Below, in pieces: positions 1 to 47,953 of a stretch of 47,953 bases of DNA. The translations under genes and the position numbers were made by a program. Every line of letters starts with the position of its first letter. The first letter of the stretch is position 1. The notes beneath the pieces were generated by a model, which had not been told where the DNA came from, did not search any database, and was given only the letters and a program-made list of their open reading frames with translations. The stretch is from positions 1 to 47,953 of the forward strand of contig NZ_AMXE01000022.1 in assembly GCF_000310205.1 (NCBI RefSeq), written 5' to 3'. The DNA comes from Thauera linaloolentis 47Lol = DSM 12138. Its GTDB lineage: Bacteria > Pseudomonadota > Gammaproteobacteria > Burkholderiales > Rhodocyclaceae.

Positions 1-38
1 GCCCCCCGCCGTTGCCGGCTTCGGCCTGAGGAGGGGGC

Positions 39-1328
39 ATGGTCCGCATCATCGATCGACGCTTCGACAGCAAGAATAAGAGCGCGGTGAATCGCCAGCG
101 TTTCATGCGTCGTTTCAAGCAGCAGATCCGCAAGGCGGTGTCCGGCGCGATCGAGGGGAGATCGATCCGCGACCTGGAAAACGGCGAACAGGTCGCCATC
201 CCCGCACGCGACCTGTCCGAGCCCTCGCTGCATCACGGCCGGGGCGGCATCTGGGAACAGGTGTTCCCGGGCAACGACCAGTTCAGCGCCGGCGACCGCA
301 TCAACCGCCCGCTCGGCGGCGGAAGTGAAGGCGCCGGCCAGGGCAAGGCAAGCGACGAAGGAGAGCACGAGGACGACTTCATCTTCCAGCTCTCGCGCGA
401 GGAATTCCTCGACCTGTTCTTCGAGGACCTCGAACTGCCGCACCTCGTGCGCACGCAACTGGCCAGGGTCACCGAATACAAGACGCAGCGCGCCGGCTTC
501 ACGTCCGACGGCGTGCCGGCCAACATCAACATCATCCGCTCGATGCGCGGCGCGCTCGGGCGCCGCCTGGCACTCGGCTCACCCTACGTCGGCCGGCTCC
601 GCGAACTGCAGCAATCCCTCGACGAAGCCCTCGCCCGCTGCGGCGAGCCCCCCACCGAGGACTGCGAGGAAACCGAGGAGGTACGCGCACTGCGCCAGGA
701 GATGGCGCTGCTGCGCGAACGGATCGAGCGCATCCCCTTCATCGAGCGCTTCGACCTGCGCTACAACAACCGCGTCAGGATTCCGTGCCCGACCACACAG
801 GCGGTGATGTTCTGCCTGATGGACGTGTCCGGCTCGATGAGCGAAGAGCGCAAATCCACCGCCAAGCGCTTCTTCATGCTGCTCTACCTGTTCCTGACGC
901 GCAGCTACGAACACATCGAAGTCATCTTCATCCGCCATCACACCATCGCCAAGGAGGTCGACGAAGACGAATTCTTCCACTCGCGCGAATCCGGCGGCAC
1001 GGTCGTGTCGAGCGCACTGGTGCTGATGCGCGACATCCTGCGCGAACGCTACGCCAACGGCCAGTGGAACATCTACGGCGCCCAGGCTTCGGACGGCGAC
1101 AACTGGGACAACGACTCCCCCGTCTGCGGCCGGCTGCTCGGCGGCGAGATCCTGCCCTGGTGCCAGTACTTCGCCTACATCGAGATCACCGCCGGCGAAC
1201 CGCAGAACCTGTGGCGCGAGTACGCCAGGATTGCCGGCGAGCATGGCCACTTCGCCATGCAGCGCATCGAATCGCCGGCCGACATCTATCCGGTGTTCCG
1301 CGAACTGTTCAAGAAGACGATCACATGA
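39..1328 (+). CDS. yeaH: YeaH/YhbH family VWA-domain protein (DUF444)
   Basis: 429-residue cytoplasmic protein. The N-terminal part is basic and resembles the YeaH opening (IIDRRFDSKNKSAVNRQRF), the middle is acidic, and a von Willebrand A-like fold follows with a MIDAS-type motif DVSGSMS at about residues 262-268 for metal binding. Length and layout fit the DUF444 family. In enterobacteria yeaH forms an operon with the kinase gene yeaG (prkA) and is linked to stationary-phase and nitrogen-stress adaptation; the molecular role is unknown. The start ATG follows a strong ribosome site (GAGGAGGGGG). The SpoVR gene overlaps its stop by four bases, the usual YeaH-SpoVR pairing. The expected PrkA gene would be upstream, outside the window. 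The family call is firm; function is inferred. Confidence 0.93.
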   Translation: MVRIIDRRFDSKNKSAVNRQRFMRRFKQQIRKAVSGAIEGRSIRDLENGEQVAIPARDLSEPSLHHGRGGIWEQVFPGNDQFSAGDRINRPLGGGSEGAGQGKASDEGEHEDDFIFQLSREEFLDLFFEDLELPHLVRTQLARVTEYKTQRAGFTSDGVPANINIIRSMRGALGRRLALGSPYVGRLRELQQSLDEALARCGEPPTEDCEETEEVRALRQEMALLRERIERIPFIERFDLRYNNRVRIPCPTTQAVMFCLMDVSGSMSEERKSTAKRFFMLLYLFLTRSYEHIEVIFIRHHTIAKEVDEDEFFHSRESGGTVVSSALVLMRDILRERYANGQWNIYGAQASDGDNWDNDSPVCGRLLGGEILPWCQYFAYIEITAGEPQNLWREYARIAGEHGHFAMQRIESPADIYPVFRELFKKTIT

Positions 1329-2863
1329 AGCGCACATCCGCCCGCAAGCCCGAACCCCTGCCGCGCGGCTCGGAATGGTCGATCGAGAGCATCGACCGCT
1401 ACCACACCGAGATCGCCCGCGTCGCCGGCCACTACGGGCTCGACACCTATCCGGTACAGATCGAGATCATCACCGCCGAACAGATGATGGACGCCTATGC
1501 CTCGGTCGGCATGCCTGTGAACTACCACCACTGGTCCTTCGGCAAGCATTTCCTCGCCACCGAGAAAGGCTACCGCCGCGGCCAGATGGGGCTGGCCTAC
1601 GAGATCGTCATCAACTCCAACCCCTGCATCGCCTACCTGATGGAGGAAAACACGCTGCCGATGCAGGGCCTGGTGATCGCCCACGCCGCGTACGGCCACA
1701 ACAGTTTCTTCAAGGGCAACTACCTGTTCCGCACCTGGACCAACGCCGACGCGATCATCGATTACCTGATCTTCGCGCGGAACTACATCAGCCAATGCGA
1801 AGAGCGCCATGGCGAGGAAGAGGTCGAAACCCTGCTCGACGCCTGCCACGCGCTGATGAATCTCGGCGTGGACCGCTACAAGCGTCCGCCCAAGCTCTCG
1901 CTCGCCAAGGAAAAGCTGCGCCAGCGCGAACGCGAGGACTATCTCCAGAGCCAGGTCAACGACCTGTGGCGCACCCTGCCCGCGCACGACGTCCGTTCGG
2001 GCCCGCACGACGAACCGCGCTTCCCGCCTGAACCCGAGGAGAACCTGCTCTACTTCGTCGAGAAGAACGCCCCGCTGCTCGACCCCTGGCAGCGCGAGGT
2101 CGTGCGCATCGTGCGCAAGATCGCGCAGTACTTCTTTCCCCAGCGCCAGACCCAGGTCATGAACGAAGGCTGGGCCACCTTCTGGCACTACACCCTGCTC
2201 AACCACCTGTACGACGAGGGCCTGCTCGCCGACAGCTTCATGCTCGAATTCCTGCAGTCGCACACCAACGTGGTCCATCAGCCGCCCTACAACGCGCACT
2301 GGTACAACGGCATCAACCCCTACGCGCTCGGTTTCGCGATGTGGCAGGACATCCGCCGCATCTGCCAGGAGCCGGACGACGAGGACCGCCGCTGGTTCCC
2401 GGAGATCGCCGGCAGCAACTGGCTGGAAACCTTCGATTTCGCCATGCGCAATTTCAAGGATGAGAGCTTCATCGCGCAATACCTGTCGCCCAAGATCATG
2501 CGCAGCTTCCGCATGTTCGCGGTACTCGACGACGACCGCGACGACAAGCTGAAAGTCTCCGCCATCCACGACGAGGCGGGTTTCCGCCGCGTGCGCGACA
2601 TCCTGTCCGAGCAGTACAACCTCGGCGCGCGCGAGCCCAATGTGCAGGTATGGAACGTCGACCTGCGCGGTGACCGCTCGCTCACATTGCGCCACCAGCG
2701 CCACCAGCGCCGCCCGCTGAGCGACGCCACCGCCGAAGTCATGAAGCACCTCGCCCGCCTGTGGGGCTTCACCGTGCGCCTCGAGACGATGGCCGCCGAC
2801 GGTCCGGTGGAACTGCTCGCCGAGATACGCAACGAAAGGCGGCGCTTCGGCAGTGGAGACTGA
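1325..2863 (+). CDS. SpoVR family protein (YcgB-like)
   Basis: 512-residue soluble protein of the SpoVR/YcgB family. The start chosen is the ATG inside the ATGA overlap with the YeaH gene, giving MKRTSARKPEPLPRG; the frame stays open upstream but only as antisense-like sequence inside yeaH. Recognisable family stretches are WSFGKHF, YEIVINSNPCIAYLMEEN, AHAAYGHNSFFKGN and NEGWATFWHY, and the length matches the family. SpoVR was named for a Bacillus spore-cortex phenotype, but in proteobacteria it travels with prkA and yeaH and has no established biochemical activity. The two proteins are almost certainly co-translated. Conserved His and Glu residues (AHAAYGHN, NEGWATFWH) could bind metal; this is inference. 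Confidence 0.93.
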   Translation: MKRTSARKPEPLPRGSEWSIESIDRYHTEIARVAGHYGLDTYPVQIEIITAEQMMDAYASVGMPVNYHHWSFGKHFLATEKGYRRGQMGLAYEIVINSNPCIAYLMEENTLPMQGLVIAHAAYGHNSFFKGNYLFRTWTNADAIIDYLIFARNYISQCEERHGEEEVETLLDACHALMNLGVDRYKRPPKLSLAKEKLRQREREDYLQSQVNDLWRTLPAHDVRSGPHDEPRFPPEPEENLLYFVEKNAPLLDPWQREVVRIVRKIAQYFFPQRQTQVMNEGWATFWHYTLLNHLYDEGLLADSFMLEFLQSHTNVVHQPPYNAHWYNGINPYALGFAMWQDIRRICQEPDDEDRRWFPEIAGSNWLETFDFAMRNFKDESFIAQYLSPKIMRSFRMFAVLDDDRDDKLKVSAIHDEAGFRRVRDILSEQYNLGAREPNVQVWNVDLRGDRSLTLRHQRHQRRPLSDATAEVMKHLARLWGFTVRLETMAADGPVELLAEIRNERRRFGSGD

Positions 2864-2877
2864 GGCCCATTGCGATT

Positions 2878-2896
2878 AATAATGAGAATGGATAGC
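2878..2896. promoter_or_regulatory. Fur box upstream of first FecI/FecR pair
   Basis: The sequence AATAATGAGAATGGATAGC resembles the Fur consensus GATAATGATAATCATTATC, strongly in the left half and weakly in the right. It lies 44 bases before the ATG chosen for the sigma factor at 2941 and just after the SpoVR stop. It is the weakest of the five Fur-like sites in the window. The expected effect is iron-dependent repression of the sigma/anti-sigma pair. Confidence 0.6.
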
Positions 2897-2940
2897 ATTT
2901 GCCAAATCCATCACTTGCACTCCTTGCCGGGCTCTTCCCC

Positions 2941-3438
2941 ATGGCCGACGATGTACTCCGCCGCAGCCTCACCACGCTCTACGACGAACACCATGCCTGG
3001 CTGAAGAACTGGCTGCAGCGGCGCCTGCCGTGCGACGACCAGGCGGCCGATCTCGCCCACGACACCTTCCTGCGGGTACTCGCGCAGCGCGAGCCCGTCG
3101 CGCCGGACGCCCCGCGCGCGTTTCTCACCACTGTCGCGCAACGCGTGCTCGCCAGCCATTTCCGTCGCCAATACCTGGAACAGGCCTGGCTCGAGACACT
3201 TGCCCAGCAGCCGGAACTCGTCGCCGTCTCCGAAGAAACCCGTGCCCTGTGGATGGAGACCCTGTATGAAATCGACCGCCTGCTCGACACCCTGCCGCCG
3301 ATCACCCGCAGGGCCTTCCTGCTCTCCCAACTCGATGGCGTGGGCCATGCCGGAATCGCCGCCGAACTGGGCATCTCCATCGCCACCGTCAAGCGCCACA
3401 TCGTCAAGGCCGGCACCCTGCTCTACTTCGCCCGCTGA
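2941..3438 (+). CDS. FecI-type ECF RNA polymerase sigma factor (set 1)
   Basis: 165-residue iron-starvation ECF sigma factor. Region 2 is visible near the N-terminus (LYDEHHAWLKNWLQRRL and DLAHDTFLRVLAQ, about residues 10-45), and region 4 near the C-terminus has a helix-turn-helix (AELGISIATVKRHIVKA). I chose the ATG at 2941; a TTG at 2899 would add 14 residues but overlaps the end of the Fur box. Its FecR partner starts 12 bases after the stop. Members of this family direct polymerase to promoters of TonB-dependent receptors. No receptor follows directly: after fecR come fagA and fumC, and the nearest receptor is at 6542. Confidence 0.93.
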   Translation: MADDVLRRSLTTLYDEHHAWLKNWLQRRLPCDDQAADLAHDTFLRVLAQREPVAPDAPRAFLTTVAQRVLASHFRRQYLEQAWLETLAQQPELVAVSEETRALWMETLYEIDRLLDTLPPITRRAFLLSQLDGVGHAGIAAELGISIATVKRHIVKAGTLLYFAR

Positions 3439-3450
3439 CCCGCCCGCCCG

Positions 3451-4440
3451 ATGAACGCCGCCGCCGAAGACGCCACGCCCCGCATTCCGCCGCACGTCGC
3501 CGAAGCCGCGATGGAATGGTGGGTGGAGCTGCAATCAGACCCGGTCACCGACGACATGCGCGCCGCCTGTCTGCGCTGGCGCGGCGCCCGCCCGGAGCAC
3601 GAGCAGGCCTGGCAGATCATCGCCGCCGGCCACAGCCGGCTGCATGCCAGCGCCCTGCCCCCCGCGCTCGCCCACGCGGCACTGGGCGCTCCGCGCGGCA
3701 AGCCGGCACGCCGCAGGGCCATCAAGGCACTCGCCGTACTGGTCTTCGCCGGCGGTGGCGCGTGGGGCATACATCGCCGGGACATCGCTTCGCAGTGGTT
3801 TGCCGACTACCGCACGGGCACCGGCGAACGCCGCGACATCGTGCTCGCCGACGGCACCCGCGTCACCCTCGACACCGATACCGCGCTCGACATCCGCTTC
3901 GGCGAGCACGAGCGCCGCCTGCATCTGCGCTCGGGGCGCATCCACATCGACACCGCCCCGGATGGAGATTCGCGCCGCCCCTTCTTCGTCGACACGGCCC
4001 AGGGCCGTGCCCAGGCGCTGGGCACGCGCTTCACCGTGCGCCAGGACGACGGCGCCAGCCACATCGCGGTGTACGAAGGCTCGGTGGCGCTGATCCCCCG
4101 CCACGGCGGCGGCCTCACCCTCGGCCCCAGCGAACAGACACGCCTGCATCCGCACGGAACCGATGCCCCGCGCCCGACCGACGACCGCGACACCGCCTGG
4201 CGGCAAGGCATGCTCATCGTCTCCGCGATGCGCCTGGACGATTTCATCGCCGAACTCGGCCGCTACCGCAGCGGCTGGCTGCACTGCGATCCGCAGGTCG
4301 CGGCCCTGCGCGTTTCCGGCTCCTTTCCCCTGGCTGACACCGACCGCGCCCTCGACGCGCTGGCCAACACCTTGCCGGTGGACATTGTTCGCCGCACCCG
4401 CTACTGGGCGGCAGTCCGCCCCCGTGCGGCGCCGGGCTGA
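3451..4440 (+). CDS. FecR-family anti-sigma/sigma regulator (set 1)
   Basis: 329-residue inner-membrane regulator that controls the FecI-type sigma encoded just upstream. Order: cytoplasmic N-terminal anti-sigma segment (EAAMEWWVELQSDPV, residues about 12-26), basic RRR at 87-89 followed by one hydrophobic segment (about 91-106), periplasmic FecR beta domain (DYRTGTGERRDIVLADGTRV onwards; ALGTRFTVR; YEGSVALIP), and a C-terminal STN-like contact domain (MRLDDFIAELGRYRSG; VSGSFPLADTDRALDAL). In this family the periplasmic C-terminal part reads the signalling domain of a loaded receptor. Length is typical. Its cognate receptor is probably the one at 6542, although two genes intervene. Confidence 0.93.
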   Translation: MNAAAEDATPRIPPHVAEAAMEWWVELQSDPVTDDMRAACLRWRGARPEHEQAWQIIAAGHSRLHASALPPALAHAALGAPRGKPARRRAIKALAVLVFAGGGAWGIHRRDIASQWFADYRTGTGERRDIVLADGTRVTLDTDTALDIRFGEHERRLHLRSGRIHIDTAPDGDSRRPFFVDTAQGRAQALGTRFTVRQDDGASHIAVYEGSVALIPRHGGGLTLGPSEQTRLHPHGTDAPRPTDDRDTAWRQGMLIVSAMRLDDFIAELGRYRSGWLHCDPQVAALRVSGSFPLADTDRALDALANTLPVDIVRRTRYWAAVRPRAAPG

Positions 4441-4511
4441 AACGGCGCGAAAGAAAGCCGGCAGGCTGCAAGAAAAAACCGCCGGCGCTTGTCTACTCAA
4501 GATTCATTCAC

Positions 4512-4530
4512 AATAATGATTCTCATTTCT
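4512..4530. promoter_or_regulatory. Fur box upstream of fagA-fumC
   Basis: AATAATGATTCTCATTTCT is a good match to the Fur consensus, with the AATGATTCTCATT core intact. It lies 26 bases before the GTG of the fagA-like gene and after the end of fecR. It implies that fagA-fumC is induced under iron limitation, as known for the equivalent Pseudomonas operon. Confidence 0.8.
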
Positions 4531-4556
4531 AAATCAACCTTCAGCGTGGCTACCGC

Positions 4557-4937
4557 GTGCCTCCTAACCTCGACCGCAAACAACGCTGGCTCTGGTCCGC
4601 AATCCGTATCCGTTGCGCCCTGCAGCCCGACGAACCACGCTTGATTCCGCACCACCTGACCGAAGGCCTGGCTCTGGTCCGCTGGGCCAGGCTATCGGCC
4701 TGGGACGCGGCCTGGCGCTCGACCGAACTGCTGGCCTGCACCGCGGCCGACCGCGCCTTGCCCATCCACTGGCGCCATCTGTGCCTCGATCATGTGCACC
4801 AACCCCTCGCGCAACTGGCCTGCTGCGCCCGCAGCCCGCAGCAACAGGCCCGGCTGGCCGCGATACGCTGGCGCGTCGCCACCCTCGATCTGTTGCCGTC
4901 CATATCGCTGGACGGTCCGGACTCGCCCATCGCCTAG
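4557..4937 (+). CDS. fagA: FagA-like protein (Fur-associated gene upstream of fumC)
   Basis: 126-residue protein rich in Trp, Arg, Ala and Cys, with no clear signal peptide or membrane segment. I identify it mainly by context: a short gene directly behind a Fur box and directly before fumC, exactly the layout of fagA-fumC(-sodA) in Pseudomonas. The N-terminal text (RKQRWLWSAIRIRCAL) and later WRHLCLDHVHQPLA are compatible with that small family. The start is a GTG at 4557 without a convincing ribosome site, so the N-terminus is uncertain. Molecular function is unknown in any organism. No superoxide dismutase gene follows here. Confidence 0.65.
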   Translation: MPPNLDRKQRWLWSAIRIRCALQPDEPRLIPHHLTEGLALVRWARLSAWDAAWRSTELLACTAADRALPIHWRHLCLDHVHQPLAQLACCARSPQQQARLAAIRWRVATLDLLPSISLDGPDSPIA

Positions 4938-5000
4938 CCGATGGTTCCACCCGGCAGGGTCACCCCCGCCCCTTTCACCCAAGCACAGGAGCCTTTCTCA

Positions 5001-6383
5001 ATGACAACACGCCAGGAATACGACACCTTTGGCGCCATCGACGTCCCTGCCGCCCGCCTGTGGGGCGCGCAAACCCAGCGCTCGCTGATCAACTTCGCCA
5101 TCTCCACCGAACGCCAGCCCGTGGAGCTCATCCACGCCCTGACCCTGGTCAAGCGTGCCGCGGCGCAGGTCAACCACAACCTGGGCCTGCTGCCGGCCGA
5201 CAAGACCCAGGCCATCATCGCCGCCGCCGACGAAGTGCTCGCCGGCAAACACCCGGACGAATTCCCGCTCGCCGTATGGCAGACCGGCTCCGGCACGCAG
5301 ACCAACATGAACGTCAACGAAGTGCTCGCCAACCGCGCCAGCGAGCTGCTGGGCGGCGAACGCGGCGAGAAGCGCGCCGTCCACCCCAACGACGACGTCA
5401 ACCGCAGCCAGTCGAGCAACGACGTCTTCCCCACCGCGATGCACGTCGCCGCCACGCTTGCCTTCAGCCAGAAGCTGCTGCCGGCCCTGTCCCGCCTGCA
5501 CGCCACCCTCGAAGAAAAATCCCGCACCTTCGCCGACATCGTCAAGATCGGTCGCACCCACCTGCAGGACGCCACCCCGCTGACGCTCGGACAGGAGATC
5601 TCCGGCTGGGCGGCGCAACTCGTGCACGGCGAACGCCACCTGCGCGCCGCGCTGCCGCACCTGGCCGAACTGGCGCTGGGCGGCACCGCCGTCGGCACCG
5701 GACTCAACGCCCCCAAGGGCTACGCCGAAACCGTGGCCGCCGAGATCGCCCGCCTGAGCGGGCAGGCATTCGTCACCGCGCCCAGCAAGTTCGAAGCCCT
5801 GGCCAGTTGCGATGCCCTGGTGCACGCCCACGGCGCGCTCAAGACACTGGCCGCCAGCCTGATGAAAATCGCCAATGACGTGCGCTGGCTCGCCAGCGGC
5901 CCGCGCAGCGGCCTGGGCGAGATCTCCATCCCGGAGAACGAGCCTGGCTCCTCGATCATGCCGGGCAAGGTCAACCCGACGCAGAGCGAAGCCGTCACCA
6001 TGCTCGCAGCCCAGGTCATGGGCAACGACGTGGCCATCAACATCGGCGGCGCCTCAGGCAACTTCGAGCTGAACGTGTTCCGCCCGATGGTCATTCACAA
6101 CTTCCTGCAAAGCGTGCGCCTGCTCGCCGACGGCATGAACAGCTTCAACGACCACTGCGCCGCCGGCATCGAGCCCAATCGCGCCCGCATCACCGAGTTG
6201 GTCGAACGCTCGCTGATGCTGGTCACCGCGCTCAACCCGCACATCGGCTACGACAAGGCCGCGCAGATCGCCAAGAAGGCGCACAAGGACGGCAGCAGCC
6301 TGCGCGAAGCCGCGCTGGCGTTGGGCCACCTGTCGGCCGAGGACTTCGACCGCTGGGTCGATCCGGCCAAGATGGTCGGCTGA
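5001..6383 (+). CDS. fumC: Class II fumarate hydratase (iron-independent fumarase C)
   Basis: 460-residue enzyme converting fumarate and L-malate in the citric acid cycle. The superfamily signature [15 protein letters not shown] is intact near residues 317-331, with [15 protein letters not shown] and [16 protein letters not shown] earlier. Length equals that of other FumC proteins. The ATG at 5001 follows an AGGAG ribosome site. Class II fumarases have no Fe-S cluster, so expression from an upstream Fur box allows the cycle to run when the Fe-S fumarase fails during iron starvation. A strong hairpin follows the stop. Confidence 0.97.
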
Positions 6384-6396
6384 AATCCGGCTCCAG

Positions 6397-6431
6397 CGCC
6401 TCGGCCGGCCGCGATGGGGCCGGCCGAGGCG
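6397..6431 (+). terminator. Hairpin after fumC, probable terminator
   Basis: A perfect 14-bp inverted repeat (6397-6410 and 6418-6431, arm CGCCTCGGCCGGCC) with a seven-base loop lies 14 bases after the fumC stop. The T-run (about 6460-6468) is about 28 bases downstream instead of directly adjacent, so termination efficiency is uncertain. Confidence 0.55.
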
Positions 6432-6541
6432 GCTTCGGGCGATTTTCCCGATCCCGTCGATTTTTTTTCACGGCGGATGAGCTGTTTTCGTTTCTCGTGC
6501 GACAGACAGGGTGACGCCACCTGTCCAAGGAGAAACCCACG

Positions 6542-9088
6542 ATGCAATCCGCCCGCGAAACGCGCGCCCGGCAAACCGCCCCCCTGCACCGCACGGCCTG
6601 CGCCGCCGCAGTGCACACCGCGCTGATCACCCTTTGCCTGGCAGCGCTGCCCTCCGCAACGCCACCGGCATACGCCGCCGACTCCGCGCCGGCCCAACTC
6701 CAGAGCTATGCGATCCCCGCCGGCCCGCTCGACGCCGCCCTCGCCCATTTCGGCCATGCCTCCGGCGTGCTGCTCAGCTACCCGCCCGCGCTGGCCGCCG
6801 GGCGGCACAGCCCTGGCGTCAGCGGCGAGCACAGCGCCCCCGCCGCGCTCGCTCGCCTGCTCGCCGGCACCGGGCTGGAGGCGGTGCCCCAGTCCAATGG
6901 CGGCTACACCTTGCGCGCCGCCTCGCGCCCGACTTCCGGTGAGGCCACCCTGGCACCGATGACGGTGACCGCCACGACCGAGCGCAGCGCCAGCACCGAG
7001 GGCAGCGGCCGGTACGGCAGCAACGTCGGCACCACGGCGTTGCCGTTCAACGCCACGCTGCGCGATACGCCGCAATCGATCAGCATCATCAGCAGCCAGA
7101 TGATCGAGGACCGCAAGATCGACCGCCTGTTCGACGTCATCCAACAGGCGACCGGGCTGGCGGTGAACCGCTACGAGAGCAACCGCGGCAGCCTGTTCGC
7201 GCGCGGTTTCAACATCAACAACTACCTGATCGACGGCGCGCCGACCGGCATCAACGAGCAATGGAGCGCCGGCGAAGTATTCAGCAATACGGCGATCTAC
7301 GACCGCGTCGAGATCCTGCGCGGTTCGGACGGCCTGATGACCGGCGTCGGCAATCCCTCGGCGATCATCAACATGGTGCGCAAGCGGGCCGACAGCAGGG
7401 TGTTCAAGGGCTCGATATCGGCCGAGGTCGGGAGCTGGTCGCAACGCGGCCTGACGGCGGACATCAGCACGCCCCTGAACGAAAGCGGCTCGACCCGCGT
7501 GCGCGTCGTCGCGGATCACGACGCGGGCAACAGCTACGTCGATCGGCTGAAGAACCGCGAGCAGATCTTCTACGCCACGATCGAGCAGGACATCGGCGAC
7601 CGCTCGCTGCTCTCGGCCGGCATCAGCCGCCAGGAGAACGACACCAAGAGCCCGACCTGGGGCGGCGTACCCGGCTGGATCGCCAGCAACGCCAACGATG
7701 CCGTCCAGTCGGACTGGAGCCGCAGCATGACCACGGCGCCGCACTGGTCGTACTGGGATTCCGACTACACCAACTGGTTCGCCCGCGGCGAGCACGATTT
7801 CGGCAACGGCTGGCGGGTCAAGGCCGGCTATACGCGGGGCGACCGCAGTTCGGAAGCGAAGATCGCCAATTTCTACCAGTACGGCTCCCTCCATCCCGTC
7901 TTGGGGACCTCCTTCATCCATCAGGAACTGTTCCCCGGCTTCAGTTACAGCCTGCCGATGTCGGGGTATGCGGGGCTTTACTATGTCGACAACACGAAGG
8001 AAGACGTCAACATCCAGGTCGAGGGCGAATTCCAATTGTTCGGGCGCGAACACCAGCTCGCCTTCGGCTACGATGATTCCCGCGAGCGCCTGAAGACGAT
8101 CGGCAATCCGGGCAATACCGGCTCCGCGGTGTTCCCCGCTCCGAGCCTCTACACCTGGGACGGCCATGGCTACGAGCCGGCCTATACCTATCCCGTGGGC
8201 AGCGGCGGCATCTACATCAACCAGAAGGTCGTGCAAAAGGCCTGGTTCGTGGCCGGCCGGTTCTCGCTCGCCGAACCGCTCAAGCTGATCCTCGGCACCC
8301 GCGTGATCGATTACAGCGTGATCGACTACAAGGACCGCAACAACGATTTCACGTCGGACAACGAGACGATTCCGTACGCCGGTGTGGTCTTCGACCTGAC
8401 CCGCAACCTGTCGGCCTACGCCAGCTACACCACCATCTTCGAGCCGCAAAGCAAGCGTGATGCGAGCAACAAGCAACTGGCACCGATCGAGGGCAACACG
8501 CGCGAAATCGGCCTGAAAGGCGCTTTCTTCGACAATCGCCTGAACGCCAGCCTGTCGGTATTCGAGATGCGGCAGGAGAACGTGGCGCGGGCCAGCGGCC
8601 GGATTCCCGGCATGACGCCGCCGCAGACCGCCTATGCCGAAGTGGACGGGGTGGTCAGCGAGGGATTCGAGGTCGAGATCGCCGGTGAAATCCGCCCGGG
8701 CTGGAATGCCAGCGTCGGCTATGCCAAGTTCCGCGCCGAGGACGCCAGCGGTACGGAGCTGAATTCGCTGATGCCGCGCCAGCAGTTCAATGCCTTCACC
8801 AGCTACCGCCTGCCCGGCGCCTGGAACGGACTCACCGTCGGCGGCGGTGTCCGCTGGCAAAGCAGGACCTACGCGGATGCGTTGTTCCTGCCCGGCAAGA
8901 AGCTGGAGCAGAAAGCCTATTCCGTCGTCGACCTGATGGCGCGCTACGAGATCGACAAGCAATTGTCGCTGCAGCTCAACATCGACAACGTACTCGACGA
9001 AAAGTACTTTTCGCCCCCCGAAAGCGGCCTCGAGGTCTTCTGGCAGGAGCCGCGCAATGCCCGGTTGAGCCTGAAGTACCAGTTCTGA
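6542..9088 (+). CDS. TonB-dependent siderophore receptor with STN signalling domain (receptor 1)
   Basis: 848-residue outer-membrane transducer. Order: signal peptide (about 1-45, ending AYA), STN signalling domain (about 53-118, starting SYAIPAGPLDAAL), TonB box region MTVTATT near 140, plug domain with DTPQSISIISSQMIEDR and the RGFNINNYLIDG stretch, then a 22-strand-type barrel ending in the terminal aromatic SLKYQF. It imports a ferric siderophore using TonB energy, and the STN domain can signal to a FecR protein. The ATG follows AAGGAGAA. It heads a probable operon with the two membrane-protein genes at 9099 and 9676. The ligand cannot be told from sequence. Confidence 0.95.
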   Translation: MQSARETRARQTAPLHRTACAAAVHTALITLCLAALPSATPPAYAADSAPAQLQSYAIPAGPLDAALAHFGHASGVLLSYPPALAAGRHSPGVSGEHSAPAALARLLAGTGLEAVPQSNGGYTLRAASRPTSGEATLAPMTVTATTERSASTEGSGRYGSNVGTTALPFNATLRDTPQSISIISSQMIEDRKIDRLFDVIQQATGLAVNRYESNRGSLFARGFNINNYLIDGAPTGINEQWSAGEVFSNTAIYDRVEILRGSDGLMTGVGNPSAIINMVRKRADSRVFKGSISAEVGSWSQRGLTADISTPLNESGSTRVRVVADHDAGNSYVDRLKNREQIFYATIEQDIGDRSLLSAGISRQENDTKSPTWGGVPGWIASNANDAVQSDWSRSMTTAPHWSYWDSDYTNWFARGEHDFGNGWRVKAGYTRGDRSSEAKIANFYQYGSLHPVLGTSFIHQELFPGFSYSLPMSGYAGLYYVDNTKEDVNIQVEGEFQLFGREHQLAFGYDDSRERLKTIGNPGNTGSAVFPAPSLYTWDGHGYEPAYTYPVGSGGIYINQKVVQKAWFVAGRFSLAEPLKLILGTRVIDYSVIDYKDRNNDFTSDNETIPYAGVVFDLTRNLSAYASYTTIFEPQSKRDASNKQLAPIEGNTREIGLKGAFFDNRLNASLSVFEMRQENVARASGRIPGMTPPQTAYAEVDGVVSEGFEVEIAGEIRPGWNASVGYAKFRAEDASGTELNSLMPRQQFNAFTSYRLPGAWNGLTVGGGVRWQSRTYADALFLPGKKLEQKAYSVVDLMARYEIDKQLSLQLNIDNVLDEKYFSPPESGLEVFWQEPRNARLSLKYQF

Positions 9089-9098
9089 CGGGCTGATC

Positions 9099-9662
9099 AT
9101 GGCGCTTCCCGTCGTCGCGGCAGTCGCCGCCGCCGTCGCCTTGTCGCTGGCCGGGCTGCTCATTGCGTGGCGCGCCTGGCGCGGCGGCCGCACACGCGGT
9201 CCGGCTGCAGCGGCAGCGCTGTGCGCCTGGGCGGCCTCGACCGGGCTGTGGATCTTGGCCTTCGGCGCCGAAATCGGCATCGCGCTGGCGCTGGAAAGCG
9301 GCTCGCTGCTGGCCTTCGTCTTCTTGCTGACGCGGATCGAACACCAGCCGCCGCGCGCCGCCCGGGAGCGCCCTCCCGCCGGCGCGCAGCCGGCCTTTCC
9401 GCCAGCGCGGCGAGGTATCGCGTTGGCGTACACCCTGCTCGCCGGCCCGCTGGCCTTCGCCGCGGCACTTTCCCTCGGGCTGCTGATGGCGCTCGAAGCG
9501 CCCTTTCACGAACAGACCCGGCTCATCCTCGGCGGCCTGGCGGTGCCCTCGCTATGGGCGGGGATGATCATCGCCGCCGTCGCGCTGCGCCGCCCGGGCG
9601 CCACCGCGATGGTGTTCGTCCTGATCATCGGTACGGCCATGGTGGCCGTGCTGGCACGCTGA
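9099..9662 (+). CDS. Small multi-pass membrane protein of an iron-uptake operon, function unknown
   Basis: 187 residues, very hydrophobic, with about six predicted membrane helices in two groups of three separated by a Pro/Arg/Ala-rich loop (about residues 85-107). No catalytic motif is visible. It starts 10 bases after the receptor stop and ends 13 bases before the PepSY gene, so all three are probably one transcript. Small membrane proteins of similar size are common between siderophore receptors and PepSY proteins; a role in handling ferric siderophore at the inner membrane is inference only. Confidence 0.8.
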   Translation: MALPVVAAVAAAVALSLAGLLIAWRAWRGGRTRGPAAAAALCAWAASTGLWILAFGAEIGIALALESGSLLAFVFLLTRIEHQPPRAARERPPAGAQPAFPPARRGIALAYTLLAGPLAFAAALSLGLLMALEAPFHEQTRLILGGLAVPSLWAGMIIAAVALRRPGATAMVFVLIIGTAMVAVLAR

Positions 9663-9675
9663 GGTAGCGTAATCG

Positions 9676-11187
9676 ATGTCGTCACGCAGCCTGATTTCCA
9701 ACACCTTCACCCGGGCCATGCTGAATGCGCACCAATGGCTGGGCATCCTGTTCTGTACGCTGGTCTGGCTGGTCTGCGTCAGCGGCACACTGGGCGTGCT
9801 GCTGGACGAATTCGCGCAATGGGAGGCCCCCTCCGCCCCGCGCGTCGAACAGGCCGACGGCACATTGTTCGCACATGTCGCCACTGCCGCATTTGCCGAG
9901 GCGCGCGCCCAAGGCGCCGACCACGACCTTTTCGTGCTCGGCCCAACGCCCGAACTGCCCTGGCTGCGGATATTCGCCCTCGGCGAGCACGAAGGTGCGG
10001 CCGAACCGCCTCATCTGGAATGGCTGGCCGACACCGGGGGCACGCTGCACCCGATGCCGCACACGCCATGGACGACCTTCGTGCGCGATCATCATGAACG
10101 CCTGCACCTGCCGTCGCCCTATGGCGCCTGGGCGGTGGGTGTCGTCGGCACGCTGCTGCTGGCCAGCCTGTTCTCGGGCCTGCTCGCGCACCGCCGTATC
10201 TTCCGCGACGCCTTCCGCCTGCGCCGGGGCGGCTCGCAACGGGTTGCCGATGCCGACCTGCACAACCGCATCGGCGTCTGGGCGCTGCCCTTTCACCTGA
10301 TCGTGTCGCTGACCGGGTCGCTGCTCGGCTTATCCGGCCTGATCGTGATGCTGCTGGCGCTCGCCGCCTACCAGGGCGATCAGGACAAGGCGATCGCGGC
10401 GCTGCTCGGGCCTCAGCCGGGCAGTGACCTGAGCGCGGCGCCATTGCCGGAAATCGCGCCGATGCTGCGTGAAATCGAACGCCTCACACCTGGCGCCACG
10501 GTCATGAACCTCATCTACCAGCATGTCGGCACAGCCGGGCAGACCGTCTCGATCAGCACCGCCGAACCGCACCATCTGGCGCGCAACGAAAACTGGACCT
10601 TCGACGGCGAAGGCCGCTTTCTGGCCAAGGCCGGGTTCACCGACGGCAGTATCGGCATGCGCATCTACGGCATGATCCAGCCGCTGCATTTCGGCACCTA
10701 TGGCGGCATTGCCCTCAAGCTCGTGTATGTCGCGCTGGGCATCGGCATGTGCATCGTCGTCGCCACCGGCCCGGCAATGTGGCTCGCGCGCCGGCGCGGC
10801 CAGGGGCGCCCCCTGCCGCGGACCGAAAAGCTGTGGGCAGCACTGGTGTGGGGACAGACTGCGGCCTACGCAGCAGCGGCACTGGCGGCGATTGTCGCGG
10901 CCGAAACCGGCCCCGCCCTGCCGCTGGGCGTTTACTGGGCAGTGACGCTGGGTTCGGCGCTGGCGTCGCTGCAGCTACGCGATGAACGGCAGGCAGGCCA
11001 CCTGCTCCAGAGCCTCGGCGGGATTCTGCTGATCGCGCTGGCGCTGTGCCACCTGCTCTACTGGCCGTCGCAAGCGATGGCCGGCCGAGCCATCGATGGA
11101 GCGCTGCTTGGCGCGGGTCTCGTGCTGCTCCTGCACGGCCTCCGGCGGCTTCGCCCGGGCCAGATGAATAATGATTCTCGTTTATAA
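9676..11187 (+). CDS. PepSY-associated TM helix protein (PiuB-like)
   Basis: 503-residue inner-membrane protein. The first helix (MLNAHQWLGILFCTLVWLVC, about 15-34) carries the family His. A periplasmic region follows, then helices near residues 153-175, 205-230 and 345-370 (HFGTYGGIALKLVYVALG), and a C-terminal bundle of about four more. Members occur next to siderophore receptors and are proposed to reduce ferric siderophores or release the iron from them, using bound haem or paired His residues; direct proof is limited. Its 3' end overlaps the Fur box of the next sigma gene. Confidence 0.9.
   Translation: MSSRSLISNTFTRAMLNAHQWLGILFCTLVWLVCVSGTLGVLLDEFAQWEAPSAPRVEQADGTLFAHVATAAFAEARAQGADHDLFVLGPTPELPWLRIFALGEHEGAAEPPHLEWLADTGGTLHPMPHTPWTTFVRDHHERLHLPSPYGAWAVGVVGTLLLASLFSGLLAHRRIFRDAFRLRRGGSQRVADADLHNRIGVWALPFHLIVSLTGSLLGLSGLIVMLLALAAYQGDQDKAIAALLGPQPGSDLSAAPLPEIAPMLREIERLTPGATVMNLIYQHVGTAGQTVSISTAEPHHLARNENWTFDGEGRFLAKAGFTDGSIGMRIYGMIQPLHFGTYGGIALKLVYVALGIGMCIVVATGPAMWLARRRGQGRPLPRTEKLWAALVWGQTAAYAAAALAAIVAAETGPALPLGVYWAVTLGSALASLQLRDERQAGHLLQSLGGILLIALALCHLLYWPSQAMAGRAIDGALLGAGLVLLLHGLRRLRPGQMNNDSRL
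11167..11185. promoter_or_regulatory. Fur box upstream of second FecI/FecR pair
   Basis: AATAATGATTCTCGTTTAT matches the Fur consensus and shares the 13-base run AATAATGATTCTC with the fagA site at 4512. It lies inside the last codons of the PepSY gene and 40 bases before the ATG of the sigma gene at 11226. Confidence 0.8.
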
Positions 11188-11225
11188 TCCAGGCACTTTC
11201 CGCCCAATGCCAAGCAAACCATCCG

Positions 11226-11735
11226 ATGGAACCCCGTCCCGCCGAGATCGACGCCCGGTTCGAGCAACTCTACGCAAGTCATCACGGCTGGCTGCGCGCC
11301 TGGATTCGCCGCCGCCTGGAATGCGCGGACCAGGCCTGCGATCTGGCGCAAGACGTATTCATCCGCGTGCTGACGCAGCGCCGGCCCGATGAACTGCGCG
11401 AACCCAGAGCCTACCTGAGCAGCATTGCGCGCAGCCTGATGGTCGACATGTTCCGCCGGCACAGCATCGAGCAAGCCTACGCCGATGCCCTCGCCGTGCG
11501 TGCCGAAGTAACCGAACCGTCGCCGGAAGTCCGCCATCAGGTCATCCAGACCCTGCTCGAAATCGACCGCCTGCTAGACGAACTCGGCGAGCGCCCGCGC
11601 GAGATATTCCTGCGCGTGCAGCTCGACGGCCTCAGCCTGGCCGAAGTCGGCCGCCAGATGGGGCTGTCCGCGAACACCGTGCGCAAGCACTTCATCCGCG
11701 CCATGGCCCGGTGCCTGGCCCTGATCGATGACTGA
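11226..11735 (+). CDS. FecI-type ECF RNA polymerase sigma factor (set 2)
   Basis: 169-residue ECF sigma factor of the iron-starvation group. Region 2 is LYASHHGWLRAWIRRRLE plus DLAQDVFIRVLTQ (about residues 15-50), and region 4 holds LDGLSLAEVGRQMGLSANTVRKHF near the C-terminus. It overlaps its fecR partner by eight bases (ATGACTGA), which implies translational coupling and a fixed ratio of sigma to regulator. Expression should be iron-repressed through the Fur box upstream; its likely target is the promoter of the receptor gene at 12800. Confidence 0.95.
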   Translation: MEPRPAEIDARFEQLYASHHGWLRAWIRRRLECADQACDLAQDVFIRVLTQRRPDELREPRAYLSSIARSLMVDMFRRHSIEQAYADALAVRAEVTEPSPEVRHQVIQTLLEIDRLLDELGERPREIFLRVQLDGLSLAEVGRQMGLSANTVRKHFIRAMARCLALIDD

Positions 11736-12687
11736 AACGCTGGCTCGCCGCCCGGACGCCGCCACGCTGGAACGCGCCGCAGCCTGGTACCTCGACCTGC
11801 TCAACGCCGCGCCGGACGCACCGCAACACCAGGAACACGCCCGCTGGCTGGCGCTCGACCCCATGCACCGGCAAGCCTGGGAACGCGTCCAGCGCCTGCA
11901 GCACACCTTCGGGCAGTTGCCCGGCGCCATCGGCCGCGACACCTTCCAGTCCGCACGCGCCAGCCGCCGCCAGCTCATCAAGAAGCTCAGCGTGCTGCTG
12001 ATGGCCGGCGGCGCCGGCACGCTGGCCTGGCGGCAAAAGGAAACCATCCAGGCCCTGGCCGCGACGCACCGCACCGCCACCGGGGAACGCACGGAAATCA
12101 CCCTGACCGACGGCGGGCATCTGCAACTCAACACCGCCACCGCGCTGGACGTGCGCTACGGCGCCAGCCAGCGTGAAATCCGCCTCCACCACGGCGAAAT
12201 CCTCGTCACCACCGCGCCCGACCCTCAACGGCGCCCCTTCATCGTCCGCACCCGGCACGGCAGCATCCGCGCCCTGGGCACCCGCTTCGCGGTACGCGCC
12301 GATCGCGGCGGCAGCCTCGTCCAGGTGTTCGAACACGCCGTGGAGATCCGCCCGACGGACAGCACCGACGCCCTGCTGCTGGAAGCCGGCCAGCAGGCCC
12401 GCTTCTCCGCCACGGCGACACAAGCCACTACAGCGCTCGAAGCCAACGCCGACGCCTGGAGCAAGGGCCTGCTGGCCGTCGACAACTGGCCGCTCGGCCG
12501 CGTCATCGACGAACTGGCGCGCCATCACAAGGGCCACCTCGGCTGCGACCCGGCCATCGCCCAGCTCACCCTGTCCGGCGTGTTCCACCTCGACGACATT
12601 CCCGGCGTGCTGCAGAACCTGACGGCCACGCTGCCCATCCGGGTCGTCTACCGCAGCCGCTACTGGGTGCGCGTCATCGCCGCCTGA
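11728..12687 (+). CDS. FecR-family anti-sigma/sigma regulator (set 2)
   Basis: 319-residue inner-membrane regulator of the sigma factor it overlaps. N-terminal anti-sigma segment (AAAWYLDLLNAAPDAPQHQE), then SRRQLIKK at 79-86 leading into a single hydrophobic stretch (about 87-100), the periplasmic FecR domain (ATGERTEITLTDGGHLQLNT; ALGTRFAVR), and the C-terminal receptor-contact domain (GRVIDELARHHKGHLG; LSGVFHLDDIPGVL). The SRRQLIK run looks like a twin-arginine export motif, reported to matter for FecR. Receptor 2 follows. Confidence 0.95.
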   Translation: MTETLARRPDAATLERAAAWYLDLLNAAPDAPQHQEHARWLALDPMHRQAWERVQRLQHTFGQLPGAIGRDTFQSARASRRQLIKKLSVLLMAGGAGTLAWRQKETIQALAATHRTATGERTEITLTDGGHLQLNTATALDVRYGASQREIRLHHGEILVTTAPDPQRRPFIVRTRHGSIRALGTRFAVRADRGGSLVQVFEHAVEIRPTDSTDALLLEAGQQARFSATATQATTALEANADAWSKGLLAVDNWPLGRVIDELARHHKGHLGCDPAIAQLTLSGVFHLDDIPGVLQNLTATLPIRVVYRSRYWVRVIAA

Positions 12688-12799
12688 AGGCACGCAAAAA
12701 TATTATCGGCAGGTGTTGTTGATTCGCGTTTCTCGAACGACTTGAAGGCATGAGCGCCCCATGCGCGCCATGCCATCCACTCTTCGAGGAACCTGCAAC

Positions 12800-15196
12800 A
12801 TGAGCAAACACCCGCCCAAACTGCTGCGCCCGCTGGCGCTCGCCCTGCATCTCGCCTTCCTCGGCACGGCCGGCGCCACGCTGGCACTGCCCGGCACCGC
12901 GCGGGCGCAGGAGGCTGCCTTCGACTTCGCCATCCCCGCCGGCCCGCTGCAGAGCGCGCTGACGGCGTTCTCCGCGCAGACCCGGATCAACGTGTCCTTC
13001 ACCCCCGAGATCACCGGCGGCGGCAGACACAGCCCCGGTGTGCAAGGCAGCCACACCGCCGCCCAGGCGTTGAGCCGCCTGCTCGCCGGCAGCGGGCTGA
13101 TCGCGCTGCGGCAGGGCAACGGCTTCACGCTGGAACGGGCGCCGCAGAGCGGCGGTTATGAAACCCAGCTCGTACCGGTCACCGTTACCGCCGGAGCCGA
13201 TCGCAGCGGCACCACCGAAGGCACCGGCAGCTACACCCAGCGCGGCCCGAGCCGCACCGCCACCGGCCTGTCGCTGAGCCTGCGCGAAACGCCGCAGTCG
13301 GTCACCGTGATGACGCATCAGCGCATCGAGGACTTCAAGCTGGAAACGCTCACCGAAGTGCTGGAGCAGACGCCCGGCATTGCCGTGCACCAGTACGGCA
13401 CGGCCGTCGGTTACCAGGCGCGTGGCGCGGCGGTCAATTTCCAGACCGATGGATTCCGGCAGATCTCCGGCGGCTGGAGCTATTTCGGCGGCATGCACTA
13501 CGACCTGGACGACCTGACGGACATCGACCGCGTCGAGGTACTCAAGGGCTCTGCCGGCCTGACTGCCGGCTACGGCTACGCCGGCGCCACCGTCAACCGC
13601 ATCCGCAAGCGGCCGACACAGGAATTCCAGGCGAAAGCCGGCGTTAGCGCAGGGCGCTGGGACAAGCTGCGCGCCGAAGCGGACCTGAGCGGCCCACTGA
13701 ATGCCGCGGGCACGCTGCGCGGCCGCATCGCGGCGGCCGCGGGCCGGGGAGACACCTTCCGCGACGGCGAAACACAGCGCTTCCGCACCGTGTTCGGCAC
13801 GCTGGAGGCCGATATCGGCCCCGACACGCTGCTCAGCGGCGGCATCACCTACCGCAAGCGCGAACACCGCGGCATCGCCTTGTACGACGCCATCCCCGCA
13901 TACCGGGGCGGGCAGCACCTGACACTGGCGCCACGCTCGTTCAACCTGGGAACGCCCTGGTCGGGGTACGAGCAGGAGACGACCAGTCTCTTCGCCCGGC
14001 TGGAGCACCGCTTTGCCACCGGCTGGACAGCCAGCCTGCATGTGTCCGACGAGCGCATCGAGACGCCCGAGTTGCTGTTTGGCTACATCAGGTGGCCGGG
14101 GACCGCCAACCAGAACCACTACCTGAACGCCGAAAACCGCAATTCGGCCATCGACTTCGAGCTGAAAGGGCCGTTCGAAATGTTCGGCCGCCAGCACGAG
14201 TTGCGCATCGCCGCCGGTGCCGCACGTTCGGATTCCGACATGGACCGCGCCAACGGTACCTACGGCGTCCCGCTGGCCGACTTCGGCCTCGATTATGCCC
14301 AGGGCGGCTCGGCGTTGCCGAAGTTTGCGGACATGTCCCAGTGGACCTACGACCCCGATCACTTCAGCCACCGCCAGCGCTACGTGTCGGCCGCCGGCCG
14401 CTTCTCCCTCGCCGAGCCGCTCAAGCTGATTGCGGGTGTACGCGTCACCGACTATCGGCTGTCGAGCTTCGGCGGCCAATGGATGACCTACGCGTTGAAG
14501 GAATCGGGTGTGGTGACGCCGTATGCCGGGCTCGTGCTCGACATCGACGACGACATTTCCGTCTACGGCAGCTATGCCAACATCTTCGAAGCGCAGACCG
14601 CGCAGGACGAACAGGGTCACACCTTGCCGCCGCGCGAAGGCCTGACCTACGAGGTGGGCGCCAAAGGCGAATTCTTCGGCAAGCGCCTGAACACCAGCAT
14701 CAGCCATTTCTGGGTCAGGACCGACAACGAAGCCGAGGCTTCCGGCGGCCGCACACCGGGTGGCGCGACGGCCTACCGCCCCGTCATGGGGGCCTCGCGG
14801 CGCGGCTATGAACTGGAACTCTCTGGCGAGCTGGCGCGCGGTTGGCAGGCCCAGGGCAGCTATGTGATGAACGACAGCAGCCTGAGCACCGCCAGCCAGT
14901 ATCCCAAGCGCCAGCTCAAGCTCGCCACCACCTACCAGCCCTGGCACCGGCTGACCATCGGCGCCTCGACCCGCTGGCAGAGCAAGACCAGCGGCGGGGA
15001 GCTCGCGCAAGACAGTTTCTGGCTGCTGGATCTGATGACCCGCTACCAGATCAACGACAAACTCAGCATCAGCGCGAACATCAACAACGCACTGGACAAG
15101 GAGTACTTCGGCGGCATCGTCAGCGACTGGCAGGGCGTGGGCTACACCTGGGGCACGCCGCGCAGCTTCAACGCGAGCCTGCGCTACGACTTCTGA
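12800..15196 (+). CDS. TonB-dependent siderophore receptor with STN signalling domain (receptor 2)
   Basis: 798 residues from the ATG at 12800, which has GAGGA ten bases upstream; an in-frame ATG at 12761 would add 13 residues before the signal peptide and lacks a ribosome site. Signal peptide about 1-36 (ending ARA), STN domain about 40-108 (FDFAIPAGPLQSALTAF), TonB box VPVTVTAG near 125, plug with ETPQSVTVMTHQRIEDF, barrel ending SLRYDF. The plug stretch reads GYGYAGATVNRIRKRPT, unlike the common G(N/D)PSxxxNxxRKRPT of the other three receptors. It is preceded by a 112-base gap that should hold the sigma-dependent promoter. Ligand unknown. Confidence 0.95.
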   Translation: MSKHPPKLLRPLALALHLAFLGTAGATLALPGTARAQEAAFDFAIPAGPLQSALTAFSAQTRINVSFTPEITGGGRHSPGVQGSHTAAQALSRLLAGSGLIALRQGNGFTLERAPQSGGYETQLVPVTVTAGADRSGTTEGTGSYTQRGPSRTATGLSLSLRETPQSVTVMTHQRIEDFKLETLTEVLEQTPGIAVHQYGTAVGYQARGAAVNFQTDGFRQISGGWSYFGGMHYDLDDLTDIDRVEVLKGSAGLTAGYGYAGATVNRIRKRPTQEFQAKAGVSAGRWDKLRAEADLSGPLNAAGTLRGRIAAAAGRGDTFRDGETQRFRTVFGTLEADIGPDTLLSGGITYRKREHRGIALYDAIPAYRGGQHLTLAPRSFNLGTPWSGYEQETTSLFARLEHRFATGWTASLHVSDERIETPELLFGYIRWPGTANQNHYLNAENRNSAIDFELKGPFEMFGRQHELRIAAGAARSDSDMDRANGTYGVPLADFGLDYAQGGSALPKFADMSQWTYDPDHFSHRQRYVSAAGRFSLAEPLKLIAGVRVTDYRLSSFGGQWMTYALKESGVVTPYAGLVLDIDDDISVYGSYANIFEAQTAQDEQGHTLPPREGLTYEVGAKGEFFGKRLNTSISHFWVRTDNEAEASGGRTPGGATAYRPVMGASRRGYELELSGELARGWQAQGSYVMNDSSLSTASQYPKRQLKLATTYQPWHRLTIGASTRWQSKTSGGELAQDSFWLLDLMTRYQINDKLSISANINNALDKEYFGGIVSDWQGVGYTWGTPRSFNASLRYDF

Positions 15197-15379
15197 CCCT
15201 CCACCCAACCATAGCTCAGCATGCGCAGGGCGGCTCGAGACCCGCCGCATGCGGACCATCGGAAACAAATGCAACGCCTTCGTCGGCCGAAGCGATCATG
15301 CGTTCGTTGCCGACGATGCGCGCCTCCACTTTCTCGGCATCCCCGGGAAGATGGACGATAACCCCACTGTGATCGGCCC

Positions 15380-15769
15380 CTACCGACCAAGCGCCTCCCT
15401 GGCACGGCGCAGTTCGTCGCGCGCTTCGGCAAGCTTGGCCTCGCGCTTGGCGATCTTGTCCGCGTCCTTGCCTTCCGCACGTGTTTCGGCCAGTTCGCGC
15501 TCGCGTTCGGCAACCTTCTCCGCCGCTTCGGCCGCATCACGCTCACGCGCCTGCCGCAGCCCTTCCGGTGTGCAGTTGGCCTCTGCCGCAGCCAACGCTC
15601 GTTCCAGCCCGGCGAGGCGATCGCGGTTCCCATGCACGCGGGCATGCTCGATCTGGCTTTCGATGTCGCGACGCTTTTCCAGGCATGGATCGCTATCGGC
15701 CGCAATCAGCGTCGCAGGTGCAGAAACGGCCGCCACTGCCAGCAGCGTCAGAATGGTTTTTCGTCTCAT
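15380..15769 (-). CDS. DUF1090 family periplasmic protein (YqjC-like)
   Basis: 129 residues from the ATG at 15769, giving a signal peptide (MRRKTILTLLAVAAVSAPAT, cleavage near residue 23), then two conserved cysteines in the mature part (DPCLEKRRDIESQIEHA and EANCTPEGLRQ) and a long charged C-terminal coiled coil rich in Ala, Glu, Lys and Arg. This is the DUF1090/YqjC pattern. The function is not known. It is the only - strand gene in the iron island and starts 116 bases from a Fur box that faces the other way, so it may or may not be iron-controlled. Confidence 0.85.
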   Translation of the reverse strand: MRRKTILTLLAVAAVSAPATLIAADSDPCLEKRRDIESQIEHARVHGNRDRLAGLERALAAAEANCTPEGLRQARERDAAEAAEKVAERERELAETRAEGKDADKIAKREAKLAEARDELRRAREALGR

Positions 15770-15884
15770 GGCTTCAACACTCCTGCATTCGGGATCGAGG
15801 CTGGAATCGTCGCATGTAACCGGACGGGACGGAAACGCTCCGCACCGTTCTGCGCCCTGGCTTGTTCGGACGAAACACCCATAC

Positions 15885-15903
15885 AATGATAAGAATTATC
15901 ATT
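15885..15903. promoter_or_regulatory. Fur box upstream of third FecI/FecR pair
   Basis: AATGATAAGAATTATCATT is a perfect 8-bp inverted repeat (AATGATAA / TTATCATT) around GAA, the best Fur box in the window. It lies 28 bases before the GTG at 15932 of the sigma gene and 116 bases before the start of the divergent DUF1090 gene. Confidence 0.9.
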
Positions 15904-15931
15904 CACAAGCTTGTTTCCCGGCTTTCCGCAC

Positions 15932-16522
15932 GTGTCGTCCTCGATTTCCACCATAGCCGAAGTGCTCACGCACTACCGCGAACTTCAGCGCTTTCTCAGC
16001 AACAAGCTGGGGAACCGCTTCGACGCGGAAGACATCGCCCAAAGCAGTTACGAACAACTCTTGTCTTCGCTGCAGGGCAGGCGCGGCGCCAGCATCGAGT
16101 CGCCCCGCGCCCTGCTGTTCCGCATTGCCCGCAATCTCTGCGTCGACCACTACCGCAGCCAGCAGACCGCCCGTGACTGGGCAGCCGGGCATGCCGCCGC
16201 CCAGGGTCTGCAGGCAGCCCCCGCGTCCGACTACATTGCCGCGCAGCGCCAGATCATCGAACGGGTGGTGGCCCAGTTGATGCGCCTGCCCCGCGCCCGG
16301 CGCGAGGTCTTCATCCTGTTCCGCGCCTACGGCATGAGCCGGACCGAAATCGCCACCCGCCTGGGTATCCAGGAGAGCACCGTGGCCAAGCATGTGGTGC
16401 GCGCCACGCTCGACTGCGCGCACATCTTCGCCGAACTCCAGGCCAGCTTGCCGGAACACGTCGAACCGGCCAATGGCTACCGGGACGCGGATGACGGGCC
16501 CGGCGGGCAGGACAGCCGATGA
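15932..16522 (+). CDS. FecI-type ECF RNA polymerase sigma factor (set 3)
   Basis: About 196 residues from a GTG at 15932 (a TTG at 15911 would add seven residues); neither has a clear ribosome site. Region 2 text is LQRFLSNKLGNRFDAEDIAQ and the following RNLCVDHYR; region 4 contains RAYGMSRTEIATRLGIQEST followed by a VAKHV helix. It differs more from the other three sigma factors, with a longer linker and a C-terminal tail rich in Gly and Asp. It overlaps its fecR by four bases (ATGA). Strong Fur control is expected. Confidence 0.92.
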   Translation: MSSSISTIAEVLTHYRELQRFLSNKLGNRFDAEDIAQSSYEQLLSSLQGRRGASIESPRALLFRIARNLCVDHYRSQQTARDWAAGHAAAQGLQAAPASDYIAAQRQIIERVVAQLMRLPRARREVFILFRAYGMSRTEIATRLGIQESTVAKHVVRATLDCAHIFAELQASLPEHVEPANGYRDADDGPGGQDSR

Positions 16523-17532
16523 ATGCCCGCATCGACGAACGCCTGGTGGAAAAGGCCCTGCGCCTGATCGCCCGGGCCGCCATCGACACCCCCGAAGCCA
16601 CCGCCAGAGCCGAAGCCGAACTCGCGCGCTGGCAGGCCCGTTCGCAGGAAAACGCCGCGGCCTGCCATGAAGCCCGGAACCGCTGGCAAATGCTCGGCAA
16701 CATGGCTCCCGATCTGCGCGAACATTTCGACGCCCCGCCGGCAGGCCTCCCACAGCCAAGGCGCAGGCAGATTCTCGCCCTGCTGCTCACCGGCGGCGCC
16801 ACGGGCCTGCTCGGCGGCAGCGCATGGTGGTACCGGCAGCACGAAACCCTGCTTGCCCGCGATTATCGCAACAACACTCGCGACCTCCTGTTGGCCGAAC
16901 TGCCCGACGGCCCTGCCGGCCGGCCCGGCAGCCGCCTCCAGCTCGCGCCCGCCACCCACCTGCGCGCCAGCCTCAGCCGCGCCGCCCGCAGCGTGGCACT
17001 GACCGGCGGCGAAGCCTATTTCGCCATTGCCCCCGATGCCGCGCGCCCGTTCCGGGTGCGCACCCGCGCCGGCGACATCGAAGTCGTCGGCACTGCCTTC
17101 AGCGTGTCGGACCGCGGCGCCACGGTCGACATCGCCGTCGAACACGGCCACGTCCGCTTCACCCCCCGCGCCGAAGGCTTCGCGCGCCTGCCGCTGTTCG
17201 GCCCACCGGCCATCGACCTGCATGGCGGCGAAGCATTGACCCTGCACGATGGCCACCCCGAAACCGTCCGCCCGGTCGCCCCCGGGCAAATCGCCGCCTG
17301 GCGTGACGGCTGGCTGGTTTTCGACGACATGCCGCTGGCCGACGCCTTGCCCACCATCAACGCCTACCGGCAGCAGCCCATCGCGCTCGCCGACCCCCGC
17401 ACCGGCATGCTGCGCCTAAACGGCCGCTTCCGCGCCCAAGACCCGCACAGCCTCGTCCGCGCCCTGCCCGCCATCCTGCCGCTGGACGTGGAAACACTCG
17501 ACGACGGCAGCGTTCAGCTGACGGCGCGGTGA
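16519..17532 (+). CDS. FecR-family anti-sigma/sigma regulator (set 3)
   Basis: 337-residue membrane regulator. N-terminal anti-sigma part with ARWQARSQENAAACHEA, RRRQ at 81-84 before a hydrophobic segment (ILALLLTGGATGLLGGSAWW), FecR periplasmic domain (ALTGGEAYFAIAPDAARPF; VVGTAFSVSDRGATVDIAVE), and a C-terminal contact domain (MPLADALPTINAYRQQPIAL; LNGRFRAQDPHSLVRAL). It starts inside the stop of the sigma gene. In this copy the core reads VVGTAFSV instead of ALGTRF, the form shared by the other three. Partner of receptor 3. Confidence 0.93.
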   Translation: MNARIDERLVEKALRLIARAAIDTPEATARAEAELARWQARSQENAAACHEARNRWQMLGNMAPDLREHFDAPPAGLPQPRRRQILALLLTGGATGLLGGSAWWYRQHETLLARDYRNNTRDLLLAELPDGPAGRPGSRLQLAPATHLRASLSRAARSVALTGGEAYFAIAPDAARPFRVRTRAGDIEVVGTAFSVSDRGATVDIAVEHGHVRFTPRAEGFARLPLFGPPAIDLHGGEALTLHDGHPETVRPVAPGQIAAWRDGWLVFDDMPLADALPTINAYRQQPIALADPRTGMLRLNGRFRAQDPHSLVRALPAILPLDVETLDDGSVQLTAR

Positions 17533-17655
17533 CGCCGAGGCCCGGTGACGAATTGAAAACCGAAAATCCCCTGTCTCCGTTTTTCCCGCCCAAACGTCTT
17601 CTGTTCTGAAGCGTGCTTTCCGGTCGAAGCGCGCATAACCCGGACAGGAGCCACC

Positions 17656-20058
17656 ATGCCCCAGCGCAACAAGCCCCGCAGCCGCCTGCTGCCCATCGCC
17701 GCCGCCTTGTGCGGCGCTTTCGCCCTGCTTGCCGGCCCGCCCGCGCCGGCCCATGCGCAGACCGGCGCGCAACAGGCGGAACGCAGCGTCGACATCGATC
17801 TGCCCGCCCAGCCGCTGGGCAGCGCGCTGAACGAACTCTCGCGCCAGACCGGAGCGCAGATCTTCGCCGACGGCGCATTGCTCAGCGGCCGCCCGGCGCC
17901 CGCGGTTTCCGGGCGGATGAGCATCGAACAAGCCCTGAGCCGCATGCTCGCCGGCAGCGGCCTGCGCGCCCAGGCCAGCGGCAGCAACGGCTTCACCATC
18001 GCGCCAAGCCCGGAGGCGCCCGCGCCGGAAGCCCTGCTGCCGGCCGTCACCATCTCCGGCAAGGCATCCGGCGCCACCACCGAAGGCACCGGCTCCTACA
18101 TCACCTGGTCCACCAGCAGTTCGACGCGGCTCAACCTGACGCCGCAGGAGACGCCGCAGGCGGTCACGGTGATGACGCGCCAGCGCATGGACGATCAGAA
18201 GCTGGACACGCTGGTCGACGTACTCGACGCCACGCCGGGCATCTACGTTGCCCAAGGCTCGATTGGTCAGGACGCCCCCAACATGTATGCGCGCGGCGCC
18301 AGCCTGAGCAACTTCCAGATCGATGGCGTGCCTACCTTTTCGGGCATGAGCCCCTTTCTCGCCAGCACGGCCGCATACGACCGTGTGGAGGTGGTGCGCG
18401 GTGCCACGGGCGTCATGAACGGCCTTGGCACGCCCGCGGCCACGGTCAACCTGATTCGCAAGCGGCCGACCGCCGAGCGGCAGTTTTCCTTGACCACCCA
18501 GGCCGGCAATTGGGATCGTTACGGCGTCGGCGCCGATGCTTCCGGCGCTGTGAACGAAAGCGGCACGGCGCGCCTGCGGCTGGTGGGCGACTACAAGGAC
18601 GAAGGTGCCTGGGTGGATCGTTTCCACCAGAAGAAACTCGCGCTCTACGGCATCGGCGAATTCGACCTGAGCGAGAAAACCCTGCTCACACTCGGCTTCA
18701 ACCACCTGCGCCAGGACACCGATTCCGCCATCGTCGGCCGGCCGCTATACTTCAGCGATGGCCAGCGCATTCCCCTGTCACCCTCGGACAACACCAGCCA
18801 GAAATGGCGCTACTACAAGCACGACATGGACGGCATCTTCGCCTCGTTGGAACACCGCTTCAGTTCCGGATGGGTCGGCAAGGTGGAGTACAGCCACACA
18901 CGCTACGAGTACGACGGTCTGATCGCGAGCATGCTTGGCTCGATTGACCCGGCAACCGGTGCAGGCATGACGATACGCCCGAACCGCTGGGACAGCGAAC
19001 TGCGGCAGAACAACGTCGACGCCTATGTTTCAGGCGTGTTTCCGCTCTTCGGCCGTGATCACGAACTGATTGCAGGGCTTACCCTCTCAAGACTCGAATC
19101 GGACGGTTCTGCCTACACGCTGGATGCAGGATATCCGACTGCCACCACGCTTCAAGACTGGGCCAATGCGCCAGCACCGACATTTGCCAACACCGGCGGC
19201 AACAAAAGCGAAGAGCGCAACTACGGCGCATTCGTGAACACCCGCTTTTCACTGACAGACAGCACGAGCCTGCTGCTGGGCGGCCGTACGACGCGCTGGA
19301 CGCGGGATATCGACGTCACCAGCCTGCTCTGGGGCGACTACTCCCTTCGCGAGCGCAGGAATACCTTCGTTCCCTATGCAGGCATCGTGCATGCGCTCAA
19401 CGACACCTGGTCGGTCTATGCCAGCTACACCAAGATCTTCCGGCCGCAGGATGACTGGCTCAACGACTACTTCACGGCCTCGCAGTTGCAACCTGAAGAA
19501 GGCGTCAGCTACGAAGCAGGCGTCAAGGCCAGTTTTGCCGGCGGCCGCCTCACGGGCAGCTTGTCAGTGTTCCGCAGTGAAGTGGACAATCTTGCAGTAT
19601 GGAACGCCGACGCATTCACATACGACCTGCTGGGCAACACCCGCGCCCGTGGGATTGAACTGGAACTCAATGGCGAGCTGACCCCTGACTGGCAACTTTC
19701 GGCAGGCTATGCCTTTGCGGTCAGCAAGGACGGCAACGGCGAACGCGTGCTCACCTATGTTCCTCGCCAGACGCTGAAGCTGTTCACCAGTTATCGGCTG
19801 CCGGGCGAATGGAACAAGCTCACTGTGGGCGGTGGCGTCAACTGGCAGAATGCCAACAACAGCGGAAGCGGCTTCGATCACAGGCAAGGCAGTCTTGCCC
19901 TGGTCAGCCTGATGGGGCGTTACCAGATCGATCGGAATCTGTCCGTTTCGCTGAATCTGAACAATGCGCTGGACAAGCGTTATCTGAGCAGCAACGGCGA
20001 CTACGGCACCTACGGTGCGCCGCGCAACTTCATGGCCTCGCTGAAGTACAGCTTCTGA
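17656..20058 (+). CDS. TonB-dependent siderophore receptor with STN signalling domain (receptor 3)
   Basis: 800 residues. Signal peptide about 1-34 (ending AHA), STN domain about 44-117 (VDIDLPAQPLGSALNELSRQ), TonB box LPAVTISG near 130, plug with ETPQAVTVMTRQRMDDQK and NGLGTPAATVNLIRKRPT, barrel ending SLKYSF. The ATG follows AGGAG. The 123-base gap before it has no Fur box; GAAAAC at 17555 and CCGTT at 17577 with 16 bases between could be a FecI-type promoter, which is a guess. The 3' half has lower G+C than the 5' half. Ligand unknown. Confidence 0.95.
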   Translation: MPQRNKPRSRLLPIAAALCGAFALLAGPPAPAHAQTGAQQAERSVDIDLPAQPLGSALNELSRQTGAQIFADGALLSGRPAPAVSGRMSIEQALSRMLAGSGLRAQASGSNGFTIAPSPEAPAPEALLPAVTISGKASGATTEGTGSYITWSTSSSTRLNLTPQETPQAVTVMTRQRMDDQKLDTLVDVLDATPGIYVAQGSIGQDAPNMYARGASLSNFQIDGVPTFSGMSPFLASTAAYDRVEVVRGATGVMNGLGTPAATVNLIRKRPTAERQFSLTTQAGNWDRYGVGADASGAVNESGTARLRLVGDYKDEGAWVDRFHQKKLALYGIGEFDLSEKTLLTLGFNHLRQDTDSAIVGRPLYFSDGQRIPLSPSDNTSQKWRYYKHDMDGIFASLEHRFSSGWVGKVEYSHTRYEYDGLIASMLGSIDPATGAGMTIRPNRWDSELRQNNVDAYVSGVFPLFGRDHELIAGLTLSRLESDGSAYTLDAGYPTATTLQDWANAPAPTFANTGGNKSEERNYGAFVNTRFSLTDSTSLLLGGRTTRWTRDIDVTSLLWGDYSLRERRNTFVPYAGIVHALNDTWSVYASYTKIFRPQDDWLNDYFTASQLQPEEGVSYEAGVKASFAGGRLTGSLSVFRSEVDNLAVWNADAFTYDLLGNTRARGIELELNGELTPDWQLSAGYAFAVSKDGNGERVLTYVPRQTLKLFTSYRLPGEWNKLTVGGGVNWQNANNSGSGFDHRQGSLALVSLMGRYQIDRNLSVSLNLNNALDKRYLSSNGDYGTYGAPRNFMASLKYSF

Positions 20059-20074
20059 CCCGCAGCCAGAATCA

Positions 20075-20100
20075 CGAACGCCGGGGCGCCCCGGCGTTCG
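20075..20100. terminator. 26-bp perfect palindrome after receptor 3, probable bidirectional terminator
   Basis: The sequence from 20075 to 20100 (arm CGAACGCCGGGGC) equals its own reverse complement. It sits between the receptor gene and the converging EAL gene. There is no T-run on either side, so it may rely on stem strength alone. Confidence 0.5.
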
Positions 20101-20136
20101 GCGTTTCGGCACCGCATCCGCCCGCAGCGGGCAGCA

Positions 20137-21945
20137 TCAGGAAGCGACCGCGATCGCGACCTCCGGCAGTGTGTGGAGGCATACGGCAGGCGCCACATGT
20201 ATCCCGTTGCCGGACTGCTTGGCGATCTTCTTCGCGGCGGCGGCGGCCGAGGCCACTTCTTCCGGCGACTGGAACTGCCCCGCGCTCGCATGCACGACGC
20301 CGACGGCCATCGTCGTCAGCGGGAAGAACACGCGGAAGCCGCGCCGGTCTTCGCTATCGAAGCCGCCGCGGGCCAGTTCCTCGGCATCGAACAGCGCCCG
20401 CGCCCCGGTATTGAAGGTGTGCACCACGCGTTCGCAGCGTTCGCGCCAATCCTCGCTCTGGAACAGCACGACGAAATCGTCGCCGCCCACGTGGCCGACG
20501 AAATCCTGCGACGGATCGGTCTGCGCCGCGATCACCCGCGCGGCAAGCTTGATCATCTCGTCGCCGCGCCAGTAGCCATACAGGTCGTTGTACGGCTTGA
20601 AGTTGTTGAGATCGAAGTAGCAGGCCGCGAAACGTCCGCCCGCGCCCAGCAGGCGGCCGATGTGCTCGGTGATCGGGATGTTGCCCGGCAGGAAGGTGAG
20701 CGGGTTGGCGTGGCGGGCGGCCTCGATGCGCCGCTCGGTGACCGCGCGCACCAGGCTTTCGCCAGTGGCCAGGCCGGCGTAGCGGCCGTTCTCGGTGAGG
20801 ATGAAGCCGTCGTAGAGGTAGCGCTGGTCATCCCCCGTGAGCACGGTGATCAACGCGTCGATCGGCGTGCTGGCCTCGACGCGCAGCGGCGCGTCATTCA
20901 TGAACAGCGTGCATGGGCGGCGGCCGTAGAGCTCGTGCGAGTACGGCCGCGCGAAGCGGTCGACGAACTGGCGCCGGTTCATCAGCCCGATGGGGTGCTC
21001 GTTGGCCACCACCGCCACGGCCTGCAGGTCGGGATGCTGGGCGAACAGCTGCATCAGTTCGGCGTTGGTGGAGGTCACGGAAATGGTCGGCGCGCGCACT
21101 TTCAGGCGCCCCACCGTTTCCACCAGGTCGCCGCGCGGCGCCGCATTGGGCAATACCGCGACCTTGCACGAGTCGAGCACCTTCCTCGCCGGCTCGGCCA
21201 CCGTGGTGCCGGGGCGCTCCGCCGGGCGGCCGAACAGGTAGCCCTGGCCGAAATGGCAGCCGAGGTCGCGCAGCACGCTCAATTCCTCGGCCTCTTCCAC
21301 GCCTTCGGCGACGATGGCGGTACCGAAGGCCGTCGACAGGTTGAGGATGGAACGCAGCACTTCGACCTTGCGGCGGTCGTTGTGGATGCCATGCACGAAA
21401 AACTTGTCGACCTTGACCACGCGCGGCTTCAACTGCGCCCACAGGCGCAGGCTCGAACGCCCGTCGCCGAAGTCGTCGAGCGCCAGCCCGACCCCATGGC
21501 GGGCCAGCGCCACGAACGCCGATTGCAGTGCCTCGGCGTCCTCCACCCGTTCGTGCTCGGTCAGTTCCAGTATCAGCCGGCCCGGCGTCAGGCCGGCTTC
21601 GGCCACGTTGCGCAGCAGGTCGCGGCCCTCCGTTTCGCTGAACGCGGCAATGGCCGGGCCGCTCAGGTTGAGGAACAGCTTGCCGGGCAGGTTCTGCGCC
21701 GCAAAGGCGTGCATTGCGCCGGTGCACGCAGCCATCTCCAGCTCCCGCACCAGCCCGCAGCGGCGGGCCTCGCCCAGCAGCACCTCGGGCGCGTGCAGCG
21801 GCGTGTCGGCCGGCCCGCGCATCAATGCCTCGTAGCCCAGGAGATCGGCCCGGGACAAATCCACGATGGGCTGGAAAACGAACTTCAGCTCACGCCGTTC
21901 CAGCACCTGGCGCAGCCGAACCGTGAGTCGCGTGTCGCACAGCAT
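20137..21945 (-). CDS. EAL-CBS-GGDEF cyclic-di-GMP signalling protein
   Basis: 602 residues from the ATG at 21945 (a TTG at 21999 would add 18). No membrane segment. The order is inverted compared with most such proteins: EAL phosphodiesterase domain first (about 1-245), then a CBS-like pair (about 270-400), then a GGDEF-type domain (about 410-575). EAL residues needed for catalysis appear present: E39 in EALMR, N93, ELTE 127-130, DDFG 157-160, K178, E214 and Q234. The GGDEF signature reads GGDDF (487-491), and the entry motif is NPLTFLPG, not DPLTGLPN. It probably degrades c-di-GMP, with the GGDDF domain as sensor or weak cyclase; inference. Confidence 0.93.
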   Translation of the reverse strand: MLCDTRLTVRLRQVLERRELKFVFQPIVDLSRADLLGYEALMRGPADTPLHAPEVLLGEARRCGLVRELEMAACTGAMHAFAAQNLPGKLFLNLSGPAIAAFSETEGRDLLRNVAEAGLTPGRLILELTEHERVEDAEALQSAFVALARHGVGLALDDFGDGRSSLRLWAQLKPRVVKVDKFFVHGIHNDRRKVEVLRSILNLSTAFGTAIVAEGVEEAEELSVLRDLGCHFGQGYLFGRPAERPGTTVAEPARKVLDSCKVAVLPNAAPRGDLVETVGRLKVRAPTISVTSTNAELMQLFAQHPDLQAVAVVANEHPIGLMNRRQFVDRFARPYSHELYGRRPCTLFMNDAPLRVEASTPIDALITVLTGDDQRYLYDGFILTENGRYAGLATGESLVRAVTERRIEAARHANPLTFLPGNIPITEHIGRLLGAGGRFAACYFDLNNFKPYNDLYGYWRGDEMIKLAARVIAAQTDPSQDFVGHVGGDDFVVLFQSEDWRERCERVVHTFNTGARALFDAEELARGGFDSEDRRGFRVFFPLTTMAVGVVHASAGQFQSPEEVASAAAAAKKIAKQSGNGIHVAPAVCLHTLPEVAIAVAS

Positions 21946-22104
21946 GGAACAAACCCCGGGGTTGGAAAACAAGAACGAGGAATATAACGCGCTTCGCAAA
22001 GCATCCTCGTGAAGTGTGTCTCCTGCAAATGAAGCTTCGATGAACGTTCACGCTGCACCGCAGCGAGCCTTACAATTTCACCTTTACCTGACGGCGCGCC
22101 CATC

Positions 22105-23661
22105 ATGTTCCTGTCCGCCCTACCGATTTACCCCATTGCCGGCATCCGCGAGATCGAAGGCAAGCTCATTCCCAGCGCTCGGCCGCCGCTGATGGAGCGG
22201 GCGGGCCGCGCCGCCGCCGAAGATGCGGTGCGCCTGATCATGGACCGCCCCGGCCCGATCCTGATCGCCTGCGGACCGGGCAACAACGGCGGCGACGGCT
22301 TCGTCATGGCCCGCCAGCTCACGCAGGCCGGGCGCGACGTGCAGGTCGCCTTCACCAGCGAGGTTTCCAATCTGCCCGCCGAAGCGGCCAAGGCCTATGC
22401 GGACTACCTCGCCGCGGGCGGCCACCTGGTTTCCGATCTGCCCGCGGCGCCGGCGCAAGGCTGGGCGCTGGTGGTGGACGCGCTGTTCGGCATCGGCCTC
22501 AAGCGCCGGATCGAAGGACGCTGCGCCGGCTGGATCCAGACCCTGAACGCCCAGCCTTCGCCGCGCATGGCGCTCGACGTCCCCAGCGGGCTCGACGCCG
22601 ACACCGGCCTGCCCCTCGGGACGACCTTCCGCGCCACCCACACGACCACCTTCATTTCGCTCAAGCCGGGCCTGCTGACCAACGACGGTCCGGACTACTG
22701 CGGCGACATCAACGTCCAGCGCCTCGAAATCGACGCGCCGGCGTGGCTGCCCGCGGCCGGCCATGCCGTCACGCCCGCCCTGTTCCACGGCCAGCTCCGC
22801 CCCCGCCCGCGCAACAGCCACAAGGGCCTCTACGGCGATGCCGGCATCCTCGGCGGCAATGCGGGCATGGTCGGCGCCGCGCTCCTTGCCGGACGCTCGG
22901 CGTTCTGGCTGGGCACCGGCCGGGTCTATGTCGGGCTGCTCGATCCCAATGGACCCGCGGTCGACTTCGCCCATCCCGAACTGATGCTGCGCCAGGCTGC
23001 GCGCCTGCCGGAGCGGCTGAGCGCCCTGGCCGTCGGCCCGGGCCTGGGCACCGACATGAACGCCGCCACGCAACTCGCCGCGGCCCTCGGCCGCGAGGTT
23101 CCGCTCGTGCTGGATGCAGACGCGCTGAACCTGATCGCTTCCGATGCCACGCTCCGGACCCGGCTCGCTGCCCGCCAGGTACCCAGCATCCTGACCCCGC
23201 ATCCCGCTGAAGCCGGCCGCCTGCTCGGCATCGGCACCGAGGCAGTCCAGGCCGACCGCCTGCAGGCCGCACTGGACATCGCAGCCCGCCACCGTGCGCT
23301 GGTCGTCCTGAAAGGCTGCGGGTCCATCGTCGCCTCACCCGACGGACGCTGGTTCATCAATGGCAGCGGCCACCCCGGCATGGCGAGCGCCGGCATGGGA
23401 GACGTGCTCACGGGGCTCGTCGTCGGCCTGCTGGCCCAAGGCTGGCCTGCCGAGTCCGCGCTCATCGCGGCCGTGCATCTGCACGGCGCAGCCGCCGATC
23501 GGCTGGCGCGCGAAGGCATCGGCCCGATCGGCCTGAGCGCAAGCGAGACCATCGATGCCGCGCGCGGTGTGTTCAACGGCTGGCTCATCGAGGCGCAGCA
23601 AGGCCCGCACCGCGACGGCACGCGCGATGCGCGCCCGCTGATCACGCTCGGCAACCACTGA
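22105..23661 (+). CDS. nnr: Bifunctional NAD(P)H-hydrate epimerase / ADP-dependent NAD(P)H-hydrate dehydratase
   Basis: 518-residue repair enzyme for damaged NADH and NADPH. The N-terminal YjeF-type epimerase domain (about 1-215) carries GNNGGDGFVMARQL near residue 57 and interconverts R and S NAD(P)HX. The C-terminal ribokinase-like domain (about 235-495) has the dehydratase signature with GNAGMVGAALLAGRSAFWLG and GHPGMASAGMGDVLTGLVVG, which dehydrates S-NAD(P)HX using ADP. Domain order and length match the E. coli fusion. It is transcribed away from the EAL gene and converges on the EamA gene. Confidence 0.95.
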   Translation: MFLSALPIYPIAGIREIEGKLIPSARPPLMERAGRAAAEDAVRLIMDRPGPILIACGPGNNGGDGFVMARQLTQAGRDVQVAFTSEVSNLPAEAAKAYADYLAAGGHLVSDLPAAPAQGWALVVDALFGIGLKRRIEGRCAGWIQTLNAQPSPRMALDVPSGLDADTGLPLGTTFRATHTTTFISLKPGLLTNDGPDYCGDINVQRLEIDAPAWLPAAGHAVTPALFHGQLRPRPRNSHKGLYGDAGILGGNAGMVGAALLAGRSAFWLGTGRVYVGLLDPNGPAVDFAHPELMLRQAARLPERLSALAVGPGLGTDMNAATQLAAALGREVPLVLDADALNLIASDATLRTRLAARQVPSILTPHPAEAGRLLGIGTEAVQADRLQAALDIAARHRALVVLKGCGSIVASPDGRWFINGSGHPGMASAGMGDVLTGLVVGLLAQGWPAESALIAAVHLHGAAADRLAREGIGPIGLSASETIDAARGVFNGWLIEAQQGPHRDGTRDARPLITLGNH

Positions 23662-23689
23662 ACGGCGGCCCCGCGCGTTTTTCCGTTCA
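23659..23689. terminator. Short inverted repeat between converging genes, possible terminator
   Basis: Seven-base arms TGAACGG (23659-23665) and CCGTTCA (23683-23689) flank a 17-base spacer that contains TTTTT. It overlaps the nnr stop and the last codon of the converging transporter gene. Weak evidence. Confidence 0.3.
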
Positions 23690-24577
23690 GCGGGAATCGC
23701 GCCCTCTCCGGCGCAGACGGCCCAATGCCCCCGTCGCCAGGCCGGTGCCGAGCAGGATCACGCCACAGCCGAGCAGCATCCGCGGCGTGATCGCCTCGTC
23801 CAGCACCAGCGCGCCCCACAGCATGCCGAACGCCGGAATCAGGAAGGTGACCGTGACCGCGCGTGCCGGGCCGACGTTCGCCATCAGGCGGAAGAAGATC
23901 ACATAGGCGAGCCCGGTGCACACCACCGCCAGCGCCACCACTGCCAGCCACACGCCGGCCCCGGGCGGCTGTCCGGGCCAGCTTGCGAGCGCGGGCGGCA
24001 ACAGGAGCAGCGCGGCGAACAACTGCGATCCGGTCGCCGTCACCATCGGCGCAACACCCGTCAGGTAGCGCTTGGTCAGCGCCGCGGAAACACCATAGGA
24101 AAAAGTCGCCCCGAGGCAGGCCAGCACCGCCAACCCGCTCCCCCCGACCGCAAACGATGCCTGCCCCCAGACCAGCACGACCACGCCGCACAGGCCCACC
24201 AGCATGCCGGCGAGCGTCGCCGGGGCAAGCCTGTCCTTCAGCCATACCCAGGCCACCAGCGCGGTGAACAGCGGCGTGGTCGCATTGACGATCGACGCGA
24301 AGCCCGCACCGACCGACTGCAGCGCATAGCCATAGAAGACGAAAGGCAAGGCCGAGGCGAAAAAGCCGACGAACAGCAGCGCCTTCCAGCGGCGGAGCAA
24401 GGTGCCGATCCCGCCCTGCAGCGCCAGAACCGGCAGCAGGACCAGCGCGGCCAGGCCCACGCGCAATGCCATCAGGGGAAACGCGCCGAAATCCGGCGCC
24501 GCGATACGCATCAGCAGGAAGGAGGCGCCCCAGATGGCAGCCAGGGAAAAAAGCTCGATGAAGTCGCGTGGTTTCAA
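23687..24577 (-). CDS. EamA/DMT-family transporter
   Basis: 296-residue inner-membrane protein with about ten helices in two EamA repeats. Start chosen is a TTG at 24577 (protein MKPRDFIELFSLAAIWGASF); the family typically begins with this IWGxSF helix and no ATG exists upstream in frame at a sensible place. An internal ATG in LLMRIAAP would truncate the first helix. Conserved text includes SVGAGFASIVNATTPLFTAL and VGPARAVTVTFLIPAFGMLW. The family exports metabolites or amino acids, but the substrate is not predictable. The C-terminus is basic (GRLRRRGRDSR). Confidence 0.88.
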   Translation of the reverse strand: MKPRDFIELFSLAAIWGASFLLMRIAAPDFGAFPLMALRVGLAALVLLPVLALQGGIGTLLRRWKALLFVGFFASALPFVFYGYALQSVGAGFASIVNATTPLFTALVAWVWLKDRLAPATLAGMLVGLCGVVVLVWGQASFAVGGSGLAVLACLGATFSYGVSAALTKRYLTGVAPMVTATGSQLFAALLLLPPALASWPGQPPGAGVWLAVVALAVVCTGLAYVIFFRLMANVGPARAVTVTFLIPAFGMLWGALVLDEAITPRMLLGCGVILLGTGLATGALGRLRRRGRDSR

Positions 24578-24776
24578 GGCGGATACCGGAAAACGGCGCT
24601 CGCCGGCCCGCCCCGATACGGAACGGGCGCCGGCGAGCGCCAGAGCACGGCATTCTCCTCCTCGCCCACGGCGCAAGCAAAGGCCGCAAAGCGGCCCGCC
24701 GGCGGCATCCGCCGCCCGTCCGGGTCCGTCCCCGGTGCTAAAATCGCGCCTCCGATGACCCCTGCAGACCATCACC

Positions 24777-25622
24777 ATGCTCTCTGAACAGCTTCGCGTC
24801 GAAATCCAGCGCAACATCGCCGCCTCCCTGGCCGAAGACATCGGCACCGGCGACTTGACGGCACGCCTGATTGCGCCCGACACCGAGGCCCGCGGCCGCG
24901 TGATCACGCGCGAAGACGCGGTGATCTGCGGCACCGCCTGGTTCAACGCCGCCTTCGCCGCGCTCAGCCCGGCGGCGGTGGTCGACTGGCATGTGCGCGA
25001 CGGCGACGCGGTGAAAGCCGGCGACGTGCTGTGCGACATCATCGCCCGCGCGCGGGTGCTGCTGACGGCCGAGCGCACCGCGCTCAACTTCCTGCAACTG
25101 CTGTCCGGCACGGCGACGGTGACGCGCCGCTTCGTCGACGCGGTGGCCGGCACCAAGGCCAAGATCGTCGATACCCGCAAGACCCTGCCCGGCCTGCGCC
25201 TGGCGCAAAAATACGCGGTCGCGGTCGGCGGCGGCACCAACCACCGCGTCGGCCTCTACGACGGCATTCTGATCAAGGAAAACCACATCATCGCCGCCGG
25301 CAGCATCCGCGACGTGGTGGACCAGGCGCGCCTCATCGCGCCATCCAACGTCTTCATCGAAGTCGAGGTCGAGAACCTGGACGAACTGAAGGAAGCGCTG
25401 GATGCGGGCGTGAAGATGGTGCTGCTCGACAACATGAACCTCGACGACATGCGCGAGGCGGTGGCGATCAACGCCGGCCGCGCCGAGCTCGAAGCCTCCG
25501 GCGGCGTCAGCCTGGAGCGCGTGCGCGCCATCGCCGAGACCGGCGTCGACCGCATTTCCATCGGCACGCTGACCAAGGACGTGCACGCGCTCGATCTGTC
25601 GCTGCGCCACGTCGAGGCCTGA
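24777..25622 (+). CDS. nadC: Nicotinate-nucleotide pyrophosphorylase (carboxylating)
   Basis: 281-residue quinolinate phosphoribosyltransferase; converts quinolinate and PRPP to nicotinate mononucleotide in de novo NAD synthesis. Visible motifs: [13 protein letters not shown] near the start, [37 protein letters not shown] with the substrate-binding basic residues, [20 protein letters not shown], and [20 protein letters not shown]. Length is typical. The next gene begins eight bases after the stop. Interestingly nnr, another NAD-related gene, lies just upstream but is separated by a gene on the other strand. Confidence 0.97.
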
Positions 25623-25630
25623 ACGCCCCC

Positions 25631-26203
25631 ATGCCGGACTGCGCCGGTCCGTCCTCGCTGCCGCATTGGCCGACCGTCCCCGCCTGCTACGGCTGGCTGT
25701 CGCTCGACGCCCGCGGCCGCTGGCGCCTGAAGGGCGAGGTAATCGCCCATCCCGGGCTGATCGCCTTTCTGAATGCGCGCTACACGCATGACGCCGAAGG
25801 CCGCTGGCTGGTGAACAACGGGCCCCAGCGCGTGTATGTGAAGCTGGAAAGCGCGCCCTGGGTGCTGCGCCTGCAGCCCAACGGCGGCTTCGTCACCCAC
25901 ACCGGACGCCGCACCGCCGTGGCCGGCCCGCTGCTGCTCGACGCCGAAGGCCGGGTCTTCCTCGCCACCGGCCTTGGCCCGGCCGCGCTGGACGACCGCG
26001 ATCTGGCCATGCTGATAGCCGATGTCGGCGATGCATCGGGCAAGGCTGCGGACGATGATGCGCTATGTGCACTGATGTCGGGCGAACGCCCGGTGCATCT
26101 GCGCTGGAAAGGCCTGCCGCTTCAGGGCCTGGCCGCCGCTGGACAACGATCCGTGGCCGCTTTTCTCGGCTTCGTCCCCGATCCGCAGCCCGAAGAGGCC
26201 TGA
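25631..26203 (+). CDS. Conserved hypothetical protein downstream of nadC
   Basis: 190 residues, soluble, no signal peptide or membrane segment. Start is the ATG at 25631, eight bases after nadC, so probably co-transcribed. It is rich in Trp and Gly, with text such as HPGLIAFLNARYTHDAEGRW, NNGPQRVYVKLESAPWVLRL and HTGRRTAVAGPLLLDAEGRV, a beta-rich pattern that reads like a conserved family. I recognise the style from betaproteobacterial genomes annotated as DUF proteins but cannot name the family or a function. Confidence 0.85.
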   Translation: MPDCAGPSSLPHWPTVPACYGWLSLDARGRWRLKGEVIAHPGLIAFLNARYTHDAEGRWLVNNGPQRVYVKLESAPWVLRLQPNGGFVTHTGRRTAVAGPLLLDAEGRVFLATGLGPAALDDRDLAMLIADVGDASGKAADDDALCALMSGERPVHLRWKGLPLQGLAAAGQRSVAAFLGFVPDPQPEEA

Positions 26204-26237
26204 CCCTCCGTTTCCGCCCACGGCCCGCGCGGGCGTC

Positions 26238-26276
26238 GCCGGCGCCCTTCCCGCTTCTCCCCGGAATGGCGCCGGC
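26238..26276. terminator. Inverted repeat between converging genes, possible terminator
   Basis: Nine-base arms GCCGGCGCC (26238-26246) and GGCGCCGGC (26268-26276) enclose 21 bases in the gap between the hypothetical gene and the converging thrC gene. There is no T-run. Confidence 0.35.
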
Positions 26277-26289
26277 AAGGCCCGCGGTC

Positions 26290-27738
26290 TCAGATGCGCT
26301 CGACGATGAAGCGCTTCACGGCCTCGGCGTCGGGCGCCATCACCTCGACGCGCTGCGGCAGCTTCTCGATGCCTTCCAGGTCGGCGGGGCGCCCGGGCTC
26401 TCGGCCCAGCGCCTCGACGATGGTGTCGGCGAACTTGACCGGCAGCGCGGTCTCCAGCACCAGCACCGGCACGCCGGCCGGCACCTCTGCGGCGCGCTCC
26501 CAGGCCACCTTGACGCCGTCGGCGGTGTGGGTGTCGATCATCACGCCATACTGTTCGAACACCTTGCGGATGGTCGCCAGCCGGTCGGCGTGGCTGCTCG
26601 CGCCCGACACGAAGCCGAAGTCGGCGATGCGCGCGAATTCGGACGACGTGGACAGGTCGAAGGCGCGGCCGGCATCGACCTCGGCCCACAGCGCGGCAAC
26701 CTTCCGCGGATCGCGCCCCACCAGGTCGAACACGAAGCGCTCAAAGTTGGACGCCTTGGAGATGTCCATCGACGGGCTGGAGGTGACGCGCGTCTCCGCC
26801 GCCTTGCGCGGGCGGTAGACACCGCTGCGGAAGAATTCGTCGAGCACGTCGTTCTCGTTGGTGGCGAGAATCAGCTTCGCCACCGGCAGGCCCATCTGGC
26901 GGGCGATGTGGCCGGCGCAGATGTTGCCGAAGTTGCCCGAAGGCACGCAGAACGCGACCTGCTCGTCATTGCTCTTCGTCGCGGCGAAATAGCCCTTGAA
27001 GTAATACACGATCTGCGCCGCGACACGCGCCCAATTGATCGAATTGACCGCGCCGATCTTGTTCGCAGCCTTGAAGGCATGGTCGTTCGACACCGCCTTC
27101 ACGATGTCCTGCGCGTCGTCGAACATGCCGGTGACGGCGATGTTGAAGATGTTGTCGTCCTGCAGCGAATACATCTGCGCGCGCTGGAAAGGACTCATCA
27201 GGCCGTGCGGCGACAGCATGAAGACGCGCACGCCGTGCTTGCCGCGCATGGCGTATTCCGCCGCCGAGCCGGTGTCGCCCGAGGTGGCGCCGAGGATGTT
27301 GATCGTCTCGCCGCGCCTGGCCAGCACATACTCGAACAGGTTGCCGAGCAACTGCATCGCCATGTCCTTGAAGGCCAGCGTCGGGCCGTTGGACAGCTCC
27401 AGCAGGCCCAGCCTGCCCTGCTCCAGCCAATGCACCGGTGTGATGTCGCCGGCCTCGTCGCCCTCGCGCACGTGGCGGTACACCTCGGCGGTGTAGGTCT
27501 TGTCGCAGATCGCCTTCAGATCCGCCGGCGGGATGTCGGTGATGAACTTCGACAGGATGGCGAAAGCCAGTTCGGCATAGGACAGGCCGCGCCAGGCGTC
27601 GAGTTCGGCGCGCGTCACCTGCGGATAGGATTCGGGCAGGTACAACCCGCCGTCGGGTGCGAGGCCGCCCAGCAGGATGTCGCAGAACTCGGGCTTGGCG
27701 GACTGGCCGGCATGGCCGCGGGTGGAGATGTATTTCAC
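26290..27738 (-). CDS. thrC: Threonine synthase
   Basis: 482-residue PLP enzyme converting O-phospho-L-homoserine to threonine. Start is a GTG at 27738 (protein begins MKYISTRGHAGQSAKPEF) with GAGGA ten bases upstream; the open frame continues to 27834 but the extra part does not resemble the family. The PLP lysine lies in GPTLAFKDMAMQLLGN, and GATSGDTGSAAEYAMRGK is the phosphate-binding loop. Length matches the long, bacterial type. It is oriented like hom, 10.7 kb away at 38433, although the two genes are adjacent in many relatives. Confidence 0.96.
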   Translation of the reverse strand: MKYISTRGHAGQSAKPEFCDILLGGLAPDGGLYLPESYPQVTRAELDAWRGLSYAELAFAILSKFITDIPPADLKAICDKTYTAEVYRHVREGDEAGDITPVHWLEQGRLGLLELSNGPTLAFKDMAMQLLGNLFEYVLARRGETINILGATSGDTGSAAEYAMRGKHGVRVFMLSPHGLMSPFQRAQMYSLQDDNIFNIAVTGMFDDAQDIVKAVSNDHAFKAANKIGAVNSINWARVAAQIVYYFKGYFAATKSNDEQVAFCVPSGNFGNICAGHIARQMGLPVAKLILATNENDVLDEFFRSGVYRPRKAAETRVTSSPSMDISKASNFERFVFDLVGRDPRKVAALWAEVDAGRAFDLSTSSEFARIADFGFVSGASSHADRLATIRKVFEQYGVMIDTHTADGVKVAWERAAEVPAGVPVLVLETALPVKFADTIVEALGREPGRPADLEGIEKLPQRVEVMAPDAEAVKRFIVERI

Positions 27739-27919
27739 GGAGGAATCCTCGGAGACTGGGCGGAAAACGGGCCGGCCGGACAACGCATCCGGACGCGAAT
27801 GCGCGATTTTAACGAATGCCGCAGCGCCCGACACGCCGTTCCCTCATCGCATCGTCACGCCCGCGTCCGCACGGGGCGGCTACAATCCCTCTGCATCACG
27901 ACAAAAACCGGAGAACACC

Positions 27920-28798
27920 ATGAGTTTCGGCAACATCATCGGCCAGATCCTGCAACAAGGCATGGCCAACCAGAGCCGTTCGCGGCTGGACCACACCCTG
28001 GGTCCAGCCGGGCTGGGCGGCGTCGGCGACCTGGGTGATCTGCTCGGCACGGTACTGGGTGCGGGCGGCGGCGGCCGCGGCGGTGCAGGCGGCGGGCTGG
28101 GAGACGTGCTGGGCAGCGTGCTCGGGAGCCAGGGTGCATCCCGGGGCGGCGCGGGCAACCTCGGCGACCTGCTAGGCGGCCTGCTCGGCGGGGCCTCCAC
28201 CGGCCGCAGCGGGGCGGGCGGCGGGCTGGGCGATCTGCTCGGCGGCGTGCTGGGCGGCGGCGGCACCAGCCGGTCCGGCTCCAGCAATCCGCTCGGCGGC
28301 ACCGGCATGGCCATCCTCGCCACGCTGGCGATGGCGGCGCTGAAGAACTGGCAAGGCTCGCGCAGCGCCGCGGCCGGGTTCGCCAGCGCTCAGGCAAGCG
28401 GCGCGTCCGGCCAGATCGAGGCGGCCCAGTTGGCTGCGATGACCTCACCCGAGACGGAAGAGCTCGTGCTGCGCGCGATGATTTCGGCGGCCAAGGCCGA
28501 CGGCGAGGTGGACGAGGACGAGATCCAGCGCATCGTCGGCAAAATCGGCGAGGACGGCATCACGGCGGAAGAAAAGCAGTTCGTCGCCGCCGAGCTGCGC
28601 CGGCCGCTGGACCTGGAATCGTTGATCGCGGCCGTGCCCGACCAGGCGATCGCAGCGCAGGTGTACGGCGCCTCGCTGCTGGCCATCCACCTCGATACCG
28701 AGGCCGAACTGGCCTACCTGCGGCAACTGGCGCGCGGGCTGGGACTGGATGCCGACACCGTCGCGCGCCTGCACCAGCTCACCGGCGTGCAGGCCTGA
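27920..28798 (+). CDS. DUF533 / TerB-like inner-membrane protein (YebE-like)
   Basis: 292 residues from the ATG at 27920, with GGAGA upstream. N-terminal SFGNIIGQILQQG, then four Gly/Leu-rich tandem repeats (residues about 37-123), one hydrophobic segment (GMAILATLAMAALKNW, about 128-143), and a C-terminal TerB-like helical domain rich in acid residues (MISAAKADGEVDEDEIQRIV, about 193-212). Family members such as YebE are of unknown function and often envelope-stress regulated. Repeats of this kind can vary in number between strains. A strong terminator follows. Confidence 0.9.
   Translation: MSFGNIIGQILQQGMANQSRSRLDHTLGPAGLGGVGDLGDLLGTVLGAGGGGRGGAGGGLGDVLGSVLGSQGASRGGAGNLGDLLGGLLGGASTGRSGAGGGLGDLLGGVLGGGGTSRSGSSNPLGGTGMAILATLAMAALKNWQGSRSAAAGFASAQASGASGQIEAAQLAAMTSPETEELVLRAMISAAKADGEVDEDEIQRIVGKIGEDGITAEEKQFVAAELRRPLDLESLIAAVPDQAIAAQVYGASLLAIHLDTEAELAYLRQLARGLGLDADTVARLHQLTGVQA
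28028..28288 (+). repeat. Four in-frame tandem repeats of 21-22 codons inside the DUF533 gene
   Basis: The encoded repeats begin GDLGDLLGTVLGAG, GLGDVLGSVLGSQG, LGDLLGGLLGGAS and GLGDLLGGVLGGGG, each ending in a short Gly/Ser/Arg linker. They cover residues about 37-123. Copy number could change by slippage without shifting frame. Confidence 0.75.
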
Positions 28799-28851
28799 GG
28801 CACGAGCCATTACGCGCGGCCCACCGGCCGCAGCCGATGGCAATCCATCGA

Positions 28852-28889
28852 ACGGCCGCCGGACAGCATCCGGCGGCCGTTTCTTTTTG
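28852..28889 (+). terminator. Rho-independent terminator after DUF533 gene
   Basis: A perfect 12-bp stem (28852-28863 ACGGCCGCCGGA with 28869-28880) and a five-base loop is followed at once by TTTCTTTTT. This is the clearest intrinsic terminator in the window, 53 bases after the stop codon. Confidence 0.92.
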
Positions 28890-28972
28890 CTCTCGCCCTC
28901 CCGTCTGCGGTCGGCGCCCGTGCACACCCGAATCCATCGCGAACACCGATACGCATTCACGATTTTTTGATA

Positions 28973-28985
28973 TTGGTCTTACCAA
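28973..28985. promoter_or_regulatory. GntR-type operator, distal (TTGGTCTTACCAA)
   Basis: TTGGTCTTACCAA has 5-bp arms TTGGT/ACCAA around CTT. It matches the TTGGTnnnACCAA pattern of PdhR, LldR and GlcC binding sites, regulators of pyruvate, lactate and glycolate use. Its centre is about 164 bases from the centre of the proximal site, a spacing suited to loop formation. Confidence 0.7.
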
Positions 28986-29135
28986 ACAAAAAAGGCGTCA
29001 CATCCAGCATCGGCGCCATTTCCAGACGTAAGCCCGTGAAAAAAATGAACGATAGAAGTCGATGGTTCGATCATTCACGAAATCGATCATTGACGCCCGA
29101 AGAGCTTGCCAGTAGATTTTTCCGCTAGCGCTTAA

Positions 29136-29150
29136 ATTGGTATTACCAAT
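29136..29150. promoter_or_regulatory. GntR-type operator, proximal (ATTGGTATTACCAAT)
   Basis: ATTGGTATTACCAAT is a perfect palindrome with 7-bp arms around one T and fits the LldR/PdhR/GlcC operator pattern. It lies 47 bases before the small leader ORF and 154 bases before the chosen dehydrogenase start. No regulator gene of this family is encoded in the window, so control would be from elsewhere. Confidence 0.75.
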
Positions 29151-29196
29151 AATCAAACAAGCCCCGCATGCTCGGCGGGCGCTTTCAGGAGGAGAC

Positions 29197-29316
29197 ATGA
29201 GCAGCCCGTCGAAAGGCGACTCGCGCCTTCATCCGCCTTGTCCGGCGGCCGCCGCTTTCCGCGCCACCCGTCCGGCTTCCATTTCCCGACGGGATGTCCT
29301 CTCATGTCCGCACTGA
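29197..29316 (+). CDS. Possible 39-residue leader peptide overlapping the dehydrogenase start
   Basis: An ATG at 29197 follows the strongest ribosome site in this region (CAGGAGGAGAC) and opens a frame of 39 codons (MSSPSKGDSRLHPPCPAAAA, ending RRDVLSCPH) whose TGA at 29314-29316 lies past the ATG of the dehydrogenase at 29304. The dehydrogenase itself lacks a good ribosome site. This suggests either translational coupling through a leader peptide or a frameshift between a real upstream start and the gene. The peptide has no recognisable family. Confidence 0.4.
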   Translation: MSSPSKGDSRLHPPCPAAAAFRATRPASISRRDVLSCPH

Positions 29317-32087
29317 TCGAAGCCCTCCGCCGCCGGCTGCCCGCCGAGCGCGTCATCACCGACGAACTGCGCCGCCTCGCCTATGGCACGGACGGCAGCT
29401 TCTACCGCCTGATCCCGGAAGTCGTCGCCGTCGTCGATGACGAGGATGAAGTCCGCGACGTGATCGCGCTCGCTCGCAGCCACCAGCGCCCGGTGACCTT
29501 CCGCGCGGCCGGCACCAGCCTGTGCGGCCAGGCGGTGACCGACGGCGTGCTGGTGCTGCTCGGTGAAGGGCTGGCGACCTGTCGCATCGCCGCCGACGGC
29601 GCCACGGTGGAAGTGGGGCCGGCCATCATCGGCGCCGAGGTCAACCGCCGGCTGGCGCCGCTGGGGTGCAAGATCGGCCCCGACCCGGCATCGATCAACG
29701 CCGCCAAGATCGGCGGCATCGCCGCCAACAACAGCAGCGGCATGTGCTGCGGCACCGCGCAGAACAGCTACAACACGCTGGCCGCGATCCGCGTGCTGCT
29801 GGCCGACGGCAGCCTGCTCGACACCGCCGACGCCGCCAGCGTGGCCGCCTTCCGCAGCAGCCACGCCGCCTTGCTCGGCCGCCTGGCCGCGCTGTCCGCC
29901 GGCATCAAGGCCGACGAGGCGCTGTGCGCGCGCATCCGCAGCAAGTACAAGATCAAGAACACCACCGGCTACAGCCTCAACGCCCTGGTCGATTTCGACG
30001 ACCCGGTGGACATCCTCGCCCACCTGATGATCGGCTCGGAAGGCACGCTCGGCTTCATCTCCCGCGTCACCTACCGCACCGTGCCGGAATACGCGCACAA
30101 AGCCAGCGCGCTGGTGTTCTTCCCCGACATGGACAGCGCCTGCCGGGCGGTGGCCGGGTTGAAATCCGCGCCGGTGGATGCGGTCGAACTGCTCGACCGC
30201 GCCTCTCTGCGCGCGGTGGCCGACAAGCCGGGCATGCCGCCGCTGCTGCGCGAACTGGCCGACGGCGCCACCGCGCTGCTGATCGAGACGCGCGGCCCGT
30301 CCGCCGCCGCGCTGTCCGAGCGCATGGCGGCGGTACTCGCTGAACTGGCGCGCCATCCGCTGATCGAAGCCCCGGCCTTCACCACCGACGCCGCCGAGAT
30401 CGACCGCATGTGGAACGTGCGCAAGGGTACCTTCCCCGCGGTGGGCGCGGTGCGCAAGCCGGGTACCACGGTCATCATCGAGGACATCGCGGTGGCGGTG
30501 CCCGACCTGGCCGCCTGCTGCCTGGACCTGCAGCACCTGTTTGCCAGACATGGCTACCACGAGGCGATCATCTTCGGCCATGCGCTGGAAGGCAACGTCC
30601 ATTTCGTGTTCACCCAGGACTTCGGCATCGAGTCCGAAGTCGCCCGCTACGCCGCCTTCATGGACGAGCTCTGTACCCTGCTGGTGGACAAGTACGACGG
30701 CTCGCTGAAGGCCGAACACGGCACCGGGCGCAACATGGCGCCCTTCGTCGAGTTGGAATGGGGCGCGCAGGCCTATGCGCTGATGAAGGAAATCAAGCGC
30801 CTGTTCGATCCGGAAGAACTGCTCAACCCCGGCGTCATCATCAACGACGACGCCCAGGCTCACCTGAAGCATCTCAAGCCGATGCCCGCCGCGGGCGAGC
30901 TGTACGCGCCGGTGGACCGTTGCATCGAATGCGGCTTCTGCGAGCCGCAATGCCCGTCGCACGGCCTCACGCTGTCGCCGCGCCAGCGCATCGTCGGCTG
31001 GCGCGAACTGTCACGGCGCAAGGCGGCGGGCGAAGCACCCGGCGAACTCGGGCACGATTATCTCTACATGGGCCTGGACACCTGCGCCACGTGCGGCCTG
31101 TGCTCCACCGCCTGCCCGGTGGGCATCGAAACCGGGGCGCTGACACGCGCGGTGCGCGGCGAGAACCTGTCGTCGGTCGCGCGCATGCTGGGCCGCGTCG
31201 CGGCCAACAACTTCGGCGCCACGCAAGCACTGGCCCGCGGCGCACTGAAGGCCGGACACCTCGCCGAATCGGTGCTCGGCACGCCGCTGCTCGCCCGCCT
31301 CACCGGCGGCGCGTGGAAGGCGGGCATGCCTCGCCCCCAGCCGGCGGGCCGCGCCACGCCCGCCGCCACGGGAGACAAAGTCGTCTACTTCCCGACCTGT
31401 GCGGGACGCATGTTCGGCGCCGACACGCCCGAGCATGCACTGTCGGCCACGGTCATCCGCGTACTCGAACGCGCCGGCTACGCCCCCTTCGTCCCCGACG
31501 GCATCGACGCCCTGTGCTGCGGCCAGTCCTTCGCCAGCCGTGGGCTGGCCGCCGAAGCCGACGGCAAATCCGCCGAGCTCGAAGCCGTGCTGCGCCACGC
31601 GAGCGAAGACGGCCGCTACCCCATCGTGCTCGACGCCAGCGCCTGTTCGCTACGCATGAAGGCTTTCCTCGGCGAGCGCCTGCCGGTCTACGACCTGGTC
31701 GAATTCGCCCACGACGCGCTGCTGCCGCGCCTGATGCTGGCGAAGAAAACCGAGCCGGTGCTGATCCACCTGAACTGCAGCGCGCGCCGCATGGATTTCG
31801 AACGCAAGCTCACCCAGCTCGCCCGCGCCTGTGCCGAACAAGTGACCCTGCCGGCGGAAGTAAAATGCTGCGGCTTCGGCGGCGACCGCGGTTTCGTCGT
31901 GCCCGAACTGAACGCCCACGCCCTGCGCAAGCTGGCCGCCGACATCCCGGCCGGCTGCTGCGGCGGCTACTCCAGCAACCAGACTTGCGAGATCGGCCTC
32001 ACCGCCGCCACCGGCCTGCCCTACCGCTCCATCGTCCACCTGCTGGACGAATGCAGCCGGGAGGCGATGCGGCAGGCATCTTGCTGA
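29304..32087 (+). CDS. FAD-binding and Fe-S-binding oxidoreductase, D-lactate dehydrogenase (Dld-II) type
   Basis: 927 residues from the ATG at 29304; a TTG at 29238 would add 22 unlikely residues. The N-terminal half is an FAD_binding_4 domain (VTFRAAGTSLCGQAVTDG) plus FAD-oxidase C domain (EHGTGRNMAPFVELEW). Two ferredoxin-type 4Fe-4S motifs follow, CIECGFCEPQC near residue 541 and CATCGLCSTAC near 593, and then a CCG domain with CCGFGGDRGF near 855. Layout and size match the Shewanella Dld-II type, which oxidises D-lactate to pyruvate and feeds electrons to the respiratory chain; glycolate or 2-hydroxyglutarate remain possible. The LldR/GlcC-like operators upstream support a 2-hydroxyacid. 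No permease is adjacent. Confidence 0.9.
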   Translation: MSALIEALRRRLPAERVITDELRRLAYGTDGSFYRLIPEVVAVVDDEDEVRDVIALARSHQRPVTFRAAGTSLCGQAVTDGVLVLLGEGLATCRIAADGATVEVGPAIIGAEVNRRLAPLGCKIGPDPASINAAKIGGIAANNSSGMCCGTAQNSYNTLAAIRVLLADGSLLDTADAASVAAFRSSHAALLGRLAALSAGIKADEALCARIRSKYKIKNTTGYSLNALVDFDDPVDILAHLMIGSEGTLGFISRVTYRTVPEYAHKASALVFFPDMDSACRAVAGLKSAPVDAVELLDRASLRAVADKPGMPPLLRELADGATALLIETRGPSAAALSERMAAVLAELARHPLIEAPAFTTDAAEIDRMWNVRKGTFPAVGAVRKPGTTVIIEDIAVAVPDLAACCLDLQHLFARHGYHEAIIFGHALEGNVHFVFTQDFGIESEVARYAAFMDELCTLLVDKYDGSLKAEHGTGRNMAPFVELEWGAQAYALMKEIKRLFDPEELLNPGVIINDDAQAHLKHLKPMPAAGELYAPVDRCIECGFCEPQCPSHGLTLSPRQRIVGWRELSRRKAAGEAPGELGHDYLYMGLDTCATCGLCSTACPVGIETGALTRAVRGENLSSVARMLGRVAANNFGATQALARGALKAGHLAESVLGTPLLARLTGGAWKAGMPRPQPAGRATPAATGDKVVYFPTCAGRMFGADTPEHALSATVIRVLERAGYAPFVPDGIDALCCGQSFASRGLAAEADGKSAELEAVLRHASEDGRYPIVLDASACSLRMKAFLGERLPVYDLVEFAHDALLPRLMLAKKTEPVLIHLNCSARRMDFERKLTQLARACAEQVTLPAEVKCCGFGGDRGFVVPELNAHALRKLAADIPAGCCGGYSSNQTCEIGLTAATGLPYRSIVHLLDECSREAMRQASC

Positions 32088-32101
32088 ACACCTCTCCCAC
32101 C

Positions 32102-32482
32102 ATGCTGCGAACCATCGAATCCATCATCCGCTTCGTACCGGACATCGAAGCCGCCGCGGCCTGGTACGCGGATCTGCTGGGTGGCACCGTGCGCCACGAG
32201 AACCCGCAGTTCGCTTTCGTTCATGCGGACGGCCTCACGATCGGCTTCCATCCGGCGGATTCGAAGTGCCCGGGCGGCATCGGCGGCACCACCGTGTATT
32301 GGGAAGTTCAGGACATCGAAGTCGCGATCCGTCATCTGGAGCACAAGGGCGCCGTCCTGTACCGCAGCCCCATCACCACCGGGTTCGGCGCACGCGCCGC
32401 GATACTTGTCGATCCCTTCGGCTGCACCATCGGCCTGAACCAAGGCAACGCCCGCTCGCGCGCCCTGATCCGCGGCGACTGA
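32102..32482 (+). CDS. VOC (glyoxalase/bleomycin-resistance fold) family protein
   Basis: 126 residues with the VOC pattern: IIRFVPDIEAAAAWYADLLG at the start, TVYWEVQDIEVAIRHLEHKG in the middle and ILVDPFGCTIGLNQ near the end. Small metal-dependent or ligand-binding proteins of this fold include glyoxalase I, dioxygenases and resistance proteins; the sequence alone does not say which. It begins 14 bases after the dehydrogenase stop and is probably co-transcribed, so a role linked to 2-hydroxyacid or methylglyoxal metabolism is possible but speculative. Confidence 0.88.
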   Translation: MLRTIESIIRFVPDIEAAAAWYADLLGGTVRHENPQFAFVHADGLTIGFHPADSKCPGGIGGTTVYWEVQDIEVAIRHLEHKGAVLYRSPITTGFGARAAILVDPFGCTIGLNQGNARSRALIRGD

Positions 32483-32504
32483 ACGGGCGTGATGACGAGA
32501 GGCT

Positions 32505-32717
32505 TCAGTCGGCTTCGAGCCGGAAGCCGATCTTCAGCGTGACCTGGAAGTGCGCCACCTTGCCATCGACGACATGGCCCCGGGTCTCCACGACCTCGAA
32601 CCAGTCGATGTGGCGAATGGTTTGCGCAGCCACCTCGATGGCGTTGCGGATGGCGGCATCGCTGCTCTCGCGGGACGAGCCGACGACCTCGACGAGCTTA
32701 TAGACGTGATCGGACAT
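32505..32717 (-). CDS. Dodecin family flavin-binding protein
   Basis: 70 residues, the family length. MSDHVYKLVEVVGSSRES, then IEVAAQTIRHIDWFEVVETR with the flavin-stacking Trp (W39), and AHFQVTLKIGF at the end. Dodecins form hollow dodecamers that store or buffer riboflavin, FMN or FAD. A GAGGAG ribosome site precedes the ATG. It converges on the VOC gene with only 22 bases between. Confidence 0.95.
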   Translation of the reverse strand: MSDHVYKLVEVVGSSRESSDAAIRNAIEVAAQTIRHIDWFEVVETRGHVVDGKVAHFQVTLKIGFRLEAD

Positions 32718-32756
32718 GTGAGTCTCCTCTGGGTGGTAAAACCGGGGAATCGCCGC

Positions 32757-32894
32757 TCAGTTCGAATCGCCATCGCAAGGGCCCGAAGACGGCTGCCGTG
32801 CCTCGAAACCGCGCACGGAAGACCGGTAGGCACGCACGCCGAGCACGGCCACCGCGATGAGGATACCGATGAAAACGATGAGCTTGAATGCCAT
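32757..32894 (-). CDS. Small single-pass membrane protein upstream of dodecin
   Basis: 45 residues starting MAFKLIVFIGILIAVAVLGV, a single membrane helix, followed by a basic then polar tail (RAYRSSVRGFEARQ). It ends 39 bases before the dodecin start on the same strand, so it may share its transcript. The open frame runs further upstream but without a natural start. Function unknown; coding status rests on the clean helix and position. Confidence 0.55.
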   Translation of the reverse strand: MAFKLIVFIGILIAVAVLGVRAYRSSVRGFEARQPSSGPCDGDSN

Positions 32895-33001
32895 GCGAAG
32901 CCGTCCCGTTAGCCCCTGAAACACCCTTTTGCGCCAGGCGCCGCCAATGCTCTTCAGTGTAGCCGCACATTGTCGCCTGCGCCTGCCGCCATGTGCCGCG
33001 T

Positions 33002-33664
33002 TCAGCCGGTATTCGCCTCCAGCCAGGCGGCCCTTTCCAGCCAGCGCCGGGCCTTGTCCCCGGCGAGGCCCGGCGCCGACGCGATGCGGCGCAAGGCGGC
33101 GGGATCGGGCCGGTGCGCGGTCACCGTATCCCAATACCCGGCCAGGGTCAGCCAGGGATTCGGCCGCTCGAGCAGTTCGACTTCATCCCCGGCGCACAGG
33201 CGGCCTTCCCGCAGCACCCGGTAATACCAGCCCGTGACGCCCGCGGCCTCGACGAAGCGCGAGGCGTCCTCTACCTTCAGCCTGCGGTCGATCTTCCAGC
33301 ACGGCGAACGCGGCTGGCTGACCTGCACATGCGCTTCGCCAATGCGCAGCACGTCGCCGATACAGATCTCGTGCTCGGTCAGGCCGCGCGTGCTGATGTT
33401 CTCGCCAAGCACGCCGGGCCCGACCAGCGCCGCACACTGCGGCCATTCCTCGGCCAGCAGCGCGTAGTGTTCCGCGGGGTAATGGTGCAGCGCCTTGTCC
33501 GGTCCGCCGTGGTGGCGCAGGTCGGCCTGCTCGTCGCCCTCCAGCCCGGTCGCGCCCAGGCGCACCGGGCCGTCGACCGCCGACTTGAAGATCGCGCTGG
33601 CTTCGCCATCGGGCAGCATCAGGCGCACACGTCCGACGAAGACCTGATCGACGGTGCTTTTCAT
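33002..33664 (-). CDS. MOSC domain protein (YiiM-like)
   Basis: 220 residues from the ATG at 33664 (MKSTVDQVFVGRV). The MOSC domain shows GDEQADLRHHGGPDKALHHY (about 43-62), GVLGENISTRGL (85-96) and the catalytic-type Cys in QPRSPCWKI (Cys122), followed by GVTGWYYRVLREG. YiiM in E. coli uses molybdenum cofactor to reduce N-hydroxylated bases such as 6-N-hydroxylaminopurine. Size and motif order fit YiiM better than sulfurase C-terminal MOSC domains. The sequence lies divergently from the cytochrome gene at 33829. Confidence 0.9.
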   Translation of the reverse strand: MKSTVDQVFVGRVRLMLPDGEASAIFKSAVDGPVRLGATGLEGDEQADLRHHGGPDKALHHYPAEHYALLAEEWPQCAALVGPGVLGENISTRGLTEHEICIGDVLRIGEAHVQVSQPRSPCWKIDRRLKVEDASRFVEAAGVTGWYYRVLREGRLCAGDEVELLERPNPWLTLAGYWDTVTAHRPDPAALRRIASAPGLAGDKARRWLERAAWLEANTG

Positions 33665-33828
33665 CGCTTTTCCATGCCAGGGAACGAAAGCGGCCAGCTT
33701 ACCGAGCCTTCCCCTCTCACGCCACCGGACGGCATTCACTAGGGAAATTTTCTAATACCCCTTCTATCGGCAAGGAAATAAGCTCCCAGACAATTCAGAT
33801 GCCCATAGACAAGAAAGGGAGTGATTCC

Positions 33829-35907
33829 ATGAATACGCGAGCGATCCTGCGAACGGTCGGTATCGGCTGTTCGCTGTTGCTGGCCTCCGCTGCCGCATCG
33901 GCCGACACGGCGCAGACCGAGGCCGTCAAGCGCGGCGAATACGTCGCCCGCCTGGGCGACTGCGTCGCCTGTCACACCGCGCCCGGCGGCAAGCCGATGG
34001 CTGGCGGGCTGGCGCTGGAGACACCGTTCGGCACGCTCTACTCCACCAACATCACCCCCGATGGCAGCAGCGGCATCGGCCAATACACTTTCGAGCAGTT
34101 CGACCGCGCCATGCGCAAAGGCGTGGCTGCCGGCGGGCACAATCTCTACCCCGCCATGCCCTACCCGTCCTATGCCCGGATGACGGAACAGGACATGCGC
34201 GACCTGTACGCCTACATGATGAACGGTGTCGAAGCGGTCGCGCAACCGAACAAGGAAAACGACATGGACTGGCCTTTCAGCATGCGCTGGGGCTTGTCGC
34301 TGTGGAATGCCGTCTTCCTCGACGACGAGGCGTTCAAGCCCGTCACGGACGAATCGGCGCAATGGAACCGCGGCGCCTACATTGTACAGAGCCTGGGCCA
34401 TTGCGGCGCCTGCCACACGCCGCGCGGCATCGCCTTCCAGGAAAAGACCATGAGCGACCAGGGGGGCAAGGGCCACCTGTTCCTGGCCGGCGAAACCGTC
34501 GAGGGCTGGCGCGCGCTGAGCCTGCGCAACCTGTGGACGCCCGAGGACACCGCCGAGATGCTGAAGACCGGGCGCAACAAGCACGGCACCGTCTCGGGCA
34601 ACATGGTGGACGTGGTGCAACACAGCACCCAGTACATGACGGACGAGGACCTGCTGGCGCTGGGCATATACCTGAAGGCGCTGCCCCCCGGCAAGGACGA
34701 CCTGCCGATGCAGGTGGCCCAGGGCCCGGCGCCGGACATCGTCCCGCTGCCGGCGGGCATGGGTGCAGCGCCAGACGAGGACGTGCCGACGAACATTTTC
34801 ACCACGCGCGGCGGCCTGGGCTATCTGCAGTTCTGCGCCGACTGCCACCGTGCCAACGGCGACGGCGTGCCCGGCGTGTTCCCGCCGCTGACCGGCAACC
34901 ACACGCTGCAGTCGCAGGACCCGGCCACGCTGGTCCGCATCATGCTTACCGGCTGGCGCACGCCGGTCACGGAGACCCATTCGCGACCGCTGACCATGCC
35001 CGCGTTCGCGCAACTGAGCGACACGGAAATCGCCGACATCCTGAACTTCACGCGCCGCAGCTGGGGGCGTCCCGATGCGCGCGAGATCGCGGCGAGCGAC
35101 GTGGGCGACGCCCGCAAGCACCTCGACGCCAAGGGCATCAACGGCCGGCCGTTCGAGACGCCGCGCTTGGCCGACATGCTCAAGGAACCGAACGCCGAGC
35201 AGCTCGTGCTGGGCGCACGCCTGAACATCGACACCGCCCGCATGCTGCCCGATCACGTGGGCGCGGCGATGAACTGCGCCAGTTGCCACCTGAACGCCGG
35301 CACCGTGGCCGACGGCTCGCCCTATGTCGGCGTGTCTGCCTTCTTCCCCAGCTATGGCGCCCGCGCCGGCCGCGACATCACGCTTGAAGAGCGCATCAAC
35401 GGCTGCTTCCAGCGCTCGATGAACGGCAAACCCCTGCCCAAGACATCCGACGAGATGAAAGCGATGGTCGCCTACTTCGACTGGATGAAGCGCGAGACCA
35501 AGCCTGAAGACCGCGTGGAAGGACGCGGCATCGGCAAGATCGACCGCAGCATCGTGCCCGACCCCGACAACGGCAAGCTGATCTACGCCGCCCAGTGCGC
35601 CATCTGCCACGGCGCCGAAGGTGAAGGCATCAAGGACGCGAAGGGACGCTGGGTCTATCCGCCGCTGGGGGGCGACCACTCCTTCAACATCGGCGCCGGC
35701 ATGGCCCGCATCTACACCGCGGCGGCCTTCGTCAAGCGCAACATGCCGATCGCCTTCCATGAAAGCTTCCCGCTGGGTCAGGGCGGGCTATCCGACCAGG
35801 AGGCGGTGGACGTGGCGGCCTACTTCAGCCACCTGCCGCGCCCGGACTTCGCGCCCAAGCTCAATGACTGGCCCAAGGGCGGCAAGCCGAGCGACGCGCG
35901 CTACTGA
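33829..35907 (+). CDS. Five-haem cytochrome c: ADH-type tri-haem domain fused to a TsdA-like thiosulfate dehydrogenase domain
   Basis: 692 residues from the ATG at 33829 (AAGGGAG upstream), with a Sec signal peptide (about 1-25) and periplasmic export expected. Five CxxCH haem sites: 45 (CVACH), 192 (CGACH), 336 (CADCH), 483 (CASCH), 590 (CAICH). The first three with their spacing resemble the cytochrome subunit of membrane alcohol or gluconate dehydrogenases. From about 450 the protein resembles TsdA: PSYGARAGRDITLEERINGC with Cys526 in the place of the TsdA Cys haem ligand, and Met639 (RNMPIAFHESFPLG) as likely distal ligand of the last haem. Predicted activity is thiosulfate to tetrathionate oxidation or the reverse, with electrons via the N-terminal haems. 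Neighbouring TtrS/TtrR genes support this; activity is inferred. Confidence 0.85.
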   Translation: MNTRAILRTVGIGCSLLLASAAASADTAQTEAVKRGEYVARLGDCVACHTAPGGKPMAGGLALETPFGTLYSTNITPDGSSGIGQYTFEQFDRAMRKGVAAGGHNLYPAMPYPSYARMTEQDMRDLYAYMMNGVEAVAQPNKENDMDWPFSMRWGLSLWNAVFLDDEAFKPVTDESAQWNRGAYIVQSLGHCGACHTPRGIAFQEKTMSDQGGKGHLFLAGETVEGWRALSLRNLWTPEDTAEMLKTGRNKHGTVSGNMVDVVQHSTQYMTDEDLLALGIYLKALPPGKDDLPMQVAQGPAPDIVPLPAGMGAAPDEDVPTNIFTTRGGLGYLQFCADCHRANGDGVPGVFPPLTGNHTLQSQDPATLVRIMLTGWRTPVTETHSRPLTMPAFAQLSDTEIADILNFTRRSWGRPDAREIAASDVGDARKHLDAKGINGRPFETPRLADMLKEPNAEQLVLGARLNIDTARMLPDHVGAAMNCASCHLNAGTVADGSPYVGVSAFFPSYGARAGRDITLEERINGCFQRSMNGKPLPKTSDEMKAMVAYFDWMKRETKPEDRVEGRGIGKIDRSIVPDPDNGKLIYAAQCAICHGAEGEGIKDAKGRWVYPPLGGDHSFNIGAGMARIYTAAAFVKRNMPIAFHESFPLGQGGLSDQEAVDVAAYFSHLPRPDFAPKLNDWPKGGKPSDARY

Positions 35908-35930
35908 GCGGCGGCTGGACGCCGTGAAGT

Positions 35931-35962
35931 GAAACAGGCCGGCGGAAACGCCGGCCTGTTTC
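35931..35962. terminator. Bidirectional terminator hairpin between cytochrome and ttrR-like genes
   Basis: A perfect 14-bp stem (arm GAAACAGGCCGGCG) closes on a GAAA tetraloop (35945-35948). It lies between the stops of two converging genes and ends with TTTC in both directions, which fits a shared terminator. Confidence 0.75.
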
Positions 35963-35972
35963 ACATTGGCCG

Positions 35973-36614
35973 CTAATCCAGCGCCCCCGGATCGACTCGC
36001 AAGAACAGCCTCGCCAGTTCCGCCGCCGAAGATACGCCCGCCTTTTCCATGACGTGCTGGCGATGGATGTGCACGGTCTTTTCGCTGATGCCCAGTTCGG
36101 CGGCGATCAGCTTGTTGGGCTGGCCGCGCGCGACCAGATGGGCGACCTCTTGCTCGCGCGGCGACAGGTGGCTGAGCGCGGCGCGGGCGGTATCGCGGCG
36201 ATGGGCGCCATCGAGCATGTCGGCGCAGCGGCGCACCGCGCCTGCGACGGCGTCGAGCACGGCCTGGTCGTTGAAAGGCTTCTCGATGAAATCGCAGGCC
36301 CCGCACTTCATCGCCTGCACGGCCATCGACACGTCGGCATGCCCGGTCATGAACAGGATGGGCGCATCGAAGCCCCGGTTGCGCAATACCTGCTGCAGTT
36401 CCAGGCCGCTCATCGCCGGCATGCGGATGTCGAGCAGCAGGCAGCAGGGCTGGCTCGGCGCGGGCTGGGTGCCGAGCGCGTCGAGGAAGGCCTCGGCCGA
36501 ATCGAACAGGCACACGGGCCAGCCTTCGGTTTCGAGCAGGAAACGCAGCGAGCGGCACAGCGCAGGATCGTCGTCCACCACGTAGACGAGCGCGCTTTCA
36601 GTTGGAAACGGCAT
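35973..36614 (-). CDS. ttrR: FixJ/TtrR-type response regulator
   Basis: 213 residues from the ATG at 36614. Receiver domain first: acidic DDD at 14-16, phospho-acceptor Asp62 in LLLDIRMPAMSG, and Lys in DFIEKPFN. The LuxR-type helix-turn-helix follows (LSPREQEVAHLVARGQPNKL; LGISEKTVHIHRQHVMEKAG). This is the FixJ/NarL layout that TtrR and TodT share. Its start overlaps the end of the sensor kinase gene by 17 bases, so they are a translationally coupled pair. The name TtrR rests on the sensor's domains and is probable, not proven. Confidence 0.88.
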   Translation of the reverse strand: MPFPTESALVYVVDDDPALCRSLRFLLETEGWPVCLFDSAEAFLDALGTQPAPSQPCCLLLDIRMPAMSGLELQQVLRNRGFDAPILFMTGHADVSMAVQAMKCGACDFIEKPFNDQAVLDAVAGAVRRCADMLDGAHRRDTARAALSHLSPREQEVAHLVARGQPNKLIAAELGISEKTVHIHRQHVMEKAGVSSAAELARLFLRVDPGALD

Positions 36615-38415
36615 GGCAGGGCAAGGAAAAGGAAAAGCACATGCCCGACGGTACATTGCTTTGCGCCCACAGGCGACCCCCGTGGGCTTCGATGATGGTC
36701 TTGCAGATCGGCAGCCCGAGGCCGAGGCCGTCCGGCTTGGTGGTGAAGAAAGGCTCGAAAAGATGGGCCTGCTGCTCCGGCGACAGGCCGCAGCCCCGAT
36801 CTGCGACCTGCACTACCAGGCGCTTGTCGGCGAGGTCCAGGCGGACCTCCACCCCCTGGCGTCCGGGCGGCAGGTCGCGGCCTGCGTCGATGGCGTTCTT
36901 CATCAAATTGAGCAGCACCTGCTGGATCTGCGGCGCGTCGGCCAACACTTCGCAACCCGGCGGCAGATTGCTTTCGCAGACGATGGGCGGCGCTTGCAGC
37001 AGCATGCCCTCGATCAGTTTGCGCGTGCCGTCGATCAGTGCCGGCATGTCCACCGGCTCGCGCACTGCGGTGCGCTTGCGGGCAAAGTCGCGGATGCGGC
37101 GCATGATGCCGCCGGCGCGCTCGGCCTCGCTGTCGATCTCGCCGCAGGCCTCGACCACCGCCGCCTCGGTCAGGCGGCCGTCGGCCTGGCGGCGCAGCAG
37201 GCTGCGGGCGTAGTTGCCGATGGTGGTCAACGGCTGGTTGATCTCGTGCGCCAGACTGCCCGACAGCTCCCCCAGGATGGACAAGCGGGACAGGTGCTCC
37301 ATCTGCTCCTGGTGGCTGCGCACCCGCGCCTCGGCTTCGTCGCGTGCGCGCAGCGAGGCACGCAGCTCGGCGGTGCGCCGCTGCACCAGATGCTCGACCC
37401 GCACCGTATGCACCCCCCAGGCCGTCAGCACCAGCCCCAGCACCAGCAAGGCCGGCCAGTAGCGGCGCAACAGGCCGGCCGGCGTGATGTCGCGCAGGTA
37501 AGCATAGGGGCCGGTGCGCAGTTCGCGGTACAGGTCGCGCACGGGCTGGTAGTCGGCGGGCACCGTCCAGGCCATGCCGCTCTCGCCGCCGGGCATCGCG
37601 AGCAGCGCCTGGGCAACCTGCTTCGACAAGCCGCGGTCGGCCGAACGCGTCACCGCGATCGGCCAGTCGGGATACAGCGGCGTCGACAAGCCGCACCGAA
37701 AGCCCGCCTCCGGCCCGGCCCCGCCGCGCCGATCGGCCAGCACGCGGAAAGCGCCGAGATCGATTTCCCCGCGGGCGGCGGCCTGCTCCAGGAAACAACT
37801 GCGCACGACACCGGCGTCGACCTCGCCGCGCTGCACGGCCTCGACGATCTGCATCATCGGCACGCCGAGGAAACGGACCTCCTTCAGGCGCGATTCCGCA
37901 TCGATGCCCTGCGCCAGCATCTCGCGCACGACCAGCAGGTAGCCGCCAAAGGCATCCGGTGCGATCGCGGCCAGACGCTGGCCGCGCAGATCCTCGAAAC
38001 CATGCAGGTCGCCACGATCGCTGCGAACGATGAGCGCGGAGCCGGTCGCCCTCTCCGGCGACAGGGCCTGTGGCGAATCGAGCGTGGCGATCCGGCTGAG
38101 GCCGAACTCGTACTCCATCGCCACGTAGTAGCCGGGATTGGTGATGACCAGATCGACACGCCGGTCGCGGATCGCGCTGCGCAGGCTGTCGGCGTCGAAA
38201 TGCTCGAGATGGAAGCGGTAGCCCGGCAGGCGGGCGTTGAGGAAATGCGTGACCGGCGCCCAGTCGAGCGTCGCCGCCTGCTCGCCCTGGTAGGCGAAGA
38301 CGCCGATGGCGATGTCACGGACCCCGCCATCGGCGCCGGCCTGCGCCGGCCCGGCCAGCAGCCCGAAGCACAGGGGCAGCAGGCAGTGCCGGACGGCCGC
38401 GCGCAAACGTCCCAC
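36598..38415 (-). CDS. ttrS: TtrS-like sensor histidine kinase with periplasmic PhnD-type domain
   Basis: 605 residues from a GTG at 38415, which follows CAGGGG and starts a signal-like segment (RHCLLPLCFGLLAGPAQA). A periplasmic phosphonate-binding-like domain follows (about 28-300; ITNPGYYVAMEYEFGLSRIA), then one membrane helix (about 320-345), a short coiled coil, a HisKA domain with His390 in GSLAHEINQPLTT, and a HATPase domain (LLNLMKNAIDAG; DRGCGLS; GLGLGLPICKTIIEAHGG). This is the arrangement of TtrS, the tetrathionate sensor of Salmonella. Start lies 17 bases after the hom stop. The ligand could be another oxyanion, but tetrathionate is favoured by the cytochrome next door. Confidence 0.88.
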   Translation of the reverse strand: MGRLRAAVRHCLLPLCFGLLAGPAQAGADGGVRDIAIGVFAYQGEQAATLDWAPVTHFLNARLPGYRFHLEHFDADSLRSAIRDRRVDLVITNPGYYVAMEYEFGLSRIATLDSPQALSPERATGSALIVRSDRGDLHGFEDLRGQRLAAIAPDAFGGYLLVVREMLAQGIDAESRLKEVRFLGVPMMQIVEAVQRGEVDAGVVRSCFLEQAAARGEIDLGAFRVLADRRGGAGPEAGFRCGLSTPLYPDWPIAVTRSADRGLSKQVAQALLAMPGGESGMAWTVPADYQPVRDLYRELRTGPYAYLRDITPAGLLRRYWPALLVLGLVLTAWGVHTVRVEHLVQRRTAELRASLRARDEAEARVRSHQEQMEHLSRLSILGELSGSLAHEINQPLTTIGNYARSLLRRQADGRLTEAAVVEACGEIDSEAERAGGIMRRIRDFARKRTAVREPVDMPALIDGTRKLIEGMLLQAPPIVCESNLPPGCEVLADAPQIQQVLLNLMKNAIDAGRDLPPGRQGVEVRLDLADKRLVVQVADRGCGLSPEQQAHLFEPFFTTKPDGLGLGLPICKTIIEAHGGRLWAQSNVPSGMCFSFSLPCHAVSN

Positions 38416-38432
38416 GCCCCTGCCAGCGGTGC

Positions 38433-39740
38433 TTACAGGCCTTCCATGCGCAGCTTGGTCACCTTGCCATCGACTACCGCGAGGGCCTCGATCTTGGCGA
38501 TCGCGGCGTTGGCATTGCGCTCGACGGTACGGTGCGTAAGCATGATGATGTCGGTCTGCGATTCGCCTTCGGCGGCTTCCTTCTGGATCAGGGCCTCGAT
38601 CGAGATGCCGCTGTCGGCCAGGATGCGCGTGATGTCGGCCAGCACGCCAGGCCTGTCCTCGACACGCATGCGCAGGTAGTAGGAGGTGATGACGTCCTCG
38701 ATCGGCAGCACCGGCACGTCGCGCACCTGGCCCGGCTGGAAGGCCAGATGCGGCACGCGGTGCTCGGGGTCGGAGGTATGCAGGCGGGTGACGTCGACCA
38801 GGTCGGCGATGACGGCCGAGGCGGTTGGCTCGGCGCCCGCGCCCTTGCCGTAGTACAGCGTGGCGCCGACCGCGTCGCCCTGCACCAGCACCGCGTTCAT
38901 CGCGCCTTCGACATTGGCGATCAGGCGCTTGGCGGGAATCAGCGTGGGATGCACGCGCAGCTCCACGCCCTGCTCGCGGCGGCGGGCGATACCCAGCAGC
39001 TTGATGCGGTAGCCGAGCTGTTCGGCATAGGTGATGTCGACCGAATCCAGCCGGGTGATGCCCTCGACGTAGGCCTTGTCGAACTGCATCGGGATGCCGA
39101 AGGCGATCGCGCTCATGATGGTCGCCTTGTGCGCGGCATCCACGCCCTCGATGTCGAAGGTCGGGTCGGCCTCGGCATAGCCCAGCGCCTGCGCTTCCTT
39201 GAGCACTTCGGCGAAAGGCAGGCCCTTGTCGCGCATTTCGGACAGGATGAAATTGGTGGTGCCGTTGATGATGCCGGCCAGCCATTCGATGCGGTTGGCG
39301 GTGAGGCCTTCGCGCAGCGCCTTGATGATGGGAATGCCGCCGGCCACCGCGGCCTCGAAGGCCACCATGACGCCCCTCGATTGCGCGGCGGCGAAGATCT
39401 CGTTGCCATGCACGGCCAGCAGCGCCTTGTTGGCGGTGACGACGTGCTTGCCGTTCTCGATCGCCTTCAGCACCAGCTCCTTGGCCACGCCGTAGCCGCC
39501 GATCAGCTCGACGACGATGTCGATCTCGGGGTCGGCGACCACCGCGAAGGCGTCGTCGGTCACCCTGGCTTCGCCGCCGGTGACCTTGCGTGCGAGTTCC
39601 AGGTTCTTGTCGGCCACGGCGGTGATGCAAATCGGACGGCCGGCGCGGCGGGTGATTTCCTCGGCGTTGCGCTTCAGAACGGTGAAGGTGCCGCCGCCGA
39701 CGGTACCGATGCCCAGCAGGCCAACATTGATCGGTTTCAT
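38433..39740 (-). CDS. hom: Homoserine dehydrogenase
   Basis: 435-residue enzyme reducing aspartate semialdehyde to homoserine for threonine and methionine synthesis. The N-terminal Rossmann fold has GIGTVGGGTFTVL (10-22), catalytic-domain text includes NGTTNFILSEM and GYAEADPTFDIEGVDAAHK, and a C-terminal ACT domain (YYLRMRVEDRPGVLADITRI) gives feedback inhibition by threonine. Length is typical for the monofunctional enzyme. It follows the alaA-type gene on the same strand. Confidence 0.97.
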   Translation of the reverse strand: MKPINVGLLGIGTVGGGTFTVLKRNAEEITRRAGRPICITAVADKNLELARKVTGGEARVTDDAFAVVADPEIDIVVELIGGYGVAKELVLKAIENGKHVVTANKALLAVHGNEIFAAAQSRGVMVAFEAAVAGGIPIIKALREGLTANRIEWLAGIINGTTNFILSEMRDKGLPFAEVLKEAQALGYAEADPTFDIEGVDAAHKATIMSAIAFGIPMQFDKAYVEGITRLDSVDITYAEQLGYRIKLLGIARRREQGVELRVHPTLIPAKRLIANVEGAMNAVLVQGDAVGATLYYGKGAGAEPTASAVIADLVDVTRLHTSDPEHRVPHLAFQPGQVRDVPVLPIEDVITSYYLRMRVEDRPGVLADITRILADSGISIEALIQKEAAEGESQTDIIMLTHRTVERNANAAIAKIEALAVVDGKVTKLRMEGL

Positions 39741-39804
39741 GCAGTGTGTTCCGTGGTGTGTGAAGTGTGTCGGATGAATGGCCGGCGCAATGCGCCGCCC
39801 GGCA

Positions 39805-41109
39805 TCAGGTGCCGTGGCGCTTGCGGTAGTTCTCGAGGAAGCGGGCCAGGCGGCCGACGGCCTCGCGCAGGTCGTCCTCGTGCGGCAGGAAGACGATGCG
39901 GAAATGATGGTTGTCCGGGTAATTGAAGCCCGAGCCCTGCACCAGCATCACGCGCGTGGCGCGCAGCACTTCCATGAAGAACTGGCGGTCGTCCTCGATC
40001 GGGTAGACCTTCGGGTCCAGGCGCGGAAACATGTACAGCGCCGCCTGCGGCTTGACGCAGGTGACCCCGGGAATCGCGGTGATCAGTTCATAGGCCAGGT
40101 CGCGCTGGCGGCACAGCCGCCCGCCCGGCCGGACCAGGTCGTTGATGCTCTGATAGCCGCCCAGCGCGGTCTGGATGGCCCACTGGCCCGGCACGTTGGA
40201 GCCGAGCTTGAGGTTGGCCAGCATGTTCAGGCCTTCGATGTAGTCCTTGGCATCGTCCTTCGGCCCCGAAATCACCATCCAGCCCGCGCGGTAGCCGCAG
40301 GAACGATAAGCCTTGGAAAGCGAATTGAAGGTGAGCGTCAGCACGTCGGTGGACAGGCTGGCCATCGACGTGAACTTGACGCCGTCGTACAGCACCTTGT
40401 CGTAGACCTCATCGACCATCAGCACCAGGCCGTGCTCGCGCGCAATCTGGACGATGCCTTGCAGCACGTCGTCGGGATAGATCACGCCGGTGGGATTGTT
40501 GGGGTTGATGACCACGATGCCGCGCGTGCGCGGCGTGATGCGTGCGCGCATGTCGTCGAGGTCGGGCAGCCAGCCCTTGTCCTCGTCGCAGCGGTAATGC
40601 ACCGGCGTGCCGCCGGCGAGGCTCGCCGACGCGGTCCACAGCGGGTAGTCCGGCGTCGGCACCAGCAGTTCGTCGCCATCGTTGAGCAGCGCGTTGGTCG
40701 CCATCACGATCAGTTCGCTGGCGCCGTTGCCCAGGTAGATGTCGTCGAGCGTCACGCCCTCGATGCCCAGTTGCTGGGTGTAGTGCATCACCGCCTTGCG
40801 CGCGGCGAAGATGCCTTTGCTGTCGGAATAGCCCGCGGAATCGGGCAGGTTGCGGATCATGTCCTGCTGGATTTCCTCGGGCGCATCGAAGCCGAACGGC
40901 GCCATGTTGCCGATGTTGAGCTTGATGATCTTCTGGCCCTCGTCCTCCATCTGCTTGGCGGCGTCCACGATGGGGCCGCGCACGTCGTACAGGACGTTGT
41001 TGAGCTTGGCCGACTTGCGGATCGGACGCGCCGCGGCTGCGCCCGCCTCGGCCTTGGCCGTCGGTTCCGGGGTCAGCGTTGCGAGTTCGAGTGTCTTCAC
41101 CGCTTTCAT
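39805..41109 (-). CDS. alaA: AlaA-type PLP-dependent aminotransferase (glutamate-pyruvate)
   Basis: 434-residue class I/II aminotransferase. The body (from SAKLNNVLYDVRGPIVDAAK onwards) is close to AlaA of E. coli: APFGFDAPEEI, NPNNPTGVIY, and PLP-binding Lys in LTFNSLSKAYRS. The first 30 residues, rich in Ala, Thr and Glu, are an extension compared with AlaA; an upstream start cannot be excluded by shorter alternatives but the ATG at 41109 is the first good one. It makes alanine from pyruvate and glutamate. It lies directly before hom, a pairing common in betaproteobacteria. Confidence 0.93.
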   Translation of the reverse strand: MKAVKTLELATLTPEPTAKAEAGAAAARPIRKSAKLNNVLYDVRGPIVDAAKQMEDEGQKIIKLNIGNMAPFGFDAPEEIQQDMIRNLPDSAGYSDSKGIFAARKAVMHYTQQLGIEGVTLDDIYLGNGASELIVMATNALLNDGDELLVPTPDYPLWTASASLAGGTPVHYRCDEDKGWLPDLDDMRARITPRTRGIVVINPNNPTGVIYPDDVLQGIVQIAREHGLVLMVDEVYDKVLYDGVKFTSMASLSTDVLTLTFNSLSKAYRSCGYRAGWMVISGPKDDAKDYIEGLNMLANLKLGSNVPGQWAIQTALGGYQSINDLVRPGGRLCRQRDLAYELITAIPGVTCVKPQAALYMFPRLDPKVYPIEDDRQFFMEVLRATRVMLVQGSGFNYPDNHHFRIVFLPHEDDLREAVGRLARFLENYRKRHGT

Positions 41110-41243
41110 GATGGCCTTTCCTGCAGGATGGGAACGGATGGCAAGGACGTGTCCCGGGGGCTTACCCCTTGCCGCAAAAGATTGTTATCTTAGCCGCGCT
41201 GCCGCACTGCGGCAATTTCCCGGCATGCACAAGACGACCCGCG

Positions 41244-41633
41244 ATGAAGCTCTACCAGGACAGCAACGACAACCTCAACGTCGTCACCGGCTACGGCGAC
41301 GACCATGTGATGGTCAACAAGGTGCGCCATGACGGCAACCTGATCGTGACCGCCGACGGCATCCACACCGGCTGGGCGCCCGCCGCCCGTGGCGACCTGG
41401 CCGCGCTGACGGCCAACGACCTCGCCGCGCTCGCCGGGCTGCGCCCCGAAATCGTCATCATCGGCACCGGCCGGCGCCAGCGCTTTCCGGCCCCTGCCCT
41501 GCTGCGCCCGCTGATCGAGGCACGCATCGGCTTCGAGTTCATGGACCTGCCGGCGGCCTGCCGTACCTACAACATCCTGGTGGGCGAAGGCCGTGCGGTC
41601 GCGGTGGCGCTGCTGTTCGAAGCCGCCGGCTGA
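41244..41633 (+). CDS. Mth938-domain protein (DUF498, Xcc1710-like)
   Basis: 129 residues from the ATG at 41244 (MKLYQDSNDNLNVVTGYGDD); the open frame begins at 41169 but the first 25 residues do not look like the family. Conserved text: RPEIVIIGTGRRQRFPAPAL and AACRTYNILVGEGRAVAVAL. The fold is the Mth938/NDUFAF3 type, and the bacterial proteins have no established role. Transcribed divergently from alaA. Confidence 0.93.
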   Translation: MKLYQDSNDNLNVVTGYGDDHVMVNKVRHDGNLIVTADGIHTGWAPAARGDLAALTANDLAALAGLRPEIVIIGTGRRQRFPAPALLRPLIEARIGFEFMDLPAACRTYNILVGEGRAVAVALLFEAAG

Positions 41634-41703
41634 CACGCCCCCGCTCTGCCGCTTCGCCGCGCGGCCTTCCGCCGGAGTTGCCAGCGCGTCGTTCGCCACG
41701 GAT

Positions 41704-41722
41704 AATTGAGATTGATTCCCAT
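41704..41722. promoter_or_regulatory. Fur box upstream of fourth FecI/FecR pair
   Basis: AATTGAGATTGATTCCCAT is a partial match to the Fur consensus, with GATAAT directly before it. It is located 34 bases before the GTG of the sigma gene at 41757, the same position as in the other sets. Confidence 0.6.
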
Positions 41723-41756
41723 TTGATCCAGACGAACATTTTCCCCCGAGCTGCCC

Positions 41757-42278
41757 GTGAATACTTCGGAGTACGCCTCCCCGCCCTCCGTCGAGCATCT
41801 GTATCTCGACCACCACGGCTGGCTGCAAGGATGGCTGCGCAGGCGGCTGGGCAACGCGTCCGATGCGGCCGACCTGGCGCATGACGTCTTCCTGCGCCTG
41901 CTTGCCGCCCCCAAGCGCTTCGATAGCCCGCCAGAAGCGCGCGGCTACCTGCGCACCATGGCCAACGGCCTGTGCATCGACTTGTGGCGCCGCCGCGAAG
42001 TCGAGCAAGCCTGGCTGGACGCCCTGGCGAGCCGGCCCGAAGCGCTCGAACCCTCGCCCGAACACCGCAGCATCATCGTCGAAACGCTGCTGGAAATCGG
42101 CGACATGCTCGGCCGCCTGCCGCAAAAAGCAGCCAGCGCCTTCGTCATGGCGCAGCTCGACGGCATGCCGTATCGCGAAATTGCCGCCCGCCTCGGCGTC
42201 TCCGACCGCATGGTCAAGAAGTACATTGCCCAAGCCATGCTGCAGTGCGCGCTGATCGAAGCCGGGCTCGAAGCCTGA
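41757..42278 (+). CDS. FecI-type ECF RNA polymerase sigma factor (set 4)
   Basis: 173 residues from a GTG at 41757. Region 2 (HLYLDHHGWLQGWLRRRL; DLAHDVFLRLLAAPKR) and region 4 (LDGMPYREIAARLGVSDRMV) are intact, and the protein is close in layout to sets 1 and 2. The fecR start follows the stop by only two bases. The receptor gene at 43597 is the likely target. Confidence 0.95.
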   Translation: MNTSEYASPPSVEHLYLDHHGWLQGWLRRRLGNASDAADLAHDVFLRLLAAPKRFDSPPEARGYLRTMANGLCIDLWRRREVEQAWLDALASRPEALEPSPEHRSIIVETLLEIGDMLGRLPQKAASAFVMAQLDGMPYREIAARLGVSDRMVKKYIAQAMLQCALIEAGLEA

Positions 42279-42280
42279 CG

Positions 42281-43300
42281 ATGGCCGCGACCGACGGGGC
42301 CATGCCACCGGCCGGCGGCACCGGCGACGAAGCCGTCAAACCGGGGCGCAGAAGCCTCGAAGAAGCCGCCAGCTGGTATGCCGCGCTGTGCAGCGAAGAC
42401 GTCACCGGCGCCGAGCGCCAGGCCTGGCGGGATTGGCTGGCACGCTCGCCCGAACACGCCAGCGCCTGGGAGCACGTCGAGGCGGTCAGCCGCCGCTTCG
42501 CTCCTTTGCACGGCACGGACCCCGATGCCGCCGTCGCCGGTGTCGCGGCGGCCCGGCGCGGACCGGTTAGCCGGCGCCGGATGCTCAGTGGCATGGCCGG
42601 CCTGTTCGGACTCGGGCTGGCGGGCTGGCTCGGCTGGCGGCATACCGCCCTGCCGGAAGTCCTCATGGCCTGGAGCGCCGACTACCGCACCGGCATCGGC
42701 GAACAACGCGAGATCACGCTCGCCGACGGCACCCAGGTGTGGCTCAACACCGATAGCGCCCTGAGCGTCGAATATCGGGCGGGCGTACGCCTGCTCAGGC
42801 TTGCGGCGGGTGAAATCCTGGTCCACACCGCCAGCGACCCCGGCGGCCGGCCGTTCTACGTAGCAACGCGCTACGGCCGCATGCAGGCGCTCGGCACGCG
42901 ATTCGCCGTCAATCACGACCAACACCGCACGCGCCTCGACGTGTTCGAAAGCGCCGTCGAGATCCGCAATGCGGCCGGTGCCCTGCAACGCGTCGAAGCC
43001 GGACAGCGGGCGGACTTCACCGCCGACGGCGTGTCCCCCCTCCAGGCCGCCGAGCGGGCGCGCGAAGCCTGGCATCGCGGCGTGGTCGTGGCCGACGACA
43101 TCCCGCTCCAGCAACTCATCGAAGAACTCGCCCGCTACCAGCCCGGCCACATCGGCGTGGCGCCAGAAGTCGCGGAACTCAGCGTCATGGGCGTATATCC
43201 GGCCGGGGACATCGATCACGCACTCGCCATGCTGGAGAACACCCTGCCGATTCGCATCGAGCGCCCCCTGCCCTGGTGGATCAGCATCGAAGCGAAATAG
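42281..43300 (+). CDS. FecR-family anti-sigma/sigma regulator (set 4)
   Basis: 339-residue membrane regulator. N-terminal anti-sigma part (LEEAASWYAALCSEDVTGAE), SRRRMLSG at 97-104 before a hydrophobic segment (MAGLFGLGLAGWLGW), FecR domain (YRTGIGEQREITLADGTQVW; MQALGTRFAVNHDQHRTRLD), and C-terminal contact domain (QLIEELARYQPGHIGV; SVMGVYPAGDIDHALAML). The SRRRML run resembles a twin-arginine export signal. Start is the ATG at 42281; the open frame reaches back into the sigma gene. Confidence 0.95.
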   Translation: MAATDGAMPPAGGTGDEAVKPGRRSLEEAASWYAALCSEDVTGAERQAWRDWLARSPEHASAWEHVEAVSRRFAPLHGTDPDAAVAGVAAARRGPVSRRRMLSGMAGLFGLGLAGWLGWRHTALPEVLMAWSADYRTGIGEQREITLADGTQVWLNTDSALSVEYRAGVRLLRLAAGEILVHTASDPGGRPFYVATRYGRMQALGTRFAVNHDQHRTRLDVFESAVEIRNAAGALQRVEAGQRADFTADGVSPLQAAERAREAWHRGVVVADDIPLQQLIEELARYQPGHIGVAPEVAELSVMGVYPAGDIDHALAMLENTLPIRIERPLPWWISIEAK

Positions 43301-43596
43301 GCATTCGTACTGGAATTCGGCAAGCGCTGCGGGGACGGCCGAGTGCTCGCCAGGCATGGGCGCCATTGCCCGCGCCATGAAAATTTCTCGGGACCGGGTT
43401 CCCTTTTTTGCCCCTCATCCGATTTACCAGGTGAGAGACAGGCCGATCAGGCATCGACAGCCACCCAACGGCGCGTGCGAGCCGGCCCGGACAGCCAGAG
43501 CCCACGCCCCCCGTTTGCCACGTGCAACAGGCAGCCAGCGCGACGCCCTGAACGGCCCTCTCACCGACCAAACAATCAATTGAGGGAAACCGTCCC

Positions 43597-46140
43597 ATGT
43601 CCAGTCGTCGCGCCATGCCGGCAGCCAGAGCCGGCCGCCACTCCGCTTCCGCCGCTCCGCACGCTCCATCGGCGAGCCTGGCCGCATCCGGGCCCGCCCT
43701 GCGGCCGCTCGCCCTTGCACTGCACCTCGCCCTGGCCGGCAGTCTGGCTACCGCCGCAGGCTGGCCTGCGGAAGCCGGGGCGCAGCAACCCGCGGCGCGA
43801 ACCGTAGTCCCGGCCAAAGCCTACGACATCCCTGCCGGACCACTGGCCGGCGCGCTGAACCGGTTTGCAGAAGAAAGTGGCGTACTGCTGACTGCTCAGG
43901 GCACCGCAACGCAAGGCAAGCGCAGCCCAGGTCTGAAAGGCAGCTACACGGTGCAAGGTGGCTTCGCCGCGCTGCTCGCCGGCAGTGGGCTGCAAGCTTT
44001 CCGGCAGGACGACGGCAGCTACGGCCTGCGGCCGGTGCCGGTGGACAAGCGCGGCGAAACCACGCTCGCCCCGGTCACCGTCACCGACCGTGCCGGCCTC
44101 GGCAGCCTCACCGAAGGCACCGGCGCCTACACCACCGGCAGCACCAGCGCGGCGACCGGGATGAATCTGAAACTGCGCGAGACGCCGCAGTCGGTTTCGG
44201 TCATCACCCGCCAGCGCATCGAGGACCAGAATCTGGCTTCGATGGACGACATCATGCAGCAGACAGTGGGCGTCTCAACCGTCCAGACCGGCATGGCCAA
44301 CGGCACCTATATCCGGGGCTATCAGGTCTCGAACTTCCAGGTCGATGGCGTTTCGACGACCTTTCAAAGCTTTGGCACGCAATCCAACATGGGTTTCGGC
44401 TCGATGGACAGCGCGGTTTACGATTCGGTCGCCGTCGTGCGCGGCGCGGCCGGTCTGCTAACCGGCGCTGGCGACCCTTCCGGCAGTGTCAGCCTGATCC
44501 GCAAGCGCCCCACGCGCGCGTTCCAGGCCTCGGTCGAAGGCAGCGCGGGCCGTTGGGATCAGTATCGGGCCGTCGGCGATGTGGGCGGCTCCCTGAATGC
44601 TGCCGGCACCCTGCGCGGCCGCTTTGTCGGCGCGTACAGCGAAGGAAAGTCCTGGATCGACAACTATCGCGGCGACAAGAACGTGGCCTATGGAATATTT
44701 GAAGCCGATCTAGGTGGGCGGACGCTCTTGAGCCTGACTCTGGAACGCGTACAGGAATCCACCAAGGGTGCAAGTGGGAACTATGGCAATGCCCTACCCG
44801 TGGTCTACAGTGATGGCTCGCTGACCCTTTTCGATCGCCATAGCAACAAATTACCCGCATGGGCAAGCTGGGACAGCGAGCGCAACACCGTAGCCTTGTC
44901 GCTGGAGCATGCCTTCAATGATGACTGGCGTGTCCAGCTGAATTACCGCCACGATGACATTGACGATTGGCACAAAACACTGGAAGCGTATGGAAGTTTC
45001 AACCAGAGCAATATCTTTCCCGCTCCTGACGGGTGGATCAACTATTTTGGCTACGAAGGCAAGACGGAAAGCTTCAGCGCAACGCTGAATGGTCGTTACG
45101 ACCTGTTTGGCAGGCAGCATGAGTTGGTTGCCGGCTTCAACGGTTCTTCCAGCGAGCATCAAACCAAACAAAAGCAGGTGGCCGAATCGCCATGGGTTTT
45201 TGCCGGTCTGCCGATTATCGATGGTGTTGCTGTCTATCCGGAACCCGACTGGCACGATACGCCAACGACGAGGCGAAAACCGAGTGAAACCAAGCAATCC
45301 GGTTTTTATCTGGCAACTCGGTTCCATGCGACGGAGCGTCTTTCGGCCATCATCGGCGGACGCTGGAGCGATTGGGACTATGAAGATAAAAACCGCGACG
45401 AGCATCGCAAATTCAGCGGCGTATTCGTTCCCTACGCCGGTGTGATTTACGACCTGAGCGATCGGATTTCTGCCTACGCCAGCTATACCGAAATCTTCCA
45501 GCCGCAAAGCGCAAGAGACGTCAAGGGCAGCCTGCTCGATCCGGAAGAAGGCAAGAACCGCGAGATCGGCCTCAAAGGCGAGTGGTTTGGCGGTCGCCTG
45601 AATGCCAGCATCGCCGCTTTCGAAACGCGCAAGGACAATCTGGCCGTCTATGATTGGGGCACCACCAACCCGGTTACCGGTGATGTGGTCGCCCGTGCCG
45701 AGGACGGCACCAAAGGCCGTGGTTGGGAATTGGAGGTCTCTGGCGAACCCGCGCCGGGCTGGCAGTTGCAGGGTGGCTATACGCGCTTCGTCCTGCGCGA
45801 TGGCAAGGATCAACGTATGAACACCGATACGCTACCCGAGCATCTGTTCAAGCTGTTCACCGCTTACACCCCCCAGAATCTGCCCAGGCTGACGCTGGGC
45901 GGCGGCATCAATTGGCAAAGCAAGGTATATCGCAGCACTGCCCAGGGCCGCTTGCGCGACATCTACACGCAAGAATCCTATGCCGTGGCCAATCTGATGG
46001 CGAGTTACCGCTTCGACGACCGGCTGAGCCTGAACGTGAACCTCAACAACGTCTTCGACAAGGAATACCGCACCCGTGTCCATCTGCACATGTATGGTCC
46101 GGAACGCAACCTGTCGGCTTCGTTGAAATACCAGTTCTGA
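43597..46140 (+). CDS. TonB-dependent siderophore receptor with STN signalling domain (receptor 4)
   Basis: 847 residues. The ATG follows GAGGGA. A long n-region precedes the signal peptide core (about 35-62, ending EAGAQ), so the first 30 residues are unusual. STN domain about 75-145 (YDIPAGPLAGALNRFAEESG), TonB box LAPVTVTD near 162, plug with ETPQSVSVITRQRIEDQN and TGAGDPSGSVSLIRKRPT, barrel ending SLKYQF. The 296-base gap before it has no gene; a weak hairpin and T-run occur near 43390-43409. The barrel from about 44.68 to 45.5 kb has low G+C (30 of 60 at 45001-45060). A MacA-like exporter follows. Confidence 0.95.
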   Translation: MSSRRAMPAARAGRHSASAAPHAPSASLAASGPALRPLALALHLALAGSLATAAGWPAEAGAQQPAARTVVPAKAYDIPAGPLAGALNRFAEESGVLLTAQGTATQGKRSPGLKGSYTVQGGFAALLAGSGLQAFRQDDGSYGLRPVPVDKRGETTLAPVTVTDRAGLGSLTEGTGAYTTGSTSAATGMNLKLRETPQSVSVITRQRIEDQNLASMDDIMQQTVGVSTVQTGMANGTYIRGYQVSNFQVDGVSTTFQSFGTQSNMGFGSMDSAVYDSVAVVRGAAGLLTGAGDPSGSVSLIRKRPTRAFQASVEGSAGRWDQYRAVGDVGGSLNAAGTLRGRFVGAYSEGKSWIDNYRGDKNVAYGIFEADLGGRTLLSLTLERVQESTKGASGNYGNALPVVYSDGSLTLFDRHSNKLPAWASWDSERNTVALSLEHAFNDDWRVQLNYRHDDIDDWHKTLEAYGSFNQSNIFPAPDGWINYFGYEGKTESFSATLNGRYDLFGRQHELVAGFNGSSSEHQTKQKQVAESPWVFAGLPIIDGVAVYPEPDWHDTPTTRRKPSETKQSGFYLATRFHATERLSAIIGGRWSDWDYEDKNRDEHRKFSGVFVPYAGVIYDLSDRISAYASYTEIFQPQSARDVKGSLLDPEEGKNREIGLKGEWFGGRLNASIAAFETRKDNLAVYDWGTTNPVTGDVVARAEDGTKGRGWELEVSGEPAPGWQLQGGYTRFVLRDGKDQRMNTDTLPEHLFKLFTAYTPQNLPRLTLGGGINWQSKVYRSTAQGRLRDIYTQESYAVANLMASYRFDDRLSLNVNLNNVFDKEYRTRVHLHMYGPERNLSASLKYQF

Positions 46141-46158
46141 CCCGCTGACCGCAGTGTC

Positions 46159-46199
46159 CTCCCCGGCCTTTCCCCGCGCGCGGAAGAAAGGCCGGGAGG
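46159..46199 (+). terminator. Hairpin after receptor 4, possible terminator
   Basis: Arms containing GGCCTTTC (46165-46172) and GAAAGGCC (46186-46193), extended by CCC/GGG and further pairs with one bulge. No T-run follows. It lies 19 bases after the receptor stop. Confidence 0.4.
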
Positions 46200-46340
46200 G
46201 GCTATGACGCTCGCCGTTGCAGAGCGCCCGCGGAAACACCGGCGGCCGCTTGTGGCCCGGCCCGAGCTAGCTGCCATGCCTGTCGATTCCTGTCATTTAC
46301 CTTCTGGCGCAGCCCGCCCCGCTCGCCTGACGGAGTGCTC

Positions 46341-47507
46341 ATGATTCACCGCTATCGCCGGTGGCTGCTTGCCGCCCTAGCCCTGGCCGTGCTGGCCGTC
46401 ACCCTGTGGGGGTTCTTCTGGCGCACCGAGGACGTGATCGAGACCGAACCGCTGCGCCGCGGCCGCATCGAGCACGCCGTGGGCGCGCTGGGCGTGCTCC
46501 AGCCACAGCGCTACGTCGATGTCGGCGCCCAGGTCTCGGGCCAGATCCGGCGCATCGCCGTGCAGGCCGGCGACGTGGTCGCGCAGGGCGACCTGCTGCT
46601 CGAGATCGACCCTTCGGTGCAGCAGGCCACGGTGCAGGCCGACCGCGCCGCGCTGGACAGCCTGCGCGCCCAGCTGGCCGAGCAGCAGGCCCAGCACGAC
46701 CTGGCCCGGCTCCAGGCGCAGCGCCAGCTGCGCCTGATCGCACAGGACTCCACCCGCCAGGAGGACGTGGAAACGGCCCAGGCCGAACTGCGCATGGCCG
46801 CGGCACGGCTGCTGAGCCTGAAGGCGCGGATCGACGGCGCCCGCTCGACCCTGCAGGGCAACGAAGCACTGCTGGGCTACACCCGCCTCTACGCGCCGAT
46901 GGCCGGCACCGTGGTGACGCTGGACGCGCGCGAAGGGCAGACGCTCAACGCCACCTACCAGACACCGAAGGTGCTGCGCATCGCCGACCTGTCGGCGATG
47001 ACGGTGCGGACCGAAGTCTCGGAAGCCGACGTCGGCAAGCTGCGCCCGGGCATGCCGGCCTGGTTCTCCACCCTGGGCCTGGTCGATGGCGCGGGCCGGC
47101 CGCGGCGCTGGGCGGGGACGCTGGCGCAGGTGCTGCCGGCGCCGGCGGGCCGTGCCGAGGGCGAGGACGCCCCGGCCAACGCCAGCCGAGTCGTCAGCTA
47201 CACGGCGCTGTTCGACGTGGACAACGCCGACGGCGCCCTGCTGCCGCAGATGAGCGCGCGGGTGTTCTTCGTCGCGGCGGCGGCCGACGACGTGCTGGCG
47301 GTGCCGCTGGGCCTGCTCGAAGCAGTGGAGGGGGCGCCGGAACGGTTCACGGTGCGGGTGCGGACCGCGGGCGGGGTCCAGACGCGGACGGTACGCCTCG
47401 GCGTGCGCGACCGGCTGCACGGGGAGGTGCTCGAGGGCCTGGCCGAGGGGGAGTTGCTGGTGACCGGCATCACCCGGGTGAGCGGGGCGCGGAGGCTGCG
47501 CTGGTGA
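46341..47507 (+). CDS. macA: MacA-like periplasmic adaptor (HlyD/RND-type membrane fusion protein)
   Basis: 388 residues from the ATG at 46341, with GGAG six bases upstream (a GTG at 46335 is in frame but less likely). One N-terminal membrane helix (about 8-26), first half of the lipoyl domain with [20 protein letters not shown], an alpha hairpin (about 95-175, Gln/Ala-rich), second lipoyl half ([20 protein letters not shown]), a beta barrel, and a membrane-proximal domain. It links an inner-membrane MacB-type ABC transporter to an outer-membrane channel. The stop overlaps the ABC gene by four bases. Confidence 0.9.
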
Positions 47508-47953
47508 GCGGGGCGCTGATCGAGCTGAGCGAGCTGCGCAAATCCTACGGCGGCGGGGAAGGCGAGCCGGCGGTGGAGGTGCTGCAGGGGATTTCGCTGT
47601 CGATCCGGGCCGGCGAATTCGTCGCCATCGTCGGCGCCTCGGGCTCGGGCAAATCGACGCTGATGCACCTCCTGGGCTGCCTGGACCGGCCCAGCGCGGG
47701 ACGCTACCGATTCGCCGGCCGCGATGTCGCCGCCCTCGGCGCCGACGAACTGGCGGCGCTGCGCCGGGAAGCCTTCGGCTTCGTCTTCCAGGGCTATCAC
47801 CTGATCCCCACCCTCGATGCCGCGCACAACGTGCAACTGCCCGCCGTCCACGCCGGTGTGCCCGCGCCCGAGCGGGCGGCGCGGGCGCGGGCACTGCTCG
47901 AGCGCCTCGGCCTGGGCAATCGCGCCGGGCACTGGCCGCGCCAGCTGTCCGGC
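47504..47953 (+). CDS. macB: MacB-like ABC transporter, ATP-binding part, truncated by window end
   Basis: First 150 codons from a GTG at 47504 that overlaps the adaptor's TGA (GTGA). Walker A is GASGSGKST (about residues 46-54), the Q-loop is [10 protein letters not shown], and the window ends in QLSG, the start of the ABC signature. The text is LolD/MacB type. If the ORF continues into a membrane domain, it is MacB; a stand-alone LolD-type ATPase with a separate permease cannot be excluded. Position after a siderophore receptor suggests export of a siderophore or its fragment. Confidence 0.85.

Follow-up and report, generated by a model that had tools for sequence, protein, structure and literature searches.

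The gene at 33829..35907 on the forward strand of the window (the whole stretch of 47,953 nt that was analysed) encodes 692 amino acids plus a stop codon, and joins in one chain an alcohol dehydrogenase (ADH)-type tri-haem cytochrome and a TsdA domain, as supported by the open reading frame and its translation, by PDB matches and by full-length relatives. With a probability of about 0.77, we read its product as a periplasmic five-haem thiosulfate dehydrogenase/tetrathionate reductase whose TsdA domain is covalently joined to an ADH-type tri-haem electron-transfer module. The two domains, the catalytic residues, their conservation, the gene neighbours and a two-gene homologue are established at the level of sequence. 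The chemistry is already known from TsdA; what is new is the ADH-type tri-haem partner.

A tri-haem cytochrome joined to TsdA

The product contains five CxxCH motifs, starting at C45, C192, C336, C483 and C590; translation of the open reading frame returned these sites and bore out the gene's limits and the numbering of C526 and M639 given in the initial annotation. An in-frame ATG at 33799, upstream of 33829, would lengthen the product by 10 residues. The start at 33829 is favoured because a likely ribosome-binding site, AAGGGAG (33815..33821, forward strand, read from the sequence), lies 7 nt before its ATG, and because in two relatives (L007, 92%; L003, 88%) the match likewise starts at this methionine. 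Residues 1-25 (33829..33903) form a probable cleaved signal peptide, judged by eye to end in ASAAASA before DTAQ, with a peak Kyte-Doolittle value of 1.7 over 19 residues. All further features of the gene lie on the same strand.

Residues 26-429 (33904..35115) are a tri-haem cytochrome domain of the ADH/fructose/glucose dehydrogenase type, matched by 8gy2_B, 8hdd_B and 7w2j_C in phmmer and also recognized by Foldseek. The initial annotation had likened the first three haem sites to the cytochrome subunit of alcohol/gluconate dehydrogenases, and both searches bear this out: residues 17-429 match 8gy2_B, the cytochrome subunit of membrane alcohol/sugar dehydrogenases, with E 4.7e-100, and the fold aligns to 8gy2_B (TMt 0.72) and 8jej_C (TMt 0.78), the three c-type haem domains being ordered as in the ADH subunit. 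Haem site 1 (CVACH, residues 45-49, 33961..33975; invariant in 47/47 aligned fused proteins), site 2 (CGACH, 192-196, 34402..34416) and site 3 (CADCH, 336-340, 34834..34848) have M110, M259 and M390, respectively, as candidate distal ligands. The spacing of 147 between sites 1 and 2, among the 12 commonest spacings listed, recurs in at least 33 of the 47 aligned fused proteins. Cytochrome subunits of membrane dehydrogenases for alcohol, glucose, fructose and aldehyde (8gy2_B, 8hdd_B, 7w2j_C and 8gy3_A; E 5e-100 to 8e-52) share this three-haem chain and its fold, but in the fusion TsdA takes the place of their C-terminal tail, and the enzyme served by the module is a haem protein in its own right. 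None of the neighbours examined encodes a PQQ, flavin or molybdenum dehydrogenase, and the window's own genome holds no second ADH-type tri-haem cytochrome at E <= 1e-30.

This kinship raises the question of where the electrons go. Membrane-bound alcohol and fructose dehydrogenase complexes hand electrons to ubiquinone, whose potential is near +100 mV. If the tri-haem module had kept its quinone reactivity, it would wire TsdA to the quinone pool, and the fusion, together with its two-gene ancestors, would be a haem-only, membrane-associated thiosulfate:quinone oxidoreductase or quinol:tetrathionate reductase that came about when an ADH electron module was attached to TsdA. The closeness of the N-terminal domain to cytochrome subunits of membrane-bound dehydrogenases, in both phmmer and Foldseek, speaks for quinone coupling, as does an N-terminal helix that, by eye, looks uncleaved in some relatives (Rhodopseudomonas, Xanthobacter and two-gene rows). 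However, the signal peptide of the window protein looks ordinary, and the linker (residues 430-455, 35116..35193) is without a hydrophobic anchor: the maximal 15-residue Kyte-Doolittle value between the domains, and hence after the third haem, is 0.39, whereas three ADH-type relatives that have an anchor reach about 3. Of the 18 listed ADH-type rows that have no link to TsdA, only these 3 show such a C-terminal anchor. Moreover, the thiosulfate/tetrathionate couple, given as +198 mV in the available portions of two studies (PMC5146829, PMC9562282), lies above ubiquinone, so that quinone reduction would be uphill. We therefore regard coupling to the quinone pool as improbable, both for the fusion and for its ancestors.

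The C-terminal half, residues 456-692 (35194..35904), is a TsdA di-haem catalytic domain. Residues 456-680 match TsdA 4wqc with E 5e-50 to 5e-51 and 5lo9 with E 5.5e-36 in phmmer, Pfam PF21342 scores 46.6 bits against a cut-off of 27, and Foldseek aligns this half to 4wq7 with a TMt of 0.84, showing a SoxA/TsdA-type fold with two CxxCH sites. SoxA itself was considered and rejected (38.7 bits against a curated cut-off of 110). The two halves thus match an ADH-type cytochrome and TsdA, respectively, and the proposal that the last two haem sites with Cys526 and Met639 are TsdA-like holds, the best matches of phmmer and Foldseek being TsdA and not another cytochrome family. Confidence is modest in both AlphaFold models (mean pLDDT 70.0 and 73.6), and the 488-509 loop falls below 50.

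Alignment assigns the catalytic positions. Haem site 4 (CASCH, 483-487, 35275..35289) corresponds to the active-site haem of TsdA and site 5 (CAICH, 590-594, 35596..35610) to its electron-relay haem. C526 (35404..35406) falls at the position of the haem-1 cysteine ligand, Cys123 of Allochromatium vinosum TsdA (AvTsdA) in precursor numbering, as the initial annotation had suspected, and this position is Cys in 47/47 fused and 10/10 canonical TsdA rows. R512 (35362..35364), R522 (35392..35394) and S530 (35416..35418) are the equivalents of AvTsdA Arg109, which binds thiosulfate, Arg119 and the TsdA-specific Ser127, and M639 (35743..35745) is that of the haem-2 methionine, with N638 directly before it, an Asn also present in TsdA of Campylobacter jejuni (CjTsdA) and the TsdBA fusion of Marichromatium purpuratum (MpTsdBA). 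The position of R512 is R in 47/47 fused and K in 10/10 canonical rows. According to the accessible parts of PMC4423706, PMC5146829 and PMC9562282, experiments on TsdA assign the equivalent Cys, Arg, Ser and Met to catalysis. The fusion has these haem-1 Cys, Arg109, Arg119, Ser127 and haem-2 Met equivalents in common with the TsdA of A. vinosum (4wq7, 4v2k) and C. jejuni, and its TsdA half is about 40% identical to AvTsdA with a TMt of 0.84. Compared to canonical TsdA, it adds the tri-haem module and an insertion after the haem-2 Met, which the alignment shows for the fused clade, and the tree places it in a clade apart.

None of the 47 aligned fused proteins deviates at C526, R512, R522, S530, M639 or any of the five haem histidines, and the pattern R-x9-R-x3-C-x3-S is kept in 102/102 fused rows, some duplicate loci included. 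This conservation bears on whether the TsdA-like domain could be inactive and merely carry electrons, like CccC of Campylobacter, a TsdA homologue reported in the available text of PMC5146829 to donate electrons to an oxidase. By the same partial source, the cysteine is replaced by Met in CccC, whose activity is only low, whereas the fused proteins retain C526 and all three substrate-binding residues without exception; a non-catalytic shuttle is accordingly very unlikely.

Distribution and origin of the fusion

The known TsdB-TsdA fusions offer a close precedent. In the TsdBA fusion of M. purpuratum (5lo9), the electron-transfer module is also N-terminal to TsdA within one chain, and Asn precedes the haem-2 Met in both proteins. 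Its partner, however, is di-haem, as stated in the portions available of PMC6879331, whereas that of the window protein is ADH-type and tri-haem, and the significant phmmer match to 5lo9 is confined to the TsdA part. The supposition that the arrangement departs from the known di-haem fusions was therefore sound, and a TsdBA-type fusion was rejected, the N-terminal half having three haem sites and matching ADH-type cytochromes instead of TsdB. Four-haem open reading frames of about 513 residues that carry a TsdA (L133, L137) fall elsewhere in the tree.

A genome scan passed 149 relatives, and counts over 80 loci refer to the best 80 of these. The five CxxCH motifs and full length were found in 80/80 loci, so that the fusion, proposed at first from one sequence, is a widespread family and not a rarity. 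A chance join or assembly artefact was rejected, since each half finds its own family of solved structures (E 5e-100 and E 5e-50) and none of the 80 kept loci departs from the full architecture. The clade's hosts are alpha-, beta- and gammaproteobacteria, for example Pseudomonas, Delftia, Cupriavidus and Thauera. In its eight best plasmid matches, the annotation goes no further than 'c-type cytochrome' or 'cytochrome C', and a full-text literature search, incomplete in its coverage, returned no description of an ADH-type tri-haem cytochrome fused to TsdA; within that partial coverage, the fusion is not a well-described enzyme. A second TsdA match was present in 21 of the 32 fusion genomes searched, and the fused protein is therefore not necessarily the principal enzyme. 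In Thauera butanivorans, the search returned no TsdA match besides the fusion. The window's genome also holds a separate tsdB-tsdA pair.

A two-gene counterpart, in which a tri-haem ADH-type gene is directly followed by tsdA, occurs at six loci, three of them of one genus. In the TsdA-domain tree (35 of the 102 fused rows plus the window; eight duplicate or partial loci dropped), the fused proteins form one clade at a clear distance from other TsdA rows, and the two-gene forms branch immediately next to it, suggesting that a gene pair probably fused once. The ADH-domain tree (the same 35 fused rows, the window, L040 and L063; four duplicate loci dropped) also unites all five-haem rows, L040 and L063 included, in one set with support 99. 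It lends weaker support than the TsdA tree because L170 and L177, which are ADH-type and not known beside TsdA, group with five two-gene rows (support 90), and because the sixth two-gene row, L146, has no resolved placement.

The separation of the fused clade and the insertion after the haem-2 Met would also be compatible with a changed substrate, such that the oxidative coupling carried out by the TsdA domain acts on a sulfur thiol or oxyanion other than thiosulfate. Yet the equivalent of the TsdA-specific Ser127 is retained, and the sulfur-related neighbours point to tetrathionate. We consider a different substrate to be unlikely.

Gene neighbourhood and direction of catalysis

The fusion gene converges with a response-regulator gene, and between them lies a perfect 16-bp inverted repeat with a 4-nt loop (35929..35964), which is likely a two-way terminator, judged from its sequence and position; it was not among the output of a scan for T-run terminators. 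A promoter scan found no promoter, and side-by-side reading of the relatives' upstream sequences, carried out without an alignment program, revealed no shared operator, only lineage-specific likenesses.

The initial annotation had missed the two-component system beside the fusion gene. On the reverse strand, 35973..36656 encodes a LuxR-type, FixJ/TtrR-like response regulator (by Pfam; NCBIfam FixJ 206.5 bits, cut-off 255; TtrR 148.1 bits, cut-off 290), and 36598..38400, with an approximate upstream limit, encodes a TtrS-like histidine kinase with a periplasmic PhnD-type sensor domain (Pfam PF12974, HisKA, HATPase_c). TtrS is the NCBIfam model most similar to the kinase (E 9.3e-90, 301.7 bits, cut-off 750). 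Since both proteins miss the curated cut-offs (301.7/750 and 148.1/290 bits), we do not assign them to the TtrS and TtrR families proper and term the pair TtrS/R-like.

Among the best 80 of the 149 relatives, such a pair was found at 14/80 fusion loci and was absent at 66/80 within the flanking DNA examined; canonical tsdB-tsdA adjoins at 10/80. Cytochrome-sensor-regulator runs occur on two of the three annotated plasmids examined (Thioclava, Ideonella), the third, C. metallidurans pMOL30, having none. This sulfur-related context supports a thiosulfate/tetrathionate role, for which the TtrS/TtrR-like neighbours are the strongest contextual evidence. Other neighbours of the fusion gene encode a MOSC protein, a homoserine dehydrogenase and an aminotransferase. 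A TtrS/R-type sensing system likewise stands beside a TsdA enzyme in the ttrRS-ttrBCA-tsdBA cluster of Vibrio parahaemolyticus, where TtrRS senses tetrathionate and activates tsdBA according to the available part of PMC11293645. In that cluster, however, TsdB and TsdA are separate, while at the window locus the enzyme is fused, neither the kinase nor the regulator reaches its TtrS or TtrR cut-off, and no molybdenum reductase is among the neighbours examined.

With a neighbouring kinase most like TtrS among the NCBIfam models, the fusion might be a physiological tetrathionate reductase: under TtrS/R-like control, the respiratory chain would supply electrons to the tri-haem module, which would pass them via TsdA to tetrathionate. 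Separate tsdB-tsdA genes in the same genomes, sometimes adjoining, could then be the oxidising partner. Against this, many hosts, for example Delftia and the fluorescent pseudomonads, live mainly aerobically. In Vibrio, moreover, the tsdBA under TtrRS control is an oxidative one, as the part of PMC11293645 at hand describes. N638 recalls the Asn before the haem-2 Met of CjTsdA, which is reduction-biased in the accessible text of PMC5146829, but the same Asn is found in oxidation-biased MpTsdBA, so that this residue does not decide direction. A dedicated reductase is thus a tentative reading, possible but doubtful.

The physiological direction is probably thiosulfate oxidation, at odds of about 65:35. 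Many fusion hosts in the genome scan are pseudomonads and similar genera, which are aerobic heterotrophs, and we count this towards oxidation. In addition, two Pseudomonas strains, which may or may not carry the fusion, are reported to make tetrathionate, and the authors think TsdA likely responsible, in the portion available of PMC6245092.

Proposed function and significance

In the proposed thiosulfate dehydrogenase, C526 would leave the iron of haem 4 and form a cysteinyl S-thiosulfonate with one thiosulfate, and a second thiosulfate would then free tetrathionate. The two electrons may pass from haem 5 through haems 1-3 and on to an acceptor in the periplasm; a cytochrome c or a blue copper protein that feeds the oxidase or denitrification enzymes is the probable candidate. 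Run in reverse, the chain could reduce tetrathionate. In the window's lineage, the adjoining TtrS/TtrR-like system probably senses tetrathionate and controls the fusion gene.

TsdB is known as an electron partner of TsdA, and the structure of a fusion with a di-haem acceptor has been solved. Here, a large proteobacterial clade draws its TsdA partner from a quite different enzyme class, both as a neighbouring gene and as a fusion. The protein would be a natural five-haem wire with a rare active haem that is predicted, by alignment, to be Cys-ligated, and may be useful for electrochemistry. In Pseudomonas, Delftia, Cupriavidus, Thauera and other hosts, the family points to a candidate thiosulfate/tetrathionate enzyme that has been overlooked.

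A tri-haem dehydrogenase-type cytochrome joined to TsdA

The forward-strand open reading frame at 33829-35907 encodes, as the initial annotation proposed, a 692-aa protein with five CxxCH motifs. The start at ATG 33829 is preferred over an in-frame ATG at 33799 because AAGGGAG lies seven nt before it and because two close relatives from the genome scan begin at the same Met. Judged by eye, residues 1-25 resemble a cleaved signal peptide.

In a search of solved structures, the top match to residues 17-429 is Gluconobacter alcohol dehydrogenase (ADH), in its cytochrome subunit (8gy2_B, E 4.7e-100); the cytochromes of glucose, fructose and aldehyde dehydrogenases come next, bearing out an ADH-type tri-haem first half. 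Allochromatium vinosum TsdA (AvTsdA) aligns with residues 456-680 (E 5e-50), and in the Marichromatium TsdBA fusion (5lo9) it is the TsdA part that aligns, with residues 444-673 (E 3.9e-35). The claim of a TsdA-like last part also held when the C-terminal part was the lone query: the seven matches at E <= 1e-6 were four TsdA, TsdBA and two weak SoxA-type chains. AlphaFold models were of modest confidence (pLDDT 70.0 and pTM 0.64 at full length; 73.6 and 0.75 for the TsdA domain alone). Fold searches with these modest models retrieved 8gy2_B (TMt 0.72) and 8jej_C (TMt 0.78) for the whole protein and, with the TsdA domain as query, 4wq7 (TMt 0.84); sequence and fold searches agree on the partners, ADH-type cytochromes for the whole model and TsdA for the C-terminal domain.

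According to the portion of PMC4423706 consulted, AvTsdA Cys123 is a haem-1 ligand that forms an S-thiosulfonate intermediate, and thiosulfate is bound by Arg109, Arg119 and Ser127 (precursor numbering). These four residues align with C526, R512, R522 and S530 of the fusion. We aligned 47 fused proteins, the window's and those of 46 of the 80 retained loci, picked for spread; C526, R512, R522, S530, M639 and N638 are identical in all 47, and the same holds for the histidines of the five haem sites and for M110, M259 and M390, the candidate Met ligands. The alignment with TsdA and this invariance support Cys526 and Met639 as TsdA-type residues. Ten canonical TsdA rows share C526, R522, S530, N638 and M639 with the fused proteins, but have Lys where all 47 have Arg512. 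The Asn before the haem-2 Met (N638) also occurs in both the reduction-biased CjTsdA and the oxidation-biased MpTsdBA, and is therefore uninformative on reaction direction.

The proposed mechanism would place TsdA chemistry at haem 4, from which electrons would pass to haem 5 and then to the tri-haem module, serving as a covalent wire. The window's tri-haem domain has no C-terminal anchor, and a soluble periplasmic electron partner is therefore likelier than quinone; some relatives carry N-terminal helices, judged by eye, that could be membrane anchors. We lean towards thiosulfate oxidation as the predicted direction, considering the hosts and the formation of tetrathionate by Pseudomonas strains (PMC6245092, in part), which may or may not carry the fusion gene. 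For MpTsdBA, faster electron removal from the active site by the built-in acceptor has been suggested (PMC6879331, in part), and by analogy the acceptor of the five-haem fusion may act likewise.

Distribution and probable origin of the fusion

Of 149 relatives confirmed by the genome scan, the best 80 were retained, and all 80 have the same fusion, with both domains and five CxxCH motifs. Among them are Thauera, Delftia, Ralstonia, Cupriavidus, Tepidiphilus, Zoogloea, Azospira, Massilia, many Pseudomonas, Rhodopseudomonas, Bradyrhizobium and Xanthobacter. On plasmids, eleven records match with >=80% query coverage, including Cupriavidus metallidurans pMOL30, Thioclava and Ideonella; among the eleven, that of Paracoccus aminovorans holds two genes, not one fusion, and that of Paracoccus versutus matches in two pieces. 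A TsdA-domain match was found in 26/150 genomes of the family sample and 43/398 of the phylum sample, and by row count, own genome included, long frames occur in 11/150 (>=690 aa, >=64% identity) and 5/398 (>=673 aa, >=59% identity). None was seen in the three same-genus genomes listed in the family sample, which makes the occurrence patchy.

The organism's own genome has a separate canonical tsdB-tsdA pair (G000:C52:26377-27006; scan loci L002 and L152); at E <= 1e-30 it has no tri-haem ADH-type cytochrome besides the fusion. SoxB does not pass the curated cut-off there; it does so in 10/33 genomes, comprising this one and 32 fusion genomes hand-picked among the 80 loci. A second TsdA match (E <= 1e-10) is present in 21 of those 32, and the other 11, Thauera butanivorans among them, have none at that threshold.

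At six loci the two modules are separate genes, a tri-haem ADH-type one lying immediately upstream of a TsdA gene of 299-335 aa: L144 on a Paracoccus plasmid, L146, L147 and, from three genomes of one genus, L148-L150. By the listed ORF limits, the pairs at L144, L146 and L148-L150 overlap by 4-8 nt, and the TsdA start in L147 is tentative. Two further close TsdA genes (L151, L153) have no tri-haem ADH-type neighbour in the surrounding DNA examined. We built a TsdA-domain tree by a quick method with midpoint rooting; its 93 rows comprise 36 fused, 6 two-gene, 2 solo and 49 other domains. All fused proteins fall in a single clade (SH-aLRT 98), with the two-gene rows just outside it (branches of 83 and 92) and the solo rows outside those. 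In an ADH-domain tree, all fused rows group together (99), with the two-gene rows placed less clearly. The simplest reading of these sequences is that the gene pair came first and was followed by a single fusion event; alternatively, the fused gene may have come first and later split into the two-gene form. Separately, L133 and L137 have ORFs of ~513 aa with four CxxCH motifs and a TsdA domain, and apparently represent a four-haem fusion lineage of independent origin.

In a full-text literature search, no title or opening abstract among the matches listed describes the fusion, nor is it mentioned in the parts consulted of PMC5146829, PMC6879331, PMC4423706, PMC9562282, PMC9237845, PMC8788666, PMC6245092, PMC8348568 and PMC11293645. 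The enzyme chemistry is known; the partner and architecture were not met in print among the literature searched, prior mention being possible.

Neighbouring genes and possible regulation

The fusion gene converges with a response-regulator gene on the opposite strand, and exactly between them lies an inverted repeat (35929-35964) with perfect 16-bp arms and a loop of 4 nt, likely a terminator common to both. Beyond the regulator is a histidine kinase gene with a PhnD-type periplasmic sensor domain. Among curated families the kinase scores best against TtrS (E 9.3e-90; 301.7 bits, below the cut-off of 750), and the regulator against FixJ, with TtrR second and neither cut-off reached. The TtrRS system of Vibrio parahaemolyticus is a tetrathionate sensor that activates tsdBA (PMC11293645, in part). 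The window also holds, within its 48 kb, four TonB-dependent receptor genes (6542-9088, 12761-15196, 17656-20058 and 43597-46140).

Homologues of both kinase and regulator lie near the fusion at >=14/80 loci, and canonical tsdB-tsdA at >=10/80, both lower bounds as the DNA at some loci ends early. No TtrS/R-like pair occurs in the flanking DNA examined at the remaining 66 loci, which include all those of Pseudomonas. The two-gene locus L146 has the window's convergent layout. Among three annotated plasmids examined, fusion, kinase and regulator run in one direction in Thioclava and Ideonella, and pMOL30 has no such run.

Upstream of the fusion, the sequence CTAGGGA(A/G)AT(T/C)TTCT(A/T/G)ATA is common to the window (33740-33828), T. 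butanivorans and a Rhodocyclaceae MAG (L007, L003); judged from sequence, it is a possible regulator site, though its three carriers are close relatives. Four pseudomonad loci (L032, L039, L041, L045) have GGGGACC(A/G)CCCC some 25-40 bp before the fusion start, and this GGGG-N4-CCCC resembles in spacing the GTGG-N4-CCAC ttrR box (PMC11293645, in part).

At nine of the 80 loci, from Azospira, Zoogloea and their kin (L021, L023, L025, L028, L030, L031, L033, L034 and L036), the five-haem fusion shares one locus with both a TtrS/R-like pair and canonical tsdB-tsdA. Such adjacency of two distinct TsdA enzymes raises the question of a division of labour between them.
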